64,000 nucleotides of DNA from Halomonas binhaiensis (GTDB lineage Bacteria > Pseudomonadota > Gammaproteobacteria > Pseudomonadales > Halomonadaceae). Location of the stretch: NCBI RefSeq assembly GCF_008329985.2, contig NZ_CP038437.2, positions 4,030,001-4,094,000 of the forward strand, in the 5' to 3' direction. The notes beneath the pieces were generated by a model that ran no database searches, had not been told where the DNA came from, and saw only the letters and a list, made by a program, of their open reading frames with translations. The position numbers and the translations under genes are program-made. This document shows positions 1 through 64,000 of this stretch, one piece after another. Numbering within the stretch: the first letter of the stretch is position 1; the number at the start of each line of letters is the position of its first letter.

Positions 1-755
1 TGAATGGCATCGCCCTGCATGGTGGCTTCATCCCCTATGGCGCGACCTTCCTGATCTTCATGGAATACATGCGCAACGCCGTGCGCATGGCGGCGCTGAT
101 GGGCAAGCAGGCCATCTATGTGTTCACCCATGATTCCATTGGTCTGGGTGAAGACGGCCCGACTCACCAGCCCATCGAGCAACTGACCAGCCTGCGCACA
201 ACACCAAATCTCAGCACCTGGCGTCCCTGCGATGCCACCGAGACCGCCGCGGCCTGGGGGGCGGCCATCAAGCGTCAATCCGGCCCCACCGCCTTGATCC
301 TGTCGCGCCAGAACCTGCCGCATCAGCCGCGCACCAAGCAGCAATTGGCCGACATCCAGCGCGGTGGCTATGTGCTCAAGCACGAGGCCGATACACACCA
401 GGGCAAGCCGGAGCTGATCCTGATTGCCACCGGTTCCGAAGTGACCCTGGCCATGGACGCTGCGGCCGAACTGGAAAAGCAAGGCCGTGCAGTGCGCGTG
501 GTGTCGATGGCTTGCTGCGATGTGTTCGATCAGCAGGATGCTGGCTACCGCGAATCTGTAATGCCTAACGCGGTACGTGCACGCCTGGCCGTAGAGGCCA
601 GCCACCGCGACTACTGGAGCAAATACGTCGGCCTCGATGGCGATGTCGTGGGCATGACCACCTTCGGTGAATCCGCCCCAGCGGGCGAACTGTTCAAGCA
701 CTTCGGCTTCAGCGTCGAGAATGTAGTGAAAAAGGCGCTAGCCCTAGTGAGCTGA
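1..755 (+). CDS. tkt: Transketolase, C-terminal part (cut by window edge)
   Basis: Thiamine-diphosphate enzyme of the non-oxidative pentose phosphate pathway and Calvin-type sugar shuffling. The reading frame is open at the left edge (codons from base 3), so only about the last 250 residues are present. The visible part starts in the pyrimidine-binding domain ([15 protein letters not shown], then [34 protein letters not shown]) and runs through the complete C-terminal domain ([11 protein letters not shown], then [10 protein letters not shown]). It ends with a normal stop at 753-755. Internal ATG codons are not starts. Erythrose 4-phosphate, the expected end product of the neighbouring ery locus, is a transketolase substrate, but adjacency may be coincidental because a riboswitch-controlled gene lies between. 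Confidence 0.95.
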
Positions 756-904
756 GCCTCCTTGGCGCAGACTGATAGCAAGAGACTCGACGCGAACTGG
801 CACACTCTTTAGAATGTGGTGCGTCGCAATATGTGCGGCAAATGGGTCAATAAGCTCGTTGGCATGACTCGTAAACAGAGTTTATGCACTCAGCTTGGCG
901 ACAT
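756..904. other. Intergenic leader between tkt and the FMN riboswitch
   Basis: About 150 bases with no convincing gene. It should contain the promoter of the riboswitch transcript. The short open frames here have no recognisable product. I see no strong hairpin that would terminate tkt. Confidence 0.5.
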
Positions 905-1088
905 AAGTTCTCAGGGCGGGGTGAAAGTCCCCACCGGCGGTGATCTCTCGAACGGCGCCACTTCAAGCGCGCCAGAGAGTCAGCCCGCGAGCGCCCTTCT
1001 GCCACCATGATGAACTGGCGGAAGGGGTCAGCAGATTCGGTGAGAATCCGAAGCCGACGGTGATAGTCCGGATGGAAGAGAACGGTAG
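905..1088 (+). promoter_or_regulatory. FMN riboswitch (RFN element) upstream of ribH2
   Basis: The conserved RFN core blocks are directly readable. TCTCAGGGCGGGGTGAAAGT with CCCCACCGGCGGTGAT lies at about 909-944. A variable arm follows. Then CAGATTCGGTGAGAATCCG, AAGCCGACGGTGATAGTCC and GGATGGAAGAGAACG lie at about 1031-1085. These are the hallmark helices of the FMN-binding aptamer. The start codon of ribH2 lies about 85 bases downstream, so the expression platform lies at about 1089-1165. I did not resolve whether it works by termination or by hiding the ribosome binding site. Confidence 0.95.
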
Positions 1089-1171
1089 CAAACGCTTGGC
1101 ATTGCCTGGACAGGCGGTGTCAGCGTCGGCGTCCGCTTGCCCTGATTCTGGTGATTTGTAGAGGAAAAACC

Positions 1172-1651
1172 ATGAATCAGCCTAATGCTAGTCAAACTCC
1201 CCGCATCGCCTTCATCCAGGCCAGCTGGCATGACGATATCGTCGGCCGTGCACGGGAATCCTTCATTGCCACCCTGGCCGAAAAGCATGCCATCGACGCT
1301 TCCCAGGTCGATGTATTCAGCGTTGCTGGTGCCTACGAGATTCCGCTTCAGGCCAAGATGCTGGCCAAGAGCGGCCGTTATTCCGCCATCGTTGGCGCCG
1401 GCTTCGTCGTGGATGGCGGTATCTATCGTCATGATTTCGTCGCCCAGGCAGTCATCGACGGCATGATGAAGGTCCAGCTCGACACCGAAGTCCCGGTGCT
1501 CTCCGTGGTGCTGACTCCCCACCACTTCCATGAGCATGCCGTGCACACCGAGTTCTTCCACGAGCACTTTGTGGTCAAGGGACGTGAAGCCGCCGATGCC
1601 TGCGCCTTGACGCTGGAAAACCAGCGCAAGCTCCAGCAGCTGTTCGTGTGA
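1172..1651 (+). CDS. ribH2: 6,7-dimethyl-8-ribityllumazine synthase, type II (RibH2)
   Basis: Condenses the ribityl-aminouracil intermediate with dihydroxybutanone phosphate to make lumazine, the penultimate step of riboflavin synthesis. The 159-residue protein has the type II pattern known from Brucella/Rhizobiales RibH2: GAYEIPL, VDGGIYRHDFVA and VLSVVLTPHHFHEH (residues about 111-124). The ATG at 1172 follows GAGG at 1161 and aligns with the family start; an upstream in-frame GTG at 1151 is unlikely. It stands alone behind an FMN riboswitch, as RibH2 genes do elsewhere. RibH2 forms a decamer rather than the 60-mer of ordinary RibH; a housekeeping RibH is expected elsewhere in the genome. 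Confidence 0.9.
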   Translation: MNQPNASQTPRIAFIQASWHDDIVGRARESFIATLAEKHAIDASQVDVFSVAGAYEIPLQAKMLAKSGRYSAIVGAGFVVDGGIYRHDFVAQAVIDGMMKVQLDTEVPVLSVVLTPHHFHEHAVHTEFFHEHFVVKGREAADACALTLENQRKLQQLFV

Positions 1652-1681
1652 TACAAGCTCGGGTTACTTTTCGGTACACCT

Positions 1682-1716
1682 GAAAAACGGCGCCGCAGGG
1701 GTAACCCCTGCGGCGC
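1682..1716 (-). terminator. Rho-independent terminator of the eryDAB transcript
   Basis: A perfect 12-bp inverted repeat, GCGCCGCAGGGG at 1690-1701 and CCCCTGCGGCGC at 1705-1716, with a 3-base loop. On the minus strand it is followed by a T-rich run (1682-1689). It lies just past the eryB stop. On the plus strand no T-tract follows, so it mainly serves the minus-strand operon. Confidence 0.85.
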
Positions 1717-1733
1717 AAAAGAAGGCGTAAAGG

Positions 1734-3419
1734 TTATTCACTGACCACGCGCCTTTTCTCCTTTATCGTTACCCTATCAGCCGCACTTTTCTGTGCTTTC
1801 GCCCAAGCCCTGACCCGGGCAACCTCTTCATCATTCATTACCAGGTACAGCTTGGTGCGCCGCTCAAGCATGTCTTCTGCCGTGCAAGCCCACTCCTGCT
1901 CCATCAGGTAGCGTGCTTCCCGCGCGTATAGATCCGCCCCGAGCTGCTCCCCGAGGTCCTCATAGCCCTTGGCTTCCCCCAGAATCTGCCGGGCGATAGT
2001 GCCATACAGGCGCGCATAACGCTTGAGCGTGGCATGCTCAAGCCAAGGGTAATCATGTTCCAGACCAGCAAGAAAGGCGTCGAAATCAGCCCCGGGCATG
2101 TCGCCGCCGGGCAAAGGAGAAGCGTCATTCCAGGCCTCGCCCATCTCCGGGAAATAGGGGCGCAGTTTTTCCAGGCCATGCTCTGCCAGCTTGCGATAGG
2201 TCGTGATCTTGCCGCCGAACACTGACAACAGTGGCGCTTTACCGTCTTCATCGGTGATATCGAAGACATAATCCCGAGTCACCGCCGAGGGGTTCTCCCG
2301 CGAGTCATCGAACAAGGGACGAATGCCGGAGAAGCTGTCGAGGATATCGTCACGGCTGTATGGCTCGGCAAAGTAGCGGTTGACCACCCCCAGCAGGTAG
2401 TCGATTTCATTGTCATCGATCGCCACCTTGTCCGGATCACCTTCATAGACAATATCCGTGGTGCCTACCAGAAGCTTGTCGCCCTCGTAGGGATTGACGA
2501 AAATCACCCTCTTGTCATCGTTCTGCAGCAGGTAGGAGTTTGCGGTGGCATAGCGCTTGGGCACAATGATGTGACTGCCCTTGACCAGCTTGACGCGATC
2601 TCTGTCGGCTTCGCTCTTGTCCACACGCCCTTTGTCTGCATTGCCCTTGTCTATATTAACTTTGCCTGTATTAACTTCGCCTGCACTAACTTCGCCTGCA
2701 TCGACTTTGTCTACGTTACCCAGGGCTCCCTTGAGCACCTGATCCACCCAGGGTCCCGCAGCATTGATCACCGCTCTGGCGCGTAGCCGAATGGTCTCTC
2801 CATTTGATTCGAGACCTCCGTCAGGATGACGGCAGCTCAGTTCGACCTGCCAGTAGTCGCCCTGACGCACGGCAGAAGCACAGGACGCACGGGTATGAAC
2901 CTTGGCCCCTAGGCGCTGGGCATCCAGGGCGTTGAGTATCACCAGCCGAGCATCATCGACCCAGCAGTCCGCATACTCAAAGCCCTTGGGAAAATCGTCC
3001 TTGATCGCCTGGCCTTCGGGGCAGCGCAGCATGTTCAGACTGCGACTGCCGGGCAACAGGTCATCCTTGCCCCCCAGGTGATCGTAGAGAAACAGGCCTG
3101 CGCGAATCAGCCAGGCGGGGCGCTGTTCGGGGCTATGAGGTAACACGAAACGCATCGGCCAGATGATATGTGGCGCTTTCTTCAACAACACACTGCGCTC
3201 TCGCAAGGCCTCCCGCACCAGTCGAAACTCGTAGTATTCCAGGTAACGCAGCCCGCCATGCACCAGCTTTCCGCTACGTGATGAGGTGCCCTGGGCCAGG
3301 TCGTCCTTTTCACACAACACCACGGAGAGCCCTCGCCCTGCCGCATCCTGGGCGAAACCCGCACCGTTGATGCCTCCGCCGATCACCAGCAGGTCATAGA
3401 GAGGATCTTGTTCGCTCAT
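1734..3419 (-). CDS. eryB: Erythritol-phosphate dehydrogenase, GlpD family (EryB)
   Basis: FAD-dependent oxidoreductase of the glycerol-3-phosphate dehydrogenase family. In this context it most likely oxidises erythritol 4-phosphate to the tetrulose phosphate and passes electrons to the quinone pool. The N-terminal dinucleotide-binding motif VIGGGINGAGFAQDAAGRG (residues about 12-30), TSSRSGKLVHGGLRYLE and LVGTTDIVYEGDP are typical. The start at 3419 has AAGGAG eight bases upstream; longer starts are possible. Residues about 234-273 are an unusual insertion of eight pentapeptide repeats (see the repeat entry). It is the last gene of the minus-strand eryD-eryA-eryB run, 32 bp from eryA. Plain GlpD is the alternative, but the eryA/eryD/eryC/eryH neighbours argue for EryB. 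Confidence 0.82.
   Translation of the reverse strand: MSEQDPLYDLLVIGGGINGAGFAQDAAGRGLSVVLCEKDDLAQGTSSRSGKLVHGGLRYLEYYEFRLVREALRERSVLLKKAPHIIWPMRFVLPHSPEQRPAWLIRAGLFLYDHLGGKDDLLPGSRSLNMLRCPEGQAIKDDFPKGFEYADCWVDDARLVILNALDAQRLGAKVHTRASCASAVRQGDYWQVELSCRHPDGGLESNGETIRLRARAVINAAGPWVDQVLKGALGNVDKVDAGEVSAGEVNTGKVNIDKGNADKGRVDKSEADRDRVKLVKGSHIIVPKRYATANSYLLQNDDKRVIFVNPYEGDKLLVGTTDIVYEGDPDKVAIDDNEIDYLLGVVNRYFAEPYSRDDILDSFSGIRPLFDDSRENPSAVTRDYVFDITDEDGKAPLLSVFGGKITTYRKLAEHGLEKLRPYFPEMGEAWNDASPLPGGDMPGADFDAFLAGLEHDYPWLEHATLKRYARLYGTIARQILGEAKGYEDLGEQLGADLYAREARYLMEQEWACTAEDMLERRTKLYLVMNDEEVARVRAWAKAQKSAADRVTIKEKRRVVSE
2601..2720 (-). repeat. Eight 15-bp tandem repeats inside eryB
   Basis: Read on the plus strand in 15-base steps, the units at 2601, 2616, 2631, 2646, 2661, 2676, 2691 and 2706 follow a common pattern (for example TTTGCCTGTATTAAC, TTCGCCTGCACTAAC, TTCGCCTGCATCGAC). 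In the protein they give NVDKV, DAGEV, SAGEV, NTGKV, NIDKG, NADKG, RVDKS, EADRD. The array is in frame and sits just before the conserved LVKGSHIIVP block, where GlpD relatives have no such segment. Confidence 0.9.
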
Positions 3420-3451
3420 CCACATGTCTCCTTCCGGACGCACATCCGGTT

Positions 3452-5038
3452 CTAAAACTCGGCAGTAACGCGCTCGAAATGGCGCCAGAAACCATCGGCA
3501 TTGGCATAGGAACGGCGATAGACACCGAACATGCGCTCATAAAGGTTCTGCAGGTCGGGATCAGGCATGACCCTTTCTTCTGCCAGGAACGGCGTCACCC
3601 AGGTCTGGCAGGCATCCGCCAGAGTGCGGTGATGGCCCAAACTAAGGCTGGCCACCATGGCGGCTCCCGCCGCCCCCGTTTCATCCCGGGTCAATGTCCG
3701 CACCGGTACCCCCATGACAGCAGCAAGGATGCTGCATAGCGTCCGGGAGCGTGCCGCACCCCCGGTCAGACGCAGCTCCTCCGGGTGTGCTTCCAGTGCG
3801 TGATAGCAATCACGGGCAGCAAAAGCGACGCCTTCATAGATGGCACGCACCATATGCAACTGATGCGTACCACTGTCGAGCCCCAGGAATTGGGCCCGGG
3901 CGCGGGGGTTGAAGAATGGACCCCGCTCACCATTGGTACTTATGAAAGGGTGGTAGATGACCCGCCCTGGTTCCGTGCGGGCCAGAGCATCATCCAGGCG
4001 CGGCAGCAGACCCTCCGCATTGAGCGGAGTTTCCCCCAGGGCCTCGAGCATCTCGTTCAAGCCCTTGAGGAACCATTCAAGATTGAGCGTCGCCGCCATG
4101 TTCGAGCACAGCTGAACCCAGGTTTGCGGCGCCACACAGGGCATGGTGTAGCAGGACTGGTTGCTGAGCACGACATCACGCATGTCCTCGCGCACGGTGA
4201 GATGCGCCCCGGTGCTGCCGATGATGCTGCAGGCCACACGCTTGCCCGGCTCATAGACACCGGCACCCAATGCCGTAGCCAGCATGTCCACCGGCGCCAG
4301 CACCACCGGAAGCCCCGCTCGTACGCCAATGGCTCGGGCCACGTCAGCATTCAGCGCAGCATGCTCCTGACTGCCATCGACGATGGGAGGCAACAGGTCG
4401 CGATAGCGGGACAGGCCGAAGCCTTCCAGCACCTCTTCGCTATAGTCGCCACTACGGTAGTCGCCATAGGTCCACAGCGCTTCCGCCGGATCGGTGGCAC
4501 GCTCTCCAGTGAGACAGAAGTACAGCCAGTCCTTGCAGTGGAAGACCGTGGCGGCCTTGGCCATCTGCTCAGGATGATGTGTCTCGAGCCAGGCCAGTTG
4601 GCCGCTCTGCAGTGACTGGTTGAGCCCTGTTCCCGTGCGCCGATAGGCTTCGGGGCCAGTCCGCGTGGCACGCCAGTGGGCAACGATGTCGCTGGAACGC
4701 TTGTCGAGCCAGAGCAAGGCATTCCCCACAGGATGACCTTCGGCGTCGATCATCCAGGTGCCATCGCCCTGACCGGTCACGGCAATGGCTGCCAGGCGAG
4801 GCACCAGTTGCGGATGCTCCCCGAGCAATGTGGTGAGCGTGGTCAAGGCGGCATCCCAGGTGCCGGAAAGGCTCTGCTCCACCCCGCCCGAAGCGGACTG
4901 ATGAAGCTGATTACTGCATTGAGACTTGGCCAGTTCCTTGCCCTGGCCATCAAAAGCCACGGCCTTGATCACCGAGGTACCGGCATCCAGGCCGATGATC
5001 ACATCGGTTTCCAGCGAAGCTGGCACTGTGCTTGGCAT
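3452..5038 (-). CDS. eryA: Erythritol kinase, FGGY family (EryA)
   Basis: Carbohydrate kinase expected to phosphorylate erythritol with ATP in the cytoplasm. The 528-residue protein has the two-lobed FGGY layout. GLDAGTSVIKAVAFD (residues about 15-29) is the first phosphate loop, AVTGQGDGTW and LLWLDKRSS are in the N-terminal lobe, and FISTNGERGPFFN and LTGGAARSRTLC are in the C-terminal lobe. Its length and motifs fit EryA better than glycerol or xylulose kinase. It lies between eryD and eryB in one minus-strand unit. The start at 5038 has GGGAG about eight bases upstream. Substrate assignment rests on the whole gene set. Confidence 0.82.
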   Translation of the reverse strand: MPSTVPASLETDVIIGLDAGTSVIKAVAFDGQGKELAKSQCSNQLHQSASGGVEQSLSGTWDAALTTLTTLLGEHPQLVPRLAAIAVTGQGDGTWMIDAEGHPVGNALLWLDKRSSDIVAHWRATRTGPEAYRRTGTGLNQSLQSGQLAWLETHHPEQMAKAATVFHCKDWLYFCLTGERATDPAEALWTYGDYRSGDYSEEVLEGFGLSRYRDLLPPIVDGSQEHAALNADVARAIGVRAGLPVVLAPVDMLATALGAGVYEPGKRVACSIIGSTGAHLTVREDMRDVVLSNQSCYTMPCVAPQTWVQLCSNMAATLNLEWFLKGLNEMLEALGETPLNAEGLLPRLDDALARTEPGRVIYHPFISTNGERGPFFNPRARAQFLGLDSGTHQLHMVRAIYEGVAFAARDCYHALEAHPEELRLTGGAARSRTLCSILAAVMGVPVRTLTRDETGAAGAAMVASLSLGHHRTLADACQTWVTPFLAEERVMPDPDLQNLYERMFGVYRRSYANADGFWRHFERVTAEF

Positions 5039-5151
5039 GCGCGTATCTCCCGCTTGTTTTTATCGCTGTCATTCTTTGTCGTCGTTCTAGTCGTCGTTGT
5101 TGTCTTTATCGCTTAATGGCTATCGTTCTGCTGACTGTCACGCTGATGACT

Positions 5152-5185
5152 ATCGTTGCCTGCCTGGCATCGTTGCCTGCCTGAC
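5152..5185. repeat. 17-bp tandem duplication between eryA and eryD
   Basis: ATCGTTGCCTGCCTGGC at 5152-5168 is repeated as ATCGTTGCCTGCCTGAC at 5169-5185. More decayed TATCG/TGACT-type copies lie at 5110-5150. It has no coding role. Confidence 0.8.
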
Positions 5186-5217
5186 ATTGCTGTCGCGCTC
5201 TCGGCGCTCCCCGGTCT

Positions 5218-6249
5218 TTATAGGGAGTCTGATGAAGCGTCTGCTGAGGCGAGAATCCGGCGAGCAACGGCTTCGTCGGTGATCAACCCCTTGAGCAGAC
5301 CGCTGGCCAGCACTGCGCGGATCGCCTCGACTTTCTCTTCTCCCCCGGCTACCGCAACGATGTGGTGGCGACGGAGTTGCTCCATGGACAATCCCAGAGC
5401 ACGCTCATTGATGCCGCACTCGACACGCTGTCCATGCGCATCCAGAAACTGGCCCAGGATCTCGGCCACGGCTCCCGCTTCGCGCAGGCTCTCCGCGGCG
5501 GCCTCGTCGATCTCCCCCAGTTCCATCAACAACGAATGCCCCATGTCCGGTACGGCACCGAGCCCGACCATGGTCAAGTCAGCCTGCACAGCAACCCCCA
5601 TCACATCCTGGACACTGCGCTGAGCCATCAGCACTTCGCGATGCTGGGCGGTATCGGCGAACAGCGGCACGGGCAGCAGATAGCCTTCGCCACCGGTCTT
5701 GTCGACCAGCCGGTGGATGACGTCATAAGGGTTGAGGGACATCTTGCGCACCACGCTGCCGAGCACTGGCACCATGCGTACGGCGGAGCAATCCATCACC
5801 GGCAGGCAATTGACCATCTCTGCCAGACTGCGCCCCCAGCCCAGACCCAGTACGTCCACACCCCCAGATTCCAGGCGAGATTTCAGGTAATGCGCGGCAG
5901 CACGCCCCAGATTGGCCTGGGCATTTTCTGCCTCGGCAGGCAGCTCCGGCACCACGATGCAAGTTTCGAGGTCCATCTTCTCCTTGAGTCCATCCTCCAG
6001 GAGGATCAGGGCTTCCGGCGATCCTTCGATAAAGACCTGCACGGCGCCCATGTCATGGGCCATGGCCACCAGGCGGTGGACCTTCATCCGCGATACCCCA
6101 AGGCGATCCGCAATATCGGCCTGGGTATAACCCCCTACATAGGACAGCCACGCAGCACGCAGTGCCAAGTCGGCTTCGCTATGGTTTTCAGGTCTCGGTT
6201 TCACGTTCTTTAGTCTCGTTTTTTTCTGCTGCTTTGAAATTTTGTTCAT
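5218..6249 (-). CDS. eryD: SorC/DeoR-type sugar-responsive regulator (EryD)
   Basis: Transcriptional regulator of the divergent ery operons, probably a repressor that responds to a sugar phosphate or the polyol. The N-terminal helix-turn-helix is visible as YTQADIADRLGVSRMKVHRLV (residues about 41-61; this is 21 residues split at ADRL for display: YTQADIADRL + GVSRMKVHRLV). The rest is the SorC sugar-binding domain with LGLGWGRSLAEM and VGLGAVPDMG. The length of 343 residues is slightly long because of a basic N-terminal tail (KISKQQKKTRLKNVKPRP). It is transcribed away from eryC, with only 89 bp between them, so it can control both promoters. Confidence 0.82.
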   Translation of the reverse strand: MNKISKQQKKTRLKNVKPRPENHSEADLALRAAWLSYVGGYTQADIADRLGVSRMKVHRLVAMAHDMGAVQVFIEGSPEALILLEDGLKEKMDLETCIVVPELPAEAENAQANLGRAAAHYLKSRLESGGVDVLGLGWGRSLAEMVNCLPVMDCSAVRMVPVLGSVVRKMSLNPYDVIHRLVDKTGGEGYLLPVPLFADTAQHREVLMAQRSVQDVMGVAVQADLTMVGLGAVPDMGHSLLMELGEIDEAAAESLREAGAVAEILGQFLDAHGQRVECGINERALGLSMEQLRRHHIVAVAGGEEKVEAIRAVLASGLLKGLITDEAVARRILASADASSDSL

Positions 6250-6260
6250 TGGCTGTTAAA

Positions 6261-6276
6261 AATCACGTTAGTGAAT
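6261..6276. promoter_or_regulatory. Possible EryD operator in the eryD/eryC gap
   Basis: TCACGTTAGTGA (6263-6274) is a small inverted repeat (TCAC-N4-GTGA) near the middle of the 89-bp divergent intergenic region. This is the natural place for an EryD site, but the symmetry is short and only one copy is seen. Confidence 0.35.
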
Positions 6277-6338
6277 CTTTGATAGCGAGTCAACGCCATC
6301 ATCCATACCTGCACGGGGAACCCTGGACGGAGACCACC

Positions 6339-7136
6339 ATGCTCAAGTTCGCCACCAACCTCACCTTCATGTTCACTGAGGTGCCTTTCCTGGAACGCTT
6401 CGCCATGGCGCGCGAGGCCGGTTTCCGTTATGTGGAGTTCCACAACCCTTATCCATTCTGCACAGACACCGACACCATCCGCGCGGCGGCAGAAAGTGCC
6501 GGTGTCCAGATAGCCCACTTCAACCTGCCTGGCGGAGACTGGGAAGCAGGAGAGCGTGGCATCGCGGTACTGCCCCAGCGCAGCGAGGAGTTTCGCCAAG
6601 GCGTCTCCAGCACCATTGCGACAGCCCAGCGCCTGGGTTGTCGCCAGCTCAACTGTCCGCTGGGCTATCCCGATGGGCAAACCTCTGCACAGCAACAGCA
6701 ACACACCTTGATCGACAACCTGCGTTACGCGGCTCAAGCCACACAGGACGCGGGTATCACACTGCTGGTCGAGCCACTCAACCCGATCACCCACCCAGGC
6801 TATCCCCTGGTCAATACGACCCAGGCCATTGCGCTGCTCGAACAAGTGGATCACCCCAACCTGATGATTCAGCACGATTTCTATCAGATGCAGCGCTCTG
6901 AAGGGGAACTGACCGCCACCTTGAATCGTTACCTCGATCGCATCGGTTTCATTCAACTGGCCGACAACCCTGGGCGCCACGAACCCGGCAGCGGGGAAAT
7001 CAACTACCGCCACCTGTTTGCCGAACTTGAACGGCTCAAGTTCGACCGGCTGATTTCTCTGGAATACAGCCCACGCACCAGCACGCTCGAGTCCCTGGGC
7101 TGGATCGAGGAATACGGCCTGTCACTCGCCCACTGA
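6339..7136 (+). CDS. eryC: Xylose-isomerase-superfamily sugar-phosphate isomerase/epimerase (EryC-like)
   Basis: TIM-barrel protein of 265 residues that looks like hydroxypyruvate isomerase (FATNLTFMFTEVPFLERF, HFNLPGGDWEAGERGIA, EPLNPITHPGYPL, QHDFYQMQRSEGEL, DNPGRHEPGSGEINY). Established work on Brucella assigns EryC of this superfamily as the tetrulose-4-phosphate racemase/epimerase, and the locus suggests the same role here. Conserved acidic and histidine metal ligands are retained (E145, D178, H181 by count; approximate). The start at 6339 is preceded by GGAG at 6328; the frame is open further upstream but that part overlaps the divergent promoter. First gene of the plus-strand ery operon. 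Genuine hydroxypyruvate isomerase activity is the alternative. Confidence 0.72.
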   Translation: MLKFATNLTFMFTEVPFLERFAMAREAGFRYVEFHNPYPFCTDTDTIRAAAESAGVQIAHFNLPGGDWEAGERGIAVLPQRSEEFRQGVSSTIATAQRLGCRQLNCPLGYPDGQTSAQQQQHTLIDNLRYAAQATQDAGITLLVEPLNPITHPGYPLVNTTQAIALLEQVDHPNLMIQHDFYQMQRSEGELTATLNRYLDRIGFIQLADNPGRHEPGSGEINYRHLFAELERLKFDRLISLEYSPRTSTLESLGWIEEYGLSLAH

Positions 7137-7152
7137 TTAGCGGAGATTGCCC

Positions 7153-7962
7153 ATGACAACGCCAAACGCAACATTTTGGATCGGCACCAGCTGGAAGATG
7201 AACAAGAACCTGAGCGAGGCTGCCCACTATGTCGAACAGATAGCCCAGGCCAGGATTTTCCATGATCCACGCCTGCAAGGGTTTGTGATCCCGCCCTTCA
7301 CTGCCCTGGCCCAGGTGTGCCGTGATCTCGCTGGCAGTCCGATAAAAGTTGGTGCCCAGAACATGCATTGGGCAGAGAGCGGCGCCTTTACCGGCGAAGT
7401 CTCGCCAGGCATGGTCGCCGATTGCGGCGCCACGATCGTCGAGCTGGGCCACAGCGAACGACGCGAGTACTTCGCGGAAAACGATATCGACCTGAACCGC
7501 AAGGTCCACGCCGCCCTGAACAAAGGGCTGACCCCCTTGCTGTGCGTCGGTGAAACCAGCGAAGAAAAAGCCCTGGGCGCCGCTGCCGAAACGGTGGTAC
7601 GCCAATGCCGCATGGCGCTGGCGGGTGTCGATGGCCATGACCTGGACCGGGTGTTGATTGCCTACGAACCCGTATGGGCCATTGGCGAGAACGGCGTCCC
7701 AGCCAGTGCCGAATATGCTGCCCACATGCATCGCCAGATCCGTCAGTCACTGCCGACCAACTCCCGGGGTGAACCGCTGACCGTGCTCTATGGAGGCAGC
7801 GTCAACGCCGAGAATTGCGAGGAACTGGCCGCACTGGACGATATTGGTGGCCTGTTCATCGGCCGTAGCGCCTGGCAGGCGGAAGGCTTGGTGGATATCG
7901 CCACCCGGGCATTGGGTGCACGTTTCGGTGCCCACAATATGCCCACGACCAACACAGCGTAA
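7153..7962 (+). CDS. eryH: TIM-family tetrulose-phosphate isomerase (EryH/TpiA2)
   Basis: Triosephosphate-isomerase homologue of 269 residues. The substrate Lys is in FWIGTSWKMNKN (residues about 8-19). The catalytic His is in ELGHSERREYF, the catalytic Glu in AYEPVWAIG, and the phosphate-binding end is LYGGSVNAEN. The GTSWKMNK start, rather than GNWKMN, is the pattern of EryH/TpiA2, which in Brucella isomerises the tetrulose phosphate made by EryC. The start at 7153 has CGGAG seven bases upstream and lies 16 bp after eryC. The housekeeping TpiA is expected elsewhere. Confidence 0.85.
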   Translation: MTTPNATFWIGTSWKMNKNLSEAAHYVEQIAQARIFHDPRLQGFVIPPFTALAQVCRDLAGSPIKVGAQNMHWAESGAFTGEVSPGMVADCGATIVELGHSERREYFAENDIDLNRKVHAALNKGLTPLLCVGETSEEKALGAAAETVVRQCRMALAGVDGHDLDRVLIAYEPVWAIGENGVPASAEYAAHMHRQIRQSLPTNSRGEPLTVLYGGSVNAENCEELAALDDIGGLFIGRSAWQAEGLVDIATRALGARFGAHNMPTTNTA

Positions 7963-8031
7963 TCCTGGGTCTGAAATCCAGCTCAGCCTCAGTAACTGGA
8001 TGCATTGGCGAACCTGACAACCCAATCCATC

Positions 8032-8055
8032 ACTCATTTCATAACTCATTTCATA
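8032..8055. repeat. 12-bp tandem duplication before the DUF2291 gene
   Basis: ACTCATTTCATA occurs twice in direct succession (8032-8043 and 8044-8055) in the 110-bp gap between eryH and the DUF2291 gene. Confidence 0.8.
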
Positions 8056-8072
8056 ACAACAGAGGTCGCAAC

Positions 8073-8723
8073 ATGAGCACGTACGCCAGTCTCAGTCCGC
8101 TGCCCACGAAGAAGCGTCGGCGAGTTGTCGGAATCGCCATCGTTGCCGTGCTCCTTGGCGCCATGGCACTGGACACCAAGATCGTGAAAATCGGCTCCGA
8201 AGCAGATAGCCGCCAGGCAGGCTTTTCCGCCGAGAGCTTTGGTGCCGAACAGTTTCCATTGATTCGTGACGATGTCAGTTCCCGCGCGGTCGATGCCGTC
8301 ACCCTGGCCAATGCCATCAGCACAGACCAGCAGGCCGCCAGCGAGCAATACGGTGTCGCCACCGATATCGGTCCTGTCATGCCGGTGTCATTCAACGGCG
8401 TCGTCGGAGAAGGCAAGTCCGGTATCTACAACATCGAGGTCGAAGGCCTGCCGGATTCCCTGGGCATTCGTCTGCAGACCGGCCCTGCCATCAACGGCAC
8501 GGACCTGCGCGATGCGACCGGCACCATCAAGTTTGGCCAGTTCACCAACCAGATCGAGTATCAGAACGCCGGATCTGCCATCAACAACGAGATGAAGAAG
8601 CAATTGCTGGCGGACATTGACACCTCAAGCCTGAGCGGCAAGAGCATCAGCGTCATTGGGGTATTCAAGTTGATCAACCCAGACAACTGGCTCGTCACTC
8701 CGGTCAGTCTCGAACTCCAGTGA
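8073..8723 (+). CDS. DUF2291 family exported/anchored protein of the polyol ABC operon
   Basis: 216-residue protein with one hydrophobic N-terminal segment (VVGIAIVAVLLGAMAL, residues about 18-33) after a KKRRR stretch, then a soluble domain expected in the periplasm. DUF2291 proteins accompany ribose-type ABC importers in polyol and sugar loci; their role is not established. Many relatives are called lipoproteins, but here the position after the hydrophobic stretch reads ALDTKIVKIG with no cysteine, so it is probably held by an uncleaved anchor. Its stop overlaps the ribosome-binding region of the ABC ATPase gene. Confidence 0.72.
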   Translation: MSTYASLSPLPTKKRRRVVGIAIVAVLLGAMALDTKIVKIGSEADSRQAGFSAESFGAEQFPLIRDDVSSRAVDAVTLANAISTDQQAASEQYGVATDIGPVMPVSFNGVVGEGKSGIYNIEVEGLPDSLGIRLQTGPAINGTDLRDATGTIKFGQFTNQIEYQNAGSAINNEMKKQLLADIDTSSLSGKSISVIGVFKLINPDNWLVTPVSLELQ

Positions 8724-8734
8724 GGCCTTCGATC

Positions 8735-10321
8735 ATGACCCATGCATCCTTGACCGACCCACAGCAGAACGATTCGACCCAGCCCTCTTTCCTCGACGAA
8801 GGCAAGATCGGCGACCCTATCCTCTCGGCACGAAACATCGCCAAATCCTTCGGTAATGTGCATGCCCTGAAGACGGTGAACTTCGATATCCATCGTGGTC
8901 AGGTCACCACGCTGTTTGGCGAGAACGGTGCCGGAAAGTCCACCTTGATGAAGATTCTTTCCGGTGTCATGCAGCCCACTTCCGGCGACATTCTCCTCGA
9001 AGGCCAGCCGGTGCACTTCGCTTCCACCACCGAAGCCCAGCTCCATGGCGTGTCGATCATCCACCAGGAACTGAGCCTGGCACCCAACCTGAATGTACGC
9101 GACAACATCTTCATGGGACGTGAGCTGATCGGCCCCATGGGCGTGGACTTTGCCGAGGAAGAACGTCAGACCCGCCTGCTGATGGAAGAGCTGGACGAGC
9201 CGATAGATCCGCTGACGCCAGTGGAGGAACTGCGCCTGGGGCAGCAGCAGATTGTCGAGATTGCCCGTGCGCTATCGACCAAGTCTCGCATCCTGATCAT
9301 GGACGAACCCACCTCTGCGCTGTCTGCTTCGGAAGTGGAAGTGCTGTTCCGGGTCATCGCCGACCTCAAGCAACGCGGCGTGTCCATCGTCTATATCTCT
9401 CACCACCTGGAAGAGGCACTGCAGATCACCGACCACGCTGTCGTGTTGCGCGATGGCAGCATGACGGCCTACGCCCCGCGCCAGGACATCGACCTCGAGT
9501 GGATCGTGCGCAACATGGTGGGCGAAGGGTTTGATCTTGGCTCTCCACCCAGTGGCTACGACATGGGCGAGATAGCCCTGTCCCTGCAGGACATCAGCGT
9601 GACCGACCCGACAAATCCTGATCGAGCCCTGGTCAACCAGCTGTCACTGGACCTGCGCGCGGGAGAAATCGTCTGTATCTACGGCCTGATGGGTGCTGGA
9701 CGCACCGAATTGCTCGAAAGCGTCGCCGGACGCATGCCCATCAGTGGCGGCAGCGTTCTGCTTGGCCCTCACGATGTCTCCCAGCTGACCATCGCACAGC
9801 GTATCGAGCAGGGCCTGGTACTGGTACCGGAAGATCGCCAACGCGATGGTCTGGTGCAGACCATGCCAGTGGGCCAAAACCTGTCGCTGGCCAGCATTGG
9901 CGCCTTCACCCGTGGGCTTTTCACTTCCGTGGCTCGGGAAATGGAAGTGATCGAGGACTCCATTCGCAACGTGCATATCAAGACCGACGGTGGCAGCGCC
10001 GAGATCGGCAGTCTTTCCGGAGGCAACCAGCAGAAGGTGGTGATCGGCAAGATGCTGGCCACGCATCCGCGCGTGGTGATGCTCGATGAACCCAGCCGCG
10101 GCATCGACATCGGCGCCAAGGCGGAAGTGTTCAAGCTGCTGGCCGAAGGTGCCAGGCAGCAAGGCCTGGCCGTGCTCTATTCCACCTCGGAAGTCGGCGA
10201 GTGCCTGAGCATCGCCCACCGCATCCTGGTGATGAGTCGCGGAAGTATCGTCGCCGAGTTCTCGGCCGACGTCACCAAGGAACAGATCATGGCTGCCTCC
10301 GGTGAGTCCGTGGCCGCCTGA
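8735..10321 (+). CDS. eryE: Sugar/polyol ABC transporter, duplicated ATP-binding subunit (EryE-like)
   Basis: 528-residue RbsA/XylG-type ATPase with two fused nucleotide-binding domains. The first has Walker A GENGAGKST (residues about 63-71), signature LRLGQQQIVEIARAL and Walker B RILIMDEPTSAL. The second has a degenerate Walker A (GLMGAGRTEL), signature LSGGNQQKVVIGKML and VVMLDEPSRGID. This asymmetry is normal for the class. The start at 8735 has TGAGG upstream, overlapping the DUF2291 stop. Together with the next two genes it forms a complete importer, presumably for erythritol given the operon. Confidence 0.85.
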   Translation: MTHASLTDPQQNDSTQPSFLDEGKIGDPILSARNIAKSFGNVHALKTVNFDIHRGQVTTLFGENGAGKSTLMKILSGVMQPTSGDILLEGQPVHFASTTEAQLHGVSIIHQELSLAPNLNVRDNIFMGRELIGPMGVDFAEEERQTRLLMEELDEPIDPLTPVEELRLGQQQIVEIARALSTKSRILIMDEPTSALSASEVEVLFRVIADLKQRGVSIVYISHHLEEALQITDHAVVLRDGSMTAYAPRQDIDLEWIVRNMVGEGFDLGSPPSGYDMGEIALSLQDISVTDPTNPDRALVNQLSLDLRAGEIVCIYGLMGAGRTELLESVAGRMPISGGSVLLGPHDVSQLTIAQRIEQGLVLVPEDRQRDGLVQTMPVGQNLSLASIGAFTRGLFTSVAREMEVIEDSIRNVHIKTDGGSAEIGSLSGGNQQKVVIGKMLATHPRVVMLDEPSRGIDIGAKAEVFKLLAEGARQQGLAVLYSTSEVGECLSIAHRILVMSRGSIVAEFSADVTKEQIMAASGESVAA

Positions 10322-10348
10322 ACCTTTGAATCAGCGGAGTGCAAGACA

Positions 10349-11518
10349 ATGTCCAACAACAGCCCAGCCGCAACCCACGCGAAACCGTCCACGACACAGG
10401 CGCGCCCTCAGAAAGGTTTCGACCTGGCCCGTCTGCTTCTTGATGGACGCGCCTTCTTCGCCCTGATTGCGATCATCATCATTTTTTCCGCGCTATCGCC
10501 GGTTTACTTTTCCGCCAGCAACTTCCTGACCATGTCGTCCCATGTGGCGATATTCGGCCTGCTGTCCATCGGCATGCTGCTGGTCATCCTGACCGGTGGC
10601 ATCGATCTCTCGGTGGGCTCGACCCTGGGGTTGGCAGGCGTCTTCGCTGGCTTTCTGATGCAGGGTGTGTCCTTCGAAGCTTTCGGCGTGATGGTCTATC
10701 CGCCGGTGTGGGTTGTGGTCATCCTGACCTGCGCGCTTGGCGCCTTCATCGGTGCCATCAATGGCGTGCTGATTGCCTATTTCAAGGTGCCTGCCTTCGT
10801 CGCCACCCTGGGGCTGCTGTATGTCGCCCGTGGTGCTGCACTGCTGATGACCGATGGCCTCACCTACAACAACCTGAGCGGAGACCCGGCCCTGGGCAAT
10901 ACCGGCTTCGACTGGCTCGGTTTCAATCGCCTGCTGGGCGTGCCGGTAGGCGTCTGGGTACTGGCTGCCGTTGCCATCCTGTGCATGCTGGCACTGAATC
11001 GCACCCCCTTCGGCCGCTGGGTCTATTCCACCGGAGGCAATGCCCGTGCCGCAGAGCTGTCCGGTGTGCCGGTCAAGAAGGTCAAGGTCACGGTCTACGT
11101 GCTATCCGGCATTTGCGCAGCCCTGGCTGGCCTGGTGCTGTCCTCTCAGTTGACCTCTGCCGGCCCGACTGCCGGCACCACCTATGAACTGACGGCCATC
11201 GCAGGCGTGGTCATCGGCGGTGCCGCCCTGACGGGCGGGCGCGGCAATATCCGCGGCACTCTGCTGGGTGCTTTCGTCATCGGCTTCCTTTCCGATGGGC
11301 TGGTGATCATCGGTGTGTCGGCCTACTGGCAAACCGTGTTCACCGGCACTGTCATTGTGCTTGCCGTCATGCTCAACAGCGTCCAGTACAGCGGCCGCAA
11401 GGCCAAGAACTCGTCCAAGGACACCTCGCAGAAGACACCACAAGACGAGGAACCTGGAACGACACATGCCCACCACGGCAGTAGTCAGGCAACGTCACGG
11501 ACTGCCAAGGCAACGTGA
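10349..11518 (+). CDS. eryF: Sugar/polyol ABC transporter permease (EryF-like)
   Basis: 389-residue RbsC-family inner-membrane permease with about ten hydrophobic segments between residues 30 and 345. Typical RbsC-class stretches are LVILTGGIDLSVGSTLGLAG, GALNGVLIAYFKVPAFVATLG (as GAINGVLIAYFKVPAFVA here), YSTGGNARAAELSGV and IGGAALTGGRGNIRGTLLGA. The C-terminal about 45 residues are a hydrophilic Lys/Thr/His/Ser-rich tail. It lies 27 bp after the ATPase gene. Confidence 0.87.
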   Translation: MSNNSPAATHAKPSTTQARPQKGFDLARLLLDGRAFFALIAIIIIFSALSPVYFSASNFLTMSSHVAIFGLLSIGMLLVILTGGIDLSVGSTLGLAGVFAGFLMQGVSFEAFGVMVYPPVWVVVILTCALGAFIGAINGVLIAYFKVPAFVATLGLLYVARGAALLMTDGLTYNNLSGDPALGNTGFDWLGFNRLLGVPVGVWVLAAVAILCMLALNRTPFGRWVYSTGGNARAAELSGVPVKKVKVTVYVLSGICAALAGLVLSSQLTSAGPTAGTTYELTAIAGVVIGGAALTGGRGNIRGTLLGAFVIGFLSDGLVIIGVSAYWQTVFTGTVIVLAVMLNSVQYSGRKAKNSSKDTSQKTPQDEEPGTTHAHHGSSQATSRTAKAT

Positions 11519-11590
11519 CCCCTCGACCACTGTCATCACTTGCATCATGTGTACGACCACTGACAACCACAAACCAGAAGGTGTATCGCT

Positions 11591-12547
11591 ATGCTCATGA
11601 AAGGAAAGCGTCTGCTGATCGCAGCTCTCGCCATTGCCACCCCACTGATGGTGGGTACCGCCAGTGCCCAGGACAAGGGGCTGATCTCGATCATCGTCAA
11701 TGACTCATCCAATCCCTACTGGTTCACCGAAGGCGAGGTGGCCAAGAAGACGGCCGAGGAACTCGGCTATCAGGCCCATGTCAGCTCTCATGTCGGTGAT
11801 ACCAACAAGGAAAGCAACCAGGTCGACACCGCCATTACCAACCAGGCCAAGGCCATCATTCTCGATCCGGCCAATGCCGACGGTTCCATCGGCGCGGTAC
11901 GCAAGGCAGTGAATGCCGGTATTCCCGTATTCATCGTCAATGCAGAAATCAACCAACAGGGGCTGGCCAAGGCGCAGTTCGTTTCCAACAATGCCCAGGG
12001 TGCAGCCATCGGGGCCCAGCAATGGGTCGAAAGCGTCGGCGATGAAGCCAACTATGTGGAACTGAAAGGAGCACCCTCCGACAACAATGCGGCGACCCGC
12101 TCCAATGGCTTTGAAACCGTGCTCAGCCAGTACCCCGACCTGACCAGAGTCGCTGGAGACGTAGCCAACTGGGACCGCACCCAGGGCTATAACAAGATGC
12201 AGAGCATGCTGCAGGCCAACCCGGATATTCAGGGGGTGATCAGCGGCAACGATGAAATGGCCTTGGGGGCCATCGCTGCACTCAAGGAGTCTGGCCGCCT
12301 GGATGGCGTCGTGGTCGGTGGTTTTGATGGCTCTCCGGATGCCATCGAGGCAATCAAGTCCGGCGAACTGGCCTACACCGTACTGCAGCCTGTCGCCATC
12401 TTTGCCGAGGAAGCCGTGCGCCTGGCCGATACCTTCATCAACACCGGGGAAACAGGCCTGGAGAATGAGAAGAAGCTGTTCAACTGCATCCTGGTCACCC
12501 AGGACAACGTGGACAAGTACAGCTCACCTTTCGTGCTCGACCAGTAG
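11591..12547 (+). CDS. eryG: Periplasmic sugar/polyol-binding protein (EryG-like)
   Basis: 318-residue RbsB-type solute-binding protein. It has a clear signal peptide (KGKRLLIAALAIATPLMVG, cleavage near TASA-QDKG) and then a type I periplasmic binding fold (IIVNDSSNPYWFTEGEVAKK, DTAITNQAKAIILDPANA, GVISGNDEMALGAIAALK, VVGGFDGSPDAIEAIKSGEL). AGAAGG at about 11575 precedes the ATG at 11591; ATG at 11597 is also possible. Last gene of the plus-strand ery operon. Its stop lies within the first copy of a 28-bp direct repeat. Confidence 0.86.
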   Translation: MLMKGKRLLIAALAIATPLMVGTASAQDKGLISIIVNDSSNPYWFTEGEVAKKTAEELGYQAHVSSHVGDTNKESNQVDTAITNQAKAIILDPANADGSIGAVRKAVNAGIPVFIVNAEINQQGLAKAQFVSNNAQGAAIGAQQWVESVGDEANYVELKGAPSDNNAATRSNGFETVLSQYPDLTRVAGDVANWDRTQGYNKMQSMLQANPDIQGVISGNDEMALGAIAALKESGRLDGVVVGGFDGSPDAIEAIKSGELAYTVLQPVAIFAEEAVRLADTFINTGETGLENEKKLFNCILVTQDNVDKYSSPFVLDQ

Positions 12548-12603
12548 CACTGAGACAGCAGTGCTCGATCAGTAGCACTGGGACAGCAGTGTTCGGTCAG
12601 TAG
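12542..12603. repeat. 28-bp tandem repeat covering the eryG stop codon
   Basis: The unit at 12542-12569 begins CAGTAGCACTGAGACAGCAG. It is repeated at 12570-12597 with three changes and restarts at 12598-12603. Each copy carries the CAGTAG that ends the gene. Confidence 0.85.
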
Positions 12604-12619
12604 TTTGTCAGCAGTCTCG

Positions 12620-12641
12620 AACGCCCCCGATTGGGGGCGTT
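12620..12641. terminator. Hairpin between convergent eryG and the lyase gene
   Basis: AACGCCCCC (12620-12628) and GGGGGCGTT (12633-12641) form a 9-bp stem with a GATT loop. T-tracts are poor on both sides, but the position between two converging transcripts suits a shared terminator. Confidence 0.65.
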
Positions 12642-12653
12642 CTTCATCTGGAT

Positions 12654-14234
12654 TCAGCCGACATAGCCGGCGAACGGGCTCAGGCTATGCGGGTGCCTTA
12701 GCCAGGCGTGCAAGTTCTCGATATCCCGGTGCAAGGGATGTTCTTCCATGTAATAGGCCACCTGTTCACGGATCAGTCTCCGCGCCAGCTCCGTTCCCGA
12801 AGCAAAGCCCGGTGCTTCAATCAGGTCGAGCGCCTGGGCAGCAAGCAGCATTTCGATGGCGAGGATCTGATAGGTGTTCTCCAATGCCTGATCCAGCTTC
12901 AGCGCTGCACTCTCGCCGAAGCTGAGATGGTCTTCCTGCAGTCCTGATGTCAGGAAGTTGTCGACCACTGCCGGCTGGGCCAGGCGTTTGTTGTCTGCAG
13001 CCAGGGAAGCTGCCGTGTATTGGGCAATCATCATGCCCGACTTGATACCGCCTTCCCGCGTCAGGAAGGCAGGCAGGTCATTGGCCTGGGGAGTCACCAG
13101 GCGATAACTGCGGCGTTCGGACATCGAGCCCCACTCGGCCACTGCCATGGCCAGCACGTCACAGGCCATGGCCACGGAAGCACCATGGGGGTTGGCCTGG
13201 GAAACAATTCGGTAGTGGCCATCTTCTGCGATGACCAGGGGATTGTCGGTCGCTGACTGCAGTTCAAGATCGATCTGGCGCGTGGCATGCTCCCATTGAT
13301 CTCGGCAGGCACCATGTACCTGGGGCATCGAACGCAGGCTGAGCGCATCCTGCAGATGGTCTCCCTGGCACTGCTCCAACCATGGACTATCCGTCAGCAG
13401 ACGGCGCAGTATCCCTGCGGAATGCTGGACCCCGGGGTGGCGCTTGAGCCCTGTCACCGCCGGGTCCAGTGCATCACGCTGGCCGCGCAGTGCCTCGAAG
13501 CTCATTGCCCCGGCAACCTCGGCCCAATCCGCGACACGCGCCGCATCGTCCAGCACCAGGCAGGCCAGCCCTGTCATGGCAGGCGTCCCATTGACCAGAC
13601 TCAGGCCATCTTTCGGCCCCAGTTCCAGTGGCGTGATAGCGTGTTGACGCAGCACCTCGGACGCCGCCATCCGCCCGCCTTCGACCAGCACTTCTCCCTC
13701 GCCGATCAGCACCAGGCCGATATGGGCCATATGCGTGAGATAACCTACGGAGCCTCGGGACGGCACCCACGGCACGATGTTGGCATTGAGCAGCTGGACA
13801 AGCCTTTCGACCAATGCCGGACTGATACCAGAATGGCCATGAGAGTAGTTGATGACGGCACAGCACATGATGGCGCGGACCTGATCCTCACGCAGGGGGG
13901 CACCGACACCGCAGGCATGGCTCATCAACGTATGCTTCGACAGGCTCGATAGCGCTTCACGTTCCAGCACCACATGGCACAGAGCACCAAGCCCGGTGTT
14001 GATGCCATAGTGAGGCACTGTACTGGCCGCAACCTGCTCAACGACGTCTCGGGCTTGCTGCACTCTTTCCCGACAAGCGCGAGACAACACCAGGGGAGCC
14101 GCATGGCGGGCAACATTCACCACATCCCGCCAGGACAAGGGAATATCGCCAATCACAACCTGCTGGTCCATCCGCTCATACTGGTCCATCTTCTTCTGCT
14201 TGCCCGACATCATTTGCATGGATACATCACTCAT
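12654..14234 (-). CDS. MIO-less aromatic amino acid lyase homologue (ergothionase-like)
   Basis: 526-residue member of the HAL/PAL fold. Retained active-site blocks: the catalytic Tyr loop HYGINTGLG (Y76), LVNGTPAM (N215), QDALSLRSMPQV (Q295, R301) and SATDNPLV (N331). The MIO-forming Ala-Ser-Gly is absent: where HutH has GSVGASGD this protein has GSVGYLTH (residues 161-168; codons at 13734-13742 for Tyr-Leu-Thr). It therefore cannot be an ordinary histidine ammonia-lyase. MIO-independent relatives are known as ergothionases, which eliminate trimethylamine from ergothioneine. Co-transcription with a BCCT (betaine-type) transporter fits such a substrate. The start at 14234 (AAGGAG upstream) overlaps the BCCT stop by 8 bp. 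Function is inferred. Confidence 0.72.
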   Translation of the reverse strand: MSDVSMQMMSGKQKKMDQYERMDQQVVIGDIPLSWRDVVNVARHAAPLVLSRACRERVQQARDVVEQVAASTVPHYGINTGLGALCHVVLEREALSSLSKHTLMSHACGVGAPLREDQVRAIMCCAVINYSHGHSGISPALVERLVQLLNANIVPWVPSRGSVGYLTHMAHIGLVLIGEGEVLVEGGRMAASEVLRQHAITPLELGPKDGLSLVNGTPAMTGLACLVLDDAARVADWAEVAGAMSFEALRGQRDALDPAVTGLKRHPGVQHSAGILRRLLTDSPWLEQCQGDHLQDALSLRSMPQVHGACRDQWEHATRQIDLELQSATDNPLVIAEDGHYRIVSQANPHGASVAMACDVLAMAVAEWGSMSERRSYRLVTPQANDLPAFLTREGGIKSGMMIAQYTAASLAADNKRLAQPAVVDNFLTSGLQEDHLSFGESAALKLDQALENTYQILAIEMLLAAQALDLIEAPGFASGTELARRLIREQVAYYMEEHPLHRDIENLHAWLRHPHSLSPFAGYVG

Positions 14235-15843
14235 TGCGAGCTCCTTGCGTCGCGACGCGGCCGTCTGGCTCAGCATCCGCCTCGGGGACGCCCTTGATAT
14301 GTCCGTGGAGCACCTTGGCTGCCGATATCAGGATCAGTGCAAACAGGAACACCACCGTAAAGCCACCGGCTGCCGCCAGGTACTTGATGCCATCGACACC
14401 TTGAGCACCACCGCCAAAGGCCACCATCAGATAGGCAATGGCGCTGATCGACAGCCCCCAGATGACCTTCTGGCTTCTGGGTGATTCCTCATCCGCGGTG
14501 ATGTTCCGCGTGCAGATGGTCGCAATGGTGGCCGACATGGAGTCCGCTGCCGTGGCGAAGGAAAGAATCAACGTGAATATCGCCATCGGCACCAGCAACC
14601 CGGACAGCGGAATGTTCTGCAGAAAGCCCCACAACCCCGACACCGCGCCATGCTCCTGCACCACGGAGATCAGGTCGAGCGTGCCATCGAGCTGCCACTT
14701 CAATGCCGAGCCACCCCAGATGGCGAACCAGACGATGCCAAAGGCGGAAGGCAGCACCCAGTTGATAATCAGGAATTCACGCAGGGTTCGGCCGTAGGAA
14801 ATGCGCGCCAGAAACAATCCCATCAATGGTGCGTAGGCGACCCAGATGGCCCAGTCATACATCGTCCACCAGGTCACCAGCGCTTCACCACCGGATTCCT
14901 TGGTGTCGAATGACCAGCTCAGCAGATGATTGAGCCAATAGCCGAAACTGGTCGTGGATAGGCTGAGAATGTAGGTCAGAGGCCCCACCACGATCAGGAT
15001 GGCCAGGAATGCGTAGAACACATAGGCATTGATCGATGACAGCCAGCGAATGCCTCGCTTGAGCCCTGATACTGCGGAAATCACGAAGATACTGGTGATC
15101 ACCAGCGTCAGTACCAGCCAGGTGACAGGGTTGGAGGCAATGCCGTATTGCGCCTGGATGCCGGAGCCGATAAGCGCCAGGCCAGCGCCCATGGAAGATG
15201 CCAACCCCAGGGTGATAGCCAGCACCGAAATCACATCGATGAGGCCTCGCACCCAGGGTGCATCGCCGTGGCGGCCAAGCACTGGAGCGACCGTGGCGGA
15301 TATCGAGAAGCGCATGCCACGGTTGTAGTGCATGTAGCCAATCATCAGGCCAACGATCGAGTAGATGGCGTAGGGGATGAAACTCCAGTTGTGGAAGCTG
15401 CGAGCCATGGCAAAGACGGCCGCGTCATTGCTGCCGGCGGCAAAGCTCTGCTGGCTGAGCTCACCATAGATATTGCCCAGGTAGATGACCGGCTCATTGA
15501 CCGCATATGTCACCACACCGGTGGCAATCCCTCCGGTCAGTGCCATGGCGAAGGTCGCTGGCATGGAAAACCGGGGCTTGGCGTGCTCTCCCCCCAGGCG
15601 GATGCGCCCTGCCCGGGAAAAGAAGAACACGCAAGTGATCACCAGGGCCGATACCGCGATCAGCTGATACAGCCAACCGAAGTCGGATAACGATATGTAG
15701 AAAATCTTCCGCGTGATTTCCACCAGCAACTCGTTATTCGTCATGCCGACAATCACGGCCAGGATGACGATGGAAAAGACCGGAAAAAACACCTTCTTGT
15801 TGAGAGATTTCTTGTCGGGCAGCTTGTTGTCATTGTTCGGCAT
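14227..15843 (-). CDS. BCCT-family transporter (betaine/carnitine/choline type), divergent
   Basis: 538-residue inner-membrane symporter with about twelve hydrophobic segments. The family signature region is present as YDWAIWVAYAPLMG followed by LFLARISYGRTLREF (residues about 350-378). The glycine-rich stretch before the substrate site reads ALTGGIATGVVTYAVNEP. The aromatic box is altered compared with BetP/CaiT-like members (usual YWAWWIAWSPF), suggesting an unusual quaternary ammonium substrate. The start at 15843 has AAGGA upstream. It is translationally coupled to the downstream lyase gene (ATGAGTGA overlap), so the two probably act on one compound. Confidence 0.85.
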   Translation of the reverse strand: MPNNDNKLPDKKSLNKKVFFPVFSIVILAVIVGMTNNELLVEITRKIFYISLSDFGWLYQLIAVSALVITCVFFFSRAGRIRLGGEHAKPRFSMPATFAMALTGGIATGVVTYAVNEPVIYLGNIYGELSQQSFAAGSNDAAVFAMARSFHNWSFIPYAIYSIVGLMIGYMHYNRGMRFSISATVAPVLGRHGDAPWVRGLIDVISVLAITLGLASSMGAGLALIGSGIQAQYGIASNPVTWLVLTLVITSIFVISAVSGLKRGIRWLSSINAYVFYAFLAILIVVGPLTYILSLSTTSFGYWLNHLLSWSFDTKESGGEALVTWWTMYDWAIWVAYAPLMGLFLARISYGRTLREFLIINWVLPSAFGIVWFAIWGGSALKWQLDGTLDLISVVQEHGAVSGLWGFLQNIPLSGLLVPMAIFTLILSFATAADSMSATIATICTRNITADEESPRSQKVIWGLSISAIAYLMVAFGGGAQGVDGIKYLAAAGGFTVVFLFALILISAAKVLHGHIKGVPEADAEPDGRVATQGARNE

Positions 15844-15936
15844 GCGAAGGATTCCTTGCAGCACGGCCGAGAGGCGTCGTCGAACCACCCTCGGCATGGG
15901 TCAGTGGGCCTGTCGATGCTACATACGCAGCACAAT

Positions 15937-15948
15937 ATGTATATACAT
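15937..15948. promoter_or_regulatory. HutC-like (GntR family) palindrome, copy 1
   Basis: Perfect palindrome ATGTATATACAT, 94 bp upstream of the BCCT start. It contains TGTATATACA, which fits the TGTA-N2-TACA core described for HutC-type GntR regulators. Confidence 0.65.
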
Positions 15949-16041
15949 TAAGATGAAATCGACCGCCATTATTTTTTCCTAGACACAAAATCGGCAGGAA
16001 ACACCCCGGGAGACCAAGGGCGGCATGCTTGAGCCCGCACT

Positions 16042-16055
16042 TATGTATATACATA
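16042..16055. promoter_or_regulatory. HutC-like (GntR family) palindrome, copy 2
   Basis: Perfect 14-bp palindrome TATGTATATACATA. Its 12-bp core is identical to copy 1 and lies 106 bp (about ten helical turns) away. Two phased sites suggest repression by looping or two overlapping promoters. Confidence 0.65.
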
Positions 16056-16188
16056 TAGAGGAGAATCCAGAACATCTCTCTGGATTCGTCAGATGGGGAG
16101 ATCACGAAAGACCATGGAATCGACGTGCGTCAGTCGTTATGGCTGCAGCATCATTGATTCAGCTGTTTCTGATTCGTCCGTTACTGGC

Positions 16189-16635
16189 TCATTCGTTACT
16201 GGGATAGCGCAAGTGAATCAGCGGATAGGGGCGCCCCTGATCGTCGGTAGTGGAACGCCCCGTACGCTGAAATCCCATGCGCTCATAGAAACCCACTGCC
16301 TGGACATTCTGTTCATTGACGTCAGTGCTCAGCGCAGGACACAGACTCAGGCCATGCTCGACCAGAGCTCGCCCCACACCGGCCCCGCGGTGCTCGGGAT
16401 CCACAAACAAGGCATCCATGTGGCAGTCCGTGAGCAACATGAAGCCAAGCCCCCTATCCTGGCTGTCGACGGCCAGCCATAAGGGAGCATTCGGCAGGAA
16501 TCTCTCCAGCTCCTGCTCTATATCGTGTCGGTCCTGCTCGGAAAGGAAATCGTGAGTCGCATCCACGGCTCCCCTCCAGATTCGCATGGCGCATTGTCCA
16601 TCCGCAGCAGTCGAGCGACGAAACTTGATAGCCAT
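16189..16635 (-). CDS. yjaB: GNAT-family N-acetyltransferase YjaB
   Basis: 148-residue acetyltransferase that closely follows E. coli YjaB: RIWRGAVDATHDFLSEQDR, NAPLWLAVDSQDRGLGFML, HMDALFVDPEHRGAGVGRAL (acetyl-CoA loop RGAGVG at about residues 93-98), TDVNEQNVQAVGFYERMGF. The ATG at 16635 has AAGGA eight bases upstream; ATG at 16644 is too close to it. The natural substrate of YjaB is not established. It lies downstream of the GlxA-type regulator and upstream of the BCCT operon on the same strand. Confidence 0.85.
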   Translation of the reverse strand: MAIKFRRSTAADGQCAMRIWRGAVDATHDFLSEQDRHDIEQELERFLPNAPLWLAVDSQDRGLGFMLLTDCHMDALFVDPEHRGAGVGRALVEHGLSLCPALSTDVNEQNVQAVGFYERMGFQRTGRSTTDDQGRPYPLIHLRYPSNE

Positions 16636-16741
16636 GGTCTTCATTCCTTGAAGCTTCCTCAGCGTCAATGGGTGGTAATCCTGGCTGGCAGTAGTCCCGG
16701 CGGGTGGCAACCCCGGTTGGTGGCAATCAGCGGAGCAAGAA

Positions 16742-17719
16742 TCAGCCCAGTCGCTCTTCCCTTGGCGTCATGCCAAAGTGGTTGCGATAGGCGGTGGAGA
16801 AATGGGCAGCAGAGGAAAACCCTGTCTGCAGGGCAATTTCTCCAGCCGGTCGATCACTTTCACGCAGCATGCGCCGGGCTTTCTGCAAGCGCAGATCAAG
16901 ATAATAGCGACTCGGCACTGACTTCAGGTATTTCTTGAACAAGCGTTCCAGCTGACGGCGGGAAATCCCGAGGTGTTCGGACAGTTCATGGGTCGTCAAC
17001 GGCTCTTCAATGTTGGCTTCCATCAACTGGACCGCCTCGATCAAGCTCTCCGGGGCATGAGCCAGGCGTGAACGCAAAGGCACCTGCTGAGGCTCATCGC
17101 CCATGCGGATGCGTTCCATGACGAAGTATTCCGAGATCCGCGTCGCCAGCGCCGGACCATGCTGACTTTCCACCAGGGTAATCATCATGTCCATGGCCGC
17201 AGTACCTCCCCCGCAGGTAATGCGATCACGATCAATCTCGAACAACTGCTGGGAAAGGCGCACCCGGGGATGAGCCTGTGCGAAAGCCTCAAAGCGCTGC
17301 CAGGGCAAGGTGGCATGATAGCCATCCAATAGCCCAAGCCGCGCCAGTGCCTCGGTGCCGCCCCCAATTCCCCCCAGCACGACGCCAGCCGCGGCCAGGC
17401 GCTTGAGCCAGGCTGCCAGCTCGTCGGGTATTCCTGCCGGCAGCTTGGCCGGCCCGCAGACCAGCACCATGTCAGGCTGCACCGGAGAGTCATCAATGGA
17501 GGCTTTAGGTTGCACGGTTTGCTGTGAAGCACTGGTCACCGTCTCGCCAGAACAGGAATAGCTGGTCAGACGATAGAGTGTCTTGCCATACAACAGGTTG
17601 GCCACATGCAGAGGTTCAGTGGCGCAGGCATGAGCCAGCAGGGAGAACCCGGGCATCACCACAATTCCCACCTGGCGCAACAATGCCGGTGAACGAGTGG
17701 TGATCGAAGGGTTGGGCAT
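16742..17719 (-). CDS. GlxA/GbdR-like AraC-family regulator with DJ-1/PfpI domain
   Basis: 325-residue transcription activator. The N-terminal half is a class I amidotransferase/DJ-1-like domain (VGIVVMPGFSLLAHACATEPL, split as VGIVVMPGFSLL + AHACATEPL; GGIGGGTEALARLGLLDGYH). The C-terminal about 100 residues hold two AraC helix-turn-helices (TTHELSEHLGISRRQLERLF and GEIALQTGFSSAAHFSTAYR). This layout is shared with GbdR, CdhR and SouR, which control glycine betaine, carnitine and sarcosine breakdown. It stands upstream of yjaB and the BCCT-lyase operon, so it is a candidate activator of betaine-type catabolism here. Confidence 0.82.
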   Translation of the reverse strand: MPNPSITTRSPALLRQVGIVVMPGFSLLAHACATEPLHVANLLYGKTLYRLTSYSCSGETVTSASQQTVQPKASIDDSPVQPDMVLVCGPAKLPAGIPDELAAWLKRLAAAGVVLGGIGGGTEALARLGLLDGYHATLPWQRFEAFAQAHPRVRLSQQLFEIDRDRITCGGGTAAMDMMITLVESQHGPALATRISEYFVMERIRMGDEPQQVPLRSRLAHAPESLIEAVQLMEANIEEPLTTHELSEHLGISRRQLERLFKKYLKSVPSRYYLDLRLQKARRMLRESDRPAGEIALQTGFSSAAHFSTAYRNHFGMTPREERLG

Positions 17720-18044
17720 GGGAAAATCTCAAAATAATGCTGGCGATAAACCCATTCTACGTTAGCCGAGCGCATACATCAGCGCTGATTCACTTTGTGC
17801 ATAAGGTACACCGCCGGAGGCATATCCGGCGGCGTACAGGAAGCGTTGCATAAATGTCTGCGCAGCCCAATCACCACGTTGCGCGGTGCGCGGAATCCTC
17901 GCATATAACCCATATGCTCCGACTCCTGTGCTCCGTGCGCCTTGCGCTTGGGCATGCTCGTCGATTTATTCGCGCTTTCTTAGCGTGGCGCTATCGATAT
18001 CGGTCACGAGCAGATTGTGCCATCAGCGCTTGCCATGATGCGTT
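17720..18044. other. Intergenic region between fabV and the GlxA-type regulator
   Basis: About 325 bases with no gene that I can support. It should hold the regulator's promoter and the end of the fabV transcript. The only structure seen is an inverted repeat at 17806-17837: GTACACCGCCGGA and TCCGGCGGCGTAC, 13 bp with one mismatch and a 6-base loop. It has no T-tract on either strand, so its role as terminator is uncertain. Confidence 0.5.
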
Positions 18045-19244
18045 TTACAGCTGGACGACGTCGAAGTTCACCTCCGGATTGACATCCGCGTCGTAATCCA
18101 CGTCCTTGCGCTCGAAGCCGAACAGCTTGAGGAACTCATGCTTGTAGCCGGAATAGTCGGTAATGGTGGACAGGTTCTCGGTGGTGACCTTGGCCCACAG
18201 GTCCTTGCAGGCCTGCTGAACATCGTCACGCAGCTCCCAATCGTCCAGGCGCAGGCGGCCATGGTCATCGGTCGCCAGGCCCAGGCCGCCATAGAGACGT
18301 TCGCCGAACAGGCGATTGAGCTGCTCGATGGTACCCTCGTGGATATCCTGTTCCTTCATGATCTTGTAGACCATGGCGATATATAGCGGCATCACAGGAA
18401 TGGCGGCACTGGCCTGGGTCACTACCGACTTCAGCACGGCCACGTTGGCACCGCCGCCACTGGTCTTGAGAGACTCATCGATGGCAGCAGCAGCACGATC
18501 GAGGTCTTCCTTGGCTTTGCCCAATGCTCCATGCCAGTAGATCGGCCAGGTGATTTCGGTACCGATATAGCTGAATGCCACACTGCGGGCGCCTTCAGCC
18601 AGCACACCGGCCTCGGCCAATGCCTTGATCCACAGTTCCCAGTCCTCGCCACCCATCACCGCGATGGTATCTTCGATTTCCTGCTCGGTAGCCGGCTCCA
18701 CCGATGCCTCGATGATGGTGTCCTTGTTGGTGTCGATGGCGGTCGCGGTGTAGGTTTCGCCGATGGGCTTGAGGCTGGAACGCTTGAGTTCTCCTGTATC
18801 CGGCAGTTTGCGCACCGGAGATGCCAGGGAGTAGACCACCAGGTCGATCTGTCCCATATCCTGCTTGATCAGTTCAATGGCCTTGTCACGAGCTTCATGG
18901 GAGAAGGCATCACCATTGATGGACTTGCTGTACAGTCCTTCGGCCTTGGCAAACTTGTCAAAAGCGGCAGAATTGTACCAACCCGCAGTACCCGGCCTGC
19001 TTTCGGTGCCAGGCTTTTCGAAGAACACCCCGAGCGTGTCAGCTCCATAGCCAAAGGCGGCAGTGATACGCGCAGACAGACCATAGCCACTGGATGCTCC
19101 GATCACCAGCACCTTCTTCGGCCCCTTGGACGTATCGAGACCACGGGCACGTGTCGCCTCGATCTGCTCGAGAACATTCTTCTCGCAGCCGACAGGATGG
19201 GTTGTGGTGCAGATAAAACCGCGGACCTTGGGCTTGATGATCAC
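18045..19244 (-). CDS. fabV: Enoyl-[acyl-carrier-protein] reductase FabV
   Basis: NADH-dependent last step of each fatty acid elongation cycle. The 399-residue protein has the long FabV layout: [20 protein letters not shown] at the N-terminus, dinucleotide site [16 protein letters not shown] (residues about 45-60), VYSLASPVR, and the catalytic Tyr-x8-Lys region in [21 protein letters not shown]. FabV enzymes are typically insensitive to triclosan. It is a single-gene unit, flanked by duplicated sequence upstream (19324-19360). Confidence 0.97.
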
Positions 19245-19323
19245 GACATACCTCTTCGTTCTACGCGGTTCCCTGCGAGAACCGCTTTACTCAAATAGGA
19301 AGTGGAAACCGCTTCCCTCTGTA

Positions 19324-19360
19324 TTGGTGCAATAACGTATTGATGCAATAACGCGTTAAT
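19324..19360. repeat. 16-bp tandem duplication upstream of fabV
   Basis: TTGGTGCAATAACGTA (19324-19339), TTGATGCAATAACGCG (19340-19355) and a third start TTAATGC. It lies in the 208-bp divergent gap between fabV and the DUF7079-like gene. Confidence 0.75.
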
Positions 19361-19452
19361 GCGTCATTCTAGCGAGCCACGTCCACGCTGTCCGCACTTG
19401 TGGTGACAAAGCCTCTGGTGCACCATCCCCTCCACCGTTCGAGGAGAAGTCT

Positions 19453-19839
19453 ATGGACGCACAAACCCTGGTCGATGAACGCGGCGAATTGTGGCTGGCC
19501 CTGGCCCCGCTGTGGCTGGAGCGAGAGCCTCGCGAGGCCGATTATGCCCGCATGGTGGAAGTCATCACCCGTCACGACATCAGCCTGAAGGAACTGGAGT
19601 GGATCTTCCGCCTGGAACTGGCGCCTGTGCTATCGCGCTCACAGATGTCAGTGGCAGGCGAATGGAGAAAGTTTGACGACCTGCAGCTGATGAAGCGCCT
19701 GGTCGCCCATAACCTGAGACTCAAGGGTTGGCGACGCAAGACCTGGGCACTGTTCTCGGGGCTGACCACCATGATGACACGCCACCGCTTCAACGAGCTG
19801 GTAGAACGTGTCGCCGTTGCGCGTGGTGAGGCCGTTTAA
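19453..19839 (+). CDS. DUF7079-like hypothetical protein
   Basis: 128-residue soluble protein without signal peptide or membrane segment. It is Trp- and Leu-rich with a central pattern ELEWIFRLELAPVLSRSQMS then AGEWRKFDD that resembles DUF7079 proteins, whose function is unknown. GGAG at about 19440 precedes the ATG. Its stop overlaps the stop of the converging glutathione peroxidase gene by four bases. Confidence 0.65.
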   Translation: MDAQTLVDERGELWLALAPLWLEREPREADYARMVEVITRHDISLKELEWIFRLELAPVLSRSQMSVAGEWRKFDDLQLMKRLVAHNLRLKGWRRKTWALFSGLTTMMTRHRFNELVERVAVARGEAV

Positions 19840-20327
19840 GCGATAGGCTCATCCAACGCTTCCTCCAACACCACCAGCATGGCATCCGCACCATCTTTTG
19901 GTGCAAAGCGCCGTATTACCCGGCCGTCACGTGCCACCAGAAACTTGGTGAAGTTCCACTTGATCGCCCGGGTCCCCATCACGCCCGGTGCGGCTTCCTT
20001 GAGCTCACGAAACAGAGGATGCGTCAGGGAACCATTGACAGCCACCTTTTCCATCAAAGGAAACGTCACGCCGTATTGGCGTTCACCAAAAGTACAGAAC
20101 ATTTCAGCAGACTCTGGCGATTGACGACCGAACTGATTGCAGGGAAACCCCAATACCGTGAAGCCGCGTTCACGATGCTCACGGTATAGCGCTTCCAGCT
20201 CAGCCAATTGCGGGGTGAAACCACATTTGCTGGCCACATTGACGATCAACAGCACTTGTCCCCTCAAGGCCCGCAAGTTGAAGGGCTCGCCGCTATGGGT
20301 GCGGCATTCATGATCATGTACGCTCAT
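19836..20327 (-). CDS. Glutathione peroxidase family protein
   Basis: 163-residue thiol peroxidase. The catalytic Cys is in VNVASKCGFTPQ (about residue 37), the Gln/Asn motif in GFPCNQFGRQ, and the Trp-Asn pair in IKWNFTKFLV. This is the Cys-type bacterial enzyme (BtuE-like), which usually draws electrons from thioredoxin. It lies 5 bp downstream of the NUDIX gene on the same strand, so the two are probably co-transcribed. The start at 20327 is chosen by alignment and a GGTGG upstream. Confidence 0.9.
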   Translation of the reverse strand: MSVHDHECRTHSGEPFNLRALRGQVLLIVNVASKCGFTPQLAELEALYREHRERGFTVLGFPCNQFGRQSPESAEMFCTFGERQYGVTFPLMEKVAVNGSLTHPLFRELKEAAPGVMGTRAIKWNFTKFLVARDGRVIRRFAPKDGADAMLVVLEEALDEPIA

Positions 20328-20332
20328 CTGAA

Positions 20333-20881
20333 TCACCACCTTTCCCGCTCGCGCAACCGGCGCACGGCAAGCAGAGTATCCGGCGTCACCCCAGGCAGGG
20401 CCATGGCTTCATCAGGCTCGACCCAGAACACCTGGGCCACTTCTTCTTCTTGCAGCTCCAGCGGGCCATCGTGGACCACTCCATAGACACTACCGAAGAT
20501 ATGATGGCCATCCTGGCGATAAACAAACGCCAACTCTTTACCCAGTTTCACTTTTCTGATGCCTAGCTCTTCAGCCAGTTCCCGCTCTGCAGAATGACGC
20601 ACTGCCTCTCCGGCACATACCACCCCCCCTGCTGCCAGGTCGATACCACCGGGAAAAACTTCCTTCTGCAGCGTCCGGCGCTGGGCACACAACAATCCTG
20701 CAGAGTTACGCACCACAATATAGGTTGCACGGTGCCAATAGCTCATGCGTCGCATCTGCGCACGCCATGCACTGCCGCACGGCCGGTTGCGGGCATCGAC
20801 CAGCTGGATCCGTTCCCTGGCGGTCACCTGGCTGACAGATGCCTCAGCGACGTTGGCGGCAGCAATGCTATCCATGGACAT
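20333..20881 (-). CDS. NUDIX hydrolase (YfcD-like)
   Basis: 182-residue hydrolase with a complete Nudix box: GVVCAGEAVRHSAERELAEELGI spans residues about 117-139, with the G-x5-E-x7-REUxEExGU spacing intact. The N-terminal part (IQLVDARNRPCG, then SYWHRATYIVV) fits the YfcD/IPP-isomerase-like group. The substrate is unknown. The ATG at 20881 has GGAG nine bases upstream; the frame stays open further but that part runs into degenerate repeats. Confidence 0.85.
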   Translation of the reverse strand: MSMDSIAAANVAEASVSQVTARERIQLVDARNRPCGSAWRAQMRRMSYWHRATYIVVRNSAGLLCAQRRTLQKEVFPGGIDLAAGGVVCAGEAVRHSAERELAEELGIRKVKLGKELAFVYRQDGHHIFGSVYGVVHDGPLELQEEEVAQVFWVEPDEAMALPGVTPDTLLAVRRLRERERW

Positions 20882-20984
20882 GGTAAGGCTCCGTGCAAAA
20901 GCCATCAGACTACCCGCGCTGCGCAAATGCGTCACCTGCTTGTATGCAGGATCACTTTGACCTCTCGTAACTCGCAACCCATGC

Positions 20985-21092
20985 TCAAGAAAGCACAGTC
21001 AAGAAAGCACACCTACATCTAGACAGCATACTTAATATCCAGGAAGGGCACTTATCCAGAAAGCGTACCTATATCCAGAAAACATACTGATG
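20985..21092. repeat. Decayed tandem repeats upstream of aidB
   Basis: CAAGAAAGCAC occurs twice near 20986-21010. Then several units of about 18 bp of the form ATATCCAGAAAGCGTAC or ATATCCAGAAAACATAC follow at about 21018-21088. They fill most of the 270-bp gap between the divergent NUDIX and aidB genes. Confidence 0.7.
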
Positions 21093-21151
21093 AAAGCATG
21101 TCCTCATGAAAATGCACTTCCATAACAGCATAGTTCCAGGAGGGCTCCTCC

Positions 21152-22855
21152 ATGTCCAAGGATGCCGACCGAGCCATCAGTCGTGAAACGCATGAGTCGG
21201 GCGACCATGCTCCCCGCGAACGTCTTGCCACGCATGAGGTGGTCAATCAGCCCTGTATTGGCGGAGACTTCAATGCTTTCAGTGACGATATGCCCTTGCG
21301 CCACCTAGCGGCCAGGGAGGCTCCGGAATGGATCGTCCAGCACCTCACCACTCTGGGACAGCAGGTCGGCAGCAGTGACGTTCAGGCTCTGGGTGAAACC
21401 GCCAACCGTCACCCTCCAGAACTTCACCTGTTCGACCGTTATGGCCGACGACTGGACGAAGTGTACTACCACCCGGCCTATCACGCGCTGATGCGACTTG
21501 CCATCGGCCATGGCATTCATTCTATTGCTTGGCGGGAAGAAGGTCGCGGTGGGCATCAGGCCCATATAGCAGGCCTTTACCTGATGACCCAGGCAGAAGC
21601 TGGTGTATGTTGCCCTGTCACCATGACCCACGCGGCATTACCCGTATTGCGCCAGGACACCCGACTCCCGGCTCTCTGGACACAGGGCCTGATGTCGACC
21701 GACTACGACCCTCGACCACTACCCGCTACGGCCAAGAAGGGACTGACCTTCGGCATGGCAATGACCGAGAAGCAAGGAGGGAGCGATGTTCGCGCCAACA
21801 CCACCCGGGCCGAGGCCTGCGAGGATGGCTGGAGGCTCGTTGGTCACAAGTGGTTCTGCAGCGCCCCCATGTCCGATGCCTTCCTGACCCTGGCCCAGCA
21901 TGATGAAGGCCTGAGCTGCTTCATGGTGCCACGCTTCTCCCCGGACGGTGAGCGCAACCCCATGGAGATCCAGAGGCTCAAGGACAAGTGCGGCAATCGC
22001 TCCAATGCTTCCGCCGAAATCGAATACCTCTACGCTTGGGCACAACCCATTGGCGAGCCCGGGCGCGGCATTGCCACCATTCTGGAAATGGTGCAGCAGA
22101 CTCGCCTGGATGCTGCCACCGCCCCCATCGGCATGATGCGTCAGGCATGGCGCGAAGTCTGGCATCACCTCAACCAGCGCAAGGCCTTTGGCACGACGCT
22201 GACAAGGCAACCTCTGATGCGCATTCTGCTTGCCGATATGGCTGTGGAAATTGAAGCAGGCCTTGCCTTGTGTCTGCGCACCGCACGCGCCTTTGATCGC
22301 GCCAGCCAGGGCGACCGTCACGAAGCAGCCCTGGCCCGACTGCTGCCTAGCCTGGCGAAGTATTGGCACAACAAGCGCGGCCCAGGATTCATGGCGGAGG
22401 CCATGGAGTGCCTGGGCGGTATCGGTTATGTCGAGGAGGCGCCACTGGCACGGCTGTATCGAGAGGCCCCGGTCAACTCCATCTGGGAAGGTTCTGGCAA
22501 TGTCATCTGTCTGGATGTACTGCGTGTGCTGGCACGTCATCCTGAGTCTATCGATGCATTACGCCAGGAATTCGCTCCCATTCACCATCAAAGCTCGGTA
22601 CTGGACCGTGCACTCGGCGCACTTGAATGCGAGCTCCCGGCTCCAGTGGAGGATCTGCTGCCACGAGCACGCTGGATCACTCAGCGCCTGGCACAATGCT
22701 TCCAGGCCAGGTTGTTGCTCGAGCACTCGCCGTCATGCATTGCCGAGGCATATTGTCGTTCGCGCCTCGGCAACGAGGCCAGTCCAGCTTATGGTGTGTT
22801 ACCGAGGGGCACTTCGGTTGACGAGATCCTGCAGCGCGCCATACCCGCCGCTTGA
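21152..22855 (+). CDS. aidB: Acyl-CoA dehydrogenase family protein AidB
   Basis: 567-residue flavoprotein of the AidB group (adaptive response to alkylation, DNA-binding acyl-CoA dehydrogenase fold). Typical blocks are DRYGRRLDEVYYHPAYHALM, TFGMAMTEKQGGSDVRANTT, KWFCSAPMSDAFL, GYVEEAPLARLYREAPVNSI and WEGSGNVICLDVLR. It is 26 residues longer than E. coli AidB, mainly at the N-terminus. The ribosome binding site AGGAGG is part of a small self-complementary stretch AGGAGGGCTCCT (21138-21149). Single gene, ending 5 bp from the convergent LysE gene. Confidence 0.9.
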   Translation: MSKDADRAISRETHESGDHAPRERLATHEVVNQPCIGGDFNAFSDDMPLRHLAAREAPEWIVQHLTTLGQQVGSSDVQALGETANRHPPELHLFDRYGRRLDEVYYHPAYHALMRLAIGHGIHSIAWREEGRGGHQAHIAGLYLMTQAEAGVCCPVTMTHAALPVLRQDTRLPALWTQGLMSTDYDPRPLPATAKKGLTFGMAMTEKQGGSDVRANTTRAEACEDGWRLVGHKWFCSAPMSDAFLTLAQHDEGLSCFMVPRFSPDGERNPMEIQRLKDKCGNRSNASAEIEYLYAWAQPIGEPGRGIATILEMVQQTRLDAATAPIGMMRQAWREVWHHLNQRKAFGTTLTRQPLMRILLADMAVEIEAGLALCLRTARAFDRASQGDRHEAALARLLPSLAKYWHNKRGPGFMAEAMECLGGIGYVEEAPLARLYREAPVNSIWEGSGNVICLDVLRVLARHPESIDALRQEFAPIHHQSSVLDRALGALECELPAPVEDLLPRARWITQRLAQCFQARLLLEHSPSCIAEAYCRSRLGNEASPAYGVLPRGTSVDEILQRAIPAA

Positions 22856-22860
22856 GCGAC

Positions 22861-23475
22861 TCATCCCAGCACGACCCGAATGGCAATACCGAGCAGCAAG
22901 ACGCCTGTAATACGGTTGATCCAGTGAGCCCGGGCCTGCAGCCATGGCAGGACACGAGAATGAGACAGGCCCAGCGCCACCAGGATGTACCAGCCGCCAT
23001 CAATGAGCATGGCCGTCAGCACAATGATCGCGCGCTGCCCAGCCCCCATGTCAGGCGTCACAAACTGGCTAAGCAGCGCCACGAAGAACAGGATCAGCTT
23101 GGGGTTGGCCAGCGCCACCATCAGCCCATCCCTGGCGGCATGCCCCATGCTGGTCTGTGCAGCCTGCGCATGCAGCGCTCCCCCACGTCCTGCCCGCAGA
23201 GCCTTGATGCCTAGCCAGGCTAGATAGGCGGCACCGCCCCAGGTGATCACCTGAAAAAGGGCAGGATGACGCTCGATCACTGCCCCCAACCCCCAGACCG
23301 TCAGCAACGCGTAGAAGCCGACGCCAAAGGCATGGGACACCCCCGCGATGACCCCTGGAGCTCGACCGCCCCCCAAGGTGTGGCGCAATACCATAGCCAG
23401 ACTGGGACCTGGCGACATCGCTCCCATGGCACAGATGGCAGCCAAGGACATCCACAGTGATAGCGGCATGAACAT
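22861..23475 (-). CDS. LysE/RhtB family amino acid exporter
   Basis: 204-residue inner-membrane protein with about six hydrophobic segments. The family start MSPGPSLAMVLRHTLGGGR (residues about 19-37) and GLMVALANPKLILFFVALLS are clear. It exports small amino acids or metabolites; the substrate cannot be told. Monocistronic, with no linked LysR-type regulator. Confidence 0.88.
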   Translation of the reverse strand: MFMPLSLWMSLAAICAMGAMSPGPSLAMVLRHTLGGGRAPGVIAGVSHAFGVGFYALLTVWGLGAVIERHPALFQVITWGGAAYLAWLGIKALRAGRGGALHAQAAQTSMGHAARDGLMVALANPKLILFFVALLSQFVTPDMGAGQRAIIVLTAMLIDGGWYILVALGLSHSRVLPWLQARAHWINRITGVLLLGIAIRVVLG

Positions 23476-23563
23476 TCCTCGTCAGTTCCCTATAACGGAA
23501 ACGAAAATGTAAGCGTAACACCACTTCACAGACATGCAGATCATCACAAGGTCATGATGGCCC

Positions 23564-23971
23564 TTAGCGGTGATATTCATGCTCTCGCTCGGGCTGCCAC
23601 AGGATCTCTTCCAGACGCCAACGACGCACACCAGACGTTGTTCTAGGGCCATCCCATTGCTCTCCAAGGCGCCGCCCCAGCAATGATGCTCCCAACGGTG
23701 CCATCACCGAAATCGCACCTGGCGTCGATGCCAGGGCATGAGGATAGACCAGTGTGCGTGCCAGCGACTCGCCGCTACTGACATCCGTGATGCGCACTTG
23801 GCTGTTCATGCTGACGACATCCGACGGCATGTCTTCTGGATCCATCACTTCCGCCATCAGCAGATATTCTTCCAACGTCTCGGCGACCGCTTCATCCTGC
23901 TGCTCGACAGCGTCGATCAGCCGCTGCAAACGCTCGACATCCAGGCGATTGATGACCCTTGGTGAATGCAT
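23564..23971 (-). CDS. rnk: Regulator of nucleoside diphosphate kinase (GreA/GreB C-terminal-like)
   Basis: 135-residue Rnk protein. The N-terminal coiled region (RLDVERLQRLIDAVEQQDEA) is followed by a GreA/B-type C-terminal fold with the family line DVVSMNSQVRITDVSSGE and ISVMAPLGASLLGRRLGE. It interacts with RNA polymerase. The start at 23971 has a perfect AGGAGG upstream; the frame is open further but carries a basic leader unlike the family. Confidence 0.88.
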   Translation of the reverse strand: MHSPRVINRLDVERLQRLIDAVEQQDEAVAETLEEYLLMAEVMDPEDMPSDVVSMNSQVRITDVSSGESLARTLVYPHALASTPGAISVMAPLGASLLGRRLGEQWDGPRTTSGVRRWRLEEILWQPEREHEYHR

Positions 23972-24013
23972 ACGACCTCCTAACCCGGGCCTGGCATGGA
24001 CCGGGACAACAAG

Positions 24014-24045
24014 AAAAAAAGCCCTCCTCCACAAGGGAGAAGGAC
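24014..24045 (-). terminator. Rho-independent terminator of the arsenic operon
   Basis: On the minus strand GTCCTTCTCC and GGAGGAGGGC form a 10-bp stem (two G-U pairs, loop CTTGT) followed by seven T residues. It lies 135 bp past the acr3 stop and just upstream of rnk. Confidence 0.85.
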
Positions 24046-24179
24046 TCGTTCACTTGATGAGCATACTGCAGCCAACAAGATTAAGGAATGGGGGTAATCT
24101 CGGCTCTACCAGTCAGTGGCGCAATGCGATGAGAGGAATCCGTTTTGCCAGGCAGGTGACGTTCATCTCACGCGGTTCT

Positions 24180-25250
24180 CTACACCGGAAATCGATCTCG
24201 GGTGTTGTTGGCAATTCGCACCAGAACCAGCATCAAAGGCACCTCCACCAACACCCCGACCACCGTGGCCAATGCCGCTCCGGACTGCAGGCCAAACAAG
24301 GCAATGGCGGCGGCCACGGCTAGCTCGAAGAAATTGCTTGCTCCGATCATGGCTCCCGGCGCAGCAATACAGTGACGCACCTTCCAGAGTCTTGCCCAAC
24401 CGTAGGCGATGAAGAACACCAGAAAGGTCTGGACGACCAGCGGCACCGCGATCAGGGCAATATGCAGGGGATTGGCCAGGATGACCTCGCCCTGGAAGGC
24501 AAACAGGAGCACCAGGGTGACAATCAGGGCCGCAGGAGTGATTGGCGCCAGACGCTTGAGAAAGACCGACTCATACCACGGCTGACCATGACGATTGATC
24601 AGCGTGCGCCGCACCAGATAGCCTGCACTCAGGGGAATGACGATATACAACACCACCGACAGAATGACGGTATTCCAGGGCACTTGAATATCTGAAATCC
24701 CCAACAGCAGAACAACGATAGGAGCAAAGGCAAACAGCATGATCAGGTCATTCAGAGAGACTTGCACCAGAGTGTAGGCAGCATCCCCTCGGGTCAGATA
24801 GCTCCATACGAATACCATGGCCGTACACGGCGCAGCACCCAGCAAGATAGCTCCCGCCAGATACTCACTGGCAAGTGACGGCTCGATCCAGGGCTTGAAC
24901 AGCACCATCAGGAAAAACCAGGCAATGGCAAACATAGTAAATGGCTTGATCAGCCAATTCACTACGGTCGTGATCGCCAGCCCCTTGGGCTCCTTGCGCA
25001 CGCCTGCCACGGCATTGAAGTCGATCTGAGCCATCATCGGAAAGATCATCGCCCAGATCAGCATGGCGACAGGAATGGAGACCTGAGCATATTCGAAGCG
25101 TGCGAGAGCATTGGGCACCGATGGTGCAAACTGCCCAAGCGCGACACCCGCGACAATGGCCAGCGCTACCCATAGAGACAGGTAGCGTTCGAACAGGCCC
25201 ATACCACCGGACGTTTCCTCTGCTTGTGTGGCCATATGCTGCTCACTCAT
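24180..25250 (-). CDS. acr3: Arsenite efflux permease Acr3
   Basis: 356-residue inner-membrane carrier of the ACR3 family with ten predicted membrane segments. It holds the conserved cysteine motif GAAPCTAMVFVWS (residues about 138-150) needed for arsenite export. Other typical segments are WAMIFPMMAQIDFNAV and GASNFFELAVAAAIALFG. Last gene of the arsR-arsC-arsH-acr3 run, 9 bp after arsH. Often labelled arsB, but the sequence is of the Acr3 type. Confidence 0.95.
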   Translation of the reverse strand: MSEQHMATQAEETSGGMGLFERYLSLWVALAIVAGVALGQFAPSVPNALARFEYAQVSIPVAMLIWAMIFPMMAQIDFNAVAGVRKEPKGLAITTVVNWLIKPFTMFAIAWFFLMVLFKPWIEPSLASEYLAGAILLGAAPCTAMVFVWSYLTRGDAAYTLVQVSLNDLIMLFAFAPIVVLLLGISDIQVPWNTVILSVVLYIVIPLSAGYLVRRTLINRHGQPWYESVFLKRLAPITPAALIVTLVLLFAFQGEVILANPLHIALIAVPLVVQTFLVFFIAYGWARLWKVRHCIAAPGAMIGASNFFELAVAAAIALFGLQSGAALATVVGVLVEVPLMLVLVRIANNTRDRFPV

Positions 25251-25259
25251 GATGCCGCC

Positions 25260-26006
25260 CTATACAGAGCCCTGGTTAACGCGCTGAGACACTTGTTCAG
25301 CACTCTCTACCCGCTCGGAATAACGGTCGGTCAGGTACTCGCTGCGCCCCCGAGTCAGCAAGGTAAACTTCACCAGCTCTTCGCATACATCCACGATACG
25401 CAGATAGAGAGGCGAAGACTTCATGCGACCGTCGTCATCGAACTCGGTGAAAGCCTTGGGTACCGAAGACTGATTGGGGATCGTCAGCATGCGCATCCAG
25501 CGCCCCAGAATGCGCATTTGATTGACCGCATTGAAACTCTGGCTTCCGCCACATACCTGCATCAATGCCAAGGTCTTGCCCTGGGTCGGACGTATTCCAC
25601 CAAGAGACAGAGGAATCCAGTCTATCTGGGCTTTCATGATGGCCGTCATCGCCCCATGCCGTTCCGGGCTGACCCACACCATGCCCTCTGACCATGCGGC
25701 AAGATCGCGCAGCTCTTGAATTTTTGGGTGATCGGCGCCAGTGGCATCGGGCAAGGGAAGGTCCCTTGGGTCGAAGGTCCGTACTTCGCAGCCAAACCAG
25801 CGCAGCAAACGCCCCGCTTCCTCCGCGACCAACCGGGAGTATGAACGTTCGCGCAAGGAACCATACAGCACCAGAATTCGCGGAGCGTGCTGCGCCTCCC
25901 CCGGGGCGACCAACATGCCTTCGTCGATGGGACGAAGCTGCTCCGGGTCTATATTGGGAAGGTCATGATTGGGAAGGTCATGCGGCGTTATCGTTGTCAG
26001 TGTCAT
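25260..26006 (-). CDS. arsH: Arsenical resistance protein ArsH (NADPH-dependent FMN reductase)
   Basis: 248-residue flavodoxin-like enzyme; ArsH proteins oxidise trivalent organoarsenicals. Key blocks are [20 protein letters not shown] (FMN phosphate loop), [20 protein letters not shown] and [20 protein letters not shown]. The ATG at 26006 overlaps the arsC stop (ATGA), so translation is coupled; the longer frame overlaps arsC and is not used. Residues about 9-18 are [10 protein letters not shown], a direct in-frame duplication of a 15-bp unit. Confidence 0.93.
25953..25982. repeat. 15-bp perfect tandem duplication inside arsH
   Basis: ATTGGGAAGGTCATG at 25953-25967 and again at 25968-25982. 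It adds five residues (HDLPN) to the disordered ArsH N-terminus without breaking the frame. Confidence 0.9.
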
Positions 26007-26416
26007 TGCCCGGCTCCAGCACGCTGCACCACTTCCCCATCTTCCTTCACGAAGCGCTCGACAGGGTTTTCCAGCAGGTCCAGTACTGTCTCCGAGGGGC
26101 GGCATAGCCTGGCCCCTTTCGCTGTCACGACAATGGGGCGATTGATCAGGATCGGGTGCTCCATCATGGCATCAATCAGTTGCTCATCGCTCAGCCCAGG
26201 GTTATCCAGCTTCAGTTCGTCATATGGCGTGCCCTTGCGACGCAGCAAGTCCCGAGGAGCGATTTCCATCATCGACAGGAGCTCCACGAGACGCGCTCGA
26301 CTCGGAGGGGTCTGGAGATACTCGATCACCTCCGGGACTTCACCGGAAGCCTTGAGCATTGCCAAGGTATTGCGCGAGGTACCGCAGTTCGGGTTGTGAT
26401 AGATCTGGGGATTCAT
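26003..26416 (-). CDS. arsC: Arsenate reductase, glutaredoxin-dependent ArsC
   Basis: 137-residue ArsC of the E. coli plasmid R773 type. The catalytic Cys is in [15 protein letters not shown] (residue 11), and the family arginines include [16 protein letters not shown]. It reduces arsenate to arsenite for export by Acr3, with glutathione and glutaredoxin. It starts 7 bp after arsR. Confidence 0.94.
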
Positions 26417-26423
26417 AACCGCC

Positions 26424-26774
26424 TCATCTAGTCTCTTGGTCCGGAATGCAATCGCTCAATGACATGCCTAGAGGACCGCACACTTCTGGGTGGCCCCCAC
26501 AGCAATCACGTACTAGAAAGCGGATCGCTTCCTGCATATGCTTCAGGTTGGCCCTGTAGATGATCGACCGACCTTGGCGCTGCGACGCTGCCAACCCTGC
26601 GCGTGTCAGCACCGCCAGGTGCGCTGACATGGTGGCGTGGGGCACAGACAGTTGCCGTGCTATTTCCCCGGCCGGAAGCCCTTCAGGTTCGTGCCGCACC
26701 AACAGGCGAAAAGCCTCCAGTCGCGTTTCCTGAGCCAGGGCGGAAAAGCTTTCGATGACGTTTGAAATTTCCAT
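26424..26774 (-). CDS. arsR: ArsR-family metalloregulatory repressor
   Basis: 116-residue winged-helix repressor with LSVPHATMSAHLAVLTRAGL as the recognition region. Its C-terminal cysteines (DCCGGHPEVCG and SLSDC) probably bind arsenite; the classical ELCVCDL site near helix 4 is not seen, so this is a C-terminal-site type of ArsR. The start at 26774 lies inside a long palindrome. The frame is open upstream to 26897, but that segment has no family similarity. Confidence 0.9.
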   Translation of the reverse strand: MEISNVIESFSALAQETRLEAFRLLVRHEPEGLPAGEIARQLSVPHATMSAHLAVLTRAGLAASQRQGRSIIYRANLKHMQEAIRFLVRDCCGGHPEVCGPLGMSLSDCIPDQETR

Positions 26775-26794
26775 ATTTCCAAAAATATGGAAAT
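26767..26794. promoter_or_regulatory. ArsR operator overlapping the arsR start
   Basis: ATTTCCATATTT and AAATATGGAAAT form perfect 12-bp arms around a CCAA spacer. The arsR ATG lies in one arm. The strength and position make autoregulation by ArsR very likely. Confidence 0.8.
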
Positions 26795-26899
26795 ATTGAT
26801 TCAACGTCAAGCATCCAATGACTTCGTCATTCCCTGTTTGGAGGGTTATCCGTGAAGGCTCGCCATGCGCACGGGAATGGACGAGAAGATCAAACACTA

Positions 26900-26945
26900 A
26901 TTTAGGTCAAGTACTGACCACTTAGGTCAAACACTGACTAACTAA
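26900..26945. repeat. 20-bp tandem repeat upstream of arsR
   Basis: ATTTAGGTCAAGTACTGACC (26900-26919) and ACTTAGGTCAAACACTGACT (26920-26939), with a partial third copy. It lies in the 225-bp gap between arsR and tRNA-Leu. Confidence 0.75.
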
Positions 26946-26955
26946 AGCAGAGGGG

Positions 26956-26989
26956 TAAAAAAACAAAAACAGCCGCTCGTAAGCGACTG
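26956..26989 (-). terminator. Terminator of tRNA-Leu
   Basis: CAGCCGCT (26970-26977) and AGCGACTG (26982-26989) pair over a CGTA loop. On the minus strand the stem is followed by a long T-rich run (26956-26969). A shorter T run follows on the plus strand as well. Confidence 0.85.
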
Positions 26990-26998
26990 TTTTTAATG

Positions 26999-27085
26999 TG
27001 GTACCGGTGGTCAGACTCGAACTGACAAGGGCTTGCACCCGGCGGATTTTGAATCCGCTGCGTCTACCAATTCCGCCACACCGGC
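26999..27085 (-). tRNA. tRNA-Leu, anticodon CAA
   Basis: On the minus strand the gene starts GCCGGTGTGGCGGAATTGG, has an anticodon arm GCGGA-TTCAAAA-TCCGC (anticodon CAA, reading UUG), a long variable arm (CGGGTGCAAGCCCUUG type) and a T arm with GTTCGAGTC, and ends CACCGGT-A-CCA. Its 87 bases with a class II variable loop fit tRNA-Leu. CCA is encoded. The first and last acceptor bases form a G-U pair. Confidence 0.95.
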
Positions 27086-27096
27086 AATGGGCGATG

Positions 27097-27124
27097 ATTA
27101 TACTCAGGACTCATTCCAGGTCAA
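27097..27124 (-). promoter_or_regulatory. Sigma-70 promoter of tRNA-Leu
   Basis: On the minus strand, TTGACC (27119-27124) and TATAAT (27097-27102) are separated by 16 bases. The -10 box lies 11 bases before the mature tRNA 5' end. Confidence 0.8.
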
Positions 27125-27278
27125 TGGATTTGCTGAGGTTTTATGACATTCACCGATCTCTTGTTAAGCCTGCTAAGATGCCGCGCAAGCTGGAACATTC
27201 CCGTAGCAAGGAAAATTCCCATAACAAGTAGCTACCAGCTCGATCTACCTATCGATGCCCCCTGCCCAGGAGACCGCC

Positions 27279-28742
27279 ATGGCAGCTTCTCGTAATCACG
27301 CTGTACCCAGCTCATCCGTGGCCAGCCGTATTGGCTTGGTGCTTGGTCCGCTGTTTCTTCTCATCACCCTGCTACTTCCAGCCCCCACGGGCATGGCGCC
27401 AGCCGCCTGGCACTGTGTGGGCATGGCATTGCTGATGGCTTGCTGGTGGTCCACTGAGGCGATTCCCATTCCCGTCACCTCTTTGTTACCCATCGTGCTG
27501 GCACCTGCCCTCGGCATTTCCGATATCAAGACAGCCTCGGCGGCCTTTGCCAACCCGATCATCTATCTGTTTCTCGGTGGCTTCCTGCTCGGCATCGCCA
27601 TGCAGACCTGGAGCCTGCACCGACGTATTGCCCTGCATGTGCTGCAGGCTGTAGGAAGTCAGCCACGCCGTCAGGTGGCCGGCTTCATGATCGCCACTGG
27701 CTTTCTGAGCATGTGGGTGTCCAACACGGCAACCGCCATCATGATGCTGCCCATCGGCATCTCCGTACTGAGCCTGATGGAGCGCTCCGATCCGGCTGAG
27801 CTCCGCCGTTTTGCCACTGCCTTGCTGCTGGGTATCGCCTACTCGGCCAGCATCGGCGGCGTAGCCACGTTGATTGGCACCCCGCCCAATGCTTTGCTGG
27901 CTGGTTACCTGGCCCAGGAGCAGGGTATCGACCTTGGCTTCGCCCAGTGGATGCTGGTGGGCCTGCCAATTGCCGTGGTGATGATGGTGACGGCCTGGTG
28001 GTGGCTGACTCGTCGCGACTTCCAATTAGTGATTGGAGATGATGAAGGCGGAAACATGCATGACATGATTTCCAGGCAGCTCCACGACATGGGACCGATG
28101 AGCAGCGCCGAACGCCGTGTGGCCATGCTGTTTCTTGCCGCCGCAGCGGCCTGGATCGCGCGACCGTTGCTCAACAGCACAGGTTTGTCCTGGCTATCAG
28201 ATACTTCCATCGCCATCGTGGCCGGCATGGCCCTGTTCCTGATTCCCAGCGGTCGTAACAAGGGCGAGAAGCTGATGGTATGGGAAGATGCCGTCAAACT
28301 GCCCTGGGGCATTCTGCTGCTGTTTGGGGGTGGCCTGGCACTGGCAAGCGCCATCAGCAGTTCAGGACTGGCAGAGTGGATCGCCAATCAACTATCGATG
28401 CTGGGCGCCTTGCCGTTGCTAGCCGTCATCACTGGTGTGGTGCTGGTAATCATCTTCCTCACCGAGGTAACGTCCAATACCGCGACAGCGGCTGCTTTCC
28501 TGCCACTGCTCGGCGCATTGGCCCTGTCACTGGATATTCCGATCATGCTGATCACGGTGCCTGCCGCCATAGCTGCCAGCTGTGCCTTCATGATGCCCGT
28601 GGCCACGCCCCCCAACGCCATCGTGTTTGCCACTGGGCACATGAAGATTCAGCCCATGATCCGCGCCGGCTTCGCACTCAACCTGCTGAGCACAGTGATC
28701 GTCACCTTGATGGCCTATGCATTGATTACCTTGTTGTGGTGA
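27279..28742 (+). CDS. DASS/SLC13-family anion:sodium symporter
   Basis: 487-residue inner-membrane transporter with about twelve hydrophobic segments and the two Ser-Asn-Thr substrate motifs (MWVSNTATAIMM at about residue 150 and TEVTSNTATAAAFLPL at about 405). It also has the paired TPPN signatures (LIGTPPNALLAG, VATPPNAIVFATGH). Substrates of the family are di- and tricarboxylates or sulfate; a dicarboxylate is likely. The ATG at 27279 has AGGAGA upstream. Single gene; its gap from tRNA-Leu contains only its promoter region. Confidence 0.9.
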   Translation: MAASRNHAVPSSSVASRIGLVLGPLFLLITLLLPAPTGMAPAAWHCVGMALLMACWWSTEAIPIPVTSLLPIVLAPALGISDIKTASAAFANPIIYLFLGGFLLGIAMQTWSLHRRIALHVLQAVGSQPRRQVAGFMIATGFLSMWVSNTATAIMMLPIGISVLSLMERSDPAELRRFATALLLGIAYSASIGGVATLIGTPPNALLAGYLAQEQGIDLGFAQWMLVGLPIAVVMMVTAWWWLTRRDFQLVIGDDEGGNMHDMISRQLHDMGPMSSAERRVAMLFLAAAAAWIARPLLNSTGLSWLSDTSIAIVAGMALFLIPSGRNKGEKLMVWEDAVKLPWGILLLFGGGLALASAISSSGLAEWIANQLSMLGALPLLAVITGVVLVIIFLTEVTSNTATAAAFLPLLGALALSLDIPIMLITVPAAIAASCAFMMPVATPPNAIVFATGHMKIQPMIRAGFALNLLSTVIVTLMAYALITLLW

Positions 28743-28797
28743 ACGCCTGCGGATGAGGGCGCCCTGCATTTTTCCTGCTGAGACGCCATCCCGCGTG

Positions 28798-28822
28798 TTT
28801 CGGGGCCTTCAGGGCCCCGAAA
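28798..28822 (+). terminator. Hairpin downstream of the DASS transporter gene
   Basis: TTTCGGGGCC (28798-28807) and GGCCCCGAAA (28813-28822) form a perfect 10-bp stem, 56 bp after the stop. No T-tract follows, so efficiency is uncertain. Confidence 0.6.
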
Positions 28823-28905
28823 ATCCTGACGCGGCGGTCAGGAAAGGGTATCCTTGTGCGCCGCAACCTTTTCTACCCCATCGTTAAAACGACTTGCGAA
28901 CCTCC

Positions 28906-29943
28906 ATGCAGCGCTCCGATTTTCACTTCGAGCTTCCTGAAGAGCTCATAGCCCGCTATCCGTCCGATGAGCGCAGCGACTGTCGTCTGCTGTGCGTCGA
29001 CGGCGCCAGCGGCCACCTCGACCATCGCCGCTTCCCTGATCTCGTGGATCTTCTCGAAGAAGGCGATCTGCTGGTGTTCAATGACACTCGCGTGATCCCC
29101 GCCCGCCTGCATGGCCACAAGGCCAGTGGAGGCAAGGTCGAGATGCTGCTGGAACGCCCGCTGGATGCCCATCGTGGGCTCGTGCACCTGCGCTCCAGCA
29201 AGTCACCCAAACCTGGCACGGAACTCCATTTCGAAGGCGGCATCCAAGCCGTGGTCGAAGGGCGCCACGACGCGCTGTTTGAACTGCGTTTCCTGGGTGA
29301 TACACCGATGATCACCCTGCTTGAGCGTCACGGCCACATGCCGCTGCCGCCATATATCACTCGCCCGGATGAAGGAAGTGATCGCGAACGCTATCAGACC
29401 GTCTATGCCCGCCGTGATGGTGCCGTCGCAGCTCCCACTGCCGGCTTGCATTTCGATGAAGCCCTGCTGGAACGTCTTGCGGCCAAGGGGATCGAATCCG
29501 CCTTCGTCACCTTGCATGTGGGCGCAGGCACCTTCCAGCCCGTGCGCGTCGACGATATTCGCGAGCACAAGATGCATAGCGAATGGCTTGAGGTCGGCGA
29601 CGAAGCCTGTGCCAAAGTGCGCAAAGCCAGGGCGGCTGGCAAAAAGGTGATCGCCGTAGGCACAACCAGCGTGCGCTGCCTGGAAACTGCCAGTGCCGGC
29701 GGGAATATCACCCCCTACAGTGGCGACACCGATATCTTCATCTATCCGGGCTATCAGTGGCGCTGTGTGGATGCACTGATCACCAACTTCCACCTGCCGG
29801 AATCGACCCTGCTGATGCTGGTGTCGTCCTTCTCCGGCTACGATACCGTGATGACGGCATACAAGGAGGCAGTAGAACAGCGTTATGCCTTCTTCAGTTA
29901 TGGCGATGCGATGTTCCTGACTCCCGCGTCGCCACGTTTTTGA
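28906..29943 (+). CDS. queA: tRNA preQ1(34) S-adenosylmethionine ribosyltransferase-isomerase QueA
   Basis: Adds the epoxycyclopentanediol moiety to preQ1 in tRNA, giving epoxyqueuosine. The 345-residue protein has the family lines [58 protein letters not shown] and [18 protein letters not shown]. The start at 28906 fits the family; a TTG four codons earlier is less likely. First gene of the queA-tgt-yajC-secD-secF block. Confidence 0.97.
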
Positions 29944-30005
29944 CTCCCGTTTCTGGATGCCAGACCAGCCGTTCTTGAGCCCCCGCAGACCCGGGCATGG
30001 AGTAA

Positions 30006-31151
<1,146 letters not shown>

Positions 31152-31217
31152 TCCACGGTCGGCATATGCCGGCCGTATCCATACTTACCCACGAATCCTT
31201 TCAGGAGAGTTTCATAC

Positions 31218-31553
31218 ATGCTGGATTTCTTTATCTCCCCGGCCATGGCAGAAGGTGGCGCAGCTGCTGGTGGTGGCATTGCTCAGATTGTGATGCTGGT
31301 CGGCTTCGTACTGATTTTCTATTTCCTGCTGTGGCGCCCTCAGGCCAAGCGTGCCAAGCAGCACAAGCAGCTGATCGCCAGCCTGTCCAAGGGTGACGAG
31401 ATCGTCATCGGTGGTGGCCTCATGGGTCGCATCACCAAGGTCAGCGAAGATGGTGATTATCTGACCATGGAAATTTCCGAAGGTACTGAAGTTTCCGTTC
31501 AGAAGAGCGCCGTAGCCGCCGTTCTGCCCAAGGGCACCATCAAGTCCATTTAA
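31218..31553 (+). CDS. yajC: Preprotein translocase accessory subunit YajC
   Basis: 111-residue inner-membrane protein with one hydrophobic segment (IAQIVMLVGFVLIFYFLLW, residues about 21-39) and the RPQAKRAKQHKQL basic stretch. A small cytoplasmic domain follows (GDEIVIGGGLMGRITKV). It forms a complex with SecD and SecF next to SecYEG. A GC-rich hairpin (about 31563-31584) separates it from secD. Confidence 0.97.
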   Translation: MLDFFISPAMAEGGAAAGGGIAQIVMLVGFVLIFYFLLWRPQAKRAKQHKQLIASLSKGDEIVIGGGLMGRITKVSEDGDYLTMEISEGTEVSVQKSAVAAVLPKGTIKSI

Positions 31554-31669
31554 TCGGCTGCCTGACCCCGCACACGGTGTGGGGTCTGCCCATGTTGATG
31601 CGGGGCCAGCCCGGCTGCCTCGCGTCGGCCTAGCCGTCTTTTCGTCAGCAAATTGAGGGCAAAGCCCCG

Positions 31670-33520
31670 ATGCTCAATCGTTACCCCCTATGGAAGTACC
31701 TGCTGATCCTGGTAGTGCTTCTTGTCGGCCTGGTCTATTCCCTTCCCAATCTGTTTCCTGCCGACCCTGCCGTTCAGATCAGCAGCGACCGAGGCGAACT
31801 GACCCTCGACGAGTCCCAGCGAATGGGCCTCGAAGATGCCCTTTCTGCTGCCAACATTGAGGTCAAGTCTGTCGAGGAAGAGCCTAACAGTCTCCTCATT
31901 CGCCTCAGGAAGGCCGACCAGCAGATCAATGCCCGAGACCTGATCAGCCAGAGCCTTGGCGAGGATTATGTCGTGGCGCTCAACCAGGCTGAATCCACTC
32001 CCGACTGGCTGTCTTCATTGTCCGCCTCGCCCATGTCCCTTGGTCTCGACCTGCGTGGCGGAGTGCACTTCCTGCTCGAAGTCGACATGGATGCCGCGGT
32101 CAAGCAACGCCTTGAAGTCAACGCCAGCGCCATGCGCGAGAGCCTGCGCAAGGAACGCATTCGCTATCGCAACAGCGAAGTCGATGGCGACACCATTTCC
32201 ATGGACTTCATGGATGCCGAGGATCGTGATACTGCTCGTCAGTTGATCAGCCGCGAGTTCCCCAACTTCCAGTACCTGAATGTCGAACGTGAGCGTGGCG
32301 CTGGGCTGTCCATGACCATCAGCGAAGCCGCGATCAAGGAAATTCAGGATTATGCGATCAACCAGAACCTGACTACGCTGCGCAATCGTGTCAACGAACT
32401 GGGAGTCGCCGAACCGCTGGTCCAGCGCCAGGGCCCTGATCGCATCGTCGTCGAGCTGCCGGGCGTACAGGACACTGCTGCGGCCAAGCGTATCGTGGGC
32501 GCCACCGCCAACCTGGAGTTCCGCCTCGAGGCTCGCCCCGACACTCCAGACAACGAGACCGAGTCCCTGTCCTTCCGCAACGAGCCCAATCGCAGTGCGG
32601 ACCTGATGCGTGATGTCATCATCTCCGGCGACAGTGTTTCCAGCGCCAACCGTGGTTTCGATGAAAATGGCCGCCCTCAGGTCAACATCAACCTGGACGG
32701 TACTGGTGGCACGCTGATGAACCGCGCCACCCGCACCAATATCGGGCGCAACATGGCCGTGGTGTTCATCGAGCACAAGACGCATGATCGTACTGTGATC
32801 AAGGATGGCAAGGAGGTCGTGGAGCGCGAACCGTATACCGAGCGCGGCATCATCAGCCTGGCCACGATTCAGAGCGCCCTGGGCAACAGCTTCCGCATCA
32901 CCGGCCTGGATTCGCCGACCGAAGCGGGCGAGCTGTCCCTGTTGCTGCGTTCCGGCTCACTGGCGGCACCGATCTACTTCGTTCAGGAACGCACCATCGG
33001 CCCGAGCCTGGGTGCCGACAATATTGAGCGTGGTCTGCTTTCCGTTCAGGTCGGCCTGTTGCTCGTCGTGCTGTTCATGCTTATCCGCTACAAGGCCTTC
33101 GGCCTGATTGCCAACGTTGCACTGGCTTTCAACCTGACGCTGCTGGTCGCCGCCATGTCACTGCTCGGGGCCACCCTGACATTGCCCGGCATTGCCGGCA
33201 TCGTCCTTACCTTGGGCATGGCCGTGGACGCCAATGTCTTGATATTCGAGCGGATACGGGAAGAGCTGCGTAGTGGAATGTCGGTCCAGCAGGCCATTCA
33301 TGCAGGCTACGAGAAAGCTTTCACCTCGATTATCGATGCCAACCTGACCACCTTACTGGTCGCCGTGATTCTGTTCTCTATCGGCACAGGGCCGGTCAAG
33401 GGCTTCGCCGTCACCCTATCACTGGGCATTCTGACGTCCATGTTCACTGCCCTTCTGGTGACCCGTGGAATGGTCAATCTGGTCTATGGCGGCCGCCCAC
33501 TGAAGAAGATCTGGATCTAG
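31670..33520 (+). CDS. secD: Protein translocase subunit SecD
   Basis: 616-residue RND-type membrane protein that uses the proton-motive force to help pull proteins out of SecYEG. It has an N-terminal membrane segment, a large periplasmic part, GLDLRGGVHFLLEVD at about residue 126, and a C-terminal six-helix membrane domain with GIVLTLGMAVDANVLIFERI and ILTSMFTALLVTRG. The length and the order yajC-secD-secF are standard. Confidence 0.98.
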   Translation: MLNRYPLWKYLLILVVLLVGLVYSLPNLFPADPAVQISSDRGELTLDESQRMGLEDALSAANIEVKSVEEEPNSLLIRLRKADQQINARDLISQSLGEDYVVALNQAESTPDWLSSLSASPMSLGLDLRGGVHFLLEVDMDAAVKQRLEVNASAMRESLRKERIRYRNSEVDGDTISMDFMDAEDRDTARQLISREFPNFQYLNVERERGAGLSMTISEAAIKEIQDYAINQNLTTLRNRVNELGVAEPLVQRQGPDRIVVELPGVQDTAAAKRIVGATANLEFRLEARPDTPDNETESLSFRNEPNRSADLMRDVIISGDSVSSANRGFDENGRPQVNINLDGTGGTLMNRATRTNIGRNMAVVFIEHKTHDRTVIKDGKEVVEREPYTERGIISLATIQSALGNSFRITGLDSPTEAGELSLLLRSGSLAAPIYFVQERTIGPSLGADNIERGLLSVQVGLLLVVLFMLIRYKAFGLIANVALAFNLTLLVAAMSLLGATLTLPGIAGIVLTLGMAVDANVLIFERIREELRSGMSVQQAIHAGYEKAFTSIIDANLTTLLVAVILFSIGTGPVKGFAVTLSLGILTSMFTALLVTRGMVNLVYGGRPLKKIWI

Positions 33521-33555
33521 TCCATGGCCCATTGTAATCACTACAGGGAGAGGAC

Positions 33556-34479
33556 ATGAAAAACCTCACCAACCTGAATATCGACTTCATGGGCCGTCGC
33601 CGACTGGCTTACGCCTTCTCGGCGCTGACCCTGCTGATCTCGATCATCTCTCTGGCCGTGAATGGCCTGGCACTGGGCTTGGACTTCACTGGCGGTACTC
33701 TGGTGGAAGTGCATTACGCTACAGCTCCGACCCTGGACAGCGTGCGCCAGGCATTGCAGGGCGGTGGTTTTCAGGATGTTTCCGTGCAGACCTTCGGTGC
33801 TGCCAATGAAGTACTGATCCGCCTGCAGCAAGCCTTTGACGCCAGTGTCGGCCAGCAGGTCACCAGTCTGCTGACCCAGGACGGCACCCAGGTAGAGCTG
33901 GTACGTGCCGAGTTCGTTGGTGCCCAGGTCGGCGACCAATTGCGCGACCAGAGCGGCCTTGGCATGTTGCTGGCCATGGGCGGCGTCATTCTCTATGTCG
34001 CCTTCCGCTTCCAGTACAAGTTCGCCCTCGGCGCACTGCTGTCACTGGGTCACGATGTCATTGTCGTGCTCGGCGTCTTCTCGCTGTTCCAGCTCGAGTT
34101 CGACCTTACCGTGCTGGCGGCGGTATTGGCGGTGATCGGCTATTCACTCAACGACACCATCGTGGTCTACGATCGCATCCGTGAAAATATCCGCAAGTCA
34201 CGCATCGATGACATGCCGCAGATTTTCAATGAAGCGATCAACCAGACCCTGGCACGGACCCTTGCCACCTCCGGCACCACCATGCTGGTACTGGTGGCAC
34301 TGTTCCTGCTCGGTGGCGATCTGATCCACAACTTCTCCATTGCCCTGCTGGTCGGTATCGGCCTGGGTACATTCTCTTCCATCTACGTCGCCGCAGCACT
34401 GCTGATTCAGCTCAATCTGCAGCGTAAAGACCTGATTGCGGAGAAGAAGGAAGATCCCGAGGCTGAAGAGCTGCCATAA
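33556..34479 (+). CDS. secF: Protein translocase subunit SecF
   Basis: 307-residue partner of SecD with six membrane segments. The conserved GLDFTGGTLVEV (residues about 37-48) and IGYSLNDTIVVYDRIRENIR are present. It lies 35 bp after secD with GGGAGAGG upstream. The transcript appears to end at the hairpin at 34558-34590, after a 17-bp tandem repeat. Confidence 0.98.
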   Translation: MKNLTNLNIDFMGRRRLAYAFSALTLLISIISLAVNGLALGLDFTGGTLVEVHYATAPTLDSVRQALQGGGFQDVSVQTFGAANEVLIRLQQAFDASVGQQVTSLLTQDGTQVELVRAEFVGAQVGDQLRDQSGLGMLLAMGGVILYVAFRFQYKFALGALLSLGHDVIVVLGVFSLFQLEFDLTVLAAVLAVIGYSLNDTIVVYDRIRENIRKSRIDDMPQIFNEAINQTLARTLATSGTTMLVLVALFLLGGDLIHNFSIALLVGIGLGTFSSIYVAAALLIQLNLQRKDLIAEKKEDPEAEELP

Positions 34480-34488
34480 GCCAGCCGC

Positions 34489-34556
34489 TCAGCTCTGAAT
34501 AGCAATCAGCTCTGGAAAACAGTCAGTTCTGGAAAACAGTCAGTCCTGGAAAATAA
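34489..34556. repeat. Four 17-bp tandem repeats after secF
   Basis: TCAGCTCTGGAAAACAG (34506), TCAGTTCTGGAAAACAG (34523) and TCAGTCCTGGAAAATAA (34540) follow a more decayed first copy at 34489. The array starts right after the secF stop and runs into the terminator. Confidence 0.9.
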
Positions 34557-34557
34557 A

Positions 34558-34590
34558 GAGCCCCGCTACCTACCCGGCAGCGGGGCTCTT
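34558..34590 (+). terminator. Terminator of the queA-secF operon
   Basis: GAGCCCCGCT (34558-34567) and AGCGGGGCTC (34579-34588) form a perfect 10-bp stem, followed by TT and a mixed sequence. Confidence 0.75.
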
Positions 34591-34707
34591 CCGTATTCGG
34601 TGCTGCACACTGGTCGCTCAATATCCCTTGCCTTGAAGCACACAGCTGTCAGATGATAGCGGCGATGCCGCAAGCGGCATCATCCCTTGGTCACCTATAG
34701 AGGCTAC

Positions 34708-35748
34708 ATGTTACTCCTGGCTGCATTTGCCACCATCTCCATCGGCGTATCCTTCCTGTGCTCCGTTCTCGAAGCCGCACTGCTATCATTGACCCCGAGC
34801 TACATTGCCCAGCTCAAGGACAGTAACGAGCGGTTGCATCGGCGCCTTGCAGCTCTCAAGCAGGACATCGACAGACCACTTTCTGCCATACTCACGCTCA
34901 ATACCATTGCTCACACAGGCGGTGCCACCGGCGTCGGGGCCCAGGTAACGGTTGTCTTCGGTGAAGCCTGGCTGGGTATCGCATCAGCCGTGATGACACT
35001 GCTGATCCTGGTACTGTCTGAAATCATTCCCAAGACCATCGGTGCCGCCTACTGGCGCCAACTGTCGCACTGGCTACCAGCCTTTCTGGTACCCATGGTC
35101 TGGATATTGCGGCCTTTCATCTGGTTGTCCGAACTGATTACCCGGCGTATCACGCACAGTGCCAATGACACGGACATGCGCGGGGAGATCAAGGCCTTGG
35201 CAAGCATCGGACTGGATGAGCAGGCGCTGGATCGCGATGAAGCCCGCACTATCATCAATATTCTGAACCTGCATGAAATCAAGGTGAGCAGCGTGATGAC
35301 ACCTCGCACGGTGTGCGCCACGGTTCGTCCCTCCATGACGGTCGCCGAGTTCGACCAGGAACTGTCGCGCTCGCCGTTCACCCGCTTTCCGGTCATGGAT
35401 GGTGGTGAACAGTCGCTGGGCTACGTGCACAAGGCAGACACTTACCATGCCGACGACCAGGCAACCATGAAGGATGTCATGCACGCCGCGCCATCTATCA
35501 GTGCCAACGACAGTGTCGAAGGCATCTTCATCATGATGCAGCGCGAACGGCAACACCTGGCGGTGGTCTACGATGACCTGGGCACCTGGGTCGGTATCGT
35601 CACCATGGAAGACGTCTTTGAAACCATCCTGGGCCAGGATATCGTCGATGAGACGGACAACATCACCAACATGCGCAAGTATGCCAAGCAGCGCTGGACG
35701 CAGCGCAAACAAATGGCTCAGCCTACACAGCAACCGCCTGTCGACTGA
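34708..35748 (+). CDS. CNNM/CorC-type membrane protein with CBS pair
   Basis: 346-residue hemolysin C/CorC-like protein. The DUF21/CNNM membrane domain occupies about residues 1-155 (FLCSVLEAALLSLTPSYIAQ, SEIIPKTIGAAYW). Two CBS motifs follow (KVSSVMTPRTVCATV, then GTWVGIVTMEDVFETILGQD). Relatives are linked to magnesium or cobalt efflux. The terminal transporter-associated HlyC domain of longer paralogues is missing. The start at 34708 has AGAGG upstream. Confidence 0.88.
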   Translation: MLLLAAFATISIGVSFLCSVLEAALLSLTPSYIAQLKDSNERLHRRLAALKQDIDRPLSAILTLNTIAHTGGATGVGAQVTVVFGEAWLGIASAVMTLLILVLSEIIPKTIGAAYWRQLSHWLPAFLVPMVWILRPFIWLSELITRRITHSANDTDMRGEIKALASIGLDEQALDRDEARTIINILNLHEIKVSSVMTPRTVCATVRPSMTVAEFDQELSRSPFTRFPVMDGGEQSLGYVHKADTYHADDQATMKDVMHAAPSISANDSVEGIFIMMQRERQHLAVVYDDLGTWVGIVTMEDVFETILGQDIVDETDNITNMRKYAKQRWTQRKQMAQPTQQPPVD

Positions 35749-35783
35749 TCGAATAGCCAGGGCAATATATAGCCCGAAAATAA

Positions 35784-35818
35784 AAAACCGCCCCGCAGCC
35801 AAGCTGCGGGGCGGTTTT
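35784..35818. terminator. Bidirectional terminator between the CNNM gene and suhB
   Basis: AAAACCGCCCCGCAG and CTGCGGGGCGGTTTT form a perfect 15-bp stem over a CCAAG loop, with A- and T-runs giving T-tracts on both strands. It serves the two converging genes. Confidence 0.92.
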
Positions 35819-35824
35819 CATGTC

Positions 35825-35852
35825 ATCAGTAACTTAATTCATCAGTAACTTA
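35825..35852. repeat. 16-bp tandem duplication downstream of suhB
   Basis: ATCAGTAACTTAATTC (35825-35840) is followed by ATCAGTAACTTA (35841-35852), immediately after the terminator. Confidence 0.75.
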
Positions 35853-35855
35853 TCG

Positions 35856-36680
35856 TCACTCCTGCTCATCTCGCCCAGGGGTGTGCGCAACATGAGGGGC
35901 AAGGGTCTTGATCAGAGCCTTGAACAAGCGCGGATTGGCTGCCATCAACGGCCCATCGGCGCTTACGCTGGGGCGACCATCCGGCGTACCAATCAAGGCG
36001 CCAGCTTCCTTGAGGATCAGGGTACCGATATCCAGGTCCTGCTCATCGATGCCAAGCACGAAAACGGCATCGGCCCGGCCAGCGGCCACATGGGCGATAT
36101 CAAGCAGACCACAGGCACTGGACTGGAGCTGATCCGCAACCGGACCAAGCTGCTGGACCAACGTCATGTAGGTCGGCAGATAACGGGAACGCAGGTGATT
36201 TTCAGGCAGGCTCATGGACAGACGCGTGCCACCGGTGGTGTGAGTCTTGGTGACTCGCAGACGCTTGCCATTGAGTTGGGCACCACGACCACGGCTGGCC
36301 AGGTACTCATCGTCGCTGAAAGGACAGATCACCACCGCATGCTCCGGCCGGCCCTTGACCAGACACACCACGGAAATCGCAAACTCAGGAGAAGCCACGC
36401 TGAGATTGGAATAGCCATGGAAAGGTTCAATACGCCACAGGATGTCGCGCCCCTCATCTTCACCGGAACGATGAGGCGTGTAGCGGCCGCTGATGCCGTG
36501 CTGGGGGTAACCACGAGATAGCTGACGAACGATCAGCGCCTCTGCATTACGGGCACTGTCCTCGAGAAGACGATCGAGGTTGTGTTCTTCATGGGCATTC
36601 TCGATTCGCTCGCGAATGCGCAAAAACTGCTCGCCGGCACTACGTGCTGCACGTAGGGCGTACTGGACCATCGGATGCAT
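35856..36680 (-). CDS. suhB: SuhB-locus inositol monophosphatase homologue with degenerate active site
   Basis: 274-residue protein of the IMPase fold at the usual suhB position, divergent from trmJ. Framework regions are intact (MHPMVQYALRAARSAGEQFL, LASRGRGAQLNGKRLRVT, DIAHVAAGRADAVF, LKEAGALIGTPDG). The metal-binding residues are not: the DPLDGTTNF motif is EPFHGYSNL (residues 85-93), the EEG loop reads GRYTPH (65-70), and the TEVD-type Asp region reads LLEDSARNAE. Only Asp215 in EQDLDIG matches WD.AAG. It is unlikely to be an active phosphatase. SuhB of E. coli also acts with NusA in rRNA antitermination independently of catalysis, which may be the retained job. Confidence 0.85.
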   Translation of the reverse strand: MHPMVQYALRAARSAGEQFLRIRERIENAHEEHNLDRLLEDSARNAEALIVRQLSRGYPQHGISGRYTPHRSGEDEGRDILWRIEPFHGYSNLSVASPEFAISVVCLVKGRPEHAVVICPFSDDEYLASRGRGAQLNGKRLRVTKTHTTGGTRLSMSLPENHLRSRYLPTYMTLVQQLGPVADQLQSSACGLLDIAHVAAGRADAVFVLGIDEQDLDIGTLILKEAGALIGTPDGRPSVSADGPLMAANPRLFKALIKTLAPHVAHTPGRDEQE

Positions 36681-36884
36681 GATCAGGCCTTTGGAGTCGG
36701 TGGTGTTAAAGAACGGAGTCGCTATCGGGAACGTCGCTGTATCAAGGACGATACCGTGTCATGAACAAGAGGCAAAAAGGACTCGGCGCGAATCCTAGCA
36801 GAAGCTTGTCACTAACGCCACGCAAAGTGGCACCTCATGATAGACTTTTGGCCTTATCGTTTTCCCAGCACCACAGGGCCCAGC

Positions 36885-37691
36885 ATGCTTGATCGAATCC
36901 GTATCGTTCTCATCGGTACCAGCCACCCCGGCAACATCGGCGGAACCGCCCGCGCCATGCATAACATGGGGCTCGCAGACCTGGCCCTGGTTTCCCCGCG
37001 CTGTGAAGTCGTCACCGCGGATAGCGTATCGCGTGCTTCCGGCGCCGATGCGCTGGTGCACCAGGCTCGCGTCGTCGATAGCCTGGAGGACGCCGTCAGC
37101 GACTGCTCTCTGGTCGTCGGCGCCAGTGCCCGCTCCCGCACCCTGCCATGGCCAATGATCACTCCGCGCGAACTGGGCGCTCGACTGCCCAAGGAGCTCG
37201 CCCAGCCACAGGCTCGGATTGCCCTGGTCTTCGGTCGTGAGGACAGCGGCCTGTCCAACGCTGAACTGCAGCGCTGTCACGCTCACGTGCACATCCCGAC
37301 CAACCCGGACTTCAGCTCCTTGAACCTGGCCGCGGCAGTACAGGTGCTTGCCTATGAATGCCGTCTGAGCTGGATAGAGCAGCCGGATGCAGCGCCAGAG
37401 CAGAGCGATGAAGAACTCTCTCAACCACTGGCCACCCACGAAGAGCTCGAACACTACTTCGCTCACCTGGAGCGCACCCTGGTCGGCATTGGCTTTCATG
37501 ATCCGGCCACGCCACGCCAGTTGATGGCCCGCCTGCGACGCATGACCCTACGCTCGCGCCCCGAGCGCATGGAACTCAACATCCTGCGCGGCATTCTCAG
37601 TGCCACTGAAAAGGCAACCGGCCAGAAATCCCTGGGAGGCAGAACAGGGAATTCTTCTTGTGATGCGGAAGATGATGCGCCGCACAAGTAA
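36885..37691 (+). CDS. trmJ: tRNA (cytidine/uridine-2'-O-)-methyltransferase TrmJ
   Basis: 268-residue SPOUT methyltransferase that methylates the ribose of tRNA position 32. The N-terminal family line RIRIVLIGTSHPGNIGGTAR, the motif FGREDSGLSNAEL and IPTNPDFSSLNLAAAVQVL (knot region, residues about 115-160) are clear. The start at 36885 is chosen by alignment; upstream ATG 36837 would add 16 unlike residues. Followed by cysE, as in related genomes. Confidence 0.95.
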   Translation: MLDRIRIVLIGTSHPGNIGGTARAMHNMGLADLALVSPRCEVVTADSVSRASGADALVHQARVVDSLEDAVSDCSLVVGASARSRTLPWPMITPRELGARLPKELAQPQARIALVFGREDSGLSNAELQRCHAHVHIPTNPDFSSLNLAAAVQVLAYECRLSWIEQPDAAPEQSDEELSQPLATHEELEHYFAHLERTLVGIGFHDPATPRQLMARLRRMTLRSRPERMELNILRGILSATEKATGQKSLGGRTGNSSCDAEDDAPHK

Positions 37692-37774
37692 ATGAAAACT
37701 TGAATAGGGTCGCCACAAGCCTCATATAGAAAGGCTAATCTTATAAATACCCCGCGACCCAAGGACCGCCACAC

Positions 37775-38767
37775 ATGTTTCAACGCCTACGCGAGGACAT
37801 TAACAGCGTATTTGCCAGGGATCCGGCGGCACGCAATTTCCTCGAGGTTCTGACCAACTATCCGGGGCTGCATGCACTGATGCTGCATCGACTGTCCCAT
37901 TCGCTGTGGAAGCACAACCTCAAATGGCTGGCGCGCACCCTGTCGACGATCGGGCGTTGGCTGACCGGTATCGAGATTCATCCAGGTGCCACCATTGGCC
38001 GGCGCTTCTTCATTGACCACGGTATGGGTGTGGTGATTGGCGAAACGACGGTAGTCGGTGATGACGTGACCCTGTACCAAGGCGTTACTCTGGGCGGCAC
38101 CAGCTGGAACAAGGGCAAGCGCCACCCGACCCTGGAAGACGGCGTTATCGTCGGCGCCGGCGCCAAGATACTGGGTCCTTTCACTGTAGGTACCGGTGCC
38201 AAGATTGGTTCCAATGCCGTGGTGACCAAGGAAGTCCCGGCCGGCGCCACAGTGGTAGGCATCCCTGGCAAGGTCGTCAAACGTGCCGAGCCGGACACCG
38301 AGCCGACGCTGGAAGTCGACCCCGAACGCCGCGCCGCCATGTGCCAGAAGTTCGGCTTCGATGCCTACGGCATCAGTCAGGACATGCCCGATCCGGTCGC
38401 AAAATCGATTCAAGCCATGCTCGACCACATGCATGCCGTCGATGAGCGCATCAACACCATGTGCCAGACACTGCGCAAGGTCGATGAGAACTATCGCTCC
38501 AGCCAGATGCCGGAACTGCGCGACGAAGATTTTGCCGACATGCTGGAAGACCTGGACTGCGGTGCCCCGCAGACGCCAGCCAACGCTGACAGAGATGCAT
38601 CGACAGATACACCACAGCCGTCAGCCAAAGCTCCACAAACACCAGAGGCGCCTGAACAGCAGAAGCCATCTGAAAAGCAGGCAGGCAGCAAGCCATCGGC
38701 AGCAGAAAAAGGCAAGCAGACCGCCGATACCTTGAGCGATGGCGATGAACCTCGGGAGAATGGTTGA
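37775..38767 (+). CDS. cysE: Serine O-acetyltransferase CysE with long acidic/Pro-Gln tail
   Basis: Makes O-acetylserine, the precursor for cysteine. Left-handed beta-helix hexapeptide repeats run from about residue 68 ([60 protein letters not shown]). The catalytic core ends near residue 175 (GIPGKVVKR). About 150 residues follow: a helical part with [20 protein letters not shown], then a low-complexity Pro/Gln/Lys/Ala-rich tail (residues about 265-330). The tail is species-specific in appearance. It lies upstream of the iscRSA genes, which use cysteine as sulfur donor. Confidence 0.93.
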
Positions 38768-38849
38768 CCGTTACACTCGGTCTTTCTCATAATACCCTTT
38801 CCGATCATCCAAGCTGTCCACGTTGTGACGACAGCCAAGGTGTTGCCTC

Positions 38850-39320
38850 ATGCGCCTGACCACCAAGGGACGTTACGCCGTTACTGCCATGCTCGACATG
38901 GCGGTCAATGATGATGGCGACCCCATTTGTCTTGCCGACATCGCCTGCCGTCAGCAGATATCGCTGTCGTACCTGGAGCAGCTGTTTGCCCGCCTGAGGC
39001 GTGCCGGCCTGGTGGAAAGCGTGCGTGGCCCTGGTGGCGGTTATCTGTTGACCGAGTCTCCTGACGCCATTTCCGTGGCCCGGGTTATCGAGGCCGTCAA
39101 CGAGTCTGTCGATAGCACACGCTGCGGCGGCCAGAGCGACTGCCAACAAGGCAGTACCTGCCTGACCCATCATTTATGGTTCGAACTGTCCGAACGCATC
39201 CAGGACTTTCTCGATAACGTCACGCTTGGTGAATTGGCCAAGCGCCAGGATGTGACTGACATTGCCGTTCGCCAGCGCCACCGACAAGTGGATAACGGTA
39301 TCCTGGCTTCTGCTCCTTGA
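38850..39320 (+). CDS. iscR: Fe-S cluster regulator IscR
   Basis: 156-residue Rrf2-family regulator that binds a [2Fe-2S] cluster. The N-terminal winged helix [18 protein letters not shown] and [17 protein letters not shown] are followed by the cluster ligands [19 protein letters not shown] (three Cys plus the following His). It represses Fe-S assembly genes when clusters are abundant. No clear type 1 IscR box was found upstream by eye. Followed 34 bp later by iscS. Confidence 0.95.
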
Positions 39321-39354
39321 CCTTTATGCCACACAGTCTGATTGCTGCGAGCCT

Positions 39355-40515
39355 ATGAAAGCACCTGCCTATCTCGATTATGCCGCCACCACTCCCGTCG
39401 ACCCGCGTGTTGCGGAAGTGATGAGCCGCCACCTGACGATGGACGGCATCTTTGCCAATCCGGCGTCACGCAGCCATATGCCCGGCTGGACAGCCGAGCA
39501 AGCCGTGGAGAACGCCCGTCGTCAGGTAGCAGACCTGATTCAGGCCGACCCCCGAGAGATCGTCTGGACCAGCGGCGCAACCGAGTCCGACAACTTGGCC
39601 ATCCTCGGCTATCTGCGCGCCAACCGTGAGCGCGGCCGGCACATGGTCACTTCGTTGATTGAGCACAAGGCTGTCATCGATTCGGCCAAGGCTGCAGAAA
39701 AGGAAGGCTTCGATGTCACATGGCTGACACCGCAACAGGATGGCCGCATCACCCCAGAACAACTGGCCTCTGCCATGCGTCCGGACACCGTCCTGGTGTC
39801 GTTGATGGCCGTCAACAACGAGCTCGGCACGATCAATGACATTGCCGCCCTGGCCAAGGTGGCTCATGAACATGGCGCAGTGCTGCATGTAGACGCCGCC
39901 CAGGCCTCTGGCCGCATTGCCTTGAATGTGCGCGAGCTGGGTATCGACCTGATGTCCCTGTCCGGACACAAGCTCTATGGCCCCAAAGGCATTGGCGCAC
40001 TCTTCGTCAAGCGCGATCCTGACATGCGTATTGAAGCGCTGATTCATGGCGGTGGCCACGAGCGCGGCATGCGCTCAGGAACGCTGGCGACGCACCAGAT
40101 CGTCGGCATGGGAGAGGCATTTGCCATTGCCTCACGGGAAGGCCCGACAGATCAGGCACATATCACTGCTCTGCGTGACCGGCTGCTGGATGCCCTGGCA
40201 GGACTTGATGGTATCCATCACAATACGGACATTCAGACTTCCGTCCCCAATATCATCAATCTGGGATTCGATGGTGTAGATGGCGAGTCGCTGCTGATGG
40301 CACTTCGCGATATCGCCATTTCCACAGGATCGGCGTGCAACTCCGCCAGCGTGGAACCATCCTACGTTCTCCGTGGCATTGGCGTTCCTCGACGCCTGGC
40401 CCTATCTTCCCTGCGCTTGAGCTTTGGACGTTTCACCACCGAAGACGATATCGACCGCGCAGCCCAGGCACTTCGCCAAGCCCTGATCGGCCTGCGTGAA
40501 CGCGCTACACAGTGA
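39355..40515 (+). CDS. iscS: Cysteine desulfurase IscS, short C-terminus
   Basis: PLP enzyme that removes sulfur from cysteine for Fe-S clusters and tRNA thiolation. The 386-residue protein has [15 protein letters not shown] at the start, the PLP-Lys region [19 protein letters not shown], and the active-site loop [20 protein letters not shown] with Cys328 at the same number as in E. coli IscS. It is about 18 residues shorter than E. coli IscS (404) and lacks the C-terminal tail that contacts IscU, in line with the absence of iscU next door. Start at 39355; upstream frame rejected. Confidence 0.94.
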
Positions 40516-40522
40516 GGTTTTC

Positions 40523-40849
40523 ATGGCACAACTGACTATCACACCTTCTGCTGCAGACCAGATCCGCCGTGTCCTCGATGAAAGGGGCCATGGCCTGGGC
40601 CTGCGCGTATCAGTGAAGCCCAGCGGTTGTTCAGGCTACAGTTACGTTCTCGATTTTGCCGACGAAGCCGACGCCAATGACGTGGCTTTTGAAGATCATG
40701 GCGCTTGCGTCTTTGTCGCGCCAGATGCGCTCGAAATGCTCGATGGCAGCGAAGTCGACTATGTCAACGAAGGACTCAACCGCTTCTTCCGCTTCAACAA
40801 CCCCAACGTCAAGGATCAGTGTGGTTGCGGCGAAAGCTTCAGCGTCTGA
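40523..40849 (+). CDS. iscA: A-type Fe-S carrier protein IscA
   Basis: 108-residue A-type carrier with the three conserved cysteines in VKPSGCSGYSYVLDF and DQCGCGESFSV. It probably hands clusters to target proteins. The ATG at 40523 follows GAGG and lies 7 bp after the iscS stop. The normal order iscS-iscU-iscA-hscB-hscA-fdx is cut short: after iscA comes a duplicated intergenic sequence and then ndk. Confidence 0.93.
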   Translation: MAQLTITPSAADQIRRVLDERGHGLGLRVSVKPSGCSGYSYVLDFADEADANDVAFEDHGACVFVAPDALEMLDGSEVDYVNEGLNRFFRFNNPNVKDQCGCGESFSV

Positions 40850-40920
40850 CCCGGTCAGGAAAGTCCCTGGGATGGCAAATGGTTATCGAGGCACTGGAAG
40901 ACTCGGAACAAGGTTTGAAA

Positions 40921-40977
40921 CCTTGAGACAAAGGGACTTGAGGCCTTGAGACAAAGGGACTTGAGATAAAGGGCTCA
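40921..40977. repeat. 23-bp tandem repeat after iscA
   Basis: CCTTGAGACAAAGGGACTTGAGG at 40921-40943 and the same with one change at 40944-40966, then a partial, decayed third copy. Confidence 0.85.
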
Positions 40978-40996
40978 AGATAGTAAGTCTCGATAG

Positions 40997-41025
40997 TGTT
41001 CAATGCCTCTGACTAAGGCTATAAT
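40997..41025 (+). promoter_or_regulatory. Sigma-70 promoter of ndk
   Basis: TGTTCA (40997-41002) and a perfect TATAAT (41020-41025) are 17 bases apart, about 137 bp before the ndk start. The leader contains a strong 10-bp hairpin (CGCGCCGCTC at 41082-41091 with GAGCGGCGCG at 41103-41112). Confidence 0.7.
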
Positions 41026-41161
41026 GCGCCCGCCTTCGGCGAAGCGGGAAATCCCCACGCCGCATCCCAAAATTGCAGTGTCGCGCCGCTCCCGCATAGC
41101 GAGAGCGGCGCGCCGTTATCTCTCTGAACAAGTCTGTTCAACATAAAACTGGAGCTTTCCC

Positions 41162-41587
41162 ATGGCCCTCGAGCGCACTCTGTCCATCATCAAGCCTGAC
41201 GCTGTCGCCAAGAACGTTATCGGCGAGATTCTCACTCGCTTCGAAAAGGCTGACCTGAAGATCGTCGCTGCCAAGATGATCCAACTGTCCCAGGAACAAG
41301 CCGAAGGCTTCTACGCCGAGCACAAGGAACGCCCCTTCTTTGGCGATCTGGTATCCTTCATGACATCAGGCCCGGTCGTCGTTCAGGTTCTCGAAGGTGA
41401 CAATGCCATCGCCAAGAACCGTGAGCTGATGGGTGCCACCAACCCGCAGGAAGCCGCTGCCGGCACCATTCGCGCCGACTTTGCATCCTCCATCGATGCC
41501 AATGCTGTTCACGGCTCCGATTCTCCGGCTTCTGCCGAGCGTGAAGTGGCCTACTTCTTCGCTGCTGACGAGATCACTTCTCGTTAA
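41162..41587 (+). CDS. ndk: Nucleoside diphosphate kinase
   Basis: 141-residue enzyme that balances nucleoside triphosphates by transferring phosphate through an active-site His. Family blocks are [58 protein letters not shown] and [20 protein letters not shown] with the catalytic His. It has its own promoter and a structured leader. Confidence 0.98.
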
Positions 41588-41665
41588 GGCTTATTTGCCC
41601 AGAAAGCCCTCCGCGGGGAGGTACCTCACCTTCCCGCCTCTTCTGCCCCGACCCACCGACTGCCT

Positions 41666-42790
41666 ATGACCACCACCGCCCCCCTACGTACCAATCTGCT
41701 CGGCATGACCCGCGAGGAGCTGGAAGCCTTCTTCGTCTCCATCGGCGAGAAGAAATTCCGTGCGACCCAGGTAATGAAGTGGATTCACCATGAAGGTTGC
41801 GATGATTTCTCGGCCATGACCAACTTGTCCAAGGCGCTACGTGCACGCCTGGCTGAGACGGCTGAAATCCGTGGTCCCAAGGTGGTCTACGAAGGAACGT
41901 CCAACGACGGTACGCGCAAATGGGTCGTTGAAGTCGAGGATGGCAGTTATGTAGAGACGGTGCTGATTCCTGCCGACAACGGCAAACGTCGCACCCTGTG
42001 TGTCTCTTCCCAGGTAGGTTGCTCTCTGGATTGCAGTTTCTGCTCCACGGGCAAACAAGGTTTTCAGCGCAACCTGACTGCCGCCGAGATCATCGGACAG
42101 GTCTGGGTTGCCTCCCGCAGCGCGGGCCCCTGCCGTGATACATCTCAGCGCCCCGTCACCAATGTGGTAATGATGGGCATGGGGGAGCCGCTGCTCAACT
42201 ACGACAATGTCATACCCGCCATGAAGCTGATGCTGGATGACTGTGGTTATGGTCTGTCCAAGCGTCGCGTGACACTCTCCACCTCGGGTGTCGTTCCGAT
42301 GATCGACCGCCTGGGCGACGAACTCGACGTCAGCCTGGCCATTTCTCTGCATGCAGCCAACGATGAGCTGCGCAACGAGCTCGTGCCGCTCAACCGCAAG
42401 TACAACATCCGCACGCTACTTGACGCCTGTCAGCGCTACCTGAAAAAGTGCGATGACACTCGCCTGGTCACTATCGAGTACACCGTGATCAAGGAGGTCA
42501 ATGATCAACAGGAACATGCCCAGCAGCTTGCCGAACTGCTGCGTGAGCTACCTTGCAAGATCAACCTGATCCCGTTCAATCCTTTTCCTCATTCCGGCTA
42601 CGAAAAGCCTTCCCGCAATCAGGTGATGCGCTTTCAACAGTGGCTGTATGAGCTGGGTTACACAGCACCGATCCGCTCCACACGTGGCGACGATATCGAT
42701 GCAGCCTGTGGCCAGTTGGTTGGACGAGTCAAGGACCGCACACGACGTCACGAGCGTTATATCCAGTCGATTCAGATCGATGCCGACTGA
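41666..42790 (+). CDS. rlmN: 23S rRNA (A2503)/tRNA (A37) C2-methyltransferase RlmN
   Basis: 374-residue radical SAM enzyme. The [4Fe-4S] cysteines are in [20 protein letters not shown], with [17 protein letters not shown] and [20 protein letters not shown] after it. The methyl-transfer Cys is expected near the C-terminus (AACGQL). The 78-bp gap from ndk allows co-transcription. Confidence 0.97.
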
Positions 42791-42925
42791 ACCTCTGCCA
42801 GCTTGACTTCGTGAGGGTGTAGCGCTTTGATGGTCGGGCTTTTTCTCCGCCTCTGGAGAAATACCTGCCTTGTGCTGACGATGGGGCCAGCACGGATGAC
42901 ACCAGTCCGACATGAAGAGGATGCC

Positions 42926-43627
42926 ATGACGCACCGACCGAGCACACCCAGGGTACTTGCCTGCGGCCTTCTCGCTGCGTTGGTATTGTTCGGTGTATCG
43001 GGTTGTGCCAGCACTTCATCCACCAGTTCAGACAATAGTCCCGTCATGGCCTACCGGGAGTTGGGCGAGGCATACCTGCAGGATGACAATCTGGTTCGCG
43101 CTGCAACTGCACTGAACCGAGCCCTTGCTCTCGATCCCAACGATCCTGGGGCACTTCAGGCGATGGCGCTTGTCTATCAACAGCAGGGCGAGAACGAGCT
43201 GGCTGATGAGTACTTCCAGCATGCTCTGGACGAAGACCCGAACTTCACCCGAGCACGCAACAATTACGCCGCCTTCCTGTATGATCAGGGGCAAACGGAA
43301 TCTGCCTGCCATGAATTGGAGCAGGCTGCCATGGATATACACTACGACCATCGCGCCCAGCTGTTTGCAAACCTGGGGCGATGTCAGTGGGAACTTGGCC
43401 GACTGGCGCCAGCCCGGGCAGCCCTTGTACGGGCACAGGAGATTGATCCGCGCCAGCCACTGAGCTTTCTCACCATGGCAGAGCTGGAATATGCACAGGG
43501 CAACCTCGAACATGCCCAGACACAATTGAATCGCTATGTTCACCTCGTCGGGGTGACACCGGACTCCCAGCATCTGGCGACTGCCATTACTCAGGCTATA
43601 GCTGCGGAGCAGGGCAAGAATTCTTGA
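42926..43627 (+). CDS. pilF: Type IV pilus biogenesis lipoprotein PilF/PilW (TPR)
   Basis: 233-residue outer-membrane lipoprotein that helps assemble the PilQ secretin. The signal ends with lipobox FGVSGC (Cys at about residue 27). At least four TPR units follow (AYRELGEAYLQDDNLVRAAT, ALNRALALDPNDPGALQAMA, ARNNYAAFLYDQGQTESA). The start at 42926 lies before the signal peptide; the upstream frame is not used. Same position between rlmN and rodZ as in Pseudomonas. Confidence 0.92.
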   Translation: MTHRPSTPRVLACGLLAALVLFGVSGCASTSSTSSDNSPVMAYRELGEAYLQDDNLVRAATALNRALALDPNDPGALQAMALVYQQQGENELADEYFQHALDEDPNFTRARNNYAAFLYDQGQTESACHELEQAAMDIHYDHRAQLFANLGRCQWELGRLAPARAALVRAQEIDPRQPLSFLTMAELEYAQGNLEHAQTQLNRYVHLVGVTPDSQHLATAITQAIAAEQGKNS

Positions 43628-43686
43628 ATGATGTTCGCCACTAAACACATGTTGATAACTGTTTTCAAAATGAAGGATGCTCAGCC

Positions 43687-44661
43687 ATGAGCGACACCCC
43701 ACACAGCGAACCCGATGTCATCCCGTCTCAGGCTCCCGCATCCCCCGGTGCCATTCTGCGTCACGCACGCGAAAGCCAGGGGCTTTCATGCAGCGAAGTA
43801 GGGACAGCGCTCAACCTGCGTGCTGCTGTGATCGAAAGCCTGGAAATGGACACCTACGACGAGGTGCCAGTGGCGGCCTATCGTCGCGGCTATCTGCGCA
43901 GCTACGCACAACTGCTGGGTGTCGACGTCAAGCAGGTGATGGACCTGTACCAGGCACGCATGGGCAATGAAGAAATAGAGCGCAAGGTCACACCGGTATA
44001 CATTGCCAAGCCTCCCTCGCGCTTAGGTGCCTGGCTGTTCCGCCTGATGACCCTGGTCGTCATTGCTGGTGTTGTTGGCCTTACCTTGATGTGGTGGCAA
44101 AGCCGTGGTGGCAGCGAGCCCCCCACTGTCGGGGACAATGGCCCTGTATCGGTAGACAGCATCGATGGCAGCCGCACAGAGACCAGCCCTGAGCCAGACG
44201 AGGCACAGCCACAGCCCACGCCTGAGACTGACAGCGCCGCTGCGGTGGCTGAAGAAGCTGCCGAGACTGAGACTGCAGAACCACAGACCTCGGCCATCGT
44301 CGCGGCAACCGAAGCGGCCGCGGAGCAGGAAGCAGAGGCACAAGCGGCAGCACCCGACGCCAATGCCGAGGAAGAAGCCAATGCTACTTCAGCGCAGGAA
44401 GCTGGCAGCGACGCTAGTGCGAATACCCTGCAGCTGTCGTTCAATGAGCAGTCCTGGACCGAAATCTATGATGGTACCAACACCAGAGTCCTGAGCGGAC
44501 TGCAAGGTGCCGGCACCAAGGCCACAGTAGAAGGCGAACCACCCTTCCGCCTGGTCATTGGCAACGCTTCCGGCGTTGAGCTGAACTACCGTGGCGAAAC
44601 TGTTGACCTGCGCCAGCGCGCCGGTGCCAGCAATGTCGCCCGCTTTACTCTGGGGGAGTGA
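43687..44661 (+). CDS. rodZ: Cell-shape/cytoskeletal protein RodZ
   Basis: 324-residue inner-membrane protein. A cytoplasmic helix-turn-helix ([20 protein letters not shown] to [13 protein letters not shown], residues about 20-85) is followed by one membrane helix (about 115-138). A long Glu/Ala/Thr/Gln linker (about 145-240) leads to a periplasmic DUF4115 domain ([20 protein letters not shown]). It links MreB to the wall machinery. Located 59 bp after pilF. Confidence 0.93.
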
Positions 44662-44671
44662 TTTCACCGCC

Positions 44672-45787
44672 ATGCATTCACACTCACCGATCCAAAGACG
44701 CCAATCCCGCCAGATCCATGTCGGCACTGTTCCGGTAGGAGGTGGAGCCCCCATCTCTGTGCAGAGCATGACCAACACCGACACCCTGGATGTGGAAGCG
44801 ACTCTTGCCCAGATTCGCGCCCTTGAGCAGGCCGGAGCGGACATTGTCCGAGTATCGGTGCCCACCATGGAGGCGGCCGAAGCCTTCGGCAGAATCAAGC
44901 GCGGCACCCAGGTTCCTCTGGTAGCCGATATCCACTTTGATTACCGCATCGCCCTGCGTGTAGCCGAACTTGGTGTCGACTGCCTGCGCATCAATCCAGG
45001 CAATATCGGTCGTGAAGACCGGGTCAAGGCAGTGGTTTCAGCTGCTCGGGACAACGGCATTCCGATTCGCATCGGCGTCAATGCAGGCTCCTTGGAAAAG
45101 GACCTGCAGAAGAAATACGGCGAACCAACACCACAGGCTCTGGTCGAATCCGCCATGCGTCATATCGATCACCTGGAGCGCCTAGATTTCCCGGATTTCA
45201 AGGTCAGCGTCAAGGCGTCTGATGTGTTCATGGCCGTCGCCGCTTATCGCGACTTGGCACAACGCATCGAGCAACCCTTGCACTTGGGTATTACCGAGGC
45301 AGGCGGGCTGCGCTCAGGAACGGTGAAGTCCTCCATCGGGCTGGGCATGCTGTTGATGGATGGTATTGGCGACACCATTCGCGTGTCCCTGGCCGCCGAT
45401 CCGGTCGAAGAGATCAAGGTCGGCTTCGATATGCTCAAGAGCTTGCGCCTGCGCGCCAAGGGCATCAACTTCATCGCCTGCCCCAGTTGCTCGCGTCAGA
45501 ATTTCGATGTCATCAGCACGATGAACGCCCTGGAAGAGCGCCTGGAAGATGTACGGACGCCACTGGATGTGGCCGTCATCGGCTGCGTCGTCAATGGTCC
45601 AGGGGAAGCCAAGGAAGCCGACCTCGGCCTTACTGGCGGCAGCCCTAACAACCTCGTGTACATCGATGGAAAACCGGCCAGCAAACTGCGCAACGATCAT
45701 CTCGTCGATGACCTGGAAGCGCTGATCCGCGAGAAGGTTCGTGAAAAGGAAGCTGCCGAACAGGATGTCATCGTCCGCCAGGGCTAG
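44672..45787 (+). CDS. ispG: 4-hydroxy-3-methylbut-2-enyl diphosphate synthase IspG (GcpE)
   Basis: 371-residue [4Fe-4S] enzyme of the MEP isoprenoid route. Blocks are [43 protein letters not shown] type ([15 protein letters not shown] here), and the cluster cysteines [11 protein letters not shown] and [16 protein letters not shown]. The ATG at 44672 lies 11 bp after rodZ. An earlier start inside rodZ is unlikely. Confidence 0.96.
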
Positions 45788-45905
45788 TCAGTTCGCCAAT
45801 AGCGGTCGCCGACAACATGGCGAAGCACGCATCGCGAATCGCATGAGAAGGCCCCCAGAGTGTTCAGGAAGTGCCCGATAGGGCATTTCCTTTAAGGAGT
45901 CAGCA

Positions 45906-47198
45906 TTGAGCAAGAAGATCCAGGCCATCCGTGGCATGAATGACCTGTTACCGGACCAGTCTCCGGTATGGCAGTACTTCGAAAGTCAGGTTCAGGCGTT
46001 GATGAAACGCTATGGCTATGACGAGATCCGCACGCCCATCGTCGAGCAGACGGCTCTTTTCTCGCGCTCCATCGGCGAAGTCACCGATATCGTCGAAAAG
46101 GAGATGTACACCTTCGAGGACCGCAATGGCGACAGCCTGACACTGCGTCCTGAAGGTACTGCCAGTACGGTGCGGGCCGCCATGGAACATGGCCTGTTGC
46201 ACAACCAGACCCAACGCCTGTGGTACCAGGGCCCGATGTTCCGGCATGAACGCCCGCAGAAAGGCCGTTATCGCCAGTTCCACCAAGTCGGTGTCGAGAC
46301 TTATGGCCTGGACGGTCCGGACATCGATGCCGAGGTCATACTGCTGTCAGCGCGGCTGTGGAAGCAGCTAGGCCTGTTCGAACATGTCACCCTGGAGCTC
46401 AACTCCCTGGGTTCCAACGAAGCACGTGCCGCCTATCGAGACCTGCTTGTCTCTTACTTCGAGCAGCATCATGAGCTGCTCGACGAAGATTCCCGGCGTC
46501 GCCTGACCAGCAACCCTCTGCGCATTCTGGACTCGAAGAATCCGGACATGGCAGAGATGCTGGCCGGTGCCCCAAGGTTGATGGACCATCTTGACGCAGA
46601 GTCCCGCGAGCACTTCGAAGCCCTCACTGCCCGCCTCGATACCGCGGGTATCGACTACGTCATCAATCCGCGCCTGGTACGCGGGCTCGACTATTACTGC
46701 CGCACCGTGTTCGAGTGGACCACCAATGCGCTCGGCAGCCAAGGCACAGTTTGCGCCGGTGGCCGTTATGATGGGCTGGTCGAACAGCTGGGCGGAAAAC
46801 CGACCCCAGCGGTAGGCTTTGCCATGGGAATCGAGCGCTTGATACTCCTGCTCGAGACGCTGGACATCGTACCGGCAGAAGCGCGAGCCCCCCTGGATAT
46901 CTATGTACTGGGCATGGACGAGTCCGCAGATGGTGCCGCCATGGCGCTGGCCGAACACCTGCGTGATGATTCGCCGAAGCTGAATGTACAGCTGCACTGC
47001 GGCGGCGGCAGCTTCAAGAGCCGTATCAAGAAAGCCGACCGCAGCGGAGCCCGTATCGCCTTGCTGCTGGGAGAAAGCGAGCTGACAAGCGGACAGGTAG
47101 CGGTCAAGTTCCTGCGTGACGACCGTGAACAGTGTCTTGTCGCCCAGAGCGCATTGGCTACAACCTTGGATTCCCTGCTGTCCACAGCGACCGCATGA
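45906..47198 (+). CDS. hisS: Histidyl-tRNA synthetase
   Basis: 430-residue class II synthetase. The start is TTG at 45906, with AAGGAG eight bases upstream and the family N-terminus [14 protein letters not shown]. Motif 2 is [20 protein letters not shown], the His-binding signature [15 protein letters not shown], and motif 3 [12 protein letters not shown]. An anticodon domain closes the protein. A 118-bp gap to ispG allows its own promoter. Confidence 0.98.
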
Positions 47199-47222
47199 CG
47201 ACAGATCAAAAGGAGACCGCCC

Positions 47223-47882
47223 GTGGCGGACCTGAGAAGCGAAGAAGAACAGCTTGATGCTATCAAGCGCTGGTGGAAGGAAAACGGTACGGCCCTGATC
47301 GTTGGTGCAGCCCTGGCTGCAGCAGGTGTGTTCGGCTGGAAGTACTGGCAGGATTATCAGCACAACCAGGCCGTTGCTGCCTCAGTGACATATCAGCAGC
47401 TACTTGACCTGGCCAGCCGTAATCAGCTCGACGACAGTGCACGAGCCCAGGCCAAACAACTGAGTGAGCAACTCGGCAATGAGCACGGTGACAGCCTCTA
47501 TACCGATCTCGGCCTGCTGCTGAATGCACGGGTCCAGGTGGATGCTGGTGAGTTCGAGGCTGCCAAGTCCAGCCTGGAAACACTGATCAACGACGACAAC
47601 GATGCCTACATTGTCGGCATTGCCCGTCTGCGTCTGGCCCGATTGCAAAGTGCTCAGGGTGAGAATGATGCCGCCCTGGCCACATTGGACGGAGACATTC
47701 CCGATACTCTCGCTGCTCAGCGCGCCAATATCCGTGGCGACGTCTACTATGCCAACGGCCAGCAAGACCTTGCTGGCGAAGCCTGGAATGAAGCCCAGAA
47801 CCTGTCAGAGCAAAGTGGTCAGCCGTTGTACGGCATCGCCCTCAAGCTTGATAACCTGGGTGACAAGGAGGTCACGCTATGA
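47223..47882 (+). CDS. yfgM: YfgM-like SecYEG-associated TPR protein
   Basis: 219-residue inner-membrane protein with GTG start. The N-terminal ADLRSEEEQLDAIKRWWKEN is cytoplasmic, one membrane helix covers residues about 21-41, and the periplasmic TPR domain has NQLDDSARAQAKQLSEQLG and GDVYYANGQQDLAGEAWNEA. It is an ancillary translocon subunit that helps periplasmic chaperone transfer. It overlaps bamB by ATGA. Confidence 0.92.
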   Translation: MADLRSEEEQLDAIKRWWKENGTALIVGAALAAAGVFGWKYWQDYQHNQAVAASVTYQQLLDLASRNQLDDSARAQAKQLSEQLGNEHGDSLYTDLGLLLNARVQVDAGEFEAAKSSLETLINDDNDAYIVGIARLRLARLQSAQGENDAALATLDGDIPDTLAAQRANIRGDVYYANGQQDLAGEAWNEAQNLSEQSGQPLYGIALKLDNLGDKEVTL

Positions 47883-49030
47883 AGCCCATGAAAGCCCTGG
47901 CAGCCAGCGCCGCCATTACTGCCCTTCTGGCCGGCTGTGCCAGCGATGTGGAGCCCCGTTTCAAGCCCAAGGAGCTGCAATCCATTTCAGCTTCCACCCA
48001 GGTGGAAGAACGCTGGAGCGAAAGCGTCGGCAAGGGCCTGGGCAATGCGACCTACCCCATCGAGCCTGCGCTTGATGGCAACACTCTCTTCGCTGCCGAT
48101 GAAAGAGGGCTGGTTGAAGCTCTCAACACCTCGAATGGCGACACTCGCTGGGAAATCGAACTCGATAACCCGGTATCCAGTGGCCTGACAGCACGGGAGG
48201 GTGTGCTTTATCTGGCCACCCGCAATGGCCAGGTGGTTGCTATCGATCAGTCCAATGGCAAGGTCAAGTGGCGTACCCGCGTATCCAGCGAAGTGCTGGC
48301 AGCCCCTCAGCCAACGACCAACCTGCTGATCGTGCAGGCCGTGGATGGCAGCGTCACCGCCCTGGACCGTGTCAGTGGCGATCGCCAGTGGACCTATCGT
48401 GCCAACATGCCAGCACTGTCACTGCGCAGCGTCGGCACCCCTACTGCCATCGACCAGGTCACGTTTGCCGGCTTTGCCAACGGCCACCTGGCTATCCTGG
48501 ATAACCGCAGTGGGCAGCAGCTTTCCGAGCGCACCATCGCTGTCTCCACTGGGCGCAATGAAGTCGACCGTCTGGTTGATGTCGCTGGCCAGCCCGCGTT
48601 GACTCCGGATGGTCGCCTGTTCGTGACCAGCTATAACGGCCGGACAGTGGCTCTCAACGCTCAGAACGGTGAAACCCTGTGGTACAAGGAAATGTCCAGT
48701 TACCACACTCCTGTTCTGGTCGGCGAGACACTCTATGTGGTCGATGAGGCCAGCCGCCTGACGGCCTTCGATGCCGGTAGCGGTGGCGAACTGTGGACCA
48801 TGGATGATCTCTATGGCCGCTCCCTTACTGCCCCCGCCTATGCCGATGGACGCATCGTAGTCGGCGACAACGAAGGGTACGTGCACTTCATCGACGCCGA
48901 CAGTGGCCGCTTGGTGGGACGTACCCGTATCGATAAATCTGGTATCAGCGTACGCCCTGTTACCGATGGCAAGCGCGTATATGCTCTGGCCAATGACGGA
49001 AGCCTGGAGGCTCTGGACATCCGCCCATGA
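47879..49030 (+). CDS. bamB: Outer-membrane assembly lipoprotein BamB
   Basis: 383-residue lipoprotein with lipobox LLAGC (Cys20) and an eight-bladed propeller of PQQ-like repeats ([68 protein letters not shown]). It is part of the BAM complex. Coupled to yfgM upstream and der downstream by 4-bp overlaps. Confidence 0.97.
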
Positions 49031-50430
49031 CCCCCGTGATCGCCCTGGTCGGCCGCCCCAATGTCGGCAAATCGACCCTGTTTAACCGCCTGACCCGCTC
49101 GCGGGATGCCCTGGTTGCTGATTTCCCTGGTCTGACCAGGGATCGCAAGTATGGCAATGGCATGCTTGGCAACAAGGCCTATACCGTCATCGATACTGGC
49201 GGTATCAGCGGCGATGAAGAAGGCATCGATGCAGCGATGGCGGAGCAGTCCCTGCAAGCCATCGATGAAGCCGATATCGTATTGTTCCTGGTCGATGCTC
49301 GGGCCGGCCTCAATGTGGCTGACGAGGCTATCGCCAACCACTTGCGCATCAACCAGAAAAAGACCTGGCTGGTGGTCAACAAGACAGATGGCCTGGAAGA
49401 ACATTCCGCCATGGCCGACTTCTGGCAGTTGGGGCTGGGAGATCCTCGCCCCATCGCCGCAGCCCATGGCCGCAATGTGACCACGCTGATAGACGAGGTG
49501 CTCGCACCTTTCCCCGAACGCGATATGGACATCCCTGCCGACACCGGTACCAAGGGTATTCGTATCGGGGTGATCGGTCGCCCCAATGTGGGCAAGTCGA
49601 CGCTGGTCAATCGCCTGCTGGGCGAAGATCGTGTTGTCGTCTTCGACGAGGCTGGCACCACTCGTGATGCCATCGAAATCCCCTTCGAACGTCACGGCAA
49701 GCCATATGTGCTGGTCGATACTGCCGGTGTCCGCCGCCGCAAGAACGTTCACGAGGTGGCCGAAAAGTTCTCGATCATCAAGACCCTGGATGCGATCAAG
49801 GAATGCCATGTTGCCATCATGGTGTTGGATGCTCGCAGTGGGCTTGTCGAACAGGATCTGCACCTGCTCGACTACGTGCTGACGACCGGTCGTGCCCTGG
49901 TACTGGCAGTCAACAAGTGGGACGGACTGGAACAGGAAGCCAAGGAAAAGATGCGTGCTGAGATCAAGCGCCGTCTAGGCTTCGCCGACTACGCCGAGCT
50001 GCATTTCATCTCTGCGCTACACGGTACGGCGGTGGGTGATCTTTACCCGTCCATCGAGAGAGCTTTCGCTTCAGCCAACAGCCACTGGTCCACCAACCGC
50101 CTGACCACACTGCTGCAGGATGCCGTCGAACAGCATCAGCCGCCCATGGTCAATGGTCGCCGAATCAAGCTGCGCATGGCCCACCAGGGTGGCTCCAATC
50201 CGCCGATCATCGTGGTCCATGGCAACCAGACTCATCAGTTGCCCGAAGCGTACAAGCGTTATCTGACCAATACCTTCCGTAAGGTATTGAAGGTACGCGG
50301 CACCCCGATACGCTTCGAGTTCCGTTCCGGCAAGAACCCTTTCGACAGCATGGCAGATGCTTCAGACCGCGAGAAGGCCAAGAAACGCGAGCTGAACCGC
50401 ACCAAGGATGCCCGCAAGTCCCGTCGTTAA
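49027..50430 (+). CDS. der: Ribosome-associated GTPase Der (EngA)
   Basis: 467-residue 50S assembly GTPase with two tandem G domains: [20 protein letters not shown] (residues about 8-27) and [18 protein letters not shown] (about 183-200). Each has DTGG/DTAG and NKTD/NKWD motifs. A C-terminal KH-like domain with [19 protein letters not shown] and a basic tail RKSRR follow. Starts inside the bamB stop (ATGA). Confidence 0.98.
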
Positions 50431-50461
50431 TGGCAGACTGGCTAGAGCGGCTTCTTTAGAA

Positions 50462-50545
50462 GAAAGAATCTCGCCAGAGAAGCTCTCCATCAAGAGAAGC
50501 CCTCCATCAAGAGAACCTCTCTACCAAGATAAGCCCCCCCACCAA
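50462..50545. repeat. Four to five 17-bp tandem repeats after der
   Basis: GAGAAGCTCTCCATCAA (50477), GAGAAGCCCTCCATCAA (50494), GAGAACCTCTCTACCAA (50511) and a longer decayed copy at 50528, with a poor first copy at 50462. The array ends at the terminator hairpin. Confidence 0.88.
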
Positions 50546-50580
50546 GGGGAACAGCACTACCCTATAAGTGCTGTTCCCCT
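50545..50580 (+). terminator. Hairpin at the end of the hisS-der transcript
   Basis: AGGGGAACAGCACT (50545-50558) and AGTGCTGTTCCCCT (50567-50580) are perfect 14-bp arms with an 8-base loop. No T-tract follows. Confidence 0.7.
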
Positions 50581-50677
50581 GGTTCACGACTCGTCTTACT
50601 CTAGTACCCGATCACCAACTGTGCCGAACAGGGCACCCTGACGCCACGACTCCTCTGACTGGTCGGAGATATCCTTC

Positions 50678-51301
50678 ATGCTGAGCCGTTCTACGCGCCG
50701 TGTACGGCGTATCCGTCTGCTTGTCCCTTTCTGCCTGACCTTCATGCTGGCAGGCTGCTTCACGCTGCCCACGGCAGGCCTGTATGCCTTTCGGCTTGCC
50801 GTGACCTCTCTGGGGGTGGAGAACGTCAAGATCGGCCCGCTTTCCATCAATGCCGGCCTCGATACCAGCGATATCACCTCTCTGGTGTTATCCAGCCTTG
50901 GCGCAGGCAGTCTACCGGTGCAGGCCACCATGGCATTGGGGCTAGGCTTGCCTGTCGGCATGCCTGCCGTGGAAATGTCCGGCTTCAAGTGGACGCTGGA
51001 CATGCCCGGTGTAGAGCAGGTCAGCGGTGACTATCAGGAAAACGTGACGCTTACTTCAGGCAAGGATGCCAATCTGCGCCTGCCGATCAGCTTTGACATC
51101 TTTGGCGACAGAGAAGAGCTAAAGCCCATGATCGAAATGGCTGCCCAGTTGGCGCGCCAAGGAGAACTGCCCGCCGGCAGCCAGCTTGCCATTACCCCTG
51201 GCGATCTGACGGGACTGGGCATGACCCTGCCTTCAGGGTTGCTTACCCCCACCATTCGCCTGAATGTGGGTGAGGATGGCAGCCTGACCCCCCAAGGCTA
51301 G
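50678..51301 (+). CDS. Hypothetical lipoprotein, LEA14/WHy-like in appearance
   Basis: 207-residue protein with a lipoprotein signal (LLVPFCLTFMLAGC, Cys at about residue 26). The mature part is beta-rich with GPLSINAGLDTSDITSLVLS, KWTLDMPGVEQVSGDYQENV and LRLPISFDIFGDREELKPMI. The alternating strands and position of LRLPISFD recall LEA14/WHy domains, but I cannot name the family. Gly/Leu-rich stretch in the middle (SSLGAGSLPVQATMALGLGL). Single gene between der and a convergent ATPase gene. Confidence 0.6.
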   Translation: MLSRSTRRVRRIRLLVPFCLTFMLAGCFTLPTAGLYAFRLAVTSLGVENVKIGPLSINAGLDTSDITSLVLSSLGAGSLPVQATMALGLGLPVGMPAVEMSGFKWTLDMPGVEQVSGDYQENVTLTSGKDANLRLPISFDIFGDREELKPMIEMAAQLARQGELPAGSQLAITPGDLTGLGMTLPSGLLTPTIRLNVGEDGSLTPQG

Positions 51302-51324
51302 CCTCCACGATTACCTGAACAGCC

Positions 51325-51366
51325 CTCACAGCAACGCACCGCCAATAGGCGGTGCGTTACTGTGAG
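51325..51366. terminator. Long hairpin between convergent lipoprotein and DUF815 genes
   Basis: CTCACAGCAACGCACCGCC (51325-51343) and GGCGGTGCGTTACTGTGAG (51348-51366) pair over 19 bp with one mismatch and an AATA loop. It probably ends both transcripts, although no T-tract is present. Confidence 0.75.
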
Positions 51367-51387
51367 GAGCGGCAATATTTCCCGCTG

Positions 51388-52263
51388 TCAGAGGCCCTCA
51401 TGCAGCCGACGCTTACCCACCCAGTCAGTAGCAAACTGATAGGCACAGCGCCCGCTGCGTCCACCACGCAAGGTAGCAAAGCGCACGGCAGCCAGTTGCG
51501 CCTCTTCGTTCCAGTCACCCGAGCGCCCCAGACGCCCAACCCAATGCTGGCAGGTATCCAGATAGCTCTGTTGATTGAATGGGTGAAAGGCCAGCCATAG
51601 GCCGAAACGGTCTGACAGGGAGATCTTCTCTTCCACTGCATCACCATGATGCAGCTCTTCTCCATCCGAGGTGAGATGGGATGCGTCGTTATCGCTCATA
51701 TGTTCAGGCAGCAGGTGACGACGATTGGACGTGGCATAGAGCAGAACATTGTCCGGCGGGCCGGTCAAAGTACCATCGAGCACACTCTTGAGCGCCTTGT
51801 AAGCATCATCCGAACCTTCGAAGGACAGGTCATCGCAATACACCACAAAACGTGCAGGCTCCCGGCGCAACTGCTCTACCAGCACTGGCAGGCCAGCCAG
51901 GTCATGGCGGTCCACCTGTATCAGGCGCAACCCTTCATCCGACAGGCTGTTCAACAGTGCGCGCACCATGGATGACTTGCCGCTGCCACGAGACCCCCAC
52001 AGCAACACGTGATTGGCCGGCAGCCCCTTGAGAAAGGCCCGAGTATTGGCCAGCAGGGCTTCTTTCTGACGTTCAACACCGACCAGATCATCGAGACTCA
52101 TGGCGTCACGAGGCGGTACGGGAACCAGATGCCCTCCCAGGGCATGTCGTTGCCATAGCGCGGCAACATCCCGCGTCCAATCGACGCGCGGTGGTGTATC
52201 TGGCAGCCAGGGCTCGAGCCGGTCCAGAACCTGCATCAAGCGCTGGGTGAAGTCGGTGTCCAT
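51388..52263 (-). CDS. DUF815-family AAA-type ATPase
   Basis: 291-residue P-loop protein with Walker A LWGSRGSGKSSMVRALL (residues about 88-104), RFVVYCDDLSFEGSDDAYKA as Walker B region and LLYATSNRRHLLPEHM as sensor. This is the widespread DUF815 group of unknown role, found in many proteobacteria. No signal or membrane segment. Single gene. Confidence 0.88.
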   Translation of the reverse strand: MDTDFTQRLMQVLDRLEPWLPDTPPRVDWTRDVAALWQRHALGGHLVPVPPRDAMSLDDLVGVERQKEALLANTRAFLKGLPANHVLLWGSRGSGKSSMVRALLNSLSDEGLRLIQVDRHDLAGLPVLVEQLRREPARFVVYCDDLSFEGSDDAYKALKSVLDGTLTGPPDNVLLYATSNRRHLLPEHMSDNDASHLTSDGEELHHGDAVEEKISLSDRFGLWLAFHPFNQQSYLDTCQHWVGRLGRSGDWNEEAQLAAVRFATLRGGRSGRCAYQFATDWVGKRRLHEGL

Positions 52264-52514
52264 GCTGTTTTCTCCTTACTCTTCCGCAGTGCTTTTGCTC
52301 GCACTGTCTTGATTCTGAATTGCATTGCGGCGGCCAGATATCGGCCAAGGGCCACAAGCGTAGGGCATTGGCGACAGATTGTGCATGCTTTTGCGATTGA
52401 CCATCGCCACGGGACAGGTATCTTGACAACATTACTCGCCTTTCCTGTCGGAGCCACCGCCGCATGCTCACCCCATGATCCGGTGTTTCCGCAGTTACTC
52501 TCAAGGAGTCGATC

Positions 52515-53324
52515 ATGAGATTGATGAAATCCCTCGGCGTGTGTGCGCTGATGGTGTCAGTGGCTGCCTGTACCACGTCTCCCACTGGACGTAGCCAGTT
52601 GCTGATGATGAATGATCAGGAGCTCGACCAGATGGGAGCTCAGGCCTTCCAGCAATACCAGCAGGAGCTGCCCAGCGTAAATGGGGCTCCGCTCGAGTAT
52701 GTACAGTGCATCACCCGCAATATCGTCGCAGTCTTGCCTCCGGAAGAGCGCGATCAGAATTGGCAGGTCAAGGTTTTCAAGTCTGATGATGCCAACGCCT
52801 TCGCCCTTCCCGGCGGTTATGTAGGGGTGAATACCGGGCTGCTCAAGGTCGCCACCAATCAGGATCAGGTAGCAACGGTCATCGGCCACGAAATCGGCCA
52901 TGTCCTTGCCCATCACGCCAATGAGCGAGCCTCTACCCAAGGCCTTACTCAGTTAGGCATGTCTGTGGGCGGCTCCCTGCTCGGTGCTGGTGGCGGGGCT
53001 GGAAGTGATGCGGCCATGGCCGCCATGGGCATGGGTGCCCAATACGGTATCCTGCTGCCCTTCTCTCGCAGCCATGAAAGTGAAGCCGATACCATCGGTC
53101 TGGATCTGATGGCCAATGCAGGCTTCGATCCTCGTGCGAGCATCGACCTGTGGCACAACATGGCGGCTTCCGGCGGTGGCCAACCGCCTGAGTGGATGTC
53201 CACCCACCCGAGCAACAGTGGCCGTATCTCCGGCCTGGAAGCCCACATGTCCGAGGCCATGGCACTCTACCAGCAAGCCCAGGCGGCAGGACGAGTGCCT
53301 CAGTGCAAGGCTCCCTCTGCCTGA
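52515..53324 (+). CDS. M48-family zinc metalloprotease lipoprotein (LoiP/YcaL-like)
   Basis: 269-residue periplasmic/outer-membrane protease. It has a lipobox MVSVAAC (Cys19), the zinc motif IGHEIGHVLAHHANERAS (HExxH at about residues 126-130), and the third ligand region RSHESEADTIGLDLMANAGF. Relatives process or degrade outer-membrane proteins. Upstream 250 bp hold only its promoter region. Confidence 0.92.
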   Translation: MRLMKSLGVCALMVSVAACTTSPTGRSQLLMMNDQELDQMGAQAFQQYQQELPSVNGAPLEYVQCITRNIVAVLPPEERDQNWQVKVFKSDDANAFALPGGYVGVNTGLLKVATNQDQVATVIGHEIGHVLAHHANERASTQGLTQLGMSVGGSLLGAGGGAGSDAAMAAMGMGAQYGILLPFSRSHESEADTIGLDLMANAGFDPRASIDLWHNMAASGGGQPPEWMSTHPSNSGRISGLEAHMSEAMALYQQAQAAGRVPQCKAPSA

Positions 53325-53360
53325 GACCATGCAGGCTGAGTCTGGCCAGCTAAACAAACA

Positions 53361-53393
53361 AAAGGAGAGCCCTCAGGGGCTCCCCTTTTTTTC
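53361..53393 (+). terminator. Rho-independent terminator of the M48 protease gene
   Basis: AAAGGAGAGCCC and GGGCTCCCCTTT pair over about 12 bp with one mismatch, followed by TTTTTTT at 53386-53392. Confidence 0.88.
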
Positions 53394-53407
53394 TGGTCGA
53401 AAGCTTT

Positions 53408-53472
53408 GCTGACAGAGAACTTTTCTGACAGAGAGCTTTTCCTAACAGAGAGCTTTTCCTGGCAGAGCTCGA
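53408..53472. repeat. Four 16-17-bp tandem repeats after the M48 terminator
   Basis: GCTGACAGAGAACTTTT (53408), CTGACAGAGAGCTTTT (53425), CCTAACAGAGAGCTTTT (53441) and a decayed CCTGGCAGAGCTCGAG (53458). Confidence 0.85.
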
Positions 53473-53573
53473 GACGCGGAAATGATGCCGCACCACAAGC
53501 CGCATTACTCCTGCTGCCTATAATGGCTGCTGTAGCGTTCACAACGTCTCTGCGTGACTGTCGGCTGTCGATA

Positions 53574-54479
53574 TCACAGGGCTTTCTTTCGGCAAAGGTA
53601 ACGCTGCTCTATCGCCAACCCCAACCAGATACCGGCAATCATGCTGGCCAAAGCAAGAGCGGCAGCAGGAGAACCGGAAGGCAGCGCCAATAGTAGCTGG
53701 CTATCATTGCCACCAAGAGCCAGAGCACTCCCCACGCCCATGACACTACCAGCAAGAAGATGCTTGGCCCAACGTGTCGGGCCGCTCTGATACTGACGCC
53801 AGGAGACCCGCGGAGTTGCCGCGAGAATCATTCCGGCCACCAATGCAATACTGATCAACACCCGTTGCATATCCGGCCATGGCAGTCTTCCTGTCAGCAC
53901 CCGGGTACTGACCTGCTCAATCAGTTGGCTGGGAGACCAGGAAGGCTCCATTATCCCGAGAACCCCAGCTGTTGCCCCGAAAACCATCACACCGGCATAG
54001 ATGCGACGATGACTTGGCGCCAACCGCCAGATGATCAGTACTGACCCGACTGCGGCAATACCAATCAACCACCATGGTGGAGGGTGGGCACCACCGAGAG
54101 ATTGATATTCGATAACAGGTGACAGCCAACCCAGCCACCACCAGCCCAATACCCAGCCGGCCATGGTGGCCAGCATATGATAGTGACCACGTGACAGTGC
54201 CGTCAGTGTGGAGAGGGTACATCCCTGATTGAAAGCAGCCGCAATGCCAAAAAGTCCTCCACCAAGAGCAAATGGCCACGTACTGGCATAACGGGTGATG
54301 CCTTTGCTCCATGGCGTATCGGTAAATACCGGTGTTGCCAGCCAGAACCACACACCACATCCCAGTATCACAATAAGCAGCCCCGGCTGCCTGGTTCTCA
54401 AGCGTTGTACGGACTTCACCATGCATAGTCCGGTGCGCTGTGCCAATATTCCCAGCAATGCGGCCAGCAGCAATATCAT
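53574..54479 (-). CDS. YeeE/YedE-family sulfur-compound transporter
   Basis: 301-residue inner-membrane protein with about nine hydrophobic segments. The YeeE signatures with conserved cysteines are present as AQRTGLCMVKSVQRL and AAAFNQGCTLSTLTALSRGH. It probably imports thiosulfate or a related species. The ATG at 54479 has GAGGAG nine bases upstream and is preferred; ATG 54551 and TTG 54593 would add hydrophilic leaders. The TusA-like partner often found next to yeeE is not here. Confidence 0.82.
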   Translation of the reverse strand: MILLLAALLGILAQRTGLCMVKSVQRLRTRQPGLLIVILGCGVWFWLATPVFTDTPWSKGITRYASTWPFALGGGLFGIAAAFNQGCTLSTLTALSRGHYHMLATMAGWVLGWWWLGWLSPVIEYQSLGGAHPPPWWLIGIAAVGSVLIIWRLAPSHRRIYAGVMVFGATAGVLGIMEPSWSPSQLIEQVSTRVLTGRLPWPDMQRVLISIALVAGMILAATPRVSWRQYQSGPTRWAKHLLAGSVMGVGSALALGGNDSQLLLALPSGSPAAALALASMIAGIWLGLAIEQRYLCRKKAL

Positions 54480-54933
54480 CAGTAGCTTCTCCTCGGCTGT
54501 ACTCCCAGAGCTTCGATGATCTGGCGAGTCTACTTGAATCAGGTCAGCCATTTGTGGCCTGAATGTCTGTCTCCGCTTGTGACTGCCAACCAAGCATCGA
54601 AGCCCTGGTCGGTTCAGCTCTGGTAACCAAGCGCTTTCGGCAGGCCCACCAAGGGTGAGGACATTCCGTCACTGGCAGATGGCTTAGGGGCATGCACAGA
54701 TCACGCTTGTCTTAGACGGCCTTACACTGCAGAACTTTCTGCAACTTCGACCAATGTCCAGCGCCAAGCAGTCACCGTGGTACAGGAAAACCGCACCGCC
54801 GGTGTGTGGAAATCGAAACGGTACGAGTTTTCTCTTTTATGGCAACATATTGAGTCAAGCATCAATAACGAAATAAATGGCTTTCGAGAACCAAGCATTA
54901 CCCACTCATGAAGGGACGACAGGGAACGCCTCC
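54480..54933. other. Intergenic region between yeeE-like gene and barnase-like gene
   Basis: About 450 bases. Both flanking promoters should lie here (genes are divergent). The part at 54810-54880 is AT-rich and is the likely promoter of the barnase gene. I see no further gene; a minus-strand frame at 54722-55273 is only the mirror of the barnase gene. Confidence 0.5.
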
Positions 54934-55362
54934 ATGCTGAAACGATTACTGATGATTGCCGTGTTGGCCATTGCCGGGTTGGTGATTTACGAGGACCCTG
55001 GGCATTGGCTGGGAGACACTGCCCAGGACTCGAACACCCAGACGATCGAGCAGACCACACCACAAGCCGACAGCCAGCAGGCAGGCTCAGGGCATCTGGA
55101 AGGCCAGGCGCAGATCGACGCCACCATGCGCCTGATCGACAACGGAGGCCCATTCCCCTACTCACAGGACGGCACGGTCTTCCAGAACCGTGAAGGACGC
55201 TTGCCGAATGAGCCTCGGGGCTACTATCACGAATATACCGTCGAGACACCTGGACTCGATCACCGTGGTGCACGGCGAATTGTCACTGGAGGCAATCCAC
55301 CGGAAATCTTCTACTACACCGCGGATCACTACGATTCCTTCATTGTGCTGGAAGAACGCTGA
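54934..55362 (+). CDS. Barnase-type guanyl ribonuclease with N-terminal membrane anchor
   Basis: 142-residue RNase of the N1/T1/barnase family. The catalytic residues are in place: Glu100 in GYYHEYTVETPG, the arginines in RGARRIVTGG and His132 in FYYTADHYDSF. Domain body: LIDNGGPFPYSQDGTVFQNR. A hydrophobic N-terminus (LKRLLMIAVLAIAGLVIY) serves as signal or anchor; no clear signal peptidase site is seen. A polar linker (residues about 29-62) follows. Its stop overlaps the barstar start by one base (TGATG), a typical toxin-inhibitor arrangement. An upstream ATG at 54877 is possible. Confidence 0.9.
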   Translation: MLKRLLMIAVLAIAGLVIYEDPGHWLGDTAQDSNTQTIEQTTPQADSQQAGSGHLEGQAQIDATMRLIDNGGPFPYSQDGTVFQNREGRLPNEPRGYYHEYTVETPGLDHRGARRIVTGGNPPEIFYYTADHYDSFIVLEER

Positions 55363-55802
55363 TGAGCATTCAACTTCCTCAAAATGGCGTCTACCGGCTG
55401 TCGGCCCAAGCAGCCGAAAGCCTGGACGCGACCGTCGTTCCACAGGTCGTCGTGCTGAACTGGCACAAGCTGCCGGTAACGCAATGGAGCAGGGATGAGC
55501 TTCTGGATGGGCTGGCCCGGGGACTGAACTTCCCGGATCACTTTGGGCACAACTGGGATGCTGCCTGGGACTGCCTGACAGAATTGACCTGGCAGGCCGG
55601 CGAACACAAGATCATTGTATTGCCCAACACCGACCAGTCCTCGCACGACACTCAGGCAATGACCACCTTCCTCAACCTGATGGGAGAGGCTTGTGAGCAT
55701 TGGAAGGAACAAGGACAGCAGTTGCTGGTATTGATTGCCTGGGATGAAGGCAGCCCTGTCCCCGAGTGGTTGTCAGGCGTGCCCGTCTTGGCGGATGAGT
55801 GA
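55362..55802 (+). CDS. Barstar-family ribonuclease inhibitor
   Basis: 146-residue cytoplasmic inhibitor with the barstar core LNFPDHFGHNWDAAWDCLTE (residues about 48-67), VVVLNWHKLPVTQWSRDELL before it and LLVLIAWDEGSP after it. It should bind the upstream barnase and block its acidic cleft partner site. Coupled to the toxin gene by overlap; followed 9 bp later by arfB. Confidence 0.92.
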   Translation: MSIQLPQNGVYRLSAQAAESLDATVVPQVVVLNWHKLPVTQWSRDELLDGLARGLNFPDHFGHNWDAAWDCLTELTWQAGEHKIIVLPNTDQSSHDTQAMTTFLNLMGEACEHWKEQGQQLLVLIAWDEGSPVPEWLSGVPVLADE

Positions 55803-55811
55803 GTCTTCACC

Positions 55812-56225
55812 ATGCTTCGCCTTTCCAGTAACGTGACCATCCCCGCCCGAGAAATCGAGATCACCCAGATTCGTGCCCAGGGCGCGGGCGGGCAGAACGT
55901 CAACAAGGTGGCTTCAGCGGTTCATCTGCGCTTCGATGTACCACATTCCAGCCTGCCCCCCTTCTACAAGGAACGGCTGCTGGCCATCACCGACAGCCGC
56001 ATCACACAGGATGGCGTGATCATCATCAAGGCTCAGCGTTATCGTACTTTCGAGCTCAATAAGGCCGATGCCCTGCAAAGGCTGCATGACATGATCACGG
56101 ATGCCACCAAGACACAGAAGACACGCCGGGCAACCAAGCCCAGCAAGGGCTCCCAGAAACGGCGGATGGACAGCAAGACCCGCCGCGGTAATACCAAGGC
56201 GCTACGCGGCAAGATACGCGACTAG
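55812..56225 (+). CDS. arfB: Alternative ribosome-rescue factor ArfB (YaeJ)
   Basis: 137-residue peptidyl-tRNA hydrolase that frees stalled ribosomes without tmRNA. It has the GGQ motif in IRAQGAGGQNVNKVASAVHL (residues about 20-39) and a long basic C-terminal tail (KGSQKRRMDSKTRRGNTKAL) that enters the mRNA channel. It directly follows the barstar gene; since RNase cleavage produces stalled ribosomes, the neighbourhood is suggestive but may be chance. Confidence 0.95.
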   Translation: MLRLSSNVTIPAREIEITQIRAQGAGGQNVNKVASAVHLRFDVPHSSLPPFYKERLLAITDSRITQDGVIIIKAQRYRTFELNKADALQRLHDMITDATKTQKTRRATKPSKGSQKRRMDSKTRRGNTKALRGKIRD

Positions 56226-56267
56226 GGGAATGTCGGAATAAGTGTCTGCGCTTGCTCAAAACCAAAT

Positions 56268-57086
56268 TTACGCCTTGAGCTGCTCGCGCAAGGCAGACAG
56301 CACAGGGGCCGTGGAAGGCACCACTCCACGCCACTGAGCAAAGGATGCTGCAGCCTGCTCTACCAGCATGCCCAATCCATCAACGCAACGTGCCCCCCTG
56401 GCTTCGGACCATGCCAGAAATACCGTAGGCTCAGCGCTGTACATCATGTCGTAGGCAAAGGCACCATCATTGAACAGCGTCTCTGGCAAGGGTGGCAGAT
56501 CCCCCGCCAGACTGGCACTAGTACCATTGATCACAACATCGTAGCGGCCGCCAATCGCATCGAACCCGCTACCCAGAATATTGCCCAGATCCGTGAAATC
56601 CGCTGCCAGTGACTCAGCCTTGTGTGCAGTGCGATTGGCAATATGCAGTTCACTGGGTGATTCTCCAAGCAGAGGCGCCAGCACACCTCTTACGGCTCCT
56701 CCAGCCCCCAGCAGCAGCACTCGTGCTCCTTCAAGCTGAACGCCATGGCGCTTGAGGTCCGCTACCAGTCCAACACCATCCGTGGTGTCACCATAGACAC
56801 GGCCATCCGCTTCCAGCTTGAGTGTGTTCACTGCACCTGCCCGTCTGGCCTGGTCACTAAGACGATCGCACAGACGATAGGCATCTTCCTTGAACGGCAC
56901 TGTGACGTTGGCTCCTTTGCCTCCATCCGCGACGAAGGTACGCCAGGCGCCGGCAAAATCATCCACAGGCGCTTCAATGGCGATATACATCATGTCCTGG
57001 GCGGTTTCCGCAGCAAAAGCCTTGTGAATAGCCGGGGACTTTGAATGGGTTATGGGGTGGCCGAATACACAGTAACGATCGGTCAT
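56268..57086 (-). CDS. aroE: Shikimate dehydrogenase AroE
   Basis: 272-residue NADP enzyme of aromatic amino acid synthesis. Shikimate-binding motifs are VFGHPITHSKSPAIHKAF and GANVTVPFKEDAY, and the nucleotide loop is LLLGAGGAVRGVLAPLL (about residues 123-139). Last gene of the dprA-tsaC-hemF-aroE run. Confidence 0.97.
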   Translation of the reverse strand: MTDRYCVFGHPITHSKSPAIHKAFAAETAQDMMYIAIEAPVDDFAGAWRTFVADGGKGANVTVPFKEDAYRLCDRLSDQARRAGAVNTLKLEADGRVYGDTTDGVGLVADLKRHGVQLEGARVLLLGAGGAVRGVLAPLLGESPSELHIANRTAHKAESLAADFTDLGNILGSGFDAIGGRYDVVINGTSASLAGDLPPLPETLFNDGAFAYDMMYSAEPTVFLAWSEARGARCVDGLGMLVEQAAASFAQWRGVVPSTAPVLSALREQLKA

Positions 57087-57124
57087 CGAGATTCCTCATC
57101 AGGGGCTGAACACACGTCAGTCCA

Positions 57125-58054
<930 letters not shown>

Positions 58055-58136
58055 TCAACTTTCACTACATTCAAGCACGCCATTCAAGCTTTCATCAGAG
58101 GCATTTTACTGCCGCCTGATGCTCGCCGACTGCGAC

Positions 58137-58694
58137 TCATGCACGCAGTACGCTGCCGCTCAACAAGTCCCGAATAGTACTGGGACGAGGATTGCCACCC
58201 AGCGCACCGGGAACGATGGCATCAAGCTGTCCGGCAAAGATCTCGCGAATATCGGCTTCGCTCATTGCAGGGTCCTGCCCAGCGCGATTGGCAGACGTAG
58301 ACACCAGCGGACCGCCAAATGCCTGGCACAGTTGACGCACCCCCGGATGATCACTGACGCGCAACGCTACCTTGTCATGCTCTCCACGCACCAGCGCTGG
58401 CGTGCGGCCATTGTCCGGTACCAACCAGGTATTGGGACCCGGCCAGCTTGTTTCCAGTATCTCGCGTTGCGGGATGGTCAGTTGATCGAGCCAAGGGGCA
58501 AACTGCTCAATGCTGGCAGCTACCAGAATCACTCCCTTGGCAGGATCACGTTGCTTGAGCTGCAGCAGCCGGGTCAATGCATCCGGGTTATCCGGATCGC
58601 ACCCCAACCCCCAGACGGCTTCAGTGGGATAGGCAATGACACCGCCGCGCTGCAGTGCCTGCACCGCGGTATCGAGAACGGCAGAATCGATCAT
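58137..58694 (-). CDS. tsaC: Threonylcarbamoyl-AMP synthase TsaC (YrdC)
   Basis: 185-residue Sua5/YciO/YrdC protein that makes the activated intermediate for t6A37 in tRNA. Motifs are GGVIAYPTEAVWGLGCDPDN, KQRDPAKGVILVAAS and GPLVSTSANRAGQDPA. Between dprA and hemF as in many gammaproteobacteria. Confidence 0.96.
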   Translation of the reverse strand: MIDSAVLDTAVQALQRGGVIAYPTEAVWGLGCDPDNPDALTRLLQLKQRDPAKGVILVAASIEQFAPWLDQLTIPQREILETSWPGPNTWLVPDNGRTPALVRGEHDKVALRVSDHPGVRQLCQAFGGPLVSTSANRAGQDPAMSEADIREIFAGQLDAIVPGALGGNPRPSTIRDLLSGSVLRA

Positions 58695-58795
58695 GACGAC
58701 TCAATCAGGGCTTAAGTGATGGGCCGTTATCCTAACATGTGCATGGAAGGAGCCTAAGGGGTCTGTGCATGAATTCCCGCGCGCAGGAGGAAAGA

Positions 58796-59968
58796 TCAAG
58801 CCGCCTGTCGCACCCAACCTCCCGGCACCAGCGCTACCAGCCCTTCCATTTCCAACTGGGTCAGTTCGCGCTGGCAAGTGGCGACATCACAGCCCGCCAG
58901 CTCGATCAGGACATCCACCGGCGTCGGTGTCTGACTGAGCCAACGCAGCAACGGTGATGATGCTTCCATCGCTCGGGCATGACGGCTCGCCTCATCATTA
59001 TCTTTCTGGCTTGCCCGGACAGTACCACCTCCCCAGCTATCGGCAGCCTCATCTTCCGCTCTCTCGATGAATGCTGCATGCCCCAACCGGGGACCCCAGC
59101 CGGACAACGCCTCAATGACATCATCCATGTCACGCACCAGAGCGGCACCTTGCCGGATCAGATGCAGGCAACCACGAGACTGGGGCGCATGAATCGATCC
59201 TGGCAACGCCATGACTTCCCGCCCTTGTTCCAGCGCCAGGCGAGCACTGATCAGCGAACCACTCTGTTCTGCTGCCTCAACCACCAGCACGCCACAGGAC
59301 AATCCCGTCACGATGCGGTTGCGGCGAGGAAAGTCGCCCGGATAAGGCTTATAGCCGGGAGGGCGCTCCGCCACAATCAGGCCGTTCTCACGCTGCAATC
59401 TTTGATAGAGCCCAGCATGACGGGGAGGATAGATCACGTCGACGCCGCCGGGCAGCACGGCAATGCTGGCCCCCCCGGCATCCAGTGCTGCCTGCTGGGC
59501 TACGCCATCGATTCCCAGCGCCATGCCGCTGGCGATGCACCAGCCCCGCCCAGCCGCTGCTGATGCAAAGCTCTTGGCGCTCAATAGTCCCTCTCGGGTC
59601 GGCCGACGCGACCCTACGATGGCCAGTTTAGGAGAAGGCAGAACGTTGATGTCACCGAGGGCCCACAGGACCGCAGGTGGATCGGCTATCTGCTCCAGCA
59701 ACGCTGGCCAGCATGGATGTTCAGGGCTGAGTAGATGGTGATCGAGCCCCGCAGCTTCCCATTCCAGGGCATTCTGGACACTGGCATACAGCGGGCTGCG
59801 TTTCGGGTGATCAAGCCACAGGCGCAGGGCTGTCGCCGCTGCCGTCGGCATATGGGCCAGCCATCCGGTTGGCCATGGCGGGTTCTGCTGGCGCAAGGCC
59901 GCCAGCCTGACCAGGCCCAGCCGGGGCAAAGAGCCGAGCACCAGCCATTCAACACAAGTGAGCGTCAT
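58796..59968 (-). CDS. dprA: DNA processing protein DprA (Smf)
   Basis: 390-residue single-strand DNA-binding protein that loads RecA during natural transformation. The Rossmann-type core is clear: LAIVGSRRPTREGLLSAKSF, CIASGMALGIDGVAQQAALD, GGASIAVLPGGVDVIYPPRH, ALEQGREVMALPGSIHAPQS. A C-terminal winged helix (TPVDVLIELAGCDVATCQRE) is present. The SAM-like N-terminal part is short. No LysM gene separates it from the def side. Confidence 0.95.
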   Translation of the reverse strand: MTLTCVEWLVLGSLPRLGLVRLAALRQQNPPWPTGWLAHMPTAAATALRLWLDHPKRSPLYASVQNALEWEAAGLDHHLLSPEHPCWPALLEQIADPPAVLWALGDINVLPSPKLAIVGSRRPTREGLLSAKSFASAAAGRGWCIASGMALGIDGVAQQAALDAGGASIAVLPGGVDVIYPPRHAGLYQRLQRENGLIVAERPPGYKPYPGDFPRRNRIVTGLSCGVLVVEAAEQSGSLISARLALEQGREVMALPGSIHAPQSRGCLHLIRQGAALVRDMDDVIEALSGWGPRLGHAAFIERAEDEAADSWGGGTVRASQKDNDEASRHARAMEASSPLLRWLSQTPTPVDVLIELAGCDVATCQRELTQLEMEGLVALVPGGWVRQAA

Positions 59969-60256
59969 CCTTGAGCACTCCATATGGCAGCTTGATGAAT
60001 TATCGAGACAATGACTGAATTCGACTGACCATTGGTCAGTTGACGATAACTCGACTGACTATAGAACGTTGATGGATAGCGCTCTTGAGGTAACTACGCT
60101 GTCTCAATCATCCCCAAGGACTCATGCGTGTTATGCCATATGCGTGTTATAGTGAACGGCTATGACAAGGATTGAGGGAACCCTATATTCCTGAACCGAT
60201 CCAACGTCATACAATGCATCCATTCTCTATTTTCCAGCGACGATGGTAATGACGTC
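59969..60256. other. Divergent dprA/def intergenic region
   Basis: About 290 bases. Contents seen: a 17-base palindrome ACTGACCATTGGTCAGT (60024-60040), decayed CGACTGACT copies around it, and a tandem copy of ATGCGTGTTAT at 60124 and 60140. GTTATAGTG at 60146-60154 may be the def -10 region. No gene. Confidence 0.55.
60024..60040. promoter_or_regulatory. Perfect palindrome in the dprA promoter region
   Basis: ACTGACCA-T-TGGTCAGT, two perfect 8-bp arms around one base, 56 bp from the dprA start. It looks like a dimeric repressor site, but no matching regulator is identified here. Confidence 0.4.
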
Positions 60257-60769
60257 ATGGCCAAGCTCCCCATTCTCGAATTTCCCGACGAACGCCTGCG
60301 CACCAAGGCTGCGCCGGTAGAAAGCGTCGATGACGAGGTCCGCAAGTTGGTCGACGATATGCTGGAAACCATGTACGCGGCCCCGGGTATCGGCCTTGCT
60401 GCAACCCAGGTCGATGTACACCGCCGCATCATCGTCATTGATGTCAGTGAAGACCAGTCCACACCGTTGGTACTGATCAATCCTGAATACACTCCCATTG
60501 GTGAAGAGCGCGAACCGATGCAGGAAGGTTGCCTGTCGGTACCAGAATACTTCGCCGAAGTCCCGCGCGCGCTCAAGGTCCACCTCAAGGCCCTGGACCG
60601 CGATGGACAGCCTTATGAGATCGAGGCTGACGGCTTGCTCGCTCATTGCATCCAGCATGAAGTGGATCATCTGGAAGGCGTACTGTTCGTCGATTACCTG
60701 TCACCACTGAAGCGTGACCGGGTGATGAAGAAGATGCAGAAACGTCATCGCATGATGCAATCTGCCTAA
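60257..60769 (+). CDS. def: Peptide deformylase
   Basis: 170-residue iron enzyme that removes the formyl group from new proteins. The three motifs are intact: [11 protein letters not shown] (residues about 45-55), [13 protein letters not shown] with the metal Cys, and [15 protein letters not shown] with HExxH. The stop codon is included in a perfect 20-bp tandem duplication. Confidence 0.98.
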
Positions 60770-60804
60770 ATAGCTACCTGAATACCTAAATAGCTACCTG
60801 AATA
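60765..60804. repeat. Perfect 20-bp tandem duplication covering the def stop
   Basis: CCTAAATAGCTACCTGAATA at 60765-60784 and again, without change, at 60785-60804. The first TAA is the def stop codon. Confidence 0.92.
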
Positions 60805-60912
60805 ATTGCGACAGATCGAAACCAGGGCCGGCAAATGTGATTTGCCGGCCTTCGTCGTTTGGGCCACTCTCCGTTAACATGTACCAGCACTTCTTCCGCC
60901 AAGGCTCCAAAC

Positions 60913-61908
60913 ATGACTCAACCGCTGCGCGTGATTTTTGCTGGTACCCCTGACTTCGCTGCCGACAACCTGGCAGCACTACTGGCAAGCCAGCATGATG
61001 TGATTGCTGTTTATACCCAACCCGATCGCCCTGCAGGACGTGGCCGCAAGCTGACACCGAGCCCAGTCAAGGTCCTGGCCCAGAAGCATGGCATCGAGGT
61101 CTTTCAACCTAGTAGCCTCAAGGGTGAGGGCGAACAGCAAGCACTGGCAGCCCTTGATGCGGATATCATGGTGGTCGTGGCCTATGGACTGCTGCTGCCC
61201 CAGGCAGTACTCGATATTCCGCGCCTTGGCTGTATCAACGTCCACGCATCATTACTGCCCCGCTGGCGAGGAGCCGCCCCCATCCAGCGAGCTATCGAGG
61301 CAGGCGATACACAGAGTGGCGTCACCATCATGCAGATGGATGCGGGCCTGGACACCGGTGATATGCTGATGATCCGTACTACCCCGATCACGAAGACCAC
61401 CACTGGCGGCGAACTCCACGACACTCTCGCCAAGCTCGGCGCAGAGGCCCTGATCGAAACCCTGGATGCCTTGACCGCAGGCGGGCTTGCACCAACGCCA
61501 CAACCAGAAGCAGGCGCGACCTATGCCGCCAAGCTATCCAAGGCCGAAGCTGAGCTGGATTTTCACCAGGATGCCTCGGCACTGGCCGCCCGGGTTCATG
61601 CTTTCAACCCCTGGCCGGTCACCTGGTGTGCCCTCGGCGATGACCGCCTGCGCATTCATCTTGCCCATGTGCTGGATGATGGCGAAGCCACTGTTCCCGG
61701 CACCCTGGTCAGTCATCAAGGTGGCCTGATCGTGGCCTGCGGCAAGGAAGGCCGCGAGCGTCTGGCCATTACCCATGCCCAGTTACCTGGAGGCAAGGCA
61801 CTACCCGTAAGCGAGCTGTTGCGCTCCCGCGCTGACCGCTTTCCTATTGGATCGACTTTCGGTCACCCCCAAGCTGATGGCAAAGCCAACACGGAGGCAC
61901 CTTCATGA
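60913..61908 (+). CDS. fmt: Methionyl-tRNA formyltransferase
   Basis: 331-residue enzyme that formylates initiator Met-tRNA. RVIFAGTPDFAADNLAALL starts the protein; the active-site region INVHASLLPRWRGAAPIQRA and DTGDMLMIRTTPI follow. The start at 60913 fits the family. A small hairpin (GCCGGCAAATGTGATTTGCCGGC, about 60828-60850; 23 bases, arms GCCGGCAAA/TTTGCCGGC) lies in the def-fmt gap. Overlaps rsmB by 4 bp. Confidence 0.97.
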   Translation: MTQPLRVIFAGTPDFAADNLAALLASQHDVIAVYTQPDRPAGRGRKLTPSPVKVLAQKHGIEVFQPSSLKGEGEQQALAALDADIMVVVAYGLLLPQAVLDIPRLGCINVHASLLPRWRGAAPIQRAIEAGDTQSGVTIMQMDAGLDTGDMLMIRTTPITKTTTGGELHDTLAKLGAEALIETLDALTAGGLAPTPQPEAGATYAAKLSKAEAELDFHQDASALAARVHAFNPWPVTWCALGDDRLRIHLAHVLDDGEATVPGTLVSHQGGLIVACGKEGRERLAITHAQLPGGKALPVSELLRSRADRFPIGSTFGHPQADGKANTEAPS

Positions 61909-63290
61909 GTGATGCCGACATTCGTCACATGACGACATCCAGATCCGGCCGTCACCAGAACCGTGCGACCAATGCTCGTAACGACAAGGGCGAATGCGTA
62001 CGTTTCTCGGCCGCCAAAGCCTTGGTGCCAGTCATCACAGGCAAGGGCTCCCTGGCTTCCATGGATGAGCATCAGGTGGTTGCCAAGGACCGCGCCCTGT
62101 TCAAGGCCATGTGCTTCGGTGTATGCCGCACCCTGCCCCGACTCGAGGCCATCGCCTCACAGTTGCTGGAGAAACCCTTCAAGAGCCGCGATGCCGATGT
62201 ACAGGCGCTGTTGCTGCTTGGCCTCTTCCAACTGCTGTACCTGCGTATACCTGCCCATGCTGCCGTAGGCGAGACAGCCGGAGCTGCACGCTTGCTGGGC
62301 AAGTCCTGGGCGACCCGCGTGCTCAATGGTTGTCTACGCCGTTTTACTCGGGAATCCGCAACGCTGCAGGCCGAAGCGGACCGGGATCCTGCCGTGGCAC
62401 TGTTGCATCCGCGCTGGTGGGTGAAAACCATGCGCCAGGCCTGGCCGGATGATTGGAAGGACATTCTGGAAGCCAACAATCAGCCCGGTCCCATGACCCT
62501 ACGAGTCAATCGTCGTCTCAGTGACCGCGAGGCCTACCTGGAAGAACTCGGCGCTGCGGGAATCTCGGCACATCTATGCGCTCATGCTCCGGATGGCCTG
62601 ACTCTGGAAACGCCGATTGATGTGGATAGCCTGCCCAATTTTCGTCAGGGGCATGTCAGCGTTCAGGACGAAGCTGCACAAATTTCGGCAGTACTGCTCG
62701 GTCCCGCCATCGCTCCACGTCCCGGCGCCAGAGTGCTGGATGCCTGCTGTGCCCCAGGCGGCAAGACAGCGCATCTGCTGGAGTTGTTCGATATTCAACT
62801 CCAGGCCATCGATTCAGATTCCACTCGTCTGGCCCGCGTCGAAGATACTCTGACCCGCCTGGGGCTGTCAGCCACCCTGGCCCAGGGAGATGCCACCGAG
62901 CGTGACTGGTGGGATGGCACTCCCTTCGATGCCATTCTGCTTGATGCCCCTTGTTCCGGAAGTGGCGTCATCCGGCGTCATCCGGATATCAAACGCCTGC
63001 GCCGCCAGGGCGACATTACCCAACTGGCCGAGTTGCAGGCCAAACTGCTCGATAATCTCTGGCCATTGCTCAAGCCTGGCGGCACGCTGCTGTATGCCAC
63101 CTGCTCGGTGCTGCCAATGGAAAACAGTGAGCAGATAGCAGCGTTTCTCGAACGCACACCGGATGCCCGTCCGCATATGCCAAGCGGAATCAGTTGGGGA
63201 CGTGAAGCCGGAGCCGGACGCCAGCTGTTACCCGTGCCCAACAGCCACGATGGCTTCTTTTATGCCAGACTCCTAAAAGAAAGCGCATAA
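61905..63290 (+). CDS. rsmB: 16S rRNA (cytosine 967-C5)-methyltransferase RsmB
   Basis: 461-residue enzyme. A NusB-like N-terminal domain (RALFKAMCFGVCRTLPRLEA) precedes the methyltransferase with VLDACCAPGGKTAHLLELF (SAM site), ILLDAPCSGSGVIRRHPDIK (Pro-Cys) and LLYATCSVLPMENSEQ (catalytic Cys). An about 30-residue basic N-terminal extension (MTTSRSGRHQNRATNARN) precedes the usual start; an internal start near residue 50 cannot be excluded. Confidence 0.95.
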   Translation: MSDADIRHMTTSRSGRHQNRATNARNDKGECVRFSAAKALVPVITGKGSLASMDEHQVVAKDRALFKAMCFGVCRTLPRLEAIASQLLEKPFKSRDADVQALLLLGLFQLLYLRIPAHAAVGETAGAARLLGKSWATRVLNGCLRRFTRESATLQAEADRDPAVALLHPRWWVKTMRQAWPDDWKDILEANNQPGPMTLRVNRRLSDREAYLEELGAAGISAHLCAHAPDGLTLETPIDVDSLPNFRQGHVSVQDEAAQISAVLLGPAIAPRPGARVLDACCAPGGKTAHLLELFDIQLQAIDSDSTRLARVEDTLTRLGLSATLAQGDATERDWWDGTPFDAILLDAPCSGSGVIRRHPDIKRLRRQGDITQLAELQAKLLDNLWPLLKPGGTLLYATCSVLPMENSEQIAAFLERTPDARPHMPSGISWGREAGAGRQLLPVPNSHDGFFYARLLKESA

Positions 63291-63338
63291 CGGGACATAA
63301 TGGAATTTGAATGATGGAAGATAAATAGGGGGAATGTC

Positions 63339-63545
63339 ATGAGCCAACATGTCTACAAGCAGGTCGAGTTGACGGGTTCTTCCGAGACCAGTATCGAAGA
63401 TGCTGTCCAGCGAGCGATTTCCAAGGCTTCCGAGAGTATCCACAATCTACGCTGGTTCGAGATCACCAATACTCGTGGCCATATCGAGAATGGCCGAGTG
63501 GCTCACTGGCAGGTAACGATGAAGGTGGGCTTCACGTTGGAATGA
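63339..63545 (+). CDS. Dodecin (flavin-binding protein)
   Basis: 68-residue dodecin, a dodecameric flavin store. The whole family pattern is visible: [52 protein letters not shown]; the flavin-stacking Trp is in NLRWFEI. GGGGGA precedes the ATG. It interrupts the usual rsmB-trkA adjacency. Confidence 0.95.
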
Positions 63546-63689
63546 CCATCTGACATGCCGCCATCATGGGCAGGTCAATGCTCCTTGCTGCCCTGATGGC
63601 CTCTCTCTCACAACCCTGTTGCCCAAACGGGCAGCTGAGTTATGCTGCGATTTCATTGCAGCGCATCATACGCCCCAGACAGGACAACG

Positions 63690-64000
63690 ATGAAGATCAT
63701 CATTCTCGGTGCTGGCCAGGTCGGCGGCACCCTGGCGGAGCATCTGGCTCGCGAGGATAACGACATTACGGTGGTGGATACCGAAGGTGTTCGCCTTCGA
63801 GAACTGCACAACCGTCTCGACATCCGCACTGTGGCCGGCCCGGCTTCCTATCCCACAGTACTGCGCCAGGCAGGCTGTGAAGATGCTGATATGTTGATCG
63901 CGGTGACCAGCTCCGATGAAGTCAACATGGTGGCCTGTCAGGTTGCGCATACCCTGTTCCGTACTCCAACCAAGATTGCCCGGGTACGTGCCACCGCCTA
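63690..64000 (+). CDS. trkA: Trk potassium uptake regulator TrkA, N-terminal part (cut by window edge)
   Basis: The first about 103 codons of the cytoplasmic NAD-binding subunit of Trk K+ uptake. [20 protein letters not shown] is the Rossmann loop, [40 protein letters not shown] and [10 protein letters not shown] follow. The reading frame is open at the right edge. Position after fmt-rsmB is standard. Confidence 0.96.

Follow-up and report, generated by a model that had tools for sequence, protein, structure and literature searches.

In the DNA analyzed here, the whole 64,000-nucleotide stretch of Halomonas binhaiensis contig NZ_CP038437.2 that we call the window, a BCCT-family transporter and a MIO-less lyase are encoded together and probably form an auxiliary way into the hut pathway, by which hercynine would be taken up and cleaved to give urocanate and trimethylamine. 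We put the probability of this reading at about 0.68. It starts from features that are directly visible: the missing cofactor triad, the overlap of the two genes, the separate clade of the lyase, the hut linkage of its relatives, the operators shared with the hut genes, the single urocanase, and hut genomes that have no canonical HutH.

The lyase and its missing triad

The lyase gene lies in an open frame on the reverse strand (12654-14276) that is longer than its probable coding part (12654..14234, reverse strand). The start is likely the ATG at 14234, just 5' of which is AAGGAG, and the resulting 526 residues equal the length of P0001, the database entry for this same protein. The product matches Pfam Lyase_aromatic (PF00221) with 544.7 bits, and its AlphaFold model has the HAL fold with a mean pLDDT of 88.1. 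A preliminary description of this DNA had named it a MIO-less lyase of this fold with GSVGYLTH at residues 161-168, and both points are borne out; the codons of the motif, the site of the triad deletion, are at 13731..13754 (reverse strand). The same description had the Ala-Ser-Gly triad substituted by Tyr-Leu-Thr, and here the alignment says otherwise. The HutH motif GSVGASGDLAPLAH spans 14 residues versus 11 for GSVGYLTHMAH in the window lyase, so three residues are gone at the MIO triad: Ala-Ser-Gly is deleted with no replacement. The shortened motif, GSVGYL-x-HMAH, is found in all of the best 120 of 7983 homologues (own entry included) and in the lyases of all 93 loci examined, which excludes chance or a sequencing error.

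Nor are all other active-site blocks intact, as had been thought. In what we take to be the P. putida HutH numbering, Y53, H83, N195, Q277, R283 and E414 are kept, and Y280 has become Leu and F329 Pro; PDB titles mention mutants of Y280, F329 and D145 in this numbering. Leu at position 280 is common to all MIO-less lyases compared, and the pocket residues are invariant over 32 aligned sequences. The protein scores below the cut-offs of both NCBIfam histidase models (TIGR01225, 503.8 against 539.15; NF006871, 523.2 against 524), and histidine ammonia-lyase is, judged by these models, the wrong routine name for it, as had been argued before.

The transporter and other importers beside the lyase

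The proposed hercynine importer is a BCCT-family transporter of 538 residues (14227..15843, reverse strand), which starts at the ATG at 15843, preceded by AAGGAA, and matches PF02028 with 386.1 bits (cut-off 27). The end of its gene overlaps the start of the lyase gene by 8 nt (14227..14234, reverse strand), in agreement with the translational coupling claimed earlier. Five NCBIfam BCCT models (betaine, choline, carnitine, general) are listed for the protein, all below cut-off, the best being betaine_BCCT with 320.7 versus 650. Lyase-linked BCCTs cluster (SH-aLRT 100) apart from the ten other BCCTs of the same genome, in a tree that left out four of the 22 linked BCCTs (L024, L028, L029 and L049), whose translated match crossed a stop near the end. 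The subgroup is marked by changed stretches: GGIATG in TM3, NW..IPY in TM4 and MYDW in TM8. EgtD has no match in the H. binhaiensis genome, so hercynine would need to be imported.

Loci of relatives form a Halomonadaceae set and a GTDB set (the best 80 of 593 candidates, mostly Pseudomonas), and tblastn pieces below 40% of the query were ignored in searching them. Two genomes seem to be present in both sets and count in each, as L024 and L049 and as L025 and L050. A BCCT or ProU/OpuC-type importer neighbours the lyase in 80 of 93 loci. The BCCT is beside it on the same strand in 12 of the 13 Halomonadaceae relatives and in 9 of the best 80 GTDB loci, and a same-strand ProU/OpuC-type ABC importer takes this place in 59 of the latter; the binding protein of the importer in P. 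aeruginosa PA7 is OpuAC (207.2 bits). Two unrelated families of quaternary-amine importers recur beside the lyase, which we count in favor of hercynine. Counting against it, the importer in 12 of the best 80 GTDB loci is of amino-acid rather than quaternary-amine type (reference binding protein, from L031, SBP_bac_3). In one of the relatives, G043 (L026), no BCCT adjoins the lyase; of the PF00221 matches of this genome, the fourth was left out of the examination.

Linkage to hut genes

Core hut genes (HutU/I/F/G) were found near the lyase, in fetched stretches of about 20 kb, in all 13 Halomonadaceae relatives and in 72 of the best 80 of 593 GTDB loci; the lyase occurs in only 14 of 151 genomes of the family, own genome included, which counts against the hercynine reading. 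Eight of the best 80 GTDB loci are stand-alone modules of importer and lyase with no hut gene nearby, and each of these eight genomes has exactly one urocanase, elsewhere, 73-91% identical to the HutU of H. binhaiensis. Where HutU is linked to the lyase, it is 67-92% identical to the single urocanase of H. binhaiensis, the only PF01175 match in that genome, which is encoded beside the canonical HutH. An ergothionase-clade lyase is also present in one hut locus (L129), and hut linkage by itself is thus no proof of substrate.

A canonical HutH lies within 300 bp of the lyase in 51 of the best 80 GTDB loci and in 3 of the 13 Halomonadaceae loci, where the lyase is therefore an addition to HutH. 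In five of the six lyase-bearing genomes of group g4 (G003, G027, G055, G112 and G131), hut genes surround the lyase, and no canonical HutH is found among the PF00221 matches of these five. Gene order also assigns to this lyase clade the hutH1 that accompanies hutXWV in the hut operon of Pseudomonas. In one report hutH1 is called a histidase, is dispensable for growth on histidine, and is accompanied by HutXWV, for which a part in histidine uptake is described (PMC8871633); the last point we count against hercynine.

Putative HutC-type operators

Two copies of the palindrome ATGTATATACAT, putative HutC-type operators located through exact genome copies and a TGTA-N2-TACA scan, precede the BCCT gene at 15937..15948 and 16043..16054 (no strand assigned), about 95 and 200 bp before its start. 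The exact sequence has three copies in the 4.9-Mb genome, versus about 0.06 expected from base composition: these two and one 16 bp before hutI. The only TGTA-N2-TACA sites in the window, at 15938 and 16044, are in this same promoter region. HutC is reported to bind TGTA-N2-TACA and to respond to urocanate (PMC12977541). The genome encodes HutC (L037, 5713-6426; TIGR02018, 293.5 bits against a cut-off of 220). Among the eight stand-alone modules, TGTA-N2-TACA also occurs before the importer gene in four (L044, L105, L110 and L118), and no such site was found in the fetched stretch of the other four (L048, L060, L064 and L071), a point against the hercynine reading. Neither the operators nor the hut linkage was part of the preliminary description.

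Phylogeny and the nature of the substrate

In lyase trees built on subsets of 48 and 44 rows, the window lyase falls in a clade of its own, named YLTH after its motif (support 100/100). Placement within the MIO-containing lyases, a possibility raised earlier, is not what the tree gives: the HutH group (100/100) is separate from the YLTH clade, and all MIO-less rows are on one side of a single branch (82/81). AAD-type MIO-less lyases (L034, L024) suggest further specificities within the fold. A literature search found no assay of any member of the YLTH clade.

We know of no proven MIO-less enzyme of this fold besides ergothionase. If the window lyase were another, the pair would import ergothioneine and the lyase would yield thiourocanate and trimethylamine. 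The common side of the 82/81 branch, the shared Leu at position 280 and the proven activity of ergothionase without MIO (PMC13405746) speak for this, but the T. denticola ergothionase clade (100/99) excludes the window lyase, and the triad site is unlike (GSVGYLTH versus SSIGEGDITT and GSIGEADIT). Thiourocanate would call for a second urocanase-type enzyme, which had been suggested as a thing to look for; the PF01175 profile search of the genome returned none beyond the one beside HutH, whereas in Burkholderia arboris, at a locus whose lyase belongs to the ergothionase clade, the HutU homologue shares only 50% identity with the HutU of H. binhaiensis. The operators and the hutI/F/G linkage likewise indicate urocanate. 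We therefore consider ergothioneine rather improbable and hercynine the favored substrate on comparative grounds. Of the earlier proposal of a histidine-derived betaine, the class stands as likely, and ergothioneine as its member is given up in view of the clade, the single urocanase and the linked hut genes of ordinary type.

In the absence of MIO, ammonium leaves poorly, and this weighs against the lyase being a second HutH that strips ammonia from histidine with no cofactor. Such an enzyme would suit the five g4 genomes, the retained histidase pocket, the 12 amino-acid-type importers and the reported role of HutXWV, but the canonical HutH close by in 51 loci, the dispensability of hutH1 on histidine and the linkage to BCCT and ProU/OpuC-type importers make it unlikely. 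That the clade acts on both histidine and the betaine, serving as cofactor-free histidase in the five g4 genomes, seems to us similarly doubtful. A main substrate of another quaternary or N-methylated kind (for example N,N-dimethylhistidine, or a different aromatic betaine) is a still slighter prospect: the substrate is read from sequence and the AAD-type lyases hint at other specificities, but hut linkage demands a product that HutU accepts, namely urocanate, so that the leaving group may vary while the carbon frame should be that of histidine. An inactive HutH paralogue that is retained for a regulatory role, or to serve HutH as partner subunit, would accord with the loss of the triad and Y280 and with the dispensable hutH1, but is very improbable given the eight stand-alone modules, the five hut-bearing genomes without any canonical HutH and the invariant pocket.

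Proposed pathway and its implications

On the favored reading, the BCCT protein would bring in a quaternary histidine. The likeliest such compound is hercynine (histidine betaine, or N,N,N-trimethylhistidine), and the lyase would hold it in the retained histidase pocket. Trimethylamine would be taken off by acid/base catalysis to leave urocanate, MIO being unnecessary because trimethylammonium is already a good leaving group. Urocanate would free HutC from the two operators, inducing the BCCT-lyase operon together with the hut operon, which lies 1.6 Mb away and supplies the HutU, HutI and HutG that would carry urocanate on to glutamate. Substrate, product, transport and HutC binding are all predicted steps for this unit. 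Since it shares DNA control sites with histidine breakdown, the unit is most likely for feeding on hercynine.

If correct, this would be a further route of hercynine breakdown, feeding into histidine degradation at the level of urocanate with release of trimethylamine. Hercynine has been reported in 9 of 10 cyanobacterial strains (PMC3826126). The proposal would also offer a function for hutH1 and hutXWV, which many Pseudomonas, among them P. aeruginosa, have in their hut operon, correct many histidine ammonia-lyase names, and place a hercynine carrier within the BCCT family.

Comparison with known systems

The T. denticola ergothionase (PDB 6s7j/6s7q) resembles the window lyase in its HAL fold without MIO, the Leu at the HutH Y280 position, the retained equivalents of Tyr53, His83, Gln277, Arg283 and Glu414, and the elimination of trimethylamine, which is proposed for the window lyase. 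It differs in sequence (32% identity), clade and shape of the triad site, and the window lyase, unlike it, is linked to ordinary hut genes. With HutH (structure 1b8f from P. putida; the H. binhaiensis copy is at 2399507 of its genome) the window lyase shares the fold, pocket residues, hut linkage and the proposed product urocanate; it is 39% identical to the HutH of its own genome, lacks the MIO triad, has Y280 and F329 changed and scores below the NCBIfam cut-offs.

BCCTs with solved structures (the trimethylamine transporter, BetP, DddT and CaiT-type proteins) share PF02028 and some box aromatics with the window BCCT, which differs in belonging to its own subgroup with the TM3, TM4 and TM8 motifs; a literature search on ergothioneine and BCCT found no proven ergothioneine carrier of the family. 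The closest parallel in organization is hutH1 with hutXWV of Pseudomonas, in which the lyase, judged by its position (L079, L088), has the same motif and clade, the importer is directly upstream and TGTA-N2-TACA sites are within the locus, but an ABC importer of the ProU/OpuC class stands where the window has a BCCT.

The BCCT-lyase gene pair

On the minus strand of the window, a BCCT transporter gene (14227-15843, 538 aa; Pfam BCCT, 386.1 bits) is followed, with an overlap of 8 nt, by a HAL/PAL-family lyase gene (12654-14234, 526 aa, frame open from 14276; Pfam Lyase_aromatic, 544.7 bits), for whose start a good ribosome site lies within the BCCT gene. The lyase, which lacks the MIO triad, is short of both NCBIfam histidase cut-offs (by 0.8 bits in one model and 35 in the other) and belongs to a clade apart from HutH, named YLTH here after its GSVGYLTH motif; the label 'histidine ammonia-lyase', which the preliminary description had warned of, is indeed wrong. 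The observation of the pair is real, and the lyase is conserved and misnamed. The BCCT is far under the cut-off of all five NCBIfam BCCT models listed. Upstream of the two proposed operators described below, on the same strand, are genes for a GNAT acetyltransferase (16189-16710) and a GbdR-like AraC regulator (16742-17719; 310.6 bits vs a cut-off of 480); a sugar ABC operon, in which the ATPase and permease were identified by eye, lies downstream of the lyase on the opposite strand. The third PF00221 lyase of the genome (G000:C1 548454-549812, L003) is PAL/TAL-like with an intact ASG triad.

Phylogeny of the lyase

A maximum-likelihood tree was made of 44 lyases, omitting the columns of the triad. 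Support was 100/100 for the YLTH clade and for HutH, 100/99 for the Treponema denticola ergothionase clade (which includes Burkholderia, Polaromonas, Paracoccus and Sinorhizobium rows) and 100/100 for another MIO-less pair (Rhizobium and Salinicola). The window lyase shares 39% identity with the HutH of its genome and 32% with T. denticola ergothionase, and this tree puts it outside the ergothionase clade. One branch (82/81) sets all MIO-less rows on one side; it is compatible with a single or a multiple origin and decides neither.

Further MIO-less lyases were seen. One from Salinicola (L024, 5537-6997; GSLGAADLAQLAQ) lies near an OpuC-type ABC transporter, has two TGTA-N2-TACA sites upstream, and groups with AAD-type Rhizobium L034. 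The latter and the different, ergothionase-clade lyase of Polaromonas L128 have LysR, a sulfate-exporter-family protein and ornithine cyclodeaminase as common neighbours. Klebsiella pneumoniae conjugative plasmid NZ_CP083082.1 (L033) encodes a MIO-less lyase (GSVGYLIATAH) annotated 'aromatic amino acid ammonia-lyase', along with an OpuAC-type ABC transporter, HutC, HutD and formimidoylglutamate deiminase; several other Klebsiella and E. coli plasmid rows match at similar identity. Rhizobium etli p42e (L032) has a GSAGYLTHNAH lyase and an amino-acid-type ABC transporter in a hut locus with canonical hutH, hutI, hutG and two hutC copies.

Gene neighbourhood and importers

The lyase is patchy in the family (14 of 151 genomes, own included). 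Hut and transporter genes were located by tblastn in 20-kb stretches of the 13 other family members that carry it and in 80 named GTDB loci, mostly Pseudomonas, the best 80 of 593 candidates from a genome scan. Core hut genes (HutU, HutI, HutF or HutG) are present at 13/13 family loci and 72 of the best 80, and canonical HutH is within 300 bp of the lyase at 3/13 and 51 of the best 80, respectively. A typical arrangement, seen in Vreelandella and several relatives, is HutU-BCCT-lyase-HutH-permease; Oceanimonas and Zobellella share it except for the permease. Many Pseudomonas have HutU-CodB-OpuC-type ABC-lyase-HutH-HutI-HutG, while the lyase and an amino-acid-type ABC operon adjoin hut genes in Erwinia, Pantoea, Polaromonas and Rhodoferax.

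The same-strand importer adjoining the lyase is a BCCT at 12 of the 13 family loci (none of the three types at the other); for the best 80 of 593 it is a ProU/OpuC-type ABC at 59, an amino-acid-type ABC at 12 and a BCCT at 9. The P. aeruginosa PA7 system (L088) has an OpuAC binding protein (207.2 bits), and its ATPase exceeds the cut-off of the betaine/proline/choline ProV model (363.9 vs 326.6). The 12 amino-acid-type systems, in place of betaine-type ones, count against the reading proposed below. Genes between hutU and hutH in Pseudomonas, P. aeruginosa included, are treated in a review (PMC8871633), where HutXWV is described as taking part in histidine uptake, a point against an exclusive betaine role. 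In P. fluorescens C2 (L079), HutU is followed by a CodB-like gene, an OpuC-type permease with its ATPase, the YLTH lyase and then HutH; the tblastn references used did not pick up a binding protein there. By position, therefore, the hutH1 that accompanies hutXWV is the MIO-less lyase.

The own genome encodes 11 BCCTs. The lyase-linked BCCTs (18 of the 22 available rows) form one group in a quick tree with long branches (SH-aLRT 100), with altered stretches in what we take, from BetP, to be TM3 (GGIATG) and TM4 (NW..IPY). In presumed TM8, all 18 have Asp (MYDW) vs Tyr or Phe in the genome's ten others; this acidic residue could meet the imidazole ring.

Proposed operators and control

The HutC-type palindrome ATGTATATACAT occurs three times in 4,895,269 bases, vs about 0.06 expected from base composition: twice before the BCCT-lyase pair (15937..15948 and 16043..16054) and once 16 bp before hutI. 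The two before the pair are also the window's only TGTA-N2-TACA sites (0.44 expected). Pseudomonas HutC binds TGTA-N2-TACA and is released by urocanate, according to PMC12977541. Among the eight stand-alone modules of the best 80 of 593, which have no core hut genes, the site stands just before the importer gene in L044, L105, L110 and L118 and was not found there in L048, L060, L064 and L071, which speaks against the reading proposed below. Elsewhere in the own genome (L038, G000:C1 4768000-4780000), two one-mismatch HutC-type palindromes at 4774026 and 4774211, 185 bp apart, precede genes for a DcuC-family permease and for an M20 enzyme resembling acetylornithine deacetylase, possibly a HutC-controlled acyl-histidine unit.

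Proposed pathway

The genes themselves, the loss of the triad, the control sites in common with hutI and the linkage to hut can be read directly from the DNA. This clade of MIO-less lyases has an importer to itself, and the two most likely act on hercynine and feed the hut pathway. Each chemical and each transport step is one that we infer: the BCCT would bring in hercynine, the lyase would hold it through the histidase pocket and take the beta proton, and trimethylamine, a good leaving group, would depart without MIO. The product would be urocanate, which would release HutC and pass through HutU, HutI and HutG to glutamate. EgtD had no match in the own genome, and hercynine would therefore need an outside source.

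The own hut locus holds HutC, HutI, formimidoylglutamase HutG, HutU and HutH, and its urocanase is the only one in the genome. HutU is near the lyase in 73 of the 93 loci (80 of them the best 80 of 593), at 67-92% identity to the own HutU, and the eight of the best 80 without core hut genes come from genomes with exactly one urocanase each (73-91%).

The lyase would replace canonical HutH in most of group g4 (taken as Salinicola). In five of its six lyase-bearing genomes (G003, G027, G055, G112, G131) the lyase is surrounded by hut genes; canonical HutH was not found among their PF00221 matches, which consist of the YLTH lyase and a PAL-like lyase with MIO, plus an AAD-type one in G003. The sixth, G043, has canonical HutH and no BCCT beside the lyase. 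That the clade might act on histidine itself, as a cofactor-free histidase, would be more surprising still, and we regard it as improbable.

Comparison with ergothionase

On a Paracoccus saliphilus plasmid, an ergothionase-clade lyase (L129, 7911-9599; GSVGEADITLASH) is part of a complete hut locus, where it adjoins HutU (78% to the own HutU) and canonical HutH. Because such a lyase also occurs in this one hut locus, hercynine as substrate is not provable from hut linkage alone. In Burkholderia arboris, the HutU homologue that adjoins the ergothionase-clade lyase shares just 50% with the own HutU and may fit a thiourocanate enzyme; it is a single such locus, and that of Paracoccus is unlike it. 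To our knowledge, the T. denticola enzyme is the sole proven member of its clade. The window lyase has the MIO-less state in common with T. denticola ergothionase but belongs to a different clade.
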